From: Singulisphaera sp. GP187
Lineage (GTDB): Bacteria > Planctomycetota > Phycisphaerae > Phycisphaerales > SM1A02
Length of the DNA stretch: 44,063 bases
Direction of reading: 5' to 3'
NCBI GenBank assembly: GCA_945862215.1
Contig: CAMAXY010000018.1
Location: 1-44,063 of the forward strand
A program made the position numbers and the translations under genes. This document shows, one piece after another, positions 1-44,063 of this stretch. Position 1 is the stretch's first letter. Each line of letters opens with the position of its first letter. The notes beneath the pieces are model-generated. The model did not search any database. It was not told where the DNA came from and was given only the letters and a program-made list of their open reading frames with translations.

Positions 1-740
1 ACGACGCATCCGAGATTTGGATTCGCGCTCATCATGTCTTCGACATTTGCCTTCGCCTTTGCACGATCAAATTGATCCGTCAGCGTATTGAGCACTGTGT
101 ACTTCCCAATCGTCAGTGGCGTATTGGGATTTTCAACTCGCTTGTCATCACGCGTACGATCGAAGACCTCATCCATCACACCTTGTCGGCGGCGGCGAGC
201 ATTGTCTTGTTCCATTCGACCAACAAAAATTGCAATCTCTCCACCATTCGGCAACGCTGTCTTCACCAACTTGCCAGCTAATCTCCCCGCGTCATAATTA
301 TCAAGTCCAATGTATGCAAGCCTTGCACTCGCAGGCGCATCGCTGTCTTGGGTGATAAGCAATGTGTGACCAGCGATCTGATCAAGAATTTCCAACTCGT
401 TTGCCGGATCAATTGGGCTGACAGCAATCCCGTTGATTCCCTGCGCAACCAAATCTTCCATGATTCGCTTTTGATCCGCTATTCCTTCTGCGGGCATATG
501 CACGGTGACCGTCGCGCCACTCTCAACACCAGCTTGCTCTGCACCACGCTGCGCAATCAACCAAAAGTCCGCAACTCCATTTGTGACGAACGCTAATTTC
601 GGATTCACGCACGGCTTTTTTGCGTATTCCTGCACGAATTCGGCCTGTCGCTGCTTTGGCGGGACGGCAGTCTTCGCGCCGCCAGAGGAAGTGATCGTGA
701 TCAAACTCACCGCCAATGTTGCCATCAAAGTTCTTCGCAT
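1..740 (-). CDS. Periplasmic sugar-binding protein of an ABC transporter (3' end outside window)
   Basis: Reading leftward from the ATG at 740 gives an uninterrupted frame to the window edge (about 246 residues). The N-terminus is a short hydrophobic export signal (MRRTLMATLAVSLITITSSG). The sequence LAFVTNGVADFWLIAQRGAE followed by EDLVAQGINGIAVSPIDPAN and later LAYIGLDNYDAGRLAGKLV is the pattern of RbsB-type ribose/galactose-binding proteins (Peripla_BP_4), including the N-terminal Rossmann-like half and hinge. A GGAGA ribosome site lies 5-6 bases upstream of the start. It follows the dehydrogenase at 752-1525 by 11 bases, so the two are probably co-transcribed. The permease and ATPase are not visible and may lie beyond the left edge. 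The ligand is not deducible. Confidence 0.85.
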   Translation of the reverse strand, partial: MRRTLMATLAVSLITITSSGGAKTAVPPKQRQAEFVQEYAKKPCVNPKLAFVTNGVADFWLIAQRGAEQAGVESGATVTVHMPAEGIADQKRIMEDLVAQGINGIAVSPIDPANELEILDQIAGHTLLITQDSDAPASARLAYIGLDNYDAGRLAGKLVKTALPNGGEIAIFVGRMEQDNARRRRQGVMDEVFDRTRDDKRVENPNTPLTIGKYTVLNTLTDQFDRAKAKANVEDMMSANPNLGCV

Positions 741-751
741 AATTATCTCCT

Positions 752-1525
752 CTAATAAACCGTTGTTCCGCCGTTGACGTGAATCGATTGCCCAGTGATA
801 AATCGCGCCGCCTCACTCGCCAGAAAAACAACTGCGCCGCCAACATCACTTGGAGTTCCAAAGTTGCCCATAGGGATCAGAGTTTCGTATCCATCCTTGT
901 CACTCTGCGCATCATTTGCATGACGCTCAACTGGAATCCAACCCGGAGCGACTGCGTTGACGGTGATATTCCACGGCGCAAGTTCCATCGCCATACTTCG
1001 AGTCCATCCAATTTGCGCACCCTTGGCAGCGACATAGGGGCTGAAATTTCCAACACCACGATGAAAAACTTCGCTTGTGATATTGATGATGTGACCATGG
1101 CGTTGCTCTTTCATATGAGCAAGCGTCGCACGCGTCAGTAAGAATGGACTCTTGACGAAGAAGTCGAGCATCGATTGGTGAAACGCCCAGTCATATTCCT
1201 CGATCGGCTTATGCGGCTGATCCGGAGTTGCATTGATCACGAGTGTGTCGATTGACCCAAGCTTCGTCACAATCTCGCCGCACATTCGGTTCACATCAGT
1301 TTCGTCAATCACATTTCCGCGGAACATTTCTCCGGCATAGCCAGCAGCCTTGAACTGGGCGAGAGTTTCGTTTGCCGTTGTGGAGTCATTCCAATAATTC
1401 AACGCGACCTTTGCACCTGCGTCTCCAAGGGCGAATGCGATCGCCTTCCCAAGCCCCCGACTGCTGCCTGTGACCAATACCACTTGTCCTTCGAGATGAA
1501 ATTTAGGGATATTTTTGGAATGCAT
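752..1525 (-). CDS. Short-chain dehydrogenase/reductase (SDR)
   Basis: A 257-residue classical SDR with the NAD(P)-binding TGSSRGLG motif near residue 19, an active-site Ser in INITSEVF, the catalytic YVAAK pair, and the usual C-terminal ending ITGQSIHVNGGTTVY. This is the normal length for the family. I prefer the ATG at 1525; an in-frame ATG at 1576 would add 17 residues that do not look like SDR sequence. It sits immediately upstream of the sugar-binding protein gene, which suggests oxidation or reduction of a sugar or sugar acid, but this is inference from context. The usual NNAG motif is altered to INATPD. Confidence 0.85.
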   Translation of the reverse strand: MHSKNIPKFHLEGQVVLVTGSSRGLGKAIAFALGDAGAKVALNYWNDSTTANETLAQFKAAGYAGEMFRGNVIDETDVNRMCGEIVTKLGSIDTLVINATPDQPHKPIEEYDWAFHQSMLDFFVKSPFLLTRATLAHMKEQRHGHIINITSEVFHRGVGNFSPYVAAKGAQIGWTRSMAMELAPWNITVNAVAPGWIPVERHANDAQSDKDGYETLIPMGNFGTPSDVGGAVVFLASEAARFITGQSIHVNGGTTVY

Positions 1526-1677
1526 GGCGGAAATTTTATGGCCGAGAAACCAACAGTTGCTGAGGCTACATCCCATCAGTTGATTTGGTTCTGAACACTT
1601 CCACGACTACGGCTTCGCTTCTGCGACTCACTTCGATAAGATCACATTCGAACATTTACTTCAAAGAAAGGTTTCTC

Positions 1678-2079
1678 ATGTCTGACTCAACAGCAACACC
1701 GTCAAATCCTGATAACGCTCGCCTCGAAAAACTCGAACGCACAGTCCGACGACTGCGCCGCTGGCTCTGGGTGGCACTGATCATCGGTATTGCATTCTTC
1801 TCATTCGCCATAGGTCGGATTTCTGGTTCAAAGTCGCAAATGAACCGTGGCCAGGGCATGCCTGGAAACCAAATGCCTAGCAACCAAATGCAAGGCAACC
1901 AAATGCAAGGCCCTAACTTCAATATGCAAGGACCTCCTCCCCAACAAATGCAACGTGGCGGCCCGCAGGGTGACGGAAAGGGTTCAGCAGAATTGAAAGG
2001 CAAAGGCAAGGGCAATGACAGGAACAGCGGTAAGGGCAAAGACGGCGGCAAGGGCAAAGACAAAGACGACAACGACTGA
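1678..2079 (+). CDS. Small membrane-anchored low-complexity protein
   Basis: A 133-residue protein of unknown function. Residues 1-30 are charged and helical (RLEKLERTVRRLRRWLW), followed by one membrane helix (VALIIGIAFFSFAIG). After this the sequence is low complexity: a Gln/Asn/Met repeat (NQMPSNQMQGNQMQG), a Gly/Pro/Gln stretch, and a tail almost entirely of Lys, Gly and Asp (GKGKDGGKGKDKDDND). The ATG at 1678 is chosen because AAAGAAAGG lies just before it; an earlier in-frame ATG at 1585 lacks such a site. The likely topology is a short cytoplasmic helix and a long disordered extracytoplasmic or periplasmic tail, but this is inferred only from composition. Confidence 0.65.
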   Translation: MSDSTATPSNPDNARLEKLERTVRRLRRWLWVALIIGIAFFSFAIGRISGSKSQMNRGQGMPGNQMPSNQMQGNQMQGPNFNMQGPPPQQMQRGGPQGDGKGSAELKGKGKGNDRNSGKGKDGGKGKDKDDND

Positions 2080-2164
2080 ATTTTTGCTCTGAATTTTTTC
2101 TTTATTACTTCAAAATCTATTTGACCTGACTTGCATCCGAAGATTCTCGGGGCATAATTCATCC

Positions 2165-2923
2165 ATGCTCGCTCGTTGTTCTGCAAGCTCTCGCTTAGCT
2201 GGCTGCTTGGTCGGTTTCATCACCCTGCCAGTCGCAGCTGACATGATGCAAATTTCTGTATCTCGAGACACCACGCTCTATGAAAGCGCCACAGGCGCGC
2301 TGGGAAATGGCTCGGGGCAATATTTCTTTGCAGGGACAACGAACCAACCGCAACTTCGTCGGGCGCTCATTGCCTTCGAAGCCACTTCAATACTCCCTGA
2401 GAATGCGCTCATTCAAAGCGTGACGCTTCGCTTGCATGTCGCATCGACAAGTACGCAGACCAACATTTTTTCTCTCTATCGCATGACTTCCAATTGGACC
2501 GAAGGTGCGAGCGATGCAACAGGCACCGAAGGCAGTGGCGCTACGGCGTTGACTGGTGACGCGACGTGGCTGCACTCGTCACTTCCAGGTGCGCTTTGGA
2601 ACACTGCGGGCGGAGATTTCAATTCTGTCGCAAGCGCGATGCTTTCGGTCGGTGATCTCGGTTTTTATTCTTGGACATCCGCACAAATGACCGCAGATTT
2701 TCGTGCGTGGGTGGCGAATCCGCAGAGTTCATTTGGTTGGATGCTTCGCGGTGACGAATCCGCGGCTGGAACAACGCGCAGATTTGATTCGAGCGAATCA
2801 TTCGACAGCATATTTGCCCCGACACTTGTCATCGAATACTCGATCGTTCCCGCACCAGGTTCGCTTGCACTACTTTCGATTTCATCTGCGCTTGCACTGG
2901 GAAAGCGTCGTCGCCGAGCATAA
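2165..2923 (+). CDS. Exported DNRLRE-like protein with PEP-CTERM-type sorting tail
   Basis: A 252-residue secreted protein. A signal peptide (AGCLVGFITLPVAA) precedes a beta-rich domain resembling the DNRLRE/CBM96-type domain: an early DTTLYESATGALGNGSG, then RRALIAFEATSILPENALI, VTLRLHVASTSTQT, MTSNWTEGASDATG and a late GWMLRGDE. The C-terminus is a sorting signal: VPAPG, a hydrophobic helix (SLALLSISSALALG) and KRRRRA, which directs processing by exosortase/archaeosortase-like enzymes in related bacteria. Proteins of this type are usually surface or extracellular-matrix components. No operon partner is evident; the next gene is convergent. Confidence 0.75.
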   Translation: MLARCSASSRLAGCLVGFITLPVAADMMQISVSRDTTLYESATGALGNGSGQYFFAGTTNQPQLRRALIAFEATSILPENALIQSVTLRLHVASTSTQTNIFSLYRMTSNWTEGASDATGTEGSGATALTGDATWLHSSLPGALWNTAGGDFNSVASAMLSVGDLGFYSWTSAQMTADFRAWVANPQSSFGWMLRGDESAAGTTRRFDSSESFDSIFAPTLVIEYSIVPAPGSLALLSISSALALGKRRRRA

Positions 2924-2941
2924 AGCAACTCGCTGCGCGTC

Positions 2942-4171
2942 TCAGTTTCCGCTCGTCCCCCAACTTCCGAGCAGTGCTGCAAGATCCGCTCCATTGACAA
3001 CTCCATCGCCGTTTATGTCTCGGGAACCAAGAGCAGGAGTGCAAGTAAACTTGATATCTCCAGTTGTCGCGGGTCCACTGAGTCTTGTCAGCCTGACAAG
3101 GTATTGGCGCCCAATTTCAGCAGTAAAAGTGACAAGGGAAGCATTTTCTGTACCGCACTGATCATTGCATGCAATGGAAGGGCTTGCTGCAGCCGCGCAC
3201 AAATCCGGGTTACAAGCATTTATTTCAAAGACTTCAATGCCAGAATCAGTAAGGGTCAAACCACAAGTTGACACTTCTGCAGGACCTGCGCAATTCGCAG
3301 TCCAAAGAAAGAAAAATTGGCGGTTTGGATACCACGCTGGAGCGCAAGGTAAGGCGATCGTTCCCGGCATCGCTGGTGCAAATCCAAAGTCGAATGCTTT
3401 TTGAACGAGTGACCCATTTGCTCTCGCAGGGAAACCGCAAGAACTTGCTGGTATCGGATACATACCATCGACAGGAATGCTGTACTCACCAGTCTCGGCG
3501 GTCGCTGGATCGGTCCAACTCGTCAAGTGGTAAGGCGCATCATTTGTTGGAATGCGATACATTCCAAATCCAGTTGTATTTAGAAACATAGTCTTCGTCG
3601 AACCAGTTGTTCCACAATCTGAATTCAATCCAATTGGCAGATTGTTTAAACCAGAAACCGCAACATAATATTCAGTGTCTGCAGCCATCAAACTTCCAAG
3701 AGTTGCAGGAGGACCGCCAGTGGGGTTGTTCACAAGGACTGATCCATCGAGAATTGGCCACGGACTTGAATCCGAAGCTTTTACAACGGTTGCAATTGGG
3801 AATCCAAGCGTCACATAAAAAGTTGTGAGGGTGCCGCAATTTACAACAGTCTTCTTGAAAATCGTAAGTCGAGCATTCCAAGCAGGTGCGCCTCCTGTTC
3901 CCATGTTCATGTCACATAAGAACAAGCTGGGATTCGATCCCGTTTTGACCAGATATATATCCACGAGATCTGGCGTGCCAACCAGCGCAGTCGCCGATGT
4001 CCCACCACGCACTCTTGTGACGGCAGTGTTTGTGCTCCCACTAACCGTCTGAGAAGTTGTAGGAGTCGACCCCGCATCTTTCGCGCCTTCATCCCAATCG
4101 GGACCTGCAAATGCAGAACCCGCGATATACGCCAGAAGGACTGTCGACATTGAGTATGTGACTTTATTCAT
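2942..4171 (-). CDS. Secreted protein with C-terminal dockerin-like EF-hand repeat
   Basis: A 409-residue exported protein. The ATG at 4171 is preceded by GGAG at good spacing and opens a signal peptide ending SAFA before GPDWDEGAKDAGSTP. The body is beta-rich and unassigned; it contains scattered cysteines. The C-terminus is a single dockerin type I-like calcium loop (RDINGDGVVNGADLAALLGS followed by WGTSGN). It is a tandem paralogue of the gene at 4322-5749, sharing the signal junction, the VDIYLVKTG/VDMYLIKTG region and the tail. No enzymatic motif is visible. A surface or matrix role is plausible but unproven. Confidence 0.7.
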   Translation of the reverse strand: MNKVTYSMSTVLLAYIAGSAFAGPDWDEGAKDAGSTPTTSQTVSGSTNTAVTRVRGGTSATALVGTPDLVDIYLVKTGSNPSLFLCDMNMGTGGAPAWNARLTIFKKTVVNCGTLTTFYVTLGFPIATVVKASDSSPWPILDGSVLVNNPTGGPPATLGSLMAADTEYYVAVSGLNNLPIGLNSDCGTTGSTKTMFLNTTGFGMYRIPTNDAPYHLTSWTDPATAETGEYSIPVDGMYPIPASSCGFPARANGSLVQKAFDFGFAPAMPGTIALPCAPAWYPNRQFFFLWTANCAGPAEVSTCGLTLTDSGIEVFEINACNPDLCAAAASPSIACNDQCGTENASLVTFTAEIGRQYLVRLTRLSGPATTGDIKFTCTPALGSRDINGDGVVNGADLAALLGSWGTSGN

Positions 4172-4321
4172 TGATATAACTCCGAAAAATTTCAACAACT
4201 TGAACAACGATTCATACAGAAAACCAATACTTCACCATTTACTGTAAATCGTAAATGCCAAAATACAAATGAAAGACAGAAAATCTACAAGAATTTCAAA
4301 TTGGAAAAGTGTCTTTTATTC

Positions 4322-5749
4322 TCAAAATCCAGAGGTTCCCCACTGTCCAAGCAGAATTGAGAGATCCAAGCCATTGACTTGACCATCGTTGTTGATGTCA
4401 CCCGAAAATTGAGTTGTTCCTCCACATGAAGGGCAATTACCCAAAGCCCTATTAGCGCAAGTTTGATCCCATTCAGTCGTGCAACAAAAAGGATCGACCT
4501 CGCAGACTGATGCGCAACATGATGAATTCGAACAGCATGTTTGCCCCCAATTCGGGGAGCAGCAGTTCGAATTCCCATTTATACAGCTGAACGATATCGA
4601 TCCCAATGACCATCCAGTCGATGAGCCATCTCCGAGCGCCATCAAACGCACCAAATATTTGCGGCCAGCCTCAGCAGTAAAGGTGACTTTTGAACCACTG
4701 TAGATACTGCTTGAACAGTTGTCATTGCAACTGAGTGAGCAACCGCCTGCTGCAGAACATGCGTCGTCTGAACAAACATCCAACGGGAAAACTTGAATAG
4801 CACAATCAAACCCACTTGCAGAGCCACAAGTAGATATGGTGGCCTGTCCAGAACATAGCGCATTCCAATCGAAATAAAGTTCCCTCGAGACAATCTTTTC
4901 TCCCGCACAACTAATTTTTTTACCAAGACTGTAGATATCTGCTGCAAATTTCATGTCGAAATTCGATGATGCTGGTTGCCCACTGATCGGATATGCCGCC
5001 CCACAAGAACTCGCCGGCACTGCATAAATGGAAATGGCGGGCATTAAATATGCGCCTGCGAATGATGTCCCCGAAGCACCAGGAACAATTTTCCATTCGC
5101 CAAGCCTTGCTATGGTGGGGTAGGTGGGGCTGGCAGCCGGATAGATTCCAGGAGTGTTTGCGCTTGTCAGACTCAAAAATAATTCCTTATCTGAACTAGT
5201 TGCGACGCACACCAAACTATTAGTATCACCATAAGCAGAAAAATTAGCTCCACTGACTGCAAGGAAATACTCTGTATTGGCCTGTAGCAAACTTGAAAGG
5301 GTTGCGCCAGAAGTTGATCCAGCAAGCACAGTACCTCCCTTGAATTTTGGAAACGGTTCCGAGTTGGAGAATTTCACAACAGTTGCAATTGGTCGCGCAA
5401 CTACGCTTGTAAATCCATCACAAGAAACTGACACTTTTTTGAAAAGACTAAGTCGTGCATTCCAAGGTGCACCGTCGAACTGCAATTCAACATAAAAATT
5501 GTTTAGAGAATCCGTATTGCCCGTCTTGATCAAATACATATCAACTAAATCTGAAACGCCAACGAGTGCGACAGATGTTGTTCCACGAATTTTCGTGATC
5601 ATTGTTGACACCGGTGCACTCACTGGCTGAGAAGTTGAGGGGGTGGACCCAGCATCCTTCGCGCCTTCATCCCAATCGGGACCTGCGAATGCGGAACCCG
5701 CGAGCGAGCAAACAAGAATTAGGATGAGGGTTTTAGAAATTTTTACCAT
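4322..5749 (-). CDS. Secreted Cys-rich protein with C-terminal dockerin-like repeat (paralogue of preceding gene)
   Basis: A 475-residue exported protein with signal peptide MVKISKTLILILVCSLAGSA and the same mature start GPDWDEGAKDAGSTP as its neighbour at 2942-4171. It differs by a cysteine-rich insert near the C-terminus containing CCSPNWGQTCC, CCASVCEVDPFCC and WDQTCANRA, a module often seen in Phycisphaerae secreted proteins, followed by a dockerin-like loop (GDINNDGQVNGLDLSILLGQ then WGTSGF). The two genes arose by tandem duplication: about 55 bases around the signal-peptide junction are almost identical at nucleotide level (near 4080-4130 and 5650-5700). Function is unknown. Confidence 0.7.
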   Translation of the reverse strand: MVKISKTLILILVCSLAGSAFAGPDWDEGAKDAGSTPSTSQPVSAPVSTMITKIRGTTSVALVGVSDLVDMYLIKTGNTDSLNNFYVELQFDGAPWNARLSLFKKVSVSCDGFTSVVARPIATVVKFSNSEPFPKFKGGTVLAGSTSGATLSSLLQANTEYFLAVSGANFSAYGDTNSLVCVATSSDKELFLSLTSANTPGIYPAASPTYPTIARLGEWKIVPGASGTSFAGAYLMPAISIYAVPASSCGAAYPISGQPASSNFDMKFAADIYSLGKKISCAGEKIVSRELYFDWNALCSGQATISTCGSASGFDCAIQVFPLDVCSDDACSAAGGCSLSCNDNCSSSIYSGSKVTFTAEAGRKYLVRLMALGDGSSTGWSLGSISFSCINGNSNCCSPNWGQTCCSNSSCCASVCEVDPFCCTTEWDQTCANRALGNCPSCGGTTQFSGDINNDGQVNGLDLSILLGQWGTSGF

Positions 5750-5908
5750 ATGAAATCTTTTGTAAAAAACAAGATGTATTCAATGTAATGCAAGTTTTAC
5801 ATAAAGCAAAATAATTTTTAATGAAATTAGATGCAATGCCTTCTTCACAAACACCGATACGAAGTAAATCAAGATCATTTTAAGCCAAAAACGCTAGACT
5901 GCTGATGG

Positions 5909-8395
5909 ATGCCGCCAAACGACGACGAAAAAACGCTGTTGCCTGAAGACGATCCGCGCAAAAATCGTGCGATGGATGTCACCTCGGATTCCACCGCGCA
6001 AGAAAATGTGCATCCGACCCCTGAGTCCACAGGATTTGGCGTGGATTCTCGATCGTGGGGTGGGACAGCCTTTGATGGCGCATCGGCTCCAAAGATTGGT
6101 CAGTCAGGCGCTCGATACAAGACTCTTTCCAAACTCGGCGAAGGTGGATTTGGCATCGTCTATCTCGCAGACCAAATCGAACCTGTCCGCCGAAAAGTTG
6201 CGCTGAAGGTGATGAAGATGGCATTCGCTTCGCCTTCGACATTGGCAAGGTTTGAAGCGGAAAAGCAAGCGCTTGCGATCATGGATCATCCGGGCCTCGC
6301 AAAGGTTTTCGATGCAGGCACGACGCCCGAAGGTCAACCATACTTTGTAATGGAATATGCGCCGGGTGAACCACTCGCTGCTTTTTGCGATCATCGTCGT
6401 ATCGACATTCGAGGACGCATCACTCTTTTGGCGCAAATTTGTGACGCAATTCAGCACGCCCACATGAAGGGAGTTGTTCATCGCGATCTGAAACCTGGAA
6501 ATATTTTGGTCGGCGAAACTGACGACGGATTTCGCGCGAAAGTGATTGACTTCGGAATCGCAAAGGCAATATCAGCTGGTGTCGTGGACAATGTTCTCGA
6601 AACGCAGTTCGGCCAATTTGTTGGAACGCCTGTCTATATGAGTCCAGAACAAGCGGAGGGTGGATCGGTTGATATCGACACACGCAGCGATATTTATTCC
6701 ATCGGCGTCATCTTGTACGAACTGCTTGCCAGTTCGACTCCTATCGAATCCGAAACACTTCGAAGATCAGGCATTGCTCACTTGCACCGAACCATCATGG
6801 AGACAGAACCTCTGCGACCAAGTGCGCGGTTGGCGAAGTCATCCATAGAAGAACGCAAATCCATCACAAATGCACGAAGTATCGAGTTTGGCCCTCTTGA
6901 AAAATTGCTCAAGCGCGATCTGGATTGGATCACTATGCGTTGCCTCGAAAAAGATCGCACGCGCCGATACGAGAGTGCGAGCGGACTTGCCGCCGATTTG
7001 CGTCGATATCTCGATGGAGAAGCTGTCTTGGCTGGTCCACCTGGAACGCGATACCGCATGGAAAAATTCGTGCGTCGCAACCGCGTTGCAGTCGCGGCTG
7101 GGTGTATCGCTGTGGTTGGATTGATCACATTCGCTGTCGTGATGGGCTTTCTTTGGTCCAAGGCAGAGAAACAACAGCAGCGCGCAGAACAGACCCTTGC
7201 TGTGTTTCTCACATCACTCAAATCTTCCAATGTTTCTGGTTCACAAGCGGGCAGTTCGGTCACCGTCCAAGACTTTTTAAAACTCGTTGAGAAAGAAGCC
7301 GTCGAAAAGCTTCAGAGCCAGCAGGACATTGCAAACGATGTTCGAGAAACGATCGGTCCAGTCTTTACTTCTCTGGCTGATTATGAGTCTGCGGCTCGAA
7401 CAATGTTGGCCTCCGTGCAATATCGGCGCAACGCTGCCTTGAATGGAGGCGTCACGGAAAATATTGCGCTTGGGAATTCGCTTCATGAGTACGGCCGCGC
7501 GCTCTACTGGCTTGGCGGGACGCGCCTTCCAGAATCACGCCTCGCATATGAAGAGGCATTGAAACTGCGAAAACAATACTTGCCACCATCCGATCCGTTG
7601 ACTGCAAAAACCATGATGCACCTCAGCATGGTCTATTGCGACTTGAAAGAATTGGAACTCAGCGATCAGTTAGGCAATGAATCAATCGCTTTGACGCGAA
7701 AGTTTGATTCAGAAAATGGCGAAGAACTCTCGAGAACGCTTTTCTCCAGAGCGACCACATTATGCAAGGCTGGGCGATTCGACGAAGCAAAGGTTTACGC
7801 AGATGAATCAATTCAGGTACTGATCAAAAAAAATGGTGGCAAAGATTGGCGACTCGGACGCAATCTTTCATTACTCGCAGAGATCGAAAGTGCGCGCAAT
7901 CGGTTGGATCTCTCTTTGATTCACCAACGCAATGCATTGGAGTTGATCACTCCTCGATTTGGGCTCAATCATCCAACAGTGACTCTGGCTCAACAAAAAT
8001 TGGCGGAGACTCTTTATTTATTTGCGACAGAGCCACAGAGCCCAAATGCCACGACGCCTGCCAATGTTGCGGACATGCTTGATTCGGCGATCAAATTTGC
8101 ACAATTCGCAGTTGATGGACGAAGGCACGAAGGCAATTTCCCACGCAATCTCGGGGTTTCACTTGCGTTGCTCTCCAAACTGAATAGATTGAAAGGCGAC
8201 ATCGATACGTCAATCATTCTCGAATCTCAGATTATTGCGATTCTTCGTGAGCGTGCGCCTCAAGCTGCTGAAGATATTGCGAATGCTCAAATTCGACTCG
8301 CTGAATTGCAAGCGATGCAAGCTGCACAGAAAATCCCCGCGCCTGCGCTTGCCCCTGCCCCTGTGCCCGCCCCCGCGCCTGCAAAGACTCCCTGA
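5909..8395 (+). CDS. Membrane Ser/Thr protein kinase with C-terminal TPR region
   Basis: An 828-residue Hanks-type kinase. Visible landmarks: glycine loop LGEGGFGIVY (76-85), ATP-site Lys100 in VALKVMK, catalytic Asp193 in HRDLKPGN, DFG at 214-216, and the activation-segment end VGTPVYMSPEQAEG. One membrane helix follows (VAVAAGCIAVVGLITFAVVM, near 385-410). The C-terminal half is helical and TPR-like (for example ESRLAYEEALKLRKQYLPPS), ending in a Pro/Ala run. Planctomycetes encode many kinases of this architecture; the TPR half probably recruits partners, here on the far side of the membrane. It is not obviously in an operon; the DUF1592 gene begins 51 bases later. Confidence 0.93.
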   Translation: MPPNDDEKTLLPEDDPRKNRAMDVTSDSTAQENVHPTPESTGFGVDSRSWGGTAFDGASAPKIGQSGARYKTLSKLGEGGFGIVYLADQIEPVRRKVALKVMKMAFASPSTLARFEAEKQALAIMDHPGLAKVFDAGTTPEGQPYFVMEYAPGEPLAAFCDHRRIDIRGRITLLAQICDAIQHAHMKGVVHRDLKPGNILVGETDDGFRAKVIDFGIAKAISAGVVDNVLETQFGQFVGTPVYMSPEQAEGGSVDIDTRSDIYSIGVILYELLASSTPIESETLRRSGIAHLHRTIMETEPLRPSARLAKSSIEERKSITNARSIEFGPLEKLLKRDLDWITMRCLEKDRTRRYESASGLAADLRRYLDGEAVLAGPPGTRYRMEKFVRRNRVAVAAGCIAVVGLITFAVVMGFLWSKAEKQQQRAEQTLAVFLTSLKSSNVSGSQAGSSVTVQDFLKLVEKEAVEKLQSQQDIANDVRETIGPVFTSLADYESAARTMLASVQYRRNAALNGGVTENIALGNSLHEYGRALYWLGGTRLPESRLAYEEALKLRKQYLPPSDPLTAKTMMHLSMVYCDLKELELSDQLGNESIALTRKFDSENGEELSRTLFSRATTLCKAGRFDEAKVYADESIQVLIKKNGGKDWRLGRNLSLLAEIESARNRLDLSLIHQRNALELITPRFGLNHPTVTLAQQKLAETLYLFATEPQSPNATTPANVADMLDSAIKFAQFAVDGRRHEGNFPRNLGVSLALLSKLNRLKGDIDTSIILESQIIAILRERAPQAAEDIANAQIRLAELQAMQAAQKIPAPALAPAPVPAPAPAKTP

Positions 8396-8446
8396 GAATT
8401 TTTATCTAGATGGAAATTCTTACTCTGCTTGGGATACGCTTGAACC

Positions 8447-10738
8447 ATGGGTTTGAAGACACGCAATCAGCTGATTGCCGCACTCTTTTGTATGAGTGGA
8501 TTGTGGGCTATCAATATTGCCAGCGCGCATGCGCCGCCCGAAAATAGCGCAGAATTCCTACAAACTTGGTGCATCGATTGTCACAGCGGTGAAAAGGCGA
8601 AGGCAAAGTTCAATCTCGATCAAGTCGTCGATCACCTTCAACATGATGGCCCAACGGATGCAGATCGATCCATTCTTCGCAAGGCGCTGCGCCGAATCAC
8701 CGACAGCGAAATGCCGCCGTCCACTTCAGATCCGCAGCCTTCTCTTGCAGCACGCACCGAAGCGATGCAGTTTCTACACACTTCACTTCTTGTTGAGCGC
8801 AATCAAATCACCGCGACAAGTGGACCACCGCGTCGGCTGAATCGGGCTGAATATTCCAACACAATTCGCGATCTCTTTCAAATCGATGTCTCGCTGCTCG
8901 GCCCGCTTCCACCAGACGATGTTGGCGCAGGATTTGACAATGTCGGATCCGTGCTCAGCCTTGCCCCAACTTCACTCGAACGCTTGTTCGACATTGCTGA
9001 ACTGATTTCATTGCAAGCGGTGCTCGACGATGACGCAATAGCCACAATCAAGATCGCCATTCAAGGTGAAGCGATGGAAATCACCAAAGGACAAGGCGCG
9101 AAGCACAAAAACGGCGCGCTGCTCTGGTCCAATGGTGAGGTATTTACGAAAGTAAAAATCCCACGCGCTGGTCGATATGCAATTACAAGTCGAGTCGCAG
9201 GACAACAAGCAGGACCAGATCCGGTGCGCATGAGTTTGATTGTCGACAAGAAGCGATTGGAAGAATTCACCATAACAGAAACTTTTTCTGCGCCTGGAAT
9301 GCGGCGATCCGAAGTTCCGCTGAATTCAGGCTTGCAAACAATTGCAATCTCTTTCAATAATGATTTCCTTGAAAAAGGCGGACCAGATAAGCCCACAAGT
9401 GATCGCAATGCTCTGGTGCGCGACGTCACAATTGAAGGTCCGCTCGATCCATATATGACTCCTGTATGGCGACAAACGCTGGATGCTCTCATCGGTGCGA
9501 AAACGGGAGATTTACGTCGAAACACAAGCGCAAATTGGCTGGTCGAGCGAATGCTTCGTCGACCAGCGACTGATTCAGATCGAAAACTTTTGAGCAGCAT
9601 CTGCAAGCCACTTGGACCATCGCCAACATTCAACGCAGAGTTGCGAACAATGATCACCACGCTCTTGGTCCATCCAGAATTTCTCTTTCGTGTCGAGGCC
9701 GAACCAGATGCGGGAATCCGAGTGCGCGAAATCACTCCAAGCGAACTTGCGACAAGGCTCTCCTATTTTCTTTGGGCAAGTTGTCCAGACGAATTGCTTG
9801 CGCAATCTGTTGCAAGCGGTGAGTTGAACAACCAACGCGGACGCAGCGCCGTCGTTGCACGAATGCTTGCCGATCCCAAGTCATTCAGTCTTGCTGATCG
9901 ATTTGCAACGCAGTGGCTTGCGATCGACGGACTCGGGCAGAAAACACCAGATCCAAGGGAATTTCCTGGTATCGATGCGCAACTCCTGCATTCAATGCGT
10001 CAAGAGAGTGTGCTGCTCTTTGATAGCGTGCTTCGTGAACACCTTCCTGCACAGACGCTCATTGATGCGGATTACACATTTGTGGATGCACGCTTGGCGC
10101 AACATTATGGAATGACTGCGCCAACTTCAAACGAAATGATTCGCGTTCCCATTGATGCCACGCGTGGCGGTGGCGTGCTTGCGCACGCGAGTGTGCTGAC
10201 TGCAACATCGAATCCCACGCGTACTTCTCCAGTCAAGCGCGGTAAGTGGGTTTTGGATTCTTTGTTGGACGCTCCCCCGCCACCGCCACCTCCGGGAACA
10301 GCGCAAATTCCTGACCGCGTTGCAGATCGTGGTGGAAAGAGCATGCGCGAGTTGCTCGAAATTCATCGTGCTGATCCGAATTGCGCGAGTTGCCACATTC
10401 GCATGGATGCAATTGGATTTGCCTTCGAAGCATATGACCCCGTCGGTCGCCTTCGCAATCAAGTCGATGGTCTTCCTGTTGAAACTCGGGGCGAATTGCC
10501 CGGCGGTGTTGTGCTTGTTGGTCTCGACGGGGTTCGCTCAAGCCTGCGCCAGAATCCTGCATTTATTCGCTCGCTTGTGAAACATCTTCTGACCTATGCC
10601 ATTGGTTGCGAGCCAACAGAAAACACTGAAGTTGAAATAGATTTTCTCTGTAAAAACTTATCACTGCGTCCTACACTGTTTGACATCGTGAACGCAATCA
10701 CAGAAAGTCCATCTTTTCGAATGCGGGTTGCACATTGA
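8447..10738 (+). CDS. Planctomycete cytochrome-type DUF1592 family protein
   Basis: A 763-residue exported protein. After a signal peptide (about residues 8-27) there is a haem c motif WCIDCHS (Cys42, Cys45, His46) in a planctomycete cytochrome-like domain, then RLNRAEYSNTIRDLF (DUF1587), and the DUF1595/DUF1592/DUF1588/DUF1585 series, including ATRLSYFLWASCPDELL, a second CxxCH (CASCHIRMDAIGFAFEAYDP) and a conserved LLTYAIG region. These proteins are almost diagnostic for Planctomycetota and a few other phyla and nearly always precede a DUF1552 gene, as here. The biochemical role is not established; electron transfer linked to oxidation of polymers is a common suggestion. A proline run (PPPPPPPG) lies before the second CxxCH. 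Confidence 0.93.
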   Translation: MGLKTRNQLIAALFCMSGLWAINIASAHAPPENSAEFLQTWCIDCHSGEKAKAKFNLDQVVDHLQHDGPTDADRSILRKALRRITDSEMPPSTSDPQPSLAARTEAMQFLHTSLLVERNQITATSGPPRRLNRAEYSNTIRDLFQIDVSLLGPLPPDDVGAGFDNVGSVLSLAPTSLERLFDIAELISLQAVLDDDAIATIKIAIQGEAMEITKGQGAKHKNGALLWSNGEVFTKVKIPRAGRYAITSRVAGQQAGPDPVRMSLIVDKKRLEEFTITETFSAPGMRRSEVPLNSGLQTIAISFNNDFLEKGGPDKPTSDRNALVRDVTIEGPLDPYMTPVWRQTLDALIGAKTGDLRRNTSANWLVERMLRRPATDSDRKLLSSICKPLGPSPTFNAELRTMITTLLVHPEFLFRVEAEPDAGIRVREITPSELATRLSYFLWASCPDELLAQSVASGELNNQRGRSAVVARMLADPKSFSLADRFATQWLAIDGLGQKTPDPREFPGIDAQLLHSMRQESVLLFDSVLREHLPAQTLIDADYTFVDARLAQHYGMTAPTSNEMIRVPIDATRGGGVLAHASVLTATSNPTRTSPVKRGKWVLDSLLDAPPPPPPPGTAQIPDRVADRGGKSMRELLEIHRADPNCASCHIRMDAIGFAFEAYDPVGRLRNQVDGLPVETRGELPGGVVLVGLDGVRSSLRQNPAFIRSLVKHLLTYAIGCEPTENTEVEIDFLCKNLSLRPTLFDIVNAITESPSFRMRVAH

Positions 10739-12096
10739 CTCATATCTCGCGAAGAGCAATTCTGCGTGGGGCGGGCGCGATGATCGCACTTCCCTTTCTT
10801 GAAGCCATGCTTCCAGGCAGAACCATCTGGACACGAACTGCATCTGCTGCGATGCGATCTTCTCTTGCCGCGCCTCCATCACGAATGATGTTTGTCTTTC
10901 TTCCAAACGGCGTCGATCCCGCAGCGTGGCCTGGATCAGCAGTCGCTTCACTCTCGAATCATGCTGGGAAATTTTCCGTGATGCGAAATCTCTGCCACCG
11001 AAATGCGGAGGCACTCGGCGACGGCCCTGGCGATCACGCTCGAAGCGCAGCGTGCTTTCTGACTGGCGCACACCCGCTCAAAACATCTGGCGGAGATATT
11101 TCTGTTGGAGTCAGCGTCGATCAAGTCGCCGCCGCGCAACTCGCTGGAACAACTCGAATGGACAGTCTCGAACTTGGCGGCGAGCCAGGGATGAGTGCTG
11201 GCAGTTGTGACTCCGGCTATAGCTGCGCATACAGCGGCAACATTTCTTGGCGCGGCGCTCATTCTCCCAATGCGAAAGAAGACGATCCACGGCAAGTCTT
11301 CGAGCGACTTTTTTCGCGTGGACCAGAGGGCGAATCAGCAAGCACTCGTGAATCCAGATTAAAAATGCGTACCAGCATTCTGGATGCTGTTCGTGGTCAG
11401 GCATCTGCTCTGAATGCAAACCTAGGTACCAACGATCGCCGCAAACTGGATGAATACCTCGACGGAATCCGCTCAATAGAAAGACGCATCGAAAGAATCG
11501 AACGCGATGACGCGAATGGATCAGGAATAACTTCTGCATCGAATTCCGCAATGGTCACGATGCCAAATGAACCCGCGGATTATCGTGAACGCATCACACT
11601 TCTCAGCGATTTGGCGGTGGCTGGGTTGCAGATGGATCAGACCCGCATCGTCACGCTGATGCTTGCCAACGAAGGTTCAAACCGTGCGTACCCTGACATT
11701 GGCGTCGCCGACGGTCATCACGATGTGAGTCATCACGGCAATGACGAATCAAAGGTCAAAAAATTCTCCGCAATCAATCGTTGGCAAGGAGAACGACTGG
11801 CGCATCTCTTAACCAAAATGCAATCTGCTGAAGAGAACGGACAGAATGTTTTAGATCACACGATGGTGGTTTACGGAGGCGCAATCGCTGACGGCAATCG
11901 ACATAATCACGATGATCTACCCGTGATTTTCGCAGGTGGTTCCGCACTTGGCATTCAACATGCACCAGAACGAACCTTCGCAACTGGCACACCTCTGTGC
12001 AATCTCTATCTTTCGATGCTTACAAAGATGAACGTCAAAGCGGACCGATTCGGCGACAGCAGTGGTTCGCTTGCGCTCGATTCGATCTCGCAATAG
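10735..12096 (+). CDS. DUF1552 family exported protein
   Basis: A 453-residue protein beginning at a TTG whose last bases overlap the upstream stop codon (TTGA), so translation is probably coupled to the DUF1592 gene. The N-terminus is a twin-arginine-like signal (SRRAILRGAGAMIALPFLEA). The rest matches DUF1552: MMFVFLPNGVDPAAWPG, the SAACFLTGAHPLKTSG region, SVDQVAAAQL, LDEYLDGIRSIERRIERIE, and histidine-rich GVADGHHDVSHHGN, with a later TMVVYGGAIADGNRHNHDDL. DUF1552 belongs to the alkaline-phosphatase-like/DUF1501-related group; function is unproven. The pair probably forms one extracytoplasmic system with the haem protein receiving or passing electrons; this last point is inference. Confidence 0.92.
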   Translation: MTHISRRAILRGAGAMIALPFLEAMLPGRTIWTRTASAAMRSSLAAPPSRMMFVFLPNGVDPAAWPGSAVASLSNHAGKFSVMRNLCHRNAEALGDGPGDHARSAACFLTGAHPLKTSGGDISVGVSVDQVAAAQLAGTTRMDSLELGGEPGMSAGSCDSGYSCAYSGNISWRGAHSPNAKEDDPRQVFERLFSRGPEGESASTRESRLKMRTSILDAVRGQASALNANLGTNDRRKLDEYLDGIRSIERRIERIERDDANGSGITSASNSAMVTMPNEPADYRERITLLSDLAVAGLQMDQTRIVTLMLANEGSNRAYPDIGVADGHHDVSHHGNDESKVKKFSAINRWQGERLAHLLTKMQSAEENGQNVLDHTMVVYGGAIADGNRHNHDDLPVIFAGGSALGIQHAPERTFATGTPLCNLYLSMLTKMNVKADRFGDSSGSLALDSISQ

Positions 12097-12137
12097 TCCA
12101 AGACTTTAATTGACGAAAATTTGACTACGCTCTTGCG

Positions 12138-12638
12138 ATGCATAATCTGATTGGAATCTTGCTTGGCGTTTTTATGCTCTGCATCCTCAGCGCTGCGCAT
12201 TTCGGTCGTCGTGCGTTGAAATGCCTTGGCTCTCAACACCATAGCGAACTCGTCCGAATTTCTGCGAATGCTTCGATGATAAACCTCGTCGTCCCAATCG
12301 TCATCGCGATTGCATATGTCCTGATAGTTCTAAATGATCGTGAGAAACTGCCTCTTGCGACTGTCATCGCGCTTTGTGCTCTTCTATTGCAAGGGATCAT
12401 CAGTGCTGTCACAACGGATCGTTCGTATCGCAAAGCGGGCATGCCGCCAGAATTCTTGAAGTACTTCAGACTCGCGCGAGGGATTCGCATTCTGGGCGCG
12501 ACAATGCTTTTCGTTGGAGTCATCTCGTGGTTGATTGTCACTCAGAACGCACAAAATGCGCAGTTCGATCCACAAGACATACAAGATCCGCAAGCACCTT
12601 TGGGTGCTCAGCTCATTCCTGCTGCTGAAAGTAAATAA
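12138..12638 (+). CDS. Small multi-pass membrane protein, unknown function
   Basis: A 166-residue protein with about four hydrophobic helices: LIGILLGVFMLCILSAAHF, MINLVVPIVIAIAYVLIVL, LPLATVIALCALLLQGIISA and RILGATMLFVGVISWLIVT, ending in a Gln/Pro-rich polar tail. I do not recognise a family. It is 41 bases after the DUF1552 gene on the same strand, so it could be transcribed with it, and it converges on the esterase gene that ends at 12661. No strong ribosome site is seen before the ATG. Confidence 0.6.
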   Translation: MHNLIGILLGVFMLCILSAAHFGRRALKCLGSQHHSELVRISANASMINLVVPIVIAIAYVLIVLNDREKLPLATVIALCALLLQGIISAVTTDRSYRKAGMPPEFLKYFRLARGIRILGATMLFVGVISWLIVTQNAQNAQFDPQDIQDPQAPLGAQLIPAAESK

Positions 12639-12660
12639 AACTTGCGCGCCTGCAATTGCG

Positions 12661-14655
12661 CTATTTTGATTCGATCTTCGCTTTGTCTTGACTGAGCGCC
12701 TTGATTTCTGCTGGCGACCCAAGCCACTCTTTCGAGATGACATCTCCACGGACCACCGCGTCGAGGAATCTCACGATCACTTCGTTTGTGATTTTTTCTA
12801 TGAGTACTGGATCCGTCGCAGTCGGATCTAGCTTGTCTAAAGCAAGCGCCTTCGATTTTCCAGAGTAACTCGAATGCGTCGCTCCTTCGATGAACATCAG
12901 CCACGCCGGCGGTCCGCCCTTTGCAGTTCCTCTGGAAAATCGAAATGAACTCTGTCGACTTTCAGGATCCTCATCAGAGGCCCGAGAGCGATCAAGCGAT
13001 CCAGTAATGACCAAGATTGGAACTGAAATTTCGTTCCATGATTCTTGCGTGAAGAGGCGGGACTTGATCCCTGCTCCCGAGACGATTATTCCTGCACGAA
13101 AGCGAGGATCTGCGAAACTGCTTTTTCCACGCACTTTCGCACCGACCGACAACTGCGTCGTCATCGCGCCGGCCGAGTGACCAGCGATCACCATGCGCGT
13201 GCGCTCAATCAAACCTTTGCCATTGGCATCATGCAGTCCAGCAATTTGAGCCTCGATCAAATCGAGCGAATCCAAAATCAGCGAGCACTCCTCAACCCTT
13301 CCCTGCATATCAACGTTCTTTGTGAACGACTTCGGATCGCGAACAAATCCGCTGACATCTTCGCCATTCTGACGACGAAGTTTGATCGAGTCTGCATGCG
13401 TCGGACGAATGACCACATATCCACGCGCGGCAAGAAATTGCGCTAACCCTTCGAATGTCTCACATGATCCTCCCATTCCATGAGAGAACACGACCAAAGG
13501 CCATGAGGCGCTTTTCAATTGCGATGTATCGAGGGGCGCGCCCGGATACACAACCCGAACTTCCAATTCCGTCTTGCGTTTTTCGTTCGCGATTTTCAAC
13601 TCCGCCCTTGGCGCGACCACATACACAGCCTTGGACAAATGCGGCAATACAGAATCCGTTGGCGTCAAAATCTTGGCATCCTTCTGTGGCATCGGATGCG
13701 CGATAAAGAACTCCCACATCAAATCATTCGCGGAAATATCTTTCGTCGACTTACCGATGAACGACACGATCGCGCTCTGCCCAGGCCACGTGTGCCCGCC
13801 CCCTTCGATCTCGATGTACACAACATCGCCACCGCCATCCTTTGCGGGATAATCGAATCGCTTCACCTTCGTTCCATCTTCGGCGATGTCTGGGAATTGC
13901 GTGACTTTCGGCGTGGTTTCGCATCCATTGATTTCACACCACATCTTAATTGACTCGTCGACTGATTTGAAAGTGATGAACTTCGGCGTATCCAATCCAG
14001 GTCCAGTCGCCGGCACAATCTTGTCAGCCGTTCCATGGAAATGCATCACTGGCACAGAGCGAGATGGGGTTGGATTTTCAGTTGTCATCGTTCCTGCAAT
14101 CGGTGCGATTGCAGCGATTCGATCTGACAATTCGCTCGCGAGGAGATAGCTCATCATTGCCCCGTTGGAAATTCCTGTTGCGAAAATTCGGCGCGAGTCA
14201 ATCTTTGCAACCAATGCAAGATCGTCGATCACTGCGCTGAGAAACTTGACGTCATCTACTTTCGCCTTGCCGATTCCACCTGCGTTCCATGTCAGAAAAA
14301 TTCCTGCACCAGTTCCGTCGGGATAGACCGCAATAAATTTCTCCGCATCGGATTTACTGTTCATACCACTGAACATCACCGTGATCGGGCCATTCGTTCC
14401 TGCACCATGCAACACAAGAACAACAGGATTCGCTTTCGTCCGATCCACCGATGCAGGAATATGCGCCAAATATGTTCGCTTCACTCCATCGACGGTGATC
14501 ACGCGTCGAACCTCTGTTGAAAGAGACTCTGCTGCCTCCACCGAAGTTGGCGTTGACAGCTGTACTGGAGGATCCGCCAAGGCGCTTGCGCCACACACAA
14601 CAAGTGCACCGATAAACCCAATAATCCTTTGCTGCTTCGAGAAAACGTTCATCAT
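12661..14655 (-). CDS. Exported double alpha/beta-hydrolase: LpqC-like esterase fused to PAF-acetylhydrolase-like domain
   Basis: A 664-residue secreted protein with a signal peptide (IIGFIGALVVCGASALA). Domain 1 (about 50-320) matches the LpqC/PHB-depolymerase-like esterases: oxyanion LVLHGAGTNG, nucleophile Ser163 in GISNGAMMS, Asp211 in HGTADKIVP and His288 in GGGHTWPG. Domain 2 (about 365-650) is a second alpha/beta hydrolase with VVFSHGMGGSCETF, THADS and nucleophile Ser494 in AGHSAGAMTT, resembling platelet-activating-factor acetylhydrolase or dienelactone hydrolase families. Both nucleophile elbows are intact, so both halves may be active. Probable substrates are esters such as feruloyl or acetyl esters of polysaccharides, but this is not shown by the sequence. 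It is transcribed alone and convergent to 12138-12638. Confidence 0.88.
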   Translation of the reverse strand: MMNVFSKQQRIIGFIGALVVCGASALADPPVQLSTPTSVEAAESLSTEVRRVITVDGVKRTYLAHIPASVDRTKANPVVLVLHGAGTNGPITVMFSGMNSKSDAEKFIAVYPDGTGAGIFLTWNAGGIGKAKVDDVKFLSAVIDDLALVAKIDSRRIFATGISNGAMMSYLLASELSDRIAAIAPIAGTMTTENPTPSRSVPVMHFHGTADKIVPATGPGLDTPKFITFKSVDESIKMWCEINGCETTPKVTQFPDIAEDGTKVKRFDYPAKDGGGDVVYIEIEGGGHTWPGQSAIVSFIGKSTKDISANDLMWEFFIAHPMPQKDAKILTPTDSVLPHLSKAVYVVAPRAELKIANEKRKTELEVRVVYPGAPLDTSQLKSASWPLVVFSHGMGGSCETFEGLAQFLAARGYVVIRPTHADSIKLRRQNGEDVSGFVRDPKSFTKNVDMQGRVEECSLILDSLDLIEAQIAGLHDANGKGLIERTRMVIAGHSAGAMTTQLSVGAKVRGKSSFADPRFRAGIIVSGAGIKSRLFTQESWNEISVPILVITGSLDRSRASDEDPESRQSSFRFSRGTAKGGPPAWLMFIEGATHSSYSGKSKALALDKLDPTATDPVLIEKITNEVIVRFLDAVVRGDVISKEWLGSPAEIKALSQDKAKIESK

Positions 14656-14761
14656 TCAAGCATTATCCAACATTCAGCCCTGCAACTCAAACAGCATGAA
14701 TTATTTTGTTTTTCATACCTTTTTTTGATTCGCTGATTTTTCGAGATAAACTTCAATTGCA

Positions 14762-15009
14762 ATGACCGATCCCATCCAACGCCGGGACTTTCTGCGAACT
14801 GGATTTGCGGCAGTTGGCGCGTTCATGCTGATGCCTTCGAATCGGCGTCTTTAGAATCTGCCACAAGTGAACAACCGAATCTGGTTCGCTAATCAAGACA
14901 ACTGGCTCTTGCCCGCAGTCGAAACCTGCCTCCATGAAGCCATGTGGGTTGCAAAGAATATGCCCGCCTGATTGGCATTGAAGCCGAACCTATGTTTGCG
15001 GAGAATTGA
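14762..15009 (+). pseudogene. Remnant of a twin-arginine-exported protein (start and end fragments only)
   Basis: The ATG at 14762 opens MTDPIQRRDFLRTGFAAVGA, a clear twin-arginine signal of the kind found on planctomycete Gfo/Idh/MocA oxidoreductases, but the frame stops at 14852-14854 after 30 codons. Further coding-like sequence continues in other frames, ending with EYARLIGIEAEPMFAEN and a stop at 15007-15009, which reads like the end of a protein. The pattern suggests a gene that lost most of its body and took frameshifts. Its end overlaps the end of the convergent gene at 14990. The family assignment is tentative because too little remains. Confidence 0.5.
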
Positions 15010-16348
15010 CATTCGCTGGAAACGTTTCCATCGGCATTCGATGCTCAACAGCGGGCAATTCGTTTGGATCGATTGCATCGCCGATAAGCCCCCTGTATGA
15101 GATCAATGCAAGCACAACCGAGATTGCTCCGACGCACAAAATCTTCCATCCAACTTTGGGTGATCGATCTTCCGAACTTTGCTGCAACGCAGAAACCATT
15201 GCAAGCGAGAGCAAGACATATGGTTCGTGATATCGCTGCCAACTGAAAAATGTTGCCGACGATGCCACAATAAACGCAATTGTGGCTGCCGAAAAAATTG
15301 CGCGCGTGCGTGCTGGCAATCCAAGAAAAGATGCAGTCAAGAGTGCAGCGCCCAGCGGAGAAAGCACAAGGAATATCGGATTCGTGTGTCCGGCAATACT
15401 TGGAACAGAGCCAAGCGGTCCCCACCAACCTGTAAACCGACCAGCCTCTTGAAGCGTGGTTGTGGCGGGAACAGCTGCGAGCAAAACTCCAACGATTCCC
15501 GCCAACAGAATCGTGCGCCGGTGCATCGACCAACTTCTCACAATCGTCGGTGCGAGCCACGGAAGAAATCCAAAACTCATCAATGCATACTGCAACAAAA
15601 TAAATCCGGGAGTTGCAAGATTGATGCCTGAGACATATGTCTGAAATCGCGGCGGAACAAGCCCATGCCAAAGCAAGATGAATACGCCGAGAAGTGCAAA
15701 TGCTGGAAGCGTTGCCAATATCGCAGTGGCCACTCGTCTTGCACTGTGGTTCGCACCGAACCATGCAGCGACCCAAATCGGCGCAGCGACCCAAATCTGA
15801 ATCTGCCGTACAAAGACCAATGCAAAGAGTGCAATTGAAGCCAGCACAAGCCAACGACGTCCACCTTCGCCTCGACAGCAAAGCATCAACACAACTGCGA
15901 TCAGTAACCAAGCAAGATCGTCAGGCAGCATCCATGCTGCAGATCCCAACACATACAAACTGCAAGCAAGTGGCAATGCGAGCAGTATTCCATCAAGAAC
16001 TCCGCGCCTGCGCGCGCTCCAGCCAGCAACAAGACATACGAATGCAGTTCCGATGACAACACTTGTCAGTCGCAGTGCGGTTCCCGAATCCGAAAGGAAT
16101 CGACCAACCGTTGCAAGAATGATGTGATATCCAGGAGTCGTTGTCGTCAGCGGATTTCGCAAATCGAATGCTGGAAACTGAAAAATCATCGCACGGATGA
16201 CGCGTTCGTGATACATGATTGAATCGGCAGCGGCTCGACCGATGTTGTTTTCCGTCAGCACAAGCCAGAGTGCGGGGATTGCAATGACGCAACCTGCGAT
16301 GGCAGATGCGATGAGGACATCGCGTGTAGGACGAAGACTTGAATTCAT
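14990..16348 (-). CDS. Polytopic membrane protein, probable GT-C glycosyltransferase (ALG10-like)
   Basis: A 452-residue protein with about ten to twelve membrane helices. An early extracytoplasmic loop has an acidic residue (Asp42 in AADSIMYHERV) and the motif LTTTTPGYHIILA (68-79). This resembles the DE...H and ITTPPGLY signatures of the DIE2/ALG10 glucosyltransferase family, and a late SWQRYHEPYVLL corresponds to the conserved aromatic/RY-EP region near the C-terminus. GT-C enzymes use polyprenyl-phosphate sugars on the outer face of the membrane. The resemblance is to short motifs only, so ArnT-like or other PMT-superfamily membership is possible. It is divergent from the small gene at 16396, with 47 bases between. 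Confidence 0.6.
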   Translation of the reverse strand: MNSSLRPTRDVLIASAIAGCVIAIPALWLVLTENNIGRAAADSIMYHERVIRAMIFQFPAFDLRNPLTTTTPGYHIILATVGRFLSDSGTALRLTSVVIGTAFVCLVAGWSARRRGVLDGILLALPLACSLYVLGSAAWMLPDDLAWLLIAVVLMLCCRGEGGRRWLVLASIALFALVFVRQIQIWVAAPIWVAAWFGANHSARRVATAILATLPAFALLGVFILLWHGLVPPRFQTYVSGINLATPGFILLQYALMSFGFLPWLAPTIVRSWSMHRRTILLAGIVGVLLAAVPATTTLQEAGRFTGWWGPLGSVPSIAGHTNPIFLVLSPLGAALLTASFLGLPARTRAIFSAATIAFIVASSATFFSWQRYHEPYVLLSLAMVSALQQSSEDRSPKVGWKILCVGAISVVLALISYRGLIGDAIDPNELPAVEHRMPMETFPANVNSPQT

Positions 16349-16395
16349 AAATCCACCCTCCCCAATGTCGACCGACCCTTATCGGATTGTGAACT

Positions 16396-16804
16396 TTGGA
16401 CCACGTTGAGATAGTACCGATTGCATTTCGAGTCATTGCGATGTGGATCGTCGCCGGCAGCCTTTATCCAAAACTTCCCGCAAAAATTCCGCTGCATTTC
16501 AACTTGTCAGGCGTACCAGATTCCTATGGACCATCGAATTTCTCGAACTGGTTTCTGCTGCCCGTCATCGTGACAATTCTTGCGGTCTTTTTGCTCGGGA
16601 TCTCCGCACTCATTCCATTTCTACTTCGATTTGCACCAGAAATTGTCAATATTCCACGCAAGCGAGAATTACTCGCGCTCCCTGCCGATGCGCAGCGCCG
16701 CGCCATCAATCTTGGCGATCGTCGTGTGGGGTCACATCGCCATCCGTCGACGCATTACGCTTGAAACCACCATACAGCTCGTCATCAACCATTCCCCGCA
16801 GTGA
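16396..16804 (+). pseudogene. DUF1648-type small membrane protein, apparently frameshifted
   Basis: The frame from 16396 encodes a DUF1648-like start: LYPKLPAKIPLHFNLSGVPD and SYGPSNFSNW, then a membrane helix (FLLPVIVTILAVFLLGISA) and LLALPADAQRRAIN. From about 16712 the frame becomes unlike a membrane protein (GDRRVGSHRHPSTHYA) and stops at 16764. The next frame from the same place reads ILAIVVWGHIAIRRRITLET and ends at 16804, which looks like a normal continuation with a second helix. A one- or two-base change near 16710, possibly with loss of internal sequence, would explain this. A sequencing error cannot be excluded. DUF1648 domains occur in SdpI-like and other small membrane proteins. 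Confidence 0.5.
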
Positions 16805-16843
16805 CTTAGGGTGGTCTTTCTAATCGTGTGAGGAGAAGTATCT

Positions 16844-19180
16844 TTGACCCATATGAGACTTGCCACACATTTCGCTGCATTGATCGTCTACATCTCAATT
16901 TTCGGGTCAACCACGCTCGCTGATTCAATCGACACAGACCTTGCACGTGCGCTGGAAATTGCAGGAAACAATCGCACACAAATTGAAATGGCTGCCAAGA
17001 ACGCTCCAGCCGATCAACAAGCAGCAATGACTTGGCAAATCACCCATATGCCGCATCGCGATCTTCAAACCCTCAGCGCACAATTCCTGCTCGACAACTG
17101 CGATGAGGCTTTTCGTGCGTGGCGGTCTGCGCCATGGCACGATGCCGTCTCTCAAGAGATGTTCTTTGACTGCATCCTTCCATATGCCTGCATCAATGAA
17201 ACGCGCGATGAATGGAGAAAAACTTTACGCGAGCGATGCGCGCCACTGATCGTTAACGCGAAAACTCCAGGCCAAGCCGCAGTGATCATCAATCGCGAAC
17301 TCTTTCCTCTTGTGAATGTCAAATATTCCACCAAGCGCAAGCAGGCAGATCAGAGCCCTCGCGAATCAATGGAATCTGGCCTTGCATCATGCACGGGACT
17401 TGCAATCATTCTGGTTGATGCATGCAGATCCGTTGGTATTCCAGCACGTTTTGCAGGTATTCCTATGTGGATCGATGGCAGCGGAAATCACTCGTGGACT
17501 GAAGTCTGGGATGGAACTTGGCATTTCACTGGAGCCGCGGAAGCCGCTGGTGACGATCTGGACAAAGCATGGTTCACGGATCGCGCTGCAACGGCCAAGC
17601 GAGATGATGCAATGAACGCAATCTATGCAGTGACATGGACCGAATCTCCGCTGACTTTTCCAGCGGCATGGCGCGATGATGACGATGGAATCGTGCGCGC
17701 AATCAATGTCACAGATCGATACACCCAAGCAAACACTCCAATGCCAGTGGGTCAAGCGCGCGTGCGCATTCGCACGATCGAAGATGGCGAACGCCAATCT
17801 TTGCCGATCACGATTTCAAGCGCGAAGGGAGAAGTGCTTTTCTCTGGTACGACAAACGACGAGGGCTTTGATGCGAATGATCATCTGACTGCGCAGTTGC
17901 CACTCGGTGCAAATTGCACGATCACCACACCAAACTCAACGGCTCTGACCTTCACCGTCGACCGCGACGAACAGCTTGTCACCATCCCACTCGACGCATC
18001 GTCCTCACGAAAAGCCATCAAAGATCTACGCTCATATCTCAGCAAACAGGGCGTGACCGACATCGACAAGCAGCCGTTCGCAAGCACCCCGCTCAGCAAG
18101 AGCGATGCGATTGCAGCGCGCGACCTCATATGGAAGAACGAGTCATCTCGCATCCGCGCCGAATGCAAAAAAGAACTGGAATCAGGCGTGATCGAAGCAA
18201 ACGGCGTCAAGATGCCCATTTGGTACAAGGCATTCGGCGACAAACCCAAGGACGGCCGCAGTCTTTTCATTTCGATGCACGGTGGAGGTGGTGCTCCCAA
18301 GCAAGTCAATGATCAGCAGTGGGAAAATCAGAAGAAGCTCTATCAACCCAAGGAAGGAATCTATGTCGCACCGCGCGCGCCAACTGATACATGGAATCTT
18401 TGGCACGAAGCGCATATCGATCCCCTTTTCACCAAACTCATCGAAGACATGATCATCGTTGAAGGTGTGAATCCGAACCGGGTTTACATCATGGGTTATA
18501 GCGCTGGCGGCGATGGTGTTTATCAGCTTGCCCCACGCATGGCGGATCAACTTGCAGCCGCATCAATGATGGCAGGTCATCCAAACGAAACGAAGCCCGA
18601 TGGCTTGCGCAATGTTCCCTTCGCACTGCATGTGGGAGAAAATGACACGCCCTTTGACCGCAACAAGATCGGCGCGAAGTGGAAGATCATGCTCGACGAA
18701 CTCGCCGCGAACGATCCTAGTGGATATCCACATCTAGTCGAAATTCACGCAGGAAAAGGCCACTGGATGGACCGCGAAGATGCGAGTGCAGTGCCGTGGA
18801 TGGCAACGTTTACGCGCAATATGCGTCCAACAAAGATCATCTGGTTGCAGGACGATGTCACGCACAATCGTTTTTATTGGCTCGCGACCAGCACGCCCAA
18901 AGCTGGCGCACGCGTTGTGGCGATACGCGATGGCCAAACAATTCTCATCGAGGAATCAAATGCGGATTCACTTTCAATTCGCCTTGATGACTCAATGTGC
19001 GACCTCGATCAACCGATCACGATCAAGCGAGGCAACGAAATTATTTGCAAGAAAATTATCCCCCGCACCATTACAACCATTGCCAAGACTCTTCAAGAAC
19101 GAGGCGATCCGACTGCGACGTTCTCTGCAGAAGTTTCAGTTCCTGCAGGAAATCCTCCCACAAATCCCACTACGAAATAG
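16844..19180 (+). CDS. Exported transglutaminase-like protein fused to an alpha/beta-hydrolase
   Basis: A 778-residue protein with a signal peptide (AALIVYISIFGSTTLA). The first catalytic part is a transglutaminase-like fold with Cys183 in SGLASCTGLAI, His216 in GNHSWTEVWDG and an acidic stretch (GDDLDKAWF) about 20 residues later. A middle beta-rich linker follows, then an alpha/beta-hydrolase: FISMHGGGGAPKQ, nucleophile Ser552 in MGYSAGGDGVYQ, LHVGENDTPF, and HAGKGHWMD for the catalytic His. A TTG at 16844 lies 8 bases after AGGAG, better spaced than the in-frame ATG at 16853, so TTG is the likely start. The protein probably cleaves or modifies extracellular polymers; the substrate is unknown. 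Its end overlaps the convergent DUF3817 gene by 11 bases. Confidence 0.85.
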   Translation: MTHMRLATHFAALIVYISIFGSTTLADSIDTDLARALEIAGNNRTQIEMAAKNAPADQQAAMTWQITHMPHRDLQTLSAQFLLDNCDEAFRAWRSAPWHDAVSQEMFFDCILPYACINETRDEWRKTLRERCAPLIVNAKTPGQAAVIINRELFPLVNVKYSTKRKQADQSPRESMESGLASCTGLAIILVDACRSVGIPARFAGIPMWIDGSGNHSWTEVWDGTWHFTGAAEAAGDDLDKAWFTDRAATAKRDDAMNAIYAVTWTESPLTFPAAWRDDDDGIVRAINVTDRYTQANTPMPVGQARVRIRTIEDGERQSLPITISSAKGEVLFSGTTNDEGFDANDHLTAQLPLGANCTITTPNSTALTFTVDRDEQLVTIPLDASSSRKAIKDLRSYLSKQGVTDIDKQPFASTPLSKSDAIAARDLIWKNESSRIRAECKKELESGVIEANGVKMPIWYKAFGDKPKDGRSLFISMHGGGGAPKQVNDQQWENQKKLYQPKEGIYVAPRAPTDTWNLWHEAHIDPLFTKLIEDMIIVEGVNPNRVYIMGYSAGGDGVYQLAPRMADQLAAASMMAGHPNETKPDGLRNVPFALHVGENDTPFDRNKIGAKWKIMLDELAANDPSGYPHLVEIHAGKGHWMDREDASAVPWMATFTRNMRPTKIIWLQDDVTHNRFYWLATSTPKAGARVVAIRDGQTILIEESNADSLSIRLDDSMCDLDQPITIKRGNEIICKKIIPRTITTIAKTLQERGDPTATFSAEVSVPAGNPPTNPTTK

Positions 19181-19529
19181 TCCCGCCTCCAAGCATCCCA
19201 CGCTTCAACGCCCAGCGCTCAAAGATCCAAGTCGCAAATGGCGGAACTGCGACAACCAAAGCGACCAGAGTCACAAAGCCGCTCCACTTCTGTTCATATG
19301 CAACTCGAAGCGCCGCGACGATATAGATCACAAACAGCACACCATGAATCGGGCCCATGACCTGAACTCCGATGGGATTGAGAATGACGACATACTTCAA
19401 CAACATTCCTGCAAGAAGCCCAGCCCATGACCACGCTTCTGCGATTGCCGCCAAACGAAATTGACCTCCAGGAGTCGCAATCCAGCCTGCTTTTTGCTGC
19501 GGAGGATTTGGTTCTTTCAATTTTTCCAT
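19170..19529 (-). CDS. DUF3817 family membrane protein
   Basis: A 119-residue protein with three hydrophobic segments. The sequence FRLAAIAEAWSWAGLLAGM, LKYVVILNPIGVQVMGPIHG and VLFVIYIVAA is the DUF3817 signature found in small integral membrane proteins of actinobacteria and others. I start it at the ATG at 19529; an upstream in-frame start at 19553 adds eight residues. The C-terminus (ERWALKRGM) overlaps the end of the convergent hydrolase gene. Function is not known. Confidence 0.8.
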   Translation of the reverse strand: MEKLKEPNPPQQKAGWIATPGGQFRLAAIAEAWSWAGLLAGMLLKYVVILNPIGVQVMGPIHGVLFVIYIVAALRVAYEQKWSGFVTLVALVVAVPPFATWIFERWALKRGMLGGGTIS

Positions 19530-19649
19530 GTGAATTCTGATCCTAGCCAACAAACGGGGACGAAATCATCATGACCATCAAAGCGTCGATAGAATCCAGT
19601 TCTCTATGAATCCCAGTCGCGCACACTCGAATCGATTGCAAGCCCAAAC

Positions 19650-20723
19650 ATGATGTTGCTTTGGACTGGATTTATTGCGCTCATTCTCTTGCTCCTGGCG
19701 CTGGATCTTGGGATCTTTCACCGTGCAGCGCATGTTGTGACGGTGAAGGAGGCACTCAAATGGTCCGTCGTCTGGGTCACGGTCGGCCTTTCCTTTTCGA
19801 TTCCAATCTATTTCGCCTACGAAAACCATTGGCTCGACCTCGGCACAACAGTTGATGCGATTGACCACACGGTCAACGATGGACGCGCCGCTGCTGGCAA
19901 GTATCTGACTGGATACATCGTCGAACAATCCTTGAGCGTTGACAATCTCTTTGTCATTGCGATGATTTTCTCTGGGTTCGCCGTTCCGGCGATCTATCAA
20001 CATCGCCTGCTTTTCTGGGGAATTATTGGTGCACTCGCGATGCGCGGAGCGATGATTGGTATTGGCGCTCAACTGGTCAGCAGGTTTCACTGGATTCTTT
20101 TTCTCTTTGGTGCATTTCTCATCGTCACATCCGTCAAGATGCTGGCGACCAAGAGCGCTCATGCAGTCCCGTCGAATGGCGCAATCATCCGAATCGCCCG
20201 CAGGTTCTTCCCTGTGACCGATCGATATCACGGCAACCACTTTCTCGTCCGTGCAGGCAGTGCAAACTCAAAGGAAGGCACTCCAGGAATTGCGGTGCCG
20301 TTTGAGGACGCCGCCGTTGCGCGAGCAAAGACTGGCGCGTGGATGCTCACTCCACTCGCAATCGCCTTGCTGACAATCGAAACCACCGACTTAATCTTTG
20401 CCGTCGATTCAATCCCCGCGATTTTTGCGATCACGGCCGATCCATTCTTGGTCTTCAGCAGCAACATCTTTGCCATTCTTGGACTGCGGTCTTTATTTTT
20501 CGTGCTTGCCGGAATGCTCGACAAATTTCGCTATCTCAAATATTCGCTCGCTGCGATTCTGTTTCTCGTTGGCGCCAAGATGTTTGTGGCTGATTGGGTC
20601 AAGTCCATCGTCGGCGACCAATTCAACCTTTATCTGCTTATAGTTATCTTCGCAATCTTGGCGATTGGCGTTTTTGCTTCCTTTCACGCAGATCGACGCG
20701 ATCACCGCTCAAAACCACGATAA
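19650..20723 (+). CDS. TerC/Alx-family integral membrane protein
   Basis: A 357-residue protein with about eight to nine membrane helices and the hallmarks of TerC: ALDLGIFHR, GKYLTGYIVEQSLSVDNLFV with its acidic transmembrane residues, and LTIETTDLIFAVDSIPAIFA in the second half, followed by SSNIFAILGLRSLFFVLAG. TerC/Alx proteins are implicated in metal-ion export, notably Mn2+, and in tellurite resistance loci. The soluble segment near residues 190-230 (including DRYHGNHFLVRAG) is typical of the longer Alx-type subgroup. I looked for a yybP-ykoY manganese riboswitch upstream and did not see one in the short leader. No operon partner. Confidence 0.92.
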   Translation: MMLLWTGFIALILLLLALDLGIFHRAAHVVTVKEALKWSVVWVTVGLSFSIPIYFAYENHWLDLGTTVDAIDHTVNDGRAAAGKYLTGYIVEQSLSVDNLFVIAMIFSGFAVPAIYQHRLLFWGIIGALAMRGAMIGIGAQLVSRFHWILFLFGAFLIVTSVKMLATKSAHAVPSNGAIIRIARRFFPVTDRYHGNHFLVRAGSANSKEGTPGIAVPFEDAAVARAKTGAWMLTPLAIALLTIETTDLIFAVDSIPAIFAITADPFLVFSSNIFAILGLRSLFFVLAGMLDKFRYLKYSLAAILFLVGAKMFVADWVKSIVGDQFNLYLLIVIFAILAIGVFASFHADRRDHRSKPR

Positions 20724-20891
20724 ATGTGGCAAATTGGCGAAAAGCATATGGTTATAGGACTTTTATTCCCCCAATTTCCAACCAAATGCAAAAAGTTCGC
20801 TTAACAAATGCAAAATTTTAATCGCAATAATTTGACAGCGCTCGTTTTCGTGACAAATTAACAATAAGAGGATTCGGTTAAGGGATTGAGT

Positions 20892-20911
20892 GTCGGACAA
20901 TTGTTTCCGAC
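20892..20911 (+). promoter_or_regulatory. Small hairpin in the 5' leader of the VPAPG-tailed protein gene
   Basis: GTCGGA (20892-20897) and TCCGAC (20906-20911) form a perfect 6-bp stem with an 8-base loop, ending 36 bases before the ATG at 20948. The leader also contains a TTGACA at about 20832. The hairpin could stabilise the mRNA or act as an operator, but nothing in the sequence decides this. Confidence 0.3.
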
Positions 20912-20947
20912 ATTGTTTTGTTCATTCCTACTTTGGAGACTCTCATA

Positions 20948-21490
20948 ATGAAGACTGCATTTCTTGGCGCATCGCTCGCCGCAATCGTCGGTTCCGTCGC
21001 AACTGCTGACGTGACCTTTACCTTCACAAATCAAACATGGACTGGCTTCAATTTCACCGAAGCCTATACCGCTGGCAGTCTCTCTGGAACGCTGACTGGC
21101 GCGACTGTCAATGCGACGCTCAATGCCTCAACCAACTACACATACGCAGACGACTTGTGCGTCTATGTCGCCGGCAGTCCTCTTGCCCTCGGTGGCGCAC
21201 TGCAGTGCGGCGGGTTCTCAAACTTGAATGCTACTCAGCGTTACAGTTGGGCAAACGGTGGTTCCGATGCTCCTGGAACTCCTGTTACTTCAACCAAGAA
21301 CTTCACAACTGGCCTCAATATGACTGGCAGTACAAACAGCGTTTGGATTGGTAACGGCTATGGCGCCGCAGGCACCTCAGGAACTTGGACTGGATCTATC
21401 ACACTTCTTGGTGTGACTGCAGTGCCAGCTCCTGGTGCAATTGCACTCGTTGGACTTGCAGGTCTCGTTGGTCGTCGACGACGATCATGA
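20948..21490 (+). CDS. Exported protein with PEP-CTERM-type (VPAPG) sorting tail
   Basis: A 180-residue secreted protein. Signal peptide MKTAFLGASLAAIVGSVATA precedes a Thr/Ser/Asn-rich beta domain (for example GSLSGTLTGATVNATLNAST) with a pair of cysteines. The C-terminus is a textbook sorting signal: VPAPG, a hydrophobic helix (AIALVGLAGLVG) and RRRRS. GGAG lies ten bases before the ATG. The gene is monocistronic: a 223-base leader precedes it and a strong terminator follows at 21534. High Thr/Asn content and a strong ribosome site suggest an abundant surface or matrix protein; the exact role is unknown. Confidence 0.8.
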   Translation: MKTAFLGASLAAIVGSVATADVTFTFTNQTWTGFNFTEAYTAGSLSGTLTGATVNATLNASTNYTYADDLCVYVAGSPLALGGALQCGGFSNLNATQRYSWANGGSDAPGTPVTSTKNFTTGLNMTGSTNSVWIGNGYGAAGTSGTWTGSITLLGVTAVPAPGAIALVGLAGLVGRRRRS

Positions 21491-21533
21491 CTTCTGATTG
21501 AGAGTCGGTAAGTTTCTAAAGTTTGTCTTCAAA

Positions 21534-21565
21534 GGGGGACGCCAACGCGGCGTCCCCCTTTTTTT
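21534..21565 (+). terminator. Rho-independent terminator
   Basis: A perfect 10-bp GC-rich stem (21534-21543 with 21549-21558) closes a 5-base loop (AACGC) and is followed by seven T residues. Three A residues before the stem pair with the first T residues, so it may also work for the convergent sulfotransferase gene that ends at 21589. It terminates the VPAPG-tailed protein gene. Confidence 0.95.
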
Positions 21566-21588
21566 CGTTTTGCTCTTTTTATTTTCGA

Positions 21589-23034
21589 TCAGAACCTGCG
21601 CCGCGCATCATGCAGAGCGACAAGTGAATTCCACGATTCATCGAACGCCCATTCATAATTTCGCCATCGTCCAATCGAAGCGCGGTTGATCGGACGCCTC
21701 ACTTGATCATGGCTCAGGGTCAACACAGTGCGCAGATTGCCTTCGGGGGCAAGAGTTGCCTCGTCCATCACAAGACCCATCTTGGCCAAACATCGACTTG
21801 CATGCCCTGCAGGATCGGCGATCAAGTCTTCATACACAATCGCCTCGTGTTCAAAGTCCAGCACCTCAAGCGCCTGCGGCAGAATCGATCGGTGCGCAGC
21901 AATCACTTTATGAATGGACTCGATCGACCCAGACCATCCAAATGCGCTGGGATGAAAATTTCCAAGAAAAGTGCTGATTGCAGTATCACGCGGATCTCGG
22001 TCGACGGCAATCATGACCGTGCCAGGCAGAATGGTTGCGATCAGCGGAAGCCAACGCCATGCGTGAAGATTTTTATCAAGTGTCCAGCGTGCGCCTGGTC
22101 GTCGAAGAAATGCAGCGCCCGTTTTGTATTCCTTCTGCCACGCAAGCGCATCGCTCGATTCAATAGCCGCGAGATCATGGGGCCAGAGTCCGGACGAAAT
22201 CGCACGGTCGCCAAGAGCATGAATGCCGCCATATTCGCCGATGCCCGCGATCGCAGGATGTCGATCAAGCATCTGTTCCAACAGAGTCGTTCCACTTCTG
22301 GGAAGCGCCAGAATCATCGCCGTATCTTCCATGCGTGGTGCACGCGGCGGACATGATGCTTTGCCGCGCGCAAGCAAATTCTTCTGCGCTTCGATTTCTC
22401 CTTGCAATCCGCCGATGTCATACGCCGTTCCCGTTGTTCGGTGCATAAAGACAGCCAATTCGAATGCTTCGCGGTATCGACCTAGCGCATCCAACATCCG
22501 AATCGCCTCAAATCCAGCAATTCGACGTACATGAGCGGGCGAAGTGCTGCGAGCCAGTTGGTCTAGCGTCGTGATCGCTTGAGTGCGATCCGAAATCGCC
22601 TGCCCACGTGCGACGAACAATTGCGCACGCGGATCGTTTGTCCACGCGCCACCAACTGCGACGATTCGATCCAACTCCTCTCGCTGATTTGAGCGGTGTA
22701 GAACTTCAGCCAGCACGATAGTCGCATCGATTGCATTGACAGGCTCGCAGGCAAGCAATTTTCGAAGTCGATCCGCGGCCGCAACACTGCGACCAATTCG
22801 GTGATCCACAATCGCTCGCTGCAACTGCAAGTGAGGATCCGTCGGCAAGAGTCGCTGCGCACGATCGAAACTCTCTACTGCGTCATGCAGTCGACCGCAC
22901 GCAAGCGCTGCACGACCAGCTGCCATCCACCAGTAACCACTGCTGGGCTGTTGACTATTCATTCGCTGCGACAACTCCAACGCTGCGGAGAAACGCTGCT
23001 GATTCATCAGCGCATCGAATGATTCACTTGACAT
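21589..23034 (-). CDS. TPR-repeat sulfotransferase
   Basis: A 481-residue protein. Residues 1-220 are TPR-like helices (GRLHDAVESFDRAQRLLPTD and similar), and the C-terminal half is a sulfotransferase with the PAPS 5'-phosphosulfate loop LALPRSGTTLLEQML (242-256) and the 3'-phosphate motif AVDRDPRDTAISTF. A later FDHEAIVYEDLIADP-like region (here LDFEHEAIVYEDL) completes the fold. The start overlaps the end of the lipoprotein gene by 11 bases, so it is the last gene of a coupled trio with 23024-24307 and 24300-25724. Such proteins sulfate carbohydrates, proteins or small molecules; the acceptor is unknown. Confidence 0.88.
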   Translation of the reverse strand: MSSESFDALMNQQRFSAALELSQRMNSQQPSSGYWWMAAGRAALACGRLHDAVESFDRAQRLLPTDPHLQLQRAIVDHRIGRSVAAADRLRKLLACEPVNAIDATIVLAEVLHRSNQREELDRIVAVGGAWTNDPRAQLFVARGQAISDRTQAITTLDQLARSTSPAHVRRIAGFEAIRMLDALGRYREAFELAVFMHRTTGTAYDIGGLQGEIEAQKNLLARGKASCPPRAPRMEDTAMILALPRSGTTLLEQMLDRHPAIAGIGEYGGIHALGDRAISSGLWPHDLAAIESSDALAWQKEYKTGAAFLRRPGARWTLDKNLHAWRWLPLIATILPGTVMIAVDRDPRDTAISTFLGNFHPSAFGWSGSIESIHKVIAAHRSILPQALEVLDFEHEAIVYEDLIADPAGHASRCLAKMGLVMDEATLAPEGNLRTVLTLSHDQVRRPINRASIGRWRNYEWAFDESWNSLVALHDARRRF

Positions 23035-24307
23035 CGGTGGTGTTGGCAGCGGCAGCAGTATCGATCAACGGTCTGAGAATTTCGAGCGTCAGCAGTCCAA
23101 GTCCAGTGGCGTATGCCTTGCCATAACCATAAAGCGGATAGTCAAACCAACTTCCATCGGGGTTCTGATCGTGAACCATCACTTCCGTCAGCCAACGAAC
23201 AAGTTCCGCACGCTCTGCCGATGGCGGTACAGCTGCCAGTGCGCACGCTGCGTAATAATGGTCAAAGTAATAGTAATAACCGCTGTTGCGATAGAAAGAT
23301 TCATGCGGCATCACACGACCGCGACCAATCTCGATGTATTGATGTGTGTCGCGCAAATGTTGGACTCCACGCATGAGAGTCTCTGCCGTCACCTTGCCTG
23401 CGCCGACTGCATTGAGCGCCACATTGCACGATTGAAGGCGACCACTCGATCCGCTGATCTTGTTGTAATCCGCACGCGGATTCAATTCCGCATAGGTTCC
23501 ATATGCGAACGCGCCGCTGGGCAATTGCATTCGCGAGATCGCGCGCGTCGCGTCTTCGATCGTTCCTGGAGGAATGACCGCGCCTTGTTCCTGGGCAGAC
23601 CGTAACGCCAAAATCATTGCTGCGGTGTTGAAGCTGGTTGACTCATTACCGCTGGGGTTTTCGCCGGTGAAGTTGAAGTCGTAATAACCCCACCCACCAT
23701 CAGCACCTTGCTCACGGCGAACGAGCGCAATCTCCGTCTCGCCAATCGTTTTCCAAGTCGCATGAAAAGCAGTCAAGGTCGGATCAGCCTGCACGGCAGC
23801 CGAGAGATAGATGAGATAGTTGTGAGCCCACACGCTATAAAAGGTTTTGCCTGATGCGCGACCAGGAGGCTTGCGTGAAGAAAGTTCTGTCAATCCGCGC
23901 TCGAGCGCTGCACGACACTCGGGCTTCGTTCGAGCAGGTTCGATCAATGACCATGTGACGATGGCCGTCGTCGCCGTCTGAAAAGCAAGATGACTTGCCA
24001 GTGTGTCGAGAAAAATCTCTCGCCGACGAGTGGATTCCAGCGACCCCCAATTTCCATTTGCGCGTTGATTCGCAAGCGCCCAGCCAATGCCTTTCTCGAA
24101 AGAATCGCTTGCTGCCTGCGCAATTTCTGCAGCAGAAATAGGCAGTTTCTCACTGGGAGCAACGACCGAATTGGGACTCAAATCATGATGCATGATCTCG
24201 CCGGGCTTGTTCGATGACGAACCGCTCGACGGAGCACATGACGAAGACAGCATGCAGGCGGAGATTGCGACCGCACGAAAGATGATCGCGATGGCGCGAT
24301 CAACCAT
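23024..24307 (-). CDS. Lipoprotein with prenyltransferase/squalene-oxidase-type repeats
   Basis: A 427-residue protein with a lipoprotein signal (VAISACMLSSSCAPSSG; lipobox Cys about residue 26). The body shows alpha/alpha-toroid repeats of the prenyltransferase/squalene-oxidase family: WALANQRANGNWGS, REQGADGGWGYYDF, MQLPSGAFAYGTY and QNPDGSWFDYPLYGYG. The catalytic DxDD motif of squalene cyclases is not visible, so it is probably a binding or scaffold toroid rather than a cyclase. It overlaps the adaptor gene by 8 bases and the sulfotransferase by 11, indicating translational coupling. The lipid anchor and the adaptor upstream suggest an envelope-located complex, which is inference. Confidence 0.8.
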   Translation of the reverse strand: MVDRAIAIIFRAVAISACMLSSSCAPSSGSSSNKPGEIMHHDLSPNSVVAPSEKLPISAAEIAQAASDSFEKGIGWALANQRANGNWGSLESTRRREIFLDTLASHLAFQTATTAIVTWSLIEPARTKPECRAALERGLTELSSRKPPGRASGKTFYSVWAHNYLIYLSAAVQADPTLTAFHATWKTIGETEIALVRREQGADGGWGYYDFNFTGENPSGNESTSFNTAAMILALRSAQEQGAVIPPGTIEDATRAISRMQLPSGAFAYGTYAELNPRADYNKISGSSGRLQSCNVALNAVGAGKVTAETLMRGVQHLRDTHQYIEIGRGRVMPHESFYRNSGYYYYFDHYYAACALAAVPPSAERAELVRWLTEVMVHDQNPDGSWFDYPLYGYGKAYATGLGLLTLEILRPLIDTAAAANTTDVK

Positions 24308-25724
24308 CTGACATCACCACTTGATCGCCGACTGCCAGTCCAGAAATCACTTGCGTCTTCTTGCCATCGCTTGCACCGACGCGAATTTCGCGTTCGACTT
24401 TTTTGCCGTCGATCCAAAGGTTGACAGTCCATTTTCCTTTTTCAGCCTTCACAGCTTTGCTATCAACCAAGATGCAATCTGGAATGATTTTACGCGCAAC
24501 GATGTGCGCTTCAGCTCCCAGAGGCCACATCCCATCCGACGTGCGAACATTTGCGACATATGGATAGCTTGCGCCTTCGCCGTCGGGCGCACCGATCGGC
24601 GCAATCTCGTCGACGGTCGCGGTTCCCGAGAATTCGGGGCGCGATGGAATCCATACATCAACCTTTGATCCCATTTCCAGCACGCGCAAACTGTTGGCGT
24701 CGAGTGTTCCGCCGATCTCCAGTGCGGAAGGGTCGACGATTGTCGCCATCAAACTGCGCGGGTTGACCGACTCTCCGGCATCTGGAACGTTGATCGACAT
24801 CAGACCATCGACAGGCGCCTTCACAGTCATTGCCTTCGCGTCATTCTCCATTCGCGAGAGGCGCAACTTGGCATCTTCCAGAGCACGCTCCGTTGCTGCC
24901 ATGGTCAGTCGTGCAGTAATCGCCTGCAATCGCTGGCGAATTCGCAAGTGCTCCAAAGCCTGCTGGGCGTATTTCACATTGTCATCAAGTTCGACCACAT
25001 CGTTGGGATGTTCGATTGCCAAGAACAATTCATAATCCTTTGTTCCGTATTTGAACATTGTTTGACCTCGTTCCATCGCACGTCGAGCGCGACCGATCAC
25101 GATGTCCTTCGTTTCACTCTCAAGCGTCGCGTCGGAGTACATCCGCTCGAGCTGCGTCAGTTCGTCGCCTTGATCCTTCAGACTATCCGTCTGTGACTTC
25201 AAGCGCAGCGAAGCCATATCCAAATCTCGCGCAAAGTAATACTCGCGCGAGAGCTTCTGCTTTTGCTCGGCGAGAAACAAGCTGCGTTGCGCTCGCTCGA
25301 GTGCTGTTGCATCCGCGGCACGAGCAACGAGCTGCTCTTCAACTTGTGATGCAAGACGCTCCACTGATTCGGCAACTTGTGTGCGAAGGTCGGCGAGAGT
25401 CTTTTCAAAGTCCTTGCCAGAAAGTTCGGCAATGATCGCGCCCGCCTTGACTGGACCTGGAAGTGCGACAACTTTCACAACAGTGACCGCTCCGTTGAAC
25501 GCCTCTAGTTCAAAGCGAACGATCGTCTTCTTTGAAGATGCGATTCGTCCCGATCGATCCGTGACGATTGTCAGCGCACCCTTTTCGACCGCCGAAGTTT
25601 TCGGCGGCGGCGGTGCCGGCGGAGTCGGAGTCGCGGGCGGCGTTTGTGCAGAAACGCTTCCAGACCACACAGAAATCGCGAGTGCGAGCGTGGCGAAATG
25701 TGCGGTCAAGAATTGGGTTTTCAT
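24300..25724 (-). CDS. HlyD/RND-type periplasmic adaptor protein
   Basis: A 474-residue exported adaptor. Signal peptide MKTQFLTAHFATLALAISVW is followed by a Pro-rich linker, a beta-barrel/lipoyl half (RIASSKKTIVRFELEAFN, GPVKAGAIIAELSGKDFEK), a long coiled coil (about 110-265, with AERL, EQLVARAADATALERAQR), the second lipoyl half (VKAPVDGLMSINVPDAGESV) and a beta-barrel (GSKVDVWIPSRPEFSGTATV). The ATG at 25724 is preferred to an upstream in-frame start at 25763 because it opens directly on the signal peptide. No pump, ABC transporter or outer-membrane factor is encoded nearby; instead it is coupled to a lipoprotein and a sulfotransferase. Confidence 0.85.
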   Translation of the reverse strand: MKTQFLTAHFATLALAISVWSGSVSAQTPPATPTPPAPPPPKTSAVEKGALTIVTDRSGRIASSKKTIVRFELEAFNGAVTVVKVVALPGPVKAGAIIAELSGKDFEKTLADLRTQVAESVERLASQVEEQLVARAADATALERAQRSLFLAEQKQKLSREYYFARDLDMASLRLKSQTDSLKDQGDELTQLERMYSDATLESETKDIVIGRARRAMERGQTMFKYGTKDYELFLAIEHPNDVVELDDNVKYAQQALEHLRIRQRLQAITARLTMAATERALEDAKLRLSRMENDAKAMTVKAPVDGLMSINVPDAGESVNPRSLMATIVDPSALEIGGTLDANSLRVLEMGSKVDVWIPSRPEFSGTATVDEIAPIGAPDGEGASYPYVANVRTSDGMWPLGAEAHIVARKIIPDCILVDSKAVKAEKGKWTVNLWIDGKKVEREIRVGASDGKKTQVISGLAVGDQVVMSDG

Positions 25725-25759
25725 AAGAAGTCTTTCAGAAGTGGAACCGAACATGCAAG

Positions 25760-26782
25760 TCATTTCACGCCATCTTTCAATGCCATCATCGCAACCATAT
25801 CAACGCAGCGATTTGCGTATCCGCATTCATTGTCATACCAAGAGACAAGTTTGAAGAATCGATCATTCAGTTGCACCGACGCTTTCACGTCGAAGATAGA
25901 AGATCGAGAATCGCCGATGAAATCGCTCGAAACGACTTCGTCATCGGTGACGCCAAGCACACCTTGCATCGGCCCATCCGCGGCGGCGTGCATGCACTTG
26001 GTGATTTCTTCCAGCGATGTCGGGCGCTCGGATCGGAAAGTCAGATCGACGCACGAGACGTTCGCCGTCGGCACGCGAAAGGCCATACCAGTCAACTTGC
26101 CTTTGACCGCAGGCAAGCAAAGCGCGACAGCTTTCGCTGCGCCAGTCGAACTTGGAATGATGTTCATGTATCCGTTTCGACCACCGCGCCAATCTTTCTT
26201 ACTCGGACCATCTTGAGTTGGCTGCGTGGCGGTGACGGAATGGACTGTCGTCATCAATCCTTCTTCAAGTCCACAGGAATCCAGAATGACTTTGATCACT
26301 GGCGCAAGGCAATTCGTGGTGCACGATGCGTTGGAAATGATTCGGTCCTTCTCTGGGTTGTATGCAGAGTGATTCACTTTATAAACAAGCGTTGGAACTT
26401 CTTTCTCGCTCTTAGTCGGCGCCGAAATCAGCACGCGTCGGCATCCCGCATCGAGATGCTTCTTTGCATCTTCCGCGGTCGTGAAAAAACCAGTGGACTC
26501 GATCACATAATCAACTCCCATCGCCTTCCACGGCAACAAAGACGGATCTTTGATCGCAGTGCACTTGGTTCGATGAGCACCGTGGACAATCTCTTCGCCT
26601 TCGGCATGAACGTTTTCCCCAAAGCGTCCGTGCATCGTGTCATATCGCAACAAGTATGCAAGGTTGTCCGCAGGAACAAGATCGTTCACCGCAACAATTT
26701 CAATATCGCTGCGATGCGATGCGATTCGATAGACCAAACGACCGATGCGACCAAATCCGTTTATTGCGACTCGAATTGCCAT
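25760..26782 (-). CDS. gap: Glyceraldehyde-3-phosphate dehydrogenase
   Basis: A 340-residue enzyme catalysing oxidative phosphorylation of glyceraldehyde 3-phosphate in glycolysis. NAD-binding INGFGRIGR at the N-terminus, Asp34 (AVNDL) favouring NAD over NADP, catalytic Cys154 in SNASCTTNC and His181 in TVHSVTATQ are all present, as is the substrate-site SSTGAAKAV. The C-terminal [11 protein letters not shown] is standard. AGGAG sits just before the ATG. It follows the SDR gene by 63 bases and precedes the adaptor gene by 35, all on the minus strand; whether these are one transcript is uncertain. Confidence 0.97.
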
Positions 26783-26845
26783 GGTGCTCCTATGAAGTGA
26801 GAATCGAAAGTGAGATCAAAAGTAGAACCTGAAAGAATAGCTCTT

Positions 26846-27703
26846 TCACGGCACCTTGGTCGTCGCCTTTGGACTGTGTGCTCGTCGGCGACTCGGCCTC
26901 TTGGCTTCACGTCGAAGAACCATATCGAGCATCCAAGGAAATGCCGTAAAGAGCGCGCTAGAAAGTCGAACGATGCGACTTGTCCAGACTTCCGATCTTG
27001 GTCTGCGTAAGCATGCAATGATTGCATCTGCCACTCGATCTGGACTCTGGATGAACCACTTGGGGGCATGCTCTGGAATACTTGCTCCCTGCGTCCCACT
27101 GCGCAGCGAACTCTCGCTGAAAAATTCTGTCGTTGTCGTAATGGGATGAACGCTTGCGACTTCAATATGGTCGGCCGCAAGTTCGAATCGCATGGCTCGA
27201 CAGATCGATTCTTGTGCGGCCTTTGATGCGGCATAGGCACCAAGATTTGGCATCGAAAATTTCGAAAGGCAACTCGAACACATCAAGAGATGTCCAGGTC
27301 GCTTTGCTGCGCAGAGTCGCTTTGCAGATTCGCGCAGCAACGCAACGGACGAGAAGAAATTCACTTCAAACATTGCGCGAAGTTCCGTGTCTTCCATCAA
27401 GTGAACGGGTCGTTCCATTCCATAACCCGCATTTGCAAAGACGATGTCGAATCTGCCAAAGTGATTCTCGGCTTCATCCAGGACTGCAGCCACATGCTGC
27501 ATGTCCGAAACATCTCCAACGATGACATGCGCACTTCTTCCAAGATCACGGACTGACTTCGCCACTTCTTCAAGTCTGGCACGTCGCCGCGCGACAAGCA
27601 CCACATCAATTCCAGCCTTCGCCATCGCGCGTGCGGTGGCAGCGCCGATGCCACTGGACGCTCCAGTGATGATCGCGACTTTTCCTTCGAGTTGAATTGC
27701 CAT
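26846..27703 (-). CDS. Short-chain dehydrogenase/reductase
   Basis: A 285-residue classical SDR: TGASSGIG at residues 14-21, a NAG motif in IVFANAGYG, active-site Ser in LLMCSSCLSKF, and YAASK. The C-terminus is extended relative to the usual 250 residues by a region with AFPWMLDMVLRREAKR and a basic Ser/Arg-rich tail, similar to the DltE/YqjQ-like subgroup often annotated as acting on lipid or sugar substrates. It lies 20 bases after the aldose epimerase gene on the same strand, so co-transcription is likely. Substrate unknown. Confidence 0.88.
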   Translation of the reverse strand: MAIQLEGKVAIITGASSGIGAATARAMAKAGIDVVLVARRRARLEEVAKSVRDLGRSAHVIVGDVSDMQHVAAVLDEAENHFGRFDIVFANAGYGMERPVHLMEDTELRAMFEVNFFSSVALLRESAKRLCAAKRPGHLLMCSSCLSKFSMPNLGAYAASKAAQESICRAMRFELAADHIEVASVHPITTTTEFFSESSLRSGTQGASIPEHAPKWFIQSPDRVADAIIACLRRPRSEVWTSRIVRLSSALFTAFPWMLDMVLRREAKRPSRRRAHSPKATTKVP

Positions 27704-27723
27704 CGCAAATCAAAATAGCAGAA

Positions 27724-28656
27724 TTAGCAGAGTTTTCTGCGCATCTGGAATATCGCTTGGGCTCGCTCACCGGATGCGATGACGGTTGGCATATCTGTCA
27801 ATGCAGATGTAGCGGTTGTCATTGGTTCTGCACATGCAAATGTTGCGTTTGTCGGCGAATAGACCTGAAGAAAGTTGTATCCCCCTTCGAAGCGGATTTC
27901 CGTGCGATCACTGCCGTCGATGATTGCAATGCTGGTGCTCCCTGAACTCGGTTCAATTTCAAAGAGCGAATCTTGATTCTGCCCAACCGCCTCCGTCGAT
28001 GCGCCAATCCAATCACTTTTTGGCGTGGCGAGAATTGGAAGCCCGCTTGGTGCCAGAGCAACTGGTCGACGGCGAGGAAGTTCGATTTGCGCAGACGCCG
28101 CATTAGCAACCGCCATATATGGATGCCAACCGAATGCGATCGCAACAGCCTGACCGTGATCCGCTTCGATGATCGTGGTCACGGTCAATGTCGCAGCGGA
28201 TGAATCGCGTGCGACTTCCCAGATCACTTTAAGTGTGTGAGCGAATGGATATGCAGCCATCAATGTTGGGTGATCGCTCCATCGAATCGACGCTTCAAGA
28301 CGACTTGGCGATGGCTGATTCAAAGTCCATTCGCTCCATCGCAGCAGTAATCCGTGAATTGGCAATCCAGTTGAATCGCGTTTCAATTTCGCGTCGACTG
28401 AAAGATTGACCGCGCGTCCAGCAACTTGAAAATGATCGCTGCGCAAGCGATTGGCGTATGGATAGAGCAGAGGCACTCCGCCTGTGCGCGACGCACGCAA
28501 AAATTCTTCACGAGGCGATGGCAATGCGAGGACTTCGCGGTCATTGACCCGCCAACTTGTTGCGACGCACCCTGCATCTGGTTCAATAACAAGTGTGTTT
28601 GATGCAGAATCAATCAGTTGAATTGGATTGGTCACTCTTGCAAAGTACCACCACAT
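27724..28656 (-). CDS. Aldose 1-epimerase family protein
   Basis: A 310-residue galactose-mutarotase-like protein. Conserved features are the substrate-binding Asn-Arg in YPYANRLR, the histidine in GLPIHGLLL, and GWHPYMAV with the second histidine; a late Glu in the DRTEIRFEGG region is a plausible catalytic base. The exact start is uncertain: the ATG at 28656 and a GTG at 28635 are both possible, and neither has a strong ribosome site. The gene is divergent from the channel gene at 28687, leaving about 30 bases if the ATG is used, so the two promoters must overlap coding sequence. Role: interconversion of sugar anomers. Confidence 0.82.
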   Translation of the reverse strand: MWWYFARVTNPIQLIDSASNTLVIEPDAGCVATSWRVNDREVLALPSPREEFLRASRTGGVPLLYPYANRLRSDHFQVAGRAVNLSVDAKLKRDSTGLPIHGLLLRWSEWTLNQPSPSRLEASIRWSDHPTLMAAYPFAHTLKVIWEVARDSSAATLTVTTIIEADHGQAVAIAFGWHPYMAVANAASAQIELPRRRPVALAPSGLPILATPKSDWIGASTEAVGQNQDSLFEIEPSSGSTSIAIIDGSDRTEIRFEGGYNFLQVYSPTNATFACAEPMTTATSALTDMPTVIASGERAQAIFQMRRKLC

Positions 28657-28686
28657 CTTGCTTGTCGGCGTATCTTGCGCTCAATC

Positions 28687-29817
28687 ATGCTTGCTGAGTT
28701 TTTTATTGCTTTCGCGCTTGCACAGTCCACGCCGGCGGCAAGTACGCCGACGGCAAGTACGCCAGCGGCAGTATCGGCAACCACTCCGAGAATTCTGCAA
28801 GTTGGCACGACAACGCGCAGACCTTATTCCTGGCAGCAGTCAGATGGGACTTGGACTGGACCTGCGATTCAACTCTGGGACAAAATTGCGAAACAGGCTG
28901 GTCTTCAATATCAATTGAAGGGTTATACATCTGAAGAACTCAGTTCTCTTGAACTCAACTCATACAAAACGGTTAGGTCGATAGATGTCTTTGCCAGCGG
29001 CGTCGAAATCAATGCAGTCCAAAACAATATTTGCGATTTTTCTCAGCCGTTTGATGCTGGCGGATATTCACTTGTCACTCATACTCGAGGAGTCACTCTT
29101 CCTCGAACCATCATCAAAAGAGTCATGACTTTCGATGTCTTGGTCTGGCTGATTTTTATGCTGATTGCTACGGTTATTTCGGGGAGCGTTATCCGTCTCG
29201 TCGAGAAAAAGAATAATCCAGCTCATTTCGCAAATAAAGACTCATTCGTGAACGGCTTGTGGTGGGCGATCAGCACTCTCAGCACAGTTGGATACGGAGA
29301 CTTTGTACCGAAGACTCGGGCGGGAAAACTGGTGGGCGGAATTTGGATTTTCATCTCCATCATTCTTGTGGCGATTTTTTCTGCGACGATCGTTGCGACC
29401 CTGACTGTTGGACAGTTGACTCCATACTTCAAATCCATCAAAAGTATGAAGTCAAACCTTGTAGGCATCATCGAGCTTCCAAACAGCCGATATGTTGCCA
29501 ACAAACTTGGTGTTATGCCACGGATTTACATCACTCCAGACGATGCATTCGCCGCGCTTGAAAGTAATGAAATCGAGGGCTTTCTGCATCCGACCAACGA
29601 ACTGCGTTCGTTGCTCTCAATTCGTGGGGATTCCCAACTCCTTCTCCTTCCGACTGAGGTCATCCGAGGATTCGTCGGGTTTGGGCTCAATAAAGATCTC
29701 GATATTGAAACTGTGCGCAAGATCAATTCTGAGCTCATCAAGATCATTGAATCACCAGAGTGGATCGATACCGCTCGAGCAATGGATGATCCCCAAAACG
29801 CAAAGGATGCAAATTGA
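28687..29817 (+). CDS. Prokaryotic ionotropic glutamate-receptor-like potassium channel (GluR0 type)
   Basis: A 376-residue protein whose domain order is that of Synechocystis GluR0: export signal; first half of a periplasmic-type ligand-binding domain (about 35-140, ending CDFSQPFDAGGYSLV); membrane helix 1 (about 148-173); re-entrant pore loop LWWAISTLSTVGYGDFVP with the K+ filter TVGYGD at 200-205; membrane helix 2 (about 217-242, WIFISIILVAIFSATIVATL); then the second half of the ligand domain (NLVGIIELPNSRYVANKL to the end). In the family an Arg before DFSxP binds the ligand carboxylate; here that position reads INAVQNNICDFS, so the Arg seems to be Gln. The ligand is therefore uncertain. 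The stop overlaps the TTG start of the BtpA-family gene. Confidence 0.9.
   Translation: MLAEFFIAFALAQSTPAASTPTASTPAAVSATTPRILQVGTTTRRPYSWQQSDGTWTGPAIQLWDKIAKQAGLQYQLKGYTSEELSSLELNSYKTVRSIDVFASGVEINAVQNNICDFSQPFDAGGYSLVTHTRGVTLPRTIIKRVMTFDVLVWLIFMLIATVISGSVIRLVEKKNNPAHFANKDSFVNGLWWAISTLSTVGYGDFVPKTRAGKLVGGIWIFISIILVAIFSATIVATLTVGQLTPYFKSIKSMKSNLVGIIELPNSRYVANKLGVMPRIYITPDDAFAALESNEIEGFLHPTNELRSLLSIRGDSQLLLLPTEVIRGFVGFGLNKDLDIETVRKINSELIKIIESPEWIDTARAMDDPQNAKDAN
28726..28770 (+). repeat. Three tandem 15-base units in the channel gene
   Basis: Units at 28726-28740, 28741-28755 and 28756-28770 follow the pattern agTACGCCnnCGGCA with a few changes. They encode a Ser-Thr-Pro-Ala-Ala type repeat just after the signal peptide of the glutamate-receptor-like protein. 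The repeat is in frame and could expand or contract without breaking the gene, altering only the linker before the ligand domain. Confidence 0.85.
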
Positions 29818-30635
29818 ACGCGACTCGCAATGATCACAAGTTTCTCTTCGGCCGTCAGCACGCTCTCATTGGAATGGTCCACTTTCGCGCGCTCCCTGGC
29901 ACGCCTTCGTCCAACATGCGACCCGCGGAAATCGTCGCAAAGGCCGTCGCCGAAGCGCGGCAATTGGAATCCGCAGGCTTCGACGCATTGATCGTCGAGA
30001 ACATGCACGATCGGCCATACCTTGCTGATGCATCTGGAGCGGACACTGTTGCGGCATTCGCAGTGGCGACTGCGGCGGTCGTGAACGCGGTCAACATTCC
30101 TGTTGGCGTTCAAATTCTTTCTGGCGCAAATCTTGCGGCTCTTGCCGTAGCGCACGCAGCGGGCGCATCTTTTGTTCGTGCAGAAGGATTTGTCTTCGCA
30201 GCGGTTGCCGACGAAGGATTGTTGGCCAACGCATGTGCTGGAGAATTGCTGCGCGAGCGCAAACGCCTCGGGGCAGAGTCGATCAAGATTTACGCTGATT
30301 TACGCAAGAAACACTCCTCTCATGCACTGACGGCGGACTTGGATATGGCTGCTTGGGTGCGTGCGGCGGAGTTCTTCCAAGCGGACGGGATGATCGTGAC
30401 TGGAACCGAAACCGCCGTCGAACCAGATGCGGCAGAGCTTGCAATGGCTCGCGCGACCACAAAGTTGCCAGTGCTTGCAGGCAGCGGAGCGACGCCAGAA
30501 AATCTCGCGCGGATTTTCCGTAGCGCCGACGCGATCATTGTTGGCAGCACGCTGAAAGTAGACGGATTGTGGTCCAACGAACTCGACCCAGCACGAATCA
30601 GCGCGATTGTCCGAGCCCGCGACAACGTGAAGTGA
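29814..30635 (+). CDS. BtpA/SgcQ family protein (TIM-barrel)
   Basis: A 273-residue protein with the BtpA signature: HALIGMVHFRALPGTP, ESAGFDALIVENMHDRPY, NIPVGVQILSGANLAALAVA, ADGMIVTGTETAV and VLAGSGATPENL. The fold is a (beta/alpha)8 barrel. BtpA is required for photosystem I stability in cyanobacteria, while SgcQ-type relatives in other bacteria sit in sugar or nucleoside loci; their reaction is not settled. The TTG start overlaps the stop of the channel gene (TTGA), so the two are translationally coupled. Why a ligand-gated channel and a BtpA protein should be coupled is not clear. Confidence 0.88.
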   Translation: MNATRNDHKFLFGRQHALIGMVHFRALPGTPSSNMRPAEIVAKAVAEARQLESAGFDALIVENMHDRPYLADASGADTVAAFAVATAAVVNAVNIPVGVQILSGANLAALAVAHAAGASFVRAEGFVFAAVADEGLLANACAGELLRERKRLGAESIKIYADLRKKHSSHALTADLDMAAWVRAAEFFQADGMIVTGTETAVEPDAAELAMARATTKLPVLAGSGATPENLARIFRSADAIIVGSTLKVDGLWSNELDPARISAIVRARDNVK

Positions 30636-30649
30636 CCTTGCGCGGTGTT

Positions 30650-30744
30650 GCTCCCCTCAGTTTGCGGGCCAAGGCTTACGGGTTAAGGCTTACGGGCAGA
30701 TAGTAAGGCTGCAGCATTACGATTTGCCCGTAACTAAGGGGTGC
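30650..30744. repeat. Imperfect long palindrome between genes
   Basis: The 171-base gap between the BtpA-family gene and the transaminase gene is largely one inverted repeat. The ends (GCTCCCCTCAGTT and AACTAAGGGGTGC) are near complements; inside, TTACGGGCA (30690-30698) pairs perfectly with TGCCCGTAA (30725-30733), and within that loop GTAA/TTAC flank the palindrome GCTGCAGC. The left side also carries a direct repeat, AAGGCTTACGGG, twice. This could be a REP/MITE-like element or an RNA hairpin acting as a processing or termination signal. No T-run follows. Confidence 0.65.
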
Positions 30745-30806
30745 GTCGCTGAATTTGTTTATTCGATGAACAAGTTTGCGCCTCCGTGACGATGTAAAGT
30801 CTTCCA

Positions 30807-31703
30807 ATGCAAGTATGGCTCAACGGTCGACTCGTCAATGCGCAAGATGCCAAGATCAGCGTCTTTGATAGAGGTTTTCTCTTTGGAGACGGCGTCTATG
30901 AAGTCGTTCGTTTTTTCGGCGGAGGGCCGGTTGGAATGGATCTGCATATCGCGCGACTTGCACGCAGTCTTGCGCTGACTCGCATTGAAGGATTCGACGC
31001 TGCGCAACTGCAATCGATCTCGACTGCGCTGATCGAGAAAAACGGATGGCCAAATGCATCGATCTACTTGCAAGTTTCGCGCGGCGCTGCACCGACGCGG
31101 ACGCATATGCCGCCAAAGGGACTCGTGCCGACTGTCTTTGCATGCGCATCGGAGTGTGGCGGTATTGAAGAGCTCGAAACGCCCACGACCGCTGCGTGCG
31201 CCGTGGTTCAGGACGAACGGTGGCATCGCTGCGAAATTAAATCCATTGCTCTTCTGGGCAATTTGCTGCCCATGCTTGCTGTTGCGCCAACTGGAAACGA
31301 AGAAGCGATTCTTGTTCGCAGTGGATTCGTCAGCGAAGGGACGACATCGAATGTTTTCGCCGTCGTGCGCGGACAACTTGTTACGCCGCCGGTGGACACA
31401 ACGCCAGAGATTCTCAATGGTGTGATGCGCACTCGGTTGCTTGAAGCGTGCGTCCATGCCGGCATTCCCTGCTCCGTTCGACCAATCTGCGAAGAAGATT
31501 TGCGCGGCGCATCAGAAATTATCTTGACTGCAAGCCGCAGAATGTTTTCAGCAGTGACATCGCTCGATGGACATTCGGTTGGTTGCGGAATGATCGGACC
31601 GATTGCAACGCGAGCGAATGCTGCATTGGTCCAACTCCTGCGCCGCGAATGCGGACTTGCGACTTTCGCCGCATCGTCGTCCGCCCCTATACTCGCTTCG
31701 TGA
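30807..31703 (+). CDS. dat: D-amino-acid transaminase (class IV aminotransferase)
   Basis: A 298-residue PLP enzyme. Residue numbers coincide with the Bacillus D-amino-acid transaminase: Tyr31 in FGDGVYEV, Arg98 and His100 in PTRTHM (the D-specific carboxylate trap), PLP Lys145 in CEIKSIALLGN, and Glu177 in GFVSEGTTSNVF. This argues for D-amino-acid rather than branched-chain specificity; the reaction exchanges the amino group between D-Ala and 2-oxoglutarate to give D-Glu for peptidoglycan. It is the first gene of a tight plus-strand cluster: its stop overlaps the GTG of the pantothenate-kinase gene. Confidence 0.9.
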   Translation: MQVWLNGRLVNAQDAKISVFDRGFLFGDGVYEVVRFFGGGPVGMDLHIARLARSLALTRIEGFDAAQLQSISTALIEKNGWPNASIYLQVSRGAAPTRTHMPPKGLVPTVFACASECGGIEELETPTTAACAVVQDERWHRCEIKSIALLGNLLPMLAVAPTGNEEAILVRSGFVSEGTTSNVFAVVRGQLVTPPVDTTPEILNGVMRTRLLEACVHAGIPCSVRPICEEDLRGASEIILTASRRMFSAVTSLDGHSVGCGMIGPIATRANAALVQLLRRECGLATFAASSSAPILAS

Positions 31704-32485
31704 CTGCAATCCTCGCCATTTCTATCGGAAACACCCGTACGCACATTGGCCGCTTTCTTGACGGCGCAGAAGAACTCGATGCGAGCGAGCAAATTCTAAA
31801 CACCGAATCCGAACTGATCGTTGAACGCATCGCGCATCACTGGGAGAATCTCGATGACGACGAGGCCGTCGTGGCGATTGCAAGCGTGAACGACGTATTT
31901 GCAAAGCCACTTGAAGCGCGCATCTCTGGAAGACTCGGCGTCGATGTCTCTCGCATCGGTCGTGATATTGCTCCTGCGATTTCGACGAAGCTCGATCCCA
32001 AGGCGAAGACTGGCGTCGATCGTTTACTCTGTGCGACTGCGGCGTTCCATCGCCTCAAGCAAGCGTGCATTGTGATTGATGCGGGGACTGCGATCACGAT
32101 CGACTTTGTCGATGGCGTTGGGACTTTTCACGGCGGCGTGATTGCCCCTGGCGCTCAAATGCAATTGAATGCGCTGCACGAACACACCGATGCCCTGCCC
32201 CAACTTTCGTTTGCGATACCCGACAACGAACCGCACGGTCGCAATACAGAACAAGCGATGCTGCAAGGAGTCTTTTTTGGTATTCGCGGACTTGTGCAGC
32301 GCATGATCGAGCGTTATGCCGACTCATTTGGATCTTTCCCGATGGTTGTCGCGACTGGCGGCGATGCGCAAGCGATCTTGGAAAACGAAGACTTCGTCGA
32401 TCGAGTTGTTCCCGACCTGATTTTGCTTGGGATCGCTATTTCCGTCATCGCTGGATTCGTCGATGAATCAGCAGCCGAAGAATAA
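31700..32485 (+). CDS. coaX: Type III pantothenate kinase
   Basis: A 261-residue CoaX, the first enzyme of coenzyme A synthesis (pantothenate to 4'-phosphopantothenate). Family motifs visible are GVDRLLCATAAF (Asp108), IDAGTAITIDFVD (127-135) and HGGVIAPGAQM. The N-terminal phosphate loop normally reads DxGNT; here it is SIGNTRTHIG with Ser8 in place of the Asp, a notable change at a residue usually needed for ATP/metal binding. The GTG at 31700 overlaps the transaminase stop (GTGA) and is the only start that gives a normal N-terminus. Its own 3' end overlaps the GTPase gene by 23 bases. Confidence 0.9.
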   Translation: MTAILAISIGNTRTHIGRFLDGAEELDASEQILNTESELIVERIAHHWENLDDDEAVVAIASVNDVFAKPLEARISGRLGVDVSRIGRDIAPAISTKLDPKAKTGVDRLLCATAAFHRLKQACIVIDAGTAITIDFVDGVGTFHGGVIAPGAQMQLNALHEHTDALPQLSFAIPDNEPHGRNTEQAMLQGVFFGIRGLVQRMIERYADSFGSFPMVVATGGDAQAILENEDFVDRVVPDLILLGIAISVIAGFVDESAAEE

Positions 32486-33545
32486 ATCACAGATCGAATT
32501 GATCTGGGAGACACCGCCCTGCGCTGGAGCGGTGGCAATCGGCAGATTAAATTCACTTGATGCCACGGCGCTCGATGCGGTGCTGTGCGAGTTGATGGGG
32601 CGAACTCTCAATGAAAAATCCGCTGCGAAAGTCGGCCAGATCGTGCACGCAAACTTTGCGGACATCGACGATGGATTGATCGTGCGCTTGTCAGAAACAA
32701 GTGCGTTAATCATGCCCCATGGTGGACCACGAATTGTTGCGCGAATTGATGCGCGACTCGATACATGGATGCGAGCGCACGGCCAGAGCGAGTCTCGCGA
32801 ACAAACGCGCAAAGATTCTGCTGCGCAAGAAAGTACAAAATGCCAACTGGCATATCCCGAAGCTCGCTGCTTTCGCGAAGCCCTCGCACTTTCTGCAATC
32901 TCGACCGCTGCGAGTGCGCGCGCAATTCCGATCTTGCTTGCGCAGCCAAAGCGAATCGCCGCCGCAGTTGCGCGCGGATGGGTGGTTGATGCGAATTCGA
33001 TTTCTCGTGCGCAGCGACTTGCTCGCTTGCTTCATCCTCCGCGTATTGTTGCCGTCGGCGCAGCGAATGTAGGAAAGTCATCGCTCTTGAACGCAGTCGC
33101 TGGCCGTACGGTCGCAATCGCGATGGACTTTGCTGGAACGACTCGCGATGCAGTCGCAGCGCGCGTCGAACTTGATGGACTCGTTGCGGACTGGTTCGAT
33201 ACGCCAGGAATTCGCGAGACGAATGATCCTGTTGAAGCCGCCGCGCAAAGCATCGCTGCGAAGTTGCGCACTGGAGCAAGTTTGATTCTCCAGATTTCTG
33301 CTCCAGGGCAGCCCAGCCCGCGTGTTGAATCTGATGTGCCGAGTATCAAAGTTTGCACGCGCATCGATCTCGATCCAAGATGCGAATCTGCGGAGGCGTG
33401 CGCAGCAAGCGTGCATGTCAGTGCGACGCAGCGAACTGGGTTTGTTGAACTCGCGTGCGCAATTCGGCGCGCAATGATTTGTGACGACGACTTCTCCAGC
33501 GACGAGCCATGGATTTTTCATCCAGAGTTGATCGCTAGAACATAG
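32463..33545 (+). CDS. MnmE/TrmE-like GTPase, divergent and short
   Basis: A 360-residue protein. The C-terminal part is a TrmE-type G domain: G1 GAANVGKSS (199-207), G2 GTTRD (225-229), G3 DTPG (246-249) and a G5-like VSATQRTG. The G4 guanine-specificity motif is CTRIDL rather than NKxD. The N-terminal region (AIGRLNSLDATALDAVL, LPHGG-like MPHGGPR) recalls the MnmE folate domain. E. coli MnmE has about 454 residues and ends in CxGK for tRNA U34 modification; here the tail stops at HPELIART without it. It may therefore be a paralogue not acting in tRNA modification. It overlaps coaX and ends the dat-coaX cluster. Confidence 0.8.
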   Translation: MNQQPKNKSQIELIWETPPCAGAVAIGRLNSLDATALDAVLCELMGRTLNEKSAAKVGQIVHANFADIDDGLIVRLSETSALIMPHGGPRIVARIDARLDTWMRAHGQSESREQTRKDSAAQESTKCQLAYPEARCFREALALSAISTAASARAIPILLAQPKRIAAAVARGWVVDANSISRAQRLARLLHPPRIVAVGAANVGKSSLLNAVAGRTVAIAMDFAGTTRDAVAARVELDGLVADWFDTPGIRETNDPVEAAAQSIAAKLRTGASLILQISAPGQPSPRVESDVPSIKVCTRIDLDPRCESAEACAASVHVSATQRTGFVELACAIRRAMICDDDFSSDEPWIFHPELIART

Positions 33546-33568
33546 ATCGGCGATTGCTTTGCAGTTCC

Positions 33569-33724
33569 GCTGCTTGATTCGCGTCTCCGCCGTGGAAAAG
33601 TTTGCTCGGGCGAGTTCCGCAGGCGGCTGACGGAACTTGGAAACAAAATTTCGTAAACCGGATCGTGTCAGTCGCCGAGGACTGTCTGAGCCCCGAGCAA
33701 ATTTTTCTGCGGCGCTCACACAAA
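33569..33724 (+). ncRNA. Structured repeat element, copy 1 (candidate RNA)
   Basis: A 156-base unit repeated at 33818-33973 with 16 differences and no gaps. Positions 33588-33610 pair with 33692-33714 in 23 consecutive pairs, three of them G-U and none mismatched. Inside, 33622-33631 pair with 33667-33676 (10 pairs, one G-U), enclosing a 35-base A-rich loop. Between the two stems is an asymmetric internal loop with a possible short helix (33613-33618 with 33679-33683). All G-U pairs are allowed only if the plus strand is the RNA; on the minus strand they would be A-C. It follows the dat-coaX-GTPase cluster by 24 bases. I do not recognise it as a known RNA family. Confidence 0.6.
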
Positions 33725-33750
33725 AACACACAACAAATCAGTTGAGTCCA

Positions 33751-33769
33751 CGCCGCGCTCGCTGCGGCG
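33751..33769. repeat. GC-rich hairpin after repeat copy 1
   Basis: CGCCGC (33751-33756) pairs with GCGGCG (33764-33769) across a 7-base loop. A very similar hairpin lies after copy 2 at 34032-34049, so each structured unit is followed, after an A/C-rich spacer, by a CGCCGC hairpin. There is no T-run on either side. Confidence 0.55.
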
Positions 33770-33817
33770 ATTGTTGGTGTGCTGTGATGTTCCGTACTTG
33801 CAGTTCCCTTCTGTTCG

Positions 33818-33973
33818 GCTGCTTGATCTGCGTGTCCGCCGTGGAAAAGTTTGCTCGGGCGAGTTCCGCAGGCGGTCGACTGCACTTGTAAACATATTTT
33901 CGCAAACCAGATCGTGTCGACCGCCGAGGACTGTCTGAGCCCCGAGCGAATTTTTCTGCGGCGCTCACACAAA
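33818..33973 (+). ncRNA. Structured repeat element, copy 2 (candidate RNA)
   Basis: Same length as copy 1, offset by 249 bases. The outer stem is 33837-33859 with 33941-33963; the A-to-G change at 33948 turns an A-U pair into a G-U pair. The inner stem is 33871-33880 with 33916-33925: GGCGGTCGAC with GTCGACCGCC, perfectly paired. Compared with copy 1 (GGCGGCTGAC with GTCAGTCGCC), two base pairs changed on both sides (C-G to U-A, U-A to C-G) and one G-U became G-C. That is covariation preserving the helix. The 35-base loop and the flanks carry most of the remaining substitutions. After it come A/C-rich CTCACAAA-type repeats up to about 34030. Confidence 0.6.
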
Positions 33974-34031
33974 CTCACAAACTCACGCACATTTTCCACG
34001 GCACTCAAACAAACTCTCACAAACTCACACT

Positions 34032-34049
34032 CGCCGCGCAGCCGCGGCG
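34032..34049. repeat. GC-rich hairpin between repeat copy 2 and fabI
   Basis: CGCCGCG (34032-34038) pairs with CGCGGCG (34043-34049) across a 4-base loop. It lies 3 bases beyond the stop codon of the minus-strand enoyl-ACP reductase gene and could protect or end that transcript, although no T-run follows on the minus strand. Confidence 0.55.
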
Positions 34050-34052
34050 TAC

Positions 34053-34832
34053 TCAAAGACCCATGATGCCATACCCACTATCCACATAAACCACCTGCCC
34101 TGTGATTCCAGATGCGAGTGGCGAAAGCAGAAACGCGCTGGCGTTACCAACTTCGATCGGCGTGATATTTCTGCGCAGCGGCGCCTTCTTCACAACCCAG
34201 TCGAGAATTTCCGAGAATCCGCCGACAGCCATCGCGCTCATCGTGCGCACTGGTCCAGCAGAAACTGCGTTGACTCGAATGTTTTTCGCGCCGAGTTCCA
34301 TCGCCAAATAACGAGTCGATGATTCGAGGGCAGACTTCGCGACTCCCATCACGTTGTAACCAGGAACAGCTTTTTCGGCTCCGTAATACGACATCGCAAC
34401 CATCGATCCACCGTTGGTCATCAGCGGTGCTGCTCGATTCGCCATCGCGATATACGTATATGCCGAAATATCCAGCGCATTCGTGAAGACGGATCGTGGC
34501 GTTCCCGCGAACTTGTCAGGTCGCAGCCAATCCTTGTCCGCATATGCAATGCAGTGCACAAGAAAGTCAATCGAACCAAAGTCCGCGCCAATTTTGGCAA
34601 ATGTTGCGTCGAGTTGCTCGTCGCTGCTCGCATCGAGCGGCATCATCCACGGTTCCTTCACGCCAAGCGATTCAACCGCCTTGCGCGTACGCCGTTCATT
34701 TTTCTCGCCAGGAATATGCGTGAAGAGACATTCAGCCCCTTCGCGCAGCAAACTCTCCGCAATCGATGTTGCGATCGAATTTTCGTTGGCGACTCCGACA
34801 ACCAAACCACGCATTCCATTCATAAATCCCAT
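34053..34832 (-). CDS. fabI: Enoyl-[acyl-carrier-protein] reductase (NADH)
   Basis: A 259-residue FabI, the last reductive step of fatty-acid elongation. Typical features are the atypical nucleotide motif GLVVGVANENSIATSIA, HCIAYAD, and the FabI-specific Tyr-(x6)-Lys pair in GYNVMGVAK, with SAGPVRTMSA near the substrate loop and VVYVDSGYGIMG at the end. The start at 34832 (MGFMNGMRG) matches FabI length; a further in-frame ATG upstream at 34955 would add 41 atypical residues. An ATG at 34823 with GGGA before it is an alternative. The gene is divergent from the SOUL lipoprotein gene at 34944. Confidence 0.94.
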   Translation of the reverse strand: MGFMNGMRGLVVGVANENSIATSIAESLLREGAECLFTHIPGEKNERRTRKAVESLGVKEPWMMPLDASSDEQLDATFAKIGADFGSIDFLVHCIAYADKDWLRPDKFAGTPRSVFTNALDISAYTYIAMANRAAPLMTNGGSMVAMSYYGAEKAVPGYNVMGVAKSALESSTRYLAMELGAKNIRVNAVSAGPVRTMSAMAVGGFSEILDWVVKKAPLRRNITPIEVGNASAFLLSPLASGITGQVVYVDSGYGIMGL

Positions 34833-34943
34833 ATCGGTAAGAGTAATGCAAAGCCGCAAATGTGGCGCAACCGAATCGAGGTCGGTACAGTTGGCAAAGT
34901 CCTCGCGATTAACAGGATCATTTTCACTCTTTACATCACTGCC

Positions 34944-35612
34944 ATGAACCAACAAAAAACTCCATCGATTCCCTCACGCTCGCGACTTCGGCCGCGCACC
35001 ATCGTTGGCATCTTGATTGCCGCAGGTACCGCGCTGACGGTCGTTGGTTGCGTGCGGCAATCAGGCAAAGTCGTCTATTTTCACGAGGCAGAATTGCCAA
35101 CGGGCTGGCCGCTCCTGACTGAAGTCGGCGTGGTCGAAGTGAAGGAATATCCGCAGTACCGCGAGGCCGTTGTCACCAAGAATGATGGCGCGGGCAGCGA
35201 TGAAAAGATGGGGCCGATGTTCGGAACTCTTTTCAATCACATATCAAAGAACGATATTCCGATGACCGCTCCAGTTGAGATGGAGTATTCACAGAACGAC
35301 GCGCGCGCGATGACATCGATGGCGTTTCTTTATCGCACGAACGAAACGGGAACTCTCGGTACCGACGGCCAGGTCGTCGTTCGCGAGGTCGCACCACGCA
35401 CATATGCGAGCGTTGGTGTTCGTGGCAGTTATAACGATGACAACTTCGCGGGTGGTTTAGCGATCGTCAACGCATGGCTTGCCGCAAATCCGCAGTGGCG
35501 CGCTGATGGCACACCGCGTTTCTTTGGTTACAACAGCCCGTTCATTCTTTGGTTCTGGAAGTACGGTGAAGTACAAGTACCAGTCGTTGAAAGCGTGAAG
35601 ACTTCTGCGTGA
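34944..35612 (+). CDS. SOUL haem-binding family lipoprotein
   Basis: A 222-residue protein with a lipoprotein signal (IVGILIAAGTALTVVGC; lipobox Cys about residue 36). The mature part has the SOUL/HBP pattern: VGVVEVKEYPQYREAVVT, FGTLFNHISKNDIPMTAPVE, MAFLYRTNET and a late GYNSPFILWFWKYGEV. Eukaryotic SOUL proteins bind haem or related tetrapyrroles; bacterial members are poorly characterised. The ATG at 34944 is used because it opens directly on the signal region; the preceding in-frame sequence overlaps the divergent fabI gene. Confidence 0.88.
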   Translation: MNQQKTPSIPSRSRLRPRTIVGILIAAGTALTVVGCVRQSGKVVYFHEAELPTGWPLLTEVGVVEVKEYPQYREAVVTKNDGAGSDEKMGPMFGTLFNHISKNDIPMTAPVEMEYSQNDARAMTSMAFLYRTNETGTLGTDGQVVVREVAPRTYASVGVRGSYNDDNFAGGLAIVNAWLAANPQWRADGTPRFFGYNSPFILWFWKYGEVQVPVVESVKTSA

Positions 35613-35634
35613 TTGAGAATCACGCTCAATCCAT

Positions 35635-35886
35635 TCATCTCCAATAATTGTTCGCAGCGGCGATGGTCGCGAATTCAGTCGCGACTGCCTGGCAGACTGC
35701 AATCAGCATTGCAGGATCTTCCGCATACATCGGCCGAAGCTTTTCGCGCACCGCGGCGTCTGGTTGAGTGGCCTTGACGATCAATCTCGACATTTTGATT
35801 GCGAGTTGCCGGCCTTCTTCCGGCGTCTTGGTGATCAAAGAGTTGCCTGGAACAAGTTGAATTGGATTTGCTGGTGTTGCGTTCAT
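35635..35886 (-). CDS. Small hypothetical protein
   Basis: An 83-residue soluble, mostly helical protein (EEGRQLAIKMSRLIVKATQP, AMLIAVCQAVATEFATIAAA). I do not recognise a family. It ends 22 bases after the convergent SOUL gene. Codon use is like the neighbouring housekeeping genes, which supports it being real, but there is no clear ribosome site before the ATG at 35886. Confidence 0.45.
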   Translation of the reverse strand: MNATPANPIQLVPGNSLITKTPEEGRQLAIKMSRLIVKATQPDAAVREKLRPMYAEDPAMLIAVCQAVATEFATIAAANNYWR

Positions 35887-36062
35887 TTGAAAAGTTGGGC
35901 CTTCGGACTTTCGTGTGGGTAAATCCTAGCCACTTTTCTGGATTTCAAACCATCCCGGACGCCTTTGGAGCCCAGCAACTGACCCCCACTGCACCAGAGA
36001 AAGCATTTCTAGGCGTTCAACATCCTTGGCCACCGCGTCGGCACGAAGCTATTTTGCATGCA

Positions 36063-36262
36063 TGCACGACAAAGATCTCTACAAAAAATTCTTGGGCATA
36101 GATAATCCCTAGTTCATTTCCCAGGTCACCGTGTACGACGCGAAGTTTATCATCGAAGTGCTCGTTGAGTTTCGCGGCGAACCGTGTTGCCCGCGCTGCC
36201 GCAAGGCATGCGCGGGCTACGACTCGCGGCGGCGCAAGTGGCGACATCTTGACAGTTTGAAC
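36063..36262 (+). pseudogene. ISL3-family transposase N-terminal fragment
   Basis: Translation from the ATG at 36063 gives MHDKDLYKKFLGIDNP, a stop (TAG at 36111), then in the same frame FISQVTVYDAKF, EVLVEFRGEPCCPRCRKACA and GYDSRRRKWRHLDS. The CCPRC...C zinc-finger pattern followed by GYD-R-R-WRHLD is the ISL3 transposase N-terminus. The in-frame stop falls where family members have Trp, so TGG became TAG. The frame is cut off after HLDS by sequence resembling an IS3-type end. The 176 bases before it (35887-36062) show nothing recognisable. Confidence 0.8.
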
Positions 36263-36288
36263 CTCCCCAGCTTTGGTGGACACTAAGA
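36258..36288. mobile_element. Probable IS3-family terminal repeat inserted in the ISL3 fragment
   Basis: The sequence begins TGAACCTCCCCAGC and continues through TTTGGTGGACACT, similar in layout to terminal inverted repeats of IS3-family elements (TGAACC plus a C-run). It starts exactly where homology to the ISL3 transposase stops. No IS3 transposase frame follows, so only an end remains. Assignment rests on motif resemblance. Confidence 0.4.
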
Positions 36289-36360
36289 ACGGGCGAGTTT
36301 GATCTCGACCATGCGGAGATCCAAACACATCGAGCGATTCAAGATCAGGCAGCAAGCTTA

Positions 36361-36414
36361 ACTAACGCCGCGACCTACAACCTCGTGCGGATGTGCAAGC
36401 TGCTCGCTGCGTGA
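36361..36414 (+). pseudogene. C-terminal fragment of a DDE transposase (IS5/IS1182-like)
   Basis: The frame at 36361 reads TNAATYNLVRMCKLLAA followed by a stop at 36412. The pattern A-A-x-Y-N-L-x-R-x-x-K-L is the usual C-terminus of IS5-type and IS1182-type transposases. The rest of the gene is missing. Downstream to 36581 the only pattern is short CGCGAAT direct repeats (about 36503-36528). Confidence 0.5.
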
Positions 36415-36581
36415 CGGCGCCTCGCAGCGGCGAAAACTGCATGTATGCGAGGCTTTTCACAAAGCCTGTGAGCACCGATGTCACACAGCACGAACCAATT
36501 CAACGCGAATCGCGCGAATCACGCGAAGCAAAATTCCCGCTAGGAAAAATGAGCGCAGAACTTGGATTCTTCAGCGTCCTG

Positions 36582-36899
36582 CTAGGCGCATCGCCCCACT
36601 GCGCGAGCCAGCGTGGTCGGTGAGACGCCCAACTTAAACAGCGACTTGAACATCAGGTCAAGCGACACCGTCGCATCTCCCGCCTCCATCTTCGCCACGC
36701 GGGACTGGCTTGACTTCAACAGTTTCGCCGCGCCGACCTGTGTGAGGTGCTGGCGCTGGCGGTGGTCACGGAGCGTCTTGGCAAGCTGGTGCCGAAGTTC
36801 CACATAGGCCGCCTCTTCTTTGCTCAATCCGAGAAAATCCCGGACTGATCCAGTCCGCCATCCCTTTGCCTTCAGACGTGATTCTTTGCTGGTGCTCAT
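36582..36899 (-). CDS. XRE-family antitoxin (HigA-like)
   Basis: A 105-residue DNA-binding protein with a cro/C1-type helix-turn-helix (LTQVGAAKLLKSSQSRVAKM, about 55-74) after a helical N-terminus (SVRDFLGLSKEEAAYVELRH). This arrangement is that of antitoxins paired with Gp49/HigB-type toxins, in which the toxin gene comes first. Here the toxin remnant ends 10 bases upstream, matching that order. The antitoxin frame is intact and would both neutralise the toxin and repress the operon. Confidence 0.85.
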   Translation of the reverse strand: MSTSKESRLKAKGWRTGSVRDFLGLSKEEAAYVELRHQLAKTLRDHRQRQHLTQVGAAKLLKSSQSRVAKMEAGDATVSLDLMFKSLFKLGVSPTTLARAVGRCA

Positions 36900-36909
36900 G
36901 GGTTGTTCC

Positions 36910-37278
36910 TTATACAGAGTCGTAGTTTCTGATCCTTGCCTTGCATGTGTCGATGACCTTTTGGGGAGTCTGTCGGGTTGTCTTGCGAAACACTTCGAGT
37001 ATCAGGACGGCGTCGACATCGATTCGATCGACGATGCGCTAACTGGAGCCCGCGTCAACGAGCCGACCTTCGTGGCACCGGGCACCGACCGACGGCATCG
37101 GCCGCGAGTGCGGCATGCCCAGCGACTCGCCGTCCTGCAGTCGCCTGAGCAGGAAGCCGGCATCCAGCCGAGCGTCCTTCGTGAACGGTGGAGTCTTGAC
37201 CTCGCCGTAAATCCATCGCAGGGGTTTGCTCGGGCCGGGATTCTGGTTGACGCGATAAGTATATGTCCAATCTGACAT
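36910..37278 (-). pseudogene. HigB/Gp49-like toxin gene interrupted by an in-frame TAG
   Basis: From the ATG at 37278 the frame reads WTYTYRVNQN, PLRWIYGEVKTPPFTKDARL, DAGFLLRRLQDGESLGMPHS, RPMPSVGARCHEGRLVDAGS and S, then TAG at 37039-37041, and continues in the same frame with RIVDRIDVDAVLILEVFRKT, TRQTPQKVIDTCKARIRNYD and SV before the true stop at 36910-36912. The whole matches phage-derived Gp49-like/HigB mRNA-cleaving toxins in length (about 122 residues). The stop lies where relatives have Trp (WRI), so TGG changed to TAG. The lost C-terminal third carries core strand and helix elements; the toxin is probably inactive. Confidence 0.82.
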
Positions 37279-37510
37279 ATGGCAAACCGGACATCGATTG
37301 AATTCGTCGTTGAACTAGTTGATAGGAATTCGCTTTCCCAGCGTCGCGGGCGCGCGCCCGACAAATCCACTGTGAAGCGGCGGATTCATGCGTTTCATGC
37401 AGCACTGCGGTCCTGAAACACAAATGGCAGGCTCGCTGGCACCCTTCGCAGAATACGGAAAAAGTTTAAAGACAAAAAGTATAAAGCGTAAAAGTGATAA
37501 AGGGAAAAGG
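37279..37510. other. Gene-free gap with a GC-rich palindrome
   Basis: The only structure I see is a 14-base perfect palindrome CGGGCGCGCGCCCG at 37347-37360, and A-rich sequence (about 37455-37510) after the end of the FGE-fold gene. No RNA gene or promoter is recognisable. Confidence 0.4.
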
Positions 37511-38575
37511 TTAATCGGCAGTCCTCGCGACACGGAACCCGACGAGGCTGGTGATGACGCCGGGCCAGCTCCTGCTGCGCAGCGACGCGCGGCAGGAGTA
37601 GGAGACGTTGAGCCAGTCGCCGCCGCGCTTCGAACGGGACGACAACTCGCTCCGCGCTGGACCCGTTGGATCAACCACACCGTCTGCGCAGGATTTGTAA
37701 TAGTCGCCTTCGTACCAGTCGTTGGTCCACTCCCAAACATTGCCGAACATGTCATAGAAACCAAGTGCGTTGGACGCTTTCTGAGCGACTGGGTGTGTGG
37801 TGGAGGCAGAGTTCGCTACGTACCACGCTATCTGGCCAAGTTCGCCATACCTCGGCTTACGCACTCCTGCGCGACAAGCGTATTCCCACTGCGCTTCGGT
37901 TGGAAGTTTCATCCCAGTCTTTGCACAGAATCTCTCACAATCGTTCCACGAGACTGTTTCGACTGGATTTGATGCCGTCAACAATTTGTTTGGTGATTCT
38001 GCGCCAGCTTTTTCTTGCGCTTCTTGCTTGGTCAGCCCTTCTTCGATGTACTTCGCAATCACTCGTTCGCGTTCCGAATTATTACTTTTCTGAAAATGAC
38101 TTGGGTTCACTCCCATCACCTTCATCCACTGCTCTTGCGTAACTTCAGTGCGACCGAGATAGAACGCTTTCGTGATGGTCACTTCGTGTGCAGGTCGTTC
38201 AGAGTATTTGAGCTGTGGGAACTTCTCCGCAAACAACTTTTCCATTTCCACCGCTTCTGTATCCCCTGGACTCATGCCCATCACAAACTTGCCCGGTGGC
38301 ACGAGCAACATCTCTATGCCACTTGCTTTGTCCTTGACTCGCCATGGCAACTTTGTTTCCGTGATGCGCTTGAGAAAGTCCGCATCGGTGACAACCTTGG
38401 GATCGGGATTCTGCTCGAGAACTTCAGCCCAAGCAAGTGGAGACGCCGTTGCAGTTGTTGCAGGCTTTGGATTTGGCTTCTCTGCATCAGCGCCACCTTG
38501 ACTAGCACCAACAAGTGCCGCCACCATCACCACCCCAACCAACATCAGCACGATATTGCGACCGGAATTGATCAT
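37511..38575 (-). CDS. Exported FGE/SUMF1-domain protein with DGR-like variable C-terminus
   Basis: A 354-residue protein with an N-terminal membrane/signal helix (NIVLMLVGVVMVAALVG) and a formylglycine-generating-enzyme-type fold: GIEMLLVPPGKFVMGMSPGD, FYLGRTEVTQEQWMKVMG, NPVETVSWNDCERFC, LPTEAQWEYACRAG and MFGNVWEWTNDWYEG, ending RGGDW then CRASLRSRS and VGFRVAR. Most FGE-fold proteins are not sulfatase-modifying enzymes; some are ligand-binding proteins diversified by retroelements. Here the last about 35 codons are GC-rich with mostly nnC codons, unlike the rest of the gene. The ATG at 38575 is used; a TTG six bases upstream is possible. It sits inside the decayed mobile region. Confidence 0.88.
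   Translation of the reverse strand: MINSGRNIVLMLVGVVMVAALVGASQGGADAEKPNPKPATTATASPLAWAEVLEQNPDPKVVTDADFLKRITETKLPWRVKDKASGIEMLLVPPGKFVMGMSPGDTEAVEMEKLFAEKFPQLKYSERPAHEVTITKAFYLGRTEVTQEQWMKVMGVNPSHFQKSNNSERERVIAKYIEEGLTKQEAQEKAGAESPNKLLTASNPVETVSWNDCERFCAKTGMKLPTEAQWEYACRAGVRKPRYGELGQIAWYVANSASTTHPVAQKASNALGFYDMFGNVWEWTNDWYEGDYYKSCADGVVDPTGPARSELSSRSKRGGDWLNVSYSCRASLRSRSWPGVITSLVGFRVARTAD
37525..37627 (-). other. Putative DGR variable region of the 37.5-kb FGE-fold gene
   Basis: Read on the minus strand from the Arg-Gly-Gly codons at 37627-37619, about 22 of the next 32 codons end in C. Aligned with 43687-43797, six codons between the first Trp and the CGC codon are identical and contain no A (TGG, TCC, TGC, TCG, CTG, CGC), while five codons differ at the first or second base but keep C at the third. 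This is the pattern left when adenines of AAC codons in a template repeat are mutagenised. Confidence 0.55.
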
Positions 38576-38628
38576 CGTCAAAGCGTATCAGGCGCAAGTG
38601 AGCAGTCGCGTCAGCGTGCGCCGTGCGC

Positions 38629-38889
38629 TTATGACTTGAATGTGGTCTTCTGCCACGCCAATACGCCTACCAGTATCAGTACATCTGCAAGTAGACCAGC
38701 ACCGATACCAAATGCTGCCTGCAGGCGAATGTGTGCAGCAGCAATGTTTAAATTCTGCACTGCAATCTCGGTTGAAGCATATTGCAGCGTCTTTGCTAGG
38801 TTGTATGCCTGCATTGCTTCACCCATAACGAGCCACAATATTCCGCAGAACACCACCACCATAGCCACGCCCAAAACTTTTTTATTCAT
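38629..38889 (-). CDS. Small two-helix membrane protein, unknown function
   Basis: An 86-residue protein with an N-terminal helix (VLGVAMVVVFCGILWLVMG) and a C-terminal helix (AAFGIGAGLLADVLILVGVL) separated by an amphipathic stretch (YNLAKTLQYASTEIAVQNLN). Both ends should face the cytoplasm. I do not recognise a family. It lies 53 bases upstream of the FGE-fold gene on the same strand, so it could be its operon leader. Confidence 0.5.
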   Translation of the reverse strand: MNKKVLGVAMVVVFCGILWLVMGEAMQAYNLAKTLQYASTEIAVQNLNIAAAHIRLQAAFGIGAGLLADVLILVGVLAWQKTTFKS

Positions 38890-39086
38890 GCGTGCAGACT
38901 ATCACCCTGCGCTGTTACTTTGGGATGCCTGCCAAGCGTGCGGGGTGTGGTTCGGACATATCTTCGGCTGACCCTCAGCACGGCACCTTCGCCGCAGATG
39001 GCCTTTGGGGTGTTTTTGAAGCGAATCATGCGCTCAAATGAACCAAAAAAACTTTTCATAAATTCGCGTTTTATTTTTCTTGTTTT

Positions 39087-39320
39087 ATGGCTTTATTGAA
39101 ATCGAGTTGGAGGCTCGTTGAACCAGCGGGTGTTCGAACTCCCGAAAGATCAACATGCCACGCGTATCGCGCAGTAGCGAGAGCAGTTGAAATGGAAAGT
39201 GATGCGCACTCATCCCCTGCTGATCCCGACTTGATTGCAGTCATCGCTTCGTGGGCAACGCTGCCAGCGGTGATCAAGGTTGGGATTATGGCGATGGTGG
39301 GCGCAACGACACCTTCGTGA
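39087..39320 (+). pseudogene. Possible C-terminal tail of a site-specific integrase
   Basis: A 77-codon frame reads RLVEPAGVRTPERSTCHAYR and then SSPADPDLIAVIASWATLPA followed by VIKVGIMAMVGA. The second part (DPDL-x-AVI-x-x-W-x-x-LP-x-x-I-x-x-GI-x-AMV) looks like the end of integrase-type ORFs I associate with planctomycetes, but the recognition is weak and there is no catalytic domain. The rest of the 38890-39362 stretch holds no gene I can support; 39040-39090 is AT-rich. Confidence 0.3.
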
Positions 39321-39362
39321 CGAATACATTTGAACTCAGAAACATATCTAGCGCGTTATGGA

Positions 39363-39887
39363 TTATGGGTTGATCAGGTTGAGAGGACAGTCCGAAGGTG
39401 GAATGTCATGGCGTGGTGCATCGCCCCAGTTGCCGAGAAGCATGGAGAGATCTGCGCCATCAACAGAGGTATCCGCATTGATATCAGTTGCCGCGGCGTA
39501 GCCCTGTGCTGGAGTACTGACGAGAATCCAAGGCTTTGTGCAATACCCGCCGTCTGTACACCAAAGATCAATTTGACTTCCGTTGTATCCGGTGATCTCT
39601 CTCCTCGTCGTCATCACTTCAACTCGACCATCCGACCAGCCACGAAGGATTTCGCCGCATGCTGATTGTCTTGAACCCGTCCCACTACCTATTACTTGCG
39701 TGTAAGCATTCGTCCCATACCACACAATCGTCGGTGCGGTTTGTGCAAGAGCTGCGGAAGTAATCGCTGACACAGGAACACCTGCATGTGCTTCCTTGCC
39801 GATTGGTGCGAAGCGATCGAGAACGGGGTAAAGAGCAACCGCAGCAGCGATTGCGCACAATCCAAAACCAGTTGAGATGTTTTTCAT
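39363..39887 (-). CDS. Secreted protein with dockerin-like C-terminus
   Basis: A 174-residue exported protein. The ATG at 39887 follows AAGGAA and opens a signal/anchor segment (GLCAIAAAVALYPVLD). The middle part (TIVWYGTNAYTQVIGSGTGS to QIDLWCTDGGYC) is unassigned; the C-terminus has one dockerin-like loop (DINADTSVDGADLSMLLGNW) and a short tail (CPLNLINP). It shares the dockerin layout with the adjacent gene at 39989-40666. Function unknown. Confidence 0.65.
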   Translation of the reverse strand: MKNISTGFGLCAIAAAVALYPVLDRFAPIGKEAHAGVPVSAITSAALAQTAPTIVWYGTNAYTQVIGSGTGSRQSACGEILRGWSDGRVEVMTTRREITGYNGSQIDLWCTDGGYCTKPWILVSTPAQGYAAATDINADTSVDGADLSMLLGNWGDAPRHDIPPSDCPLNLINP

Positions 39888-39988
39888 AATGAGTGATTTC
39901 CTTTTGAAAAGTGGTGAATAAAGAAGTGTGATCAAGTTTGTTTTAAAATTGGATAAACGCAGCCGTAAATCCATTGCAGCCGAATGCC

Positions 39989-40666
39989 TTACTGACACGG
40001 TCCCCATGCACCAAGCAGAATGCCGAGGTCCATAGCATCAACAATCCCATCTTGATTGATATCAGTCCCAGCAAACTCACCTCCAGAACTGCCCCATGCA
40101 CTCAAGACAATGGCGAGATCAACAGAGTTGACAATGTAACTACCCGTGATGTCACCAAGGCATGGAACTGCGAGAGCAACGAGCGATAGGTTATCTATCT
40201 CCCAATCAGTGTCAGTGCCGTTGATTTCACCTCGAAGTTCAACCACAGCACTTGTTCCTGTTGCCACAACCTCAACAGAAAAATAAAGCCACTGAGCGGG
40301 TGCCTCGGCCGTCGCAGTGAAAACCGTCGATCCATCGAAATCAACAGCAAATGACGGACAGGCTCCGCATCCAGACACATAATCTTTTTTGTACGAGCCA
40401 GTCAATAGATAGTGCATTGCCGGGAGAGTGGATACTTGCTGAAGGATGGTCGGATCTGTGGCGATCGGTCCATTATCATTTAGGCGGAACATTCCACCGG
40501 GCATACCTCCTGTTGCGATCCAACCTCCGTAATCATCGATTGAACTTGTGATCCAACCGTTACTTCCATAATCGAATCCACCATTCACAATTAACTCCTG
40601 TCCCCATGCATTCCCTGCAATCGAAGTGATCAAACACAGTGACGATGCGAGATATGCTGTTTTCAT
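39989..40666 (-). CDS. Secreted carbohydrate-binding-like protein with dockerin-type repeats
   Basis: A 225-residue exported protein with AGGAAG before the ATG and a signal peptide MKTAYLASSLCLITSIAGNA. The mature start ELIVNGGFDYGSNGWITSS is typical of CBM4/9- or DUF642-like jelly-roll domains, with a late WEIDNLSLVAL. The C-terminus carries two dockerin-like loops (GDITGSYIVNSVDLAIVLSA WG and GTDINQDGIVDAMDLGILLG AWG). Likely binds polysaccharide at the cell surface or outside; binding has not been inferred from any specific residue. Confidence 0.75.
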   Translation of the reverse strand: MKTAYLASSLCLITSIAGNAWGQELIVNGGFDYGSNGWITSSIDDYGGWIATGGMPGGMFRLNDNGPIATDPTILQQVSTLPAMHYLLTGSYKKDYVSGCGACPSFAVDFDGSTVFTATAEAPAQWLYFSVEVVATGTSAVVELRGEINGTDTDWEIDNLSLVALAVPCLGDITGSYIVNSVDLAIVLSAWGSSGGEFAGTDINQDGIVDAMDLGILLGAWGPCQ

Positions 40667-40783
40667 TTTTATTGCTTCCTATGGTGGAAAACCACAAACG
40701 TACTTAAACCGGAACCATCAAACAATGTATCCCAAGAGCACCGAATCTCGAAAGCGTTTGTTGAAGAGTCGAAGTAAAGAAAT

Positions 40784-40816
40784 AAAAACCTTGAAACAAG
40801 ACTTAGAGTCCTTGTT
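40784..40816 (-). terminator. Probable rho-independent terminator
   Basis: AACAAG (40795-40800) pairs with CTTGTT (40811-40816), extended by two inner pairs with a bulge. Read on the minus strand, the stem is followed after a short spacer by TTTTT (40788-40784). It lies 10 bases beyond the end of the DUF4041/GIY-YIG-like gene. Confidence 0.55.
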
Positions 40817-40825
40817 GTTTTTCTA

Positions 40826-42448
40826 TCAGTTCGAATCATCGTCCTCAACATCGTCATCATGTTTTGGCTGATTTGGGGTACTTAAGGTCACCCCTAGTTG
40901 CTCTGCCAACCACACCTCGCGTTTTGCGGGGTCACTCTTAAAACTTTCCTCAAGCATCTGCGTTTCAACAAATTGCTGCGCTTGGGCAACCATCGTCCAA
41001 TTTGCCGCCAATTTCATTTCTTCAACGACACGTTTAATCTCAAGCAAGTCAACTCTGAAAAACTCTTTGCGCCAGTTCATCTTGTTCACCTGCCCTATCA
41101 CAAACTGTCGATGAAGAGCGCCTTCAAGCGTTGGTGCGTCATCTGTTTGAATCAACGCATGGACATCGAAGTCGAATGGAACGCTCGCATCTCCGAGTTC
41201 CCAAATTCGATCCATTGGTTCGAGTCGTCGAGTCTGACCAATTTTATAAACGCCTTCCCCAAACGATCCGACATTTGAAATGATGTAGACAGTTCCTCTT
41301 TTTGTCTGCTGAGCCATCGATTGGGCTTTCTGCCGTTGTTCTTGCAAAGCTTTGATCATTGCTTCTTGTTCGGCAATTTGGGTGGTGAATTCCGCGGCCT
41401 TCGCAGTCACTTGCCTTTCTATTTCTTCCCTTGAACGTGCCTCGAACTCAGAACGTTGTTCCTCACTAACTCGTTTGAGATCTTCGCGTAGTTTCGCTTC
41501 AGCCCTTGTTCGCTCATTGAGTATCGCTTCCTCTTGGGCTTTCTGGATCAGTTGTCGTTCGTGTTCTCTTTCATCTTCCTTACGCTGACTATCTTTCTGG
41601 ACTTTCGCCACCTCACGTTGAACTTTCGTCTCCTCCTGCATACGTGCCTTCACCCTCCGCTGCTCGTCGCGTTCATCTTGTTTGATCCGCTGAACTAAGG
41701 CAGCACAACGCAGTTCTTCCAGTCGTGCCTCGAGATATGCAGGTGTGATTCGAGCGTTCCGAAATGCAACACCTTGTTCGTTAATCAGCAAAAAGGCATC
41801 TCGAATCTTCTGCGTCAAAGTCCCAATATTGTCGGTCTTCACATCTGAAAGTATCGCTTCGGCTTTTCCGTTGAATGCGTCAAGTGCAAAGCTCGCTGCA
41901 AGCTGACTGTTTTTCTCATCCGAATAGTCACAGATTGCCGCAGTCTCCTCTCGCACCATATTGCGAGTCACTTCTCTTGCCGCCTTGAGTTTCTGGCCCG
42001 GAGACGTGTATTCCGTCTCGCTTGCCAATTGATCCAGAATGGTTTGCGGAGGGATGATGTACTTCGTCCCATAGCCCTCGATGACATTGCGAAGGGCTTC
42101 AGCCTTTCTATCCAATATTGCGACTGACTCTTTTAATTCGGCAGACTTTTCAAAATATCCCTGAACATTTTCCCATTGTTCCAAACGCTTATATCGCGAT
42201 TGCCATTGCTGTATCGATTGGGATGCTTTAGCCAACTTTGCATTTGCCAGTTCGCGTAATGATTTCAGGGCAACTGCGGCTTGTTTCTTCTCGTCAGTTG
42301 CGACACGAACATCTCTGACTAGTGTTTGAATTGACTGTGCAGATTCAGCGGCATTTTTTCTTGCGGTTAAAAGTAAGGCCACCAAAACAACTATGGCAAT
42401 TAAAAACCCAACACAAAATGCGAATAACGCTATTTCAAACCCACTCAT
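40826..42448 (-). CDS. Membrane-anchored coiled-coil protein with DUF4041 and T5orf172/GIY-YIG-like domain
   Basis: A 540-residue protein. Helix 4-29 (EIALFAFCVGFLIAIVVLVA) is a membrane anchor, followed by a coiled coil, a DUF4041 region (about 90-240, including YFEKSAELKESVAILDRKAE and YIIPPQTILDQLASETEYTS), a long charged coiled coil, and a C-terminal T5orf172/MUG113 domain of the GIY-YIG superfamily (about 405-485: GTVYIISN, EGVYKIGQTRR, LEGALHRQF). The tail is acidic (HDDDVEDDDSN). The ATG at 42448 is used; an upstream in-frame start at 42508 is possible. Relatives are frequent on phages and mobile elements; nuclease activity is not established. Confidence 0.85.
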   Translation of the reverse strand: MSGFEIALFAFCVGFLIAIVVLVALLLTARKNAAESAQSIQTLVRDVRVATDEKKQAAVALKSLRELANAKLAKASQSIQQWQSRYKRLEQWENVQGYFEKSAELKESVAILDRKAEALRNVIEGYGTKYIIPPQTILDQLASETEYTSPGQKLKAAREVTRNMVREETAAICDYSDEKNSQLAASFALDAFNGKAEAILSDVKTDNIGTLTQKIRDAFLLINEQGVAFRNARITPAYLEARLEELRCAALVQRIKQDERDEQRRVKARMQEETKVQREVAKVQKDSQRKEDEREHERQLIQKAQEEAILNERTRAEAKLREDLKRVSEEQRSEFEARSREEIERQVTAKAAEFTTQIAEQEAMIKALQEQRQKAQSMAQQTKRGTVYIISNVGSFGEGVYKIGQTRRLEPMDRIWELGDASVPFDFDVHALIQTDDAPTLEGALHRQFVIGQVNKMNWRKEFFRVDLLEIKRVVEEMKLAANWTMVAQAQQFVETQMLEESFKSDPAKREVWLAEQLGVTLSTPNQPKHDDDVEDDDSN

Positions 42449-42702
42449 CGATTTAGCGTACAGCGAGACAGTGCTTCGAAATGAAAGCGATGATCCGAAA
42501 TGCTCCAAGGCGTTCGTTACAATTTCGGGGATTGCGTTAAATATGTATTACCCGACTGAAACACCCTCGCACTGTTCCCCCTTCAATCACACTTATTTTT
42601 TGTTTTAACCGATTCTTTAATAATCCCTTGGACTTTTGTGTGGTTGGGGTTATCTTGAATGCAGTCTGGGTTTTCTGGTTTATTCGCTTCGGGAATTCAA
42701 TT

Positions 42703-43800
42703 ATGAAACTTATCAAAATCGCAGCCACAATCATTTTTGCAACCGCATTGATGTTTGCTCCGTTGACGCAGTCTGCGCAGGCGCAGTGTCCCGCCGATGT
42801 GAATCACGATCAACAAGTCAATGCAACTGACCTTGCCTCTGTACTCAGCGCATGGGGAACGAATGGCTCTACGACTGGAACTGACATCAACAACGACGGC
42901 TCCGTCAATGGATCCGATCTGACTTTTGTTTTCTCTGGTTGGGGTCAGTGCCCAGGTCCAACTTGGGCAACTGTGTTGGAGTGGACGCCAGATGCGGCAG
43001 TTGTGACCGATACAACCTTGCGTAACGCGATCACCGCGACCAACTTGCCGTGGCGTGTGCAAGACAACGGGACTGGAATCGAAATGCTGTTGGTTCCTGC
43101 GGGGACATTCACGATGGGATGTAGCGCGTCGACGCAGTCTGCGTGCTCTTCTATCGAAAGCCCGACGCACCAAGTGACTTTGACAAATGCTTTTTATATG
43201 GGTCGTTATGAAGTGACGCAGGCGCAGTGGACTGCAAAGATGGGGAGCAATCCGAGTTATTTCGTGCCGGCAAACGGTTACTCATCGGATACCACGAAGC
43301 CTGTCGAACAAGTCTCTTGGAACATGATCGCACAAGGATCTACTTCTTTTATGTATCTCACAGGTTTGCGCTTGCCAACGGAAGCCGAATGGGAATATGC
43401 ATATCGCGCCGGAACAACAACGGCGTTTCACAGTTTTCCTGGATATACAAGCGGAACAAACGACGACACACTTCTTGGCAACATTGCGTGGTACACAGGA
43501 AACAATGGCGCATCAGGATCTTCTACCCATGGTACGAAAGCCGTGGGCGGCAAGTTTGCCAACGCGTTAGGCCTTCACGACATGTCAGGCAATGTTTGGG
43601 AGTGGTGCCATGATTGGTATGGGCCTTATTCATCAGCAAGCGTGACAAACCCCACAGGACCCGAGAAGGGTCCGTTTCGTCTGCTGCGCGGCGGCTCTTG
43701 GGCCAGCGACTCCTCCGTCTGCCGTGGCTCGCTGCGCCCCAGCGGCATCTATTACGGCGCCGACGGCAGGTTCGGCTTCCGCGCCGCAAGGAATCCATAA
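42703..43800 (+). CDS. Secreted dockerin-FGE/SUMF1 protein with DGR-like variable C-terminus
   Basis: A 365-residue exported protein. Signal peptide KIAATIIFATALMFA ends before QCPADVNHDQQVNATDLASV, the first of two dockerin-like loops; the second is TDINNDGSVNGSDLTFVFSG WG. The FGE-fold domain follows: PWRVQDNGTGIEMLLVPAGT, FYMGRYEVTQAQWTAKMG, PVEQVSWN, LRLPTEAEWEYAYRAG and HDMSGNVWEWCHDWYG, ending LLRGGSW, CRGSLRP and FGFRAARNP. It shares PWRV-D-GIEMLLVP with the gene at 37511-38575. The last 37 codons are GC-rich and nnC-rich. The stop overlaps the ATG of the next gene (TAATG). Confidence 0.9.
   Translation: MKLIKIAATIIFATALMFAPLTQSAQAQCPADVNHDQQVNATDLASVLSAWGTNGSTTGTDINNDGSVNGSDLTFVFSGWGQCPGPTWATVLEWTPDAAVVTDTTLRNAITATNLPWRVQDNGTGIEMLLVPAGTFTMGCSASTQSACSSIESPTHQVTLTNAFYMGRYEVTQAQWTAKMGSNPSYFVPANGYSSDTTKPVEQVSWNMIAQGSTSFMYLTGLRLPTEAEWEYAYRAGTTTAFHSFPGYTSGTNDDTLLGNIAWYTGNNGASGSSTHGTKAVGGKFANALGLHDMSGNVWEWCHDWYGPYSSASVTNPTGPEKGPFRLLRGGSWASDSSVCRGSLRPSGIYYGADGRFGFRAARNP
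43687..43797 (+). other. Putative DGR variable region of the 43.7-kb FGE-fold gene
   Basis: From the Arg-Gly-Gly codons at 43687-43695 to the stop, codons end mostly in C, while immediately upstream the gene uses A/T-ending codons freely. The order W-x-x-x-S-x-x-C-R-x-S-L-R then 12 variable residues then GFR is the FGE-type variable surface. The segment has the same length as its counterpart at 37525-37627 between the shared LR and GFR. Confidence 0.55.
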
Positions 43801-44063
43801 TGCGCACATCATTTCAAATCTGCATTCTCTCGCTCGCCGCATTGATCATCGGCGTCGCATCGCCAACAGTAAATGCGCAGTGCACTGGCGATGTCGTTCC
43901 AAGTGGCGAAATCAATGGAGTTGACTTGGCGCAAATCCTCTCAAGTTGGGGTCCTTGCACAAACTGCCCAGCCGACATCGACGGTGACGGTGCGGTGACT
44001 GGAATTGATCTTGGACAAATGCTTGCGGGTTGGGGCCCATGTGCGCCATTCATTGCATCGGTT
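43800..44063 (+). CDS. Secreted protein with tandem dockerin-like loops (3' end outside window)
   Basis: The ATG at 43800 shares its A with the upstream stop codon (TAATG), indicating coupled translation. A signal peptide (QICILSLAALIIGVASPTVN) precedes QCTGDVVPSGEINGVDLAQI and CPADIDGDGAVTGIDLGQML, two dockerin-like loops each ending in WGPC. This N-terminal layout equals that of the preceding FGE-fold protein, so the missing part may be a second FGE-fold or another exported domain. The frame is open to the window edge (88 codons). Confidence 0.8.
   Translation, partial: MRTSFQICILSLAALIIGVASPTVNAQCTGDVVPSGEINGVDLAQILSSWGPCTNCPADIDGDGAVTGIDLGQMLAGWGPCAPFIASV

What the first reader, a model, noticed from the sequence alone, without database searches (positions are those of the whole stretch)
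33569..33973. Duplicated structured element with compensatory base changes: candidate novel RNA family
Two 156-base units, 249 bases apart and about 90% identical, fold the same way: a 23-pair outer stem and a 10-pair inner stem. In the inner stem two positions changed on both strands (C-G to U-A and U-A to C-G) and one G-U became G-C. All non-Watson-Crick pairs in either copy are G-U on the plus strand and would be A-C on the minus strand, which indicates that the plus strand is the functional RNA. A minus-strand frame runs through both copies, but most substitutions change its amino acids, so protein selection does not explain the pattern. It may be a regulatory or catalytic RNA, or a MITE-like element whose transcript folds.
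Basis: partly seen in the sequence, partly recalled or inferred. Interest (0 to 1): 0.82.

Follow-up and report, generated by a model that had tools for sequence, protein, structure and literature searches.

The report
Cross-phylum gene-end RNA hairpin element
The duplicated hairpin belongs to a family of folded elements, many copies per genome, with an unchanging core and freely changing stems, that also sits near gene ends in several distant bacterial phyla and matched no known RNA family tested; what it does is still unproven.

Summary
The two copies (33588-33714, 33837-33963) belong to a dispersed family: 62 to 80 model matches in this 2.8 Mb Phycisphaerales genome, matches in 16 of 19 genomes of the genus. 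A two-part core pattern recovered it in other phyla. Genomes with a match (lower bounds): Coriobacteriia 140 of 246, Omnitrophota 14 of 145, the Latescibacterota phylum 13 of 80, Myxococcota 3 of 188, Planctomycetota 4 of 294. Invariant core: C-GAGUU ... UGUYUGA-G. The outer helix (about 25 bp) and inner hairpin vary with heavy compensatory change (Coriobacteriia score 0.732 against 0.173 shuffled). Wobbles favour G-U on one strand, so a single strand folds. Copies lie near stop codons, in this genome mostly between convergent genes. No Rfam match; no general RAYT link; no U-tract in three groups tested. Six relatives lack the element at the window site. Family: very likely real, apparently undescribed. 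Mechanism: unproven; I favour a gene-end boundary element acting as RNA, with a non-autonomous mobile single-strand element as main rival.

The parts
33588..33610 (+). Copy 1, 5' arm of outer helix
   Evidence: (arms 33588-33610/33692-33714)
33611..33691 (+). Copy 1 core and inner hairpin: CGAGTT, 3-bp P2, GCA/GA loop, 10-bp inner stem, TGTCTGAGC
33692..33714 (+). Copy 1, 3' arm of outer helix
33837..33859 (+). Copy 2, 5' arm of outer helix
   Evidence: copy 1 coordinates plus the 249 spacing
33860..33940 (+). Copy 2 core and inner hairpin
33941..33963 (+). Copy 2, 3' arm of outer helix
   Evidence: copy 1 coordinates plus 249
32427..33545 (+). Upstream gene: GTPase (MMR_HSR1), stop 66 nt before the copy-1 core
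34053..34955 (-). Convergent gene: enoyl-ACP reductase type (adh_short_C2)

Best explanation
Shown: the window holds two copies of a dispersed structured element with an invariant asymmetric loop (C-GAGUU on one strand, UGUYUGA-G on the other), a short covarying P2, a usual GA-type loop, a variable inner hairpin and a covarying outer helix of about 25 bp. It lies near stop codons, in this genome mostly between convergent genes, and folds as a single strand of fixed polarity. Inferred: it works as RNA, as a boundary at the ends of transcription units. Transcription that passes the element forms a long hairpin whose invariant loop is bound by a cellular factor; this fixes or protects the 3' end and limits invasion of the neighbouring gene's end. 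Copies spread, are inherited, and are pruned like REP/BIME elements. The family claim is about 0.95 likely, the mechanism about 0.4.
For: Core stays while loops drift: in 57 own copies mean pairwise identity is 0.998 and 0.980 in the two core strands, 0.77 in the inner loop. Covariation: Coriobacteriia, 43 copies, 94.3% of cells paired, 22 of 25 pairs changed on both sides, score 0.732 v 0.173 shuffled and at most 0.179 slid; 13 copies of one Latescibacterota chromosome 0.375 v 0.175, at most 0.104 slid; cross-phylum set of 41 0.387 v 0.151, at most 0.241 slid. Compensation at single sites: window locus orthologues; nrdD 3' end in two Coriobacteriia genomes (L328, L334). Strand: copies with more G-T than A-C 85 v 7 (10 ties, genus), 29 v 10 (9 ties, other phyla), 16 v 4 (23 ties, Coriobacteriia). 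Position: convergent 24 of 34 own sites v 12 of 91 background gene pairs, 16 of 39 v 17 of 130 elsewhere; in Coriobacteriia the 3' side faces a stop codon of an opposite-strand gene in 30 of 44, median 37 nt from the core.
Against: In 12 of 44 Coriobacteriia sites both flanking genes run against the motif strand and in 7 of 44 neither side faces a stop codon (heuristic ORFs), so read-through would not make the folded RNA everywhere. Outside Coriobacteriia and the own genus the orientation to the nearest stop looked mixed. No T-run after the helix (0 of 48, 0 of 13, 0 of 15). One control was not passed: in the cross-phylum set the number of pairs with a both-side change, 17, is not above shuffles (15.6; 83 of 500). 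No transcript data, no binding protein. G-T wobble also fits single-stranded DNA.
Confidence: 0.4

Rival explanations
1. Non-autonomous mobile element. The invariant loop is the recognition site of an unidentified transposase or recombinase acting on a folded single DNA strand; position at gene ends reflects target choice or purging elsewhere.
For: High copy number and patchy spread (4 of 294 Planctomycetota; 3 of 188 Myxococcota); the GTPase/fabI junction lacks the element in six of six relatives printed; truncated copies and composite arrays; inverted '<- ->' pairs in the genus and in two other genomes (six of six two-copy sites outside the genus). The two non-genus genomes with most copies, G075 (90) and G073 (45), do carry Y1-type genes, 11 and 1.
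Against: Outer helices differ between copies and change in step, also at inherited sites, unlike fresh transposition; no Y1/RAYT gene in 8 genus genomes, though copies abound there; nothing convincing in plasmids or phages with one 85-nt query, nor in viral contigs with two exact patterns; no autonomous copy seen. Target duplications and other transposase families were not tested.
Confidence: 0.35
2. Stand-alone small RNA or ribozyme expressed from its own promoter, with the outer helix as a scaffold.
For: Invariant complex loop with covarying stems; motif strand often antisense to both neighbours.
Against: Many copies per genome beside unrelated genes. The only promoter scan (the window locus) gave one weak match, on the other strand. 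Cleavage was not examined.
Confidence: 0.15
3. Ordinary bidirectional intrinsic terminators that happen to share a loop.
For: Gene-end position, long hairpins, excess between convergent genes. In the genus the 3' arm holds a short U stretch. The window locus has 4 terminator-like sites against 1.3 in shuffles, one of them (33751-33769) between the two copies, none of them the element itself.
Against: No run of four T in the 15 nt after the helix in 76 copies from three groups (own genome and Omnitrophota not counted); a terminator needs neither an invariant internal loop nor a fixed strand.
Confidence: 0.08

Closest known systems
REP / BIME / REPIN elements (RAYT-linked)
   Same: Dispersed intergenic hairpins, many per genome, inverted pairs, G-T pairing in stems, preference for convergent and co-directional gene ends (Di Nocera 2013, PMC3733652, passages seen).
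   Different: About 60-130 nt instead of 20-40; defined by an invariant asymmetric internal loop instead of a terminal GTAG/CGTC tag; no general RAYT link; outer helix differs between copies and covaries; one core across several phyla.
Bacterial MITE-type small repeats (ERIC/RU, BOX, RUP)
   Same: Small, intergenic, often palindromic, dispersed (listing and start of abstract only: PMC2759123, PMC3049150; the rest recalled).
   Different: This family keeps one core across phyla. Terminal repeats and target duplications not tested.
Kink-turn RNA motif (recalled)
   Same: C-GA on one strand opposite GA-G on the other allows tandem G-A pairs next to the closing pair (my inference from alignments A4 and A7).
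   Different: The longer strand has five nt (UGUYU) opposite GUU, not the standard three-nt loop; no protein or structure test.
Rfam families (4227 models)
   Same: Structured with covariation.
   Different: No match at E up to 1 for window 33400-34100 or at gathering cut-offs in the whole window; in six loci from six other genomes at E up to 5, the one overlap is mir-9460 at 23.4 bits against a cut-off of 85.

Membership tests
REP/BIME with RAYT | RAYT (Y1 transposase) in the genome | tested here: not met
   PF01797: 0 of 8 genus genomes; 7 of 15 others, that is 6 of the 14 that carry the element, among them the two with most copies. Controls rang in 5 of 14.
REP/BIME with RAYT | 20-40 nt palindrome with terminal GTAG or CGTC tag | tested here: not met
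   Conserved part is an internal loop CGAGUU/UGUYUGAG; about 60-130 nt. The tags were judged from the alignments, not scanned for.
REP/BIME with RAYT | Dispersed, intergenic, often in inverted pairs, near gene ends | tested here: met
Intrinsic terminator | Hairpin followed by U-tract | tested here: not met
   T4 in the 15 nt after the helix: 0 of 48, 0 of 13, 0 of 15 (script stopped before Omnitrophota and the own genome).
Known Rfam family | Score at or above gathering cut-off | tested here: not met
MITE | Terminal inverted repeats plus target duplication, relative with transposase | tested here: inconclusive
   Palindrome present; element-free junctions seen but too diverged to judge a duplication; no autonomous relative seen, no search beyond PF01797.
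Structured RNA family | Covariation above shuffled and slid controls | tested here: met
   one measure is not above shuffles (83 of 500) and one only weakly (19 of 500). R-scape was not available.
Structured RNA family | Transcript | not testable with these tools
   no RNA data
Kink-turn | 3-nt bulge plus tandem sheared G-A pairs, L7Ae-type binding | tested here: inconclusive
   G-A tandem possible by sequence; bulge length does not fit the standard form (A4, A7); binding not tested.

The most novel reading that the evidence does not exclude
An undescribed, cross-phylum class of structured RNA whose invariant loop binds a conserved part of the transcription or RNA-decay machinery and marks the ends of genes, spread and remodelled by locus-by-locus compensatory evolution.
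Probability: 0.35. Interest if true: 0.92.

Novelty: new variant of a known kind. Interest (0 to 1): 0.78.

Why it matters
A motif with an invariant loop and very strong stem covariation is present in at least 140 of 246 sampled genomes of the class Coriobacteriia, a class that has cultured members (recalled), and in scattered genomes of other phyla, yet matched no Rfam family in the calls made. It allows a direct test of whether a motif-defined folded element marks gene ends, and it links repeat biology (REP-like) with structured RNA biology. The strict core makes it easy to annotate and to use as bait for a binding factor.

Tried and rejected
Considered and rejected: recent private duplication (G002 holds a copy with copy 1's inner loop, G008 and G012 copies with copy 2's); protein coding on the minus strand (length changes between copies); RAYT as general partner; known RNA family; phage or plasmid origin (with one 85-nt Coriobacteriaceae query: none in plasmids, three 20-25 nt phage matches at E 0.7; with exact patterns in viral contigs: none). 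The Chloroflexi pattern match L168 was dropped as chance: no R2 match in its genome. Motif letters in print: none; one search listed 16 papers, all only for the 10-letter term, none opened. Searches looked for related repeats. Passages were seen of PMC3733652 and PMC2267715; a term search in PMC11109978 gave nothing; of all others only listings or starts of abstracts.

Limits of the counts. Searches used a filter that dropped copies whose outer pairs next to the core are not of the main type (found through, which was useless for that reason and replaced). Genes are longest-ORF guesses. In one search the window's right neighbour was a spurious ORF; I relabelled that site convergent by hand (23 to 24; 5 of 39 own sites and 3 of 42 others had no neighbour on one side and are left out). 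Two of the 39 other-phylum sites are counted twice (L158 with L299, L173 with L294), all co-directional. One search was given 56 loci; 12 had no strict core and were left out; sites in related species are not independent. One search used 43 distinct copies with at least 12 of 20 outer positions paired, found by a structure-based model, so percent paired is inflated; the excess of covariation over shuffles is not explained by that. One search chose the register with G-T counted as a pair, which leans to G-T; one search treated G-T and A-C alike. In whole-genome searches only the best candidates per genome were scored (13, 16, 21, 27, 49, with stricter filters), so tallies and copy numbers there are lower bounds: the own genome gives 13 and 80. 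Model E-values are rough. One search stopped with an error before Omnitrophota and the own genome.

Full report
1. Check. The window carries two copies of a 167-nt repeat at 33564-33730 and 33813-33979 (89% identical). Each folds into a long outer helix and an inner stem, far more stable than shuffles. The copies lie between a GTPase gene (+) and an enoyl-ACP-reductase-type gene (-), which converge.

2. It is a family. One DNA search of the own genome gave 63 matches; grouped by me they make 39 sites. Alignment of 57 full copies shows two nearly invariant stretches, GGGCGAGTTCCGCAGG and CGAGGACTGTCTGAGCC, facing each other across the fold, while the inner loop varies (identity 0.77 against 0.998 and 0.980) and the outer helix comes in classes with matched changes (CTCTCGGG/CCCGAGAG, CTGCCGGG/CCCGGCGG, TTGCTCGGG/CCCGAGCAA). 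Pair counts on that alignment beat shuffles on four of five measures (5 pairs changed on both sides v 0.8; covariation 0.061 v 0.050) and weakly on the fifth (19 of 500); class shifts blur it. Model R1 gives matches in 16 of 19 genomes of the genus, 1 of 6 in other genera of the family and 0 of 16 elsewhere in the order. A second module in the arrays, on the opposite strand, is a divergent member too (L066 1964-2062 minus, E 2.8e-9; own genome C14:45163-45245 minus, E 1.1e-8), so arrays are mosaics of inverted units.

3. It is not confined to the genus. In relatives both stems are replaced while the core stays. I therefore scanned the GTDB species collection for the two core strands 9-69 nt apart (22 fixed bases; about two chance matches expected by my arithmetic with equal base frequencies). 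The scan hit its limit at 98 stretches; of the 80 listed, 22, from 15 genomes, lie outside the genus, titled Myxococcales, Omnitrophota/Omnitrophica, Actinobacteria and Coriobacteriia, Acidobacteria, Krumholzibacteriota, Latescibacterota, Proteobacteria, Deltaproteobacteria, Chloroflexi, one untitled bacterium. Most share GGCGAGTTCCGCAG...GAGGAC(C)TGTCTGAGCC inside long stems. Model R2, built from 41 diverse copies, confirms 14 of those 15 genomes, with 1 to 90 matches each, and not the Chloroflexi one. With R2, genomes with a match: 140 of 246 in the class of a Coriobacteriaceae genome, 14 of 145 Omnitrophota, 13 of 80 in the phylum of the Latescibacterota genome, which also holds the Krumholzibacteriota one, 3 of 188 Myxococcota, 4 of 294 Planctomycetota. 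All are lower bounds, because few candidates per genome were scored. The low rates in the last two, GC-rich groups included, speak for specificity.

4. Structure under selection. In 43 Coriobacteriia copies 94.3% of cells pair, 22 of 25 pairs change on both sides, covariation 0.732 against 0.173 shuffled and at most 0.179 slid. One P2 pair is C-G in 33 and U-A in 10 of 43. In 13 copies of one Latescibacterota chromosome the score is 0.375 v 0.175. In the cross-phylum set it is 0.387 v 0.151, though there the number of pairs with a both-side change does not exceed shuffles. At single orthologous sites stems also change in step: the window locus (GTTTGCTC/GAGCAAAT against GTTCGCTC/GAGCGAAC in G016) and the nrdD 3' end (L328 v L334). 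Non-standard outer pairs are G-T more often than A-C on the motif strand: 181 v 36 in 102 genus copies, 67 v 33 in 48 from other phyla, 31 v 10 in 43 from Coriobacteriia (register choice leaning to G-T). So a single strand of fixed polarity folds; RNA is likelier, single-stranded DNA is not excluded. C-GA opposite GA-G could form tandem G-A pairs next to the closing pair, kink-turn-like; inference only.

5. Place. Own sites: 24 of 34 assignable lie between convergent genes v 12 of 91 other gene pairs (p 1.4e-9); other phyla 16 of 39 v 17 of 130 (p 2.8e-4). So convergent sites are the majority only in the own genome; elsewhere they are enriched. In Coriobacteriia the motif's 3' side faces the stop codon of an opposite-strand gene in 30 of 44 (median 37 nt from the core, 23 within 60 nt) and its 5' side a same-strand stop in 25 of 44 (median 94, 9 within 60); 7 of 44 face none. 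Ten neighbours scanned there are ordinary genes: two MetRS, one ThrRS-type, two anaerobic ribonucleotide reductases, adenylosuccinate synthetase, threonine synthase, serine dehydratase alpha, one ferredoxin-type, one without a family. No T-run follows the helix in three groups. Opposite-strand pairs outside the genus run '<- ->' in all six two-copy sites, which come from two genomes (G061, G071).

6. History at the window site. The same gene pair is found in relatives. In the six relatives printed (G005, G013, G014, G015, G017, G018) the genes abut or lie close, without the element; G003 and G011 were not looked at. G008 and G002 hold one copy, the own genome two; G012 and G016 are cut by contig ends. 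G002's copy has copy 1's inner loop, G008's and G012's that of copy 2; I infer that the pair is older than these species and was pruned differently. Together: gain in one branch, then inheritance with compensation.

7. Mechanism. I favour a gene-end boundary element acting as RNA, because of the fixed folding strand, the invariant loop, and the place. Shown: family, structure, strand, place, presence and absence at one site. Inferred: transcription, factor, effect. Against it: 12 of 44 Coriobacteriia sites have both neighbours running against the motif strand. The main rival is a non-autonomous single-strand mobile element; its weak point is the outer helix that differs between copies and is compensated at inherited sites, its strong points the patchy spread and the element-free junctions. 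RAYT is excluded as a general partner (absent from 8 of 8 genus genomes), but 6 of 14 other element-bearing genomes have Y1 genes, the two richest in copies among them.

8. Novelty. It works like REP/BIME in several respects but fails their defining tests (tag, size, RAYT). It matches no Rfam family in the calls made (7, 8, 40) and its letters were found in no held paper (open-licence papers only). I call it a new variant of a known kind; if the loop proves to bind a general factor, it would be more than that.

Noticed in passing
L023 2720-2790 and L046 (own genome): Truncated copies share one replacement: the 3' half gives way to another hairpin, about TGGGCAA..AGTGTCGAAAAACGACACGGG.TGCCCA. 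Perhaps a second mobile palindrome or a recurrent recombination product.
   Followed up: no
own-genome loci L017, L028, L037, L044 and others: Short tandem units close to TCCGTGGCTG(TA) flank several arrays on the gene side.
   Followed up: no
L062 about 1960-2010 and L068 about 1530-1585 (G014, G018): Another shared intergenic repeat (CACTGCGGT..AAAACGAC..TTGAACCGCAC..ATCTCACCGCAGCGA) in two relatives, beside element copies.
   Followed up: no
L018, L045, L048, L050, L051 and contig ends in G012, G016: Several contigs end inside or close to element arrays, so the repeats seem to break assemblies and true copy numbers are likely higher.
   Followed up: partly
L242 (G139) and L347 (Coriobacteriia): Variants where P2 and the inner stem form one continuous helix without the GA loop; suggests that the GAGUU/UGUYUGAG loop alone is the essential part.
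   Followed up: partly
G075 (Deltaproteobacteria MAG UWPOB_DELTA5) and G073 (Coriobacteriaceae MAG): Very high copy numbers (90 and 45 R2 matches), and both carry Y1-type genes (11 and 1); good genomes in which to look for an amplifying enzyme.
   Followed up: no
window 33751-33769: A separate terminator-like GC hairpin lies in the spacer between the two copies.
   Followed up: no
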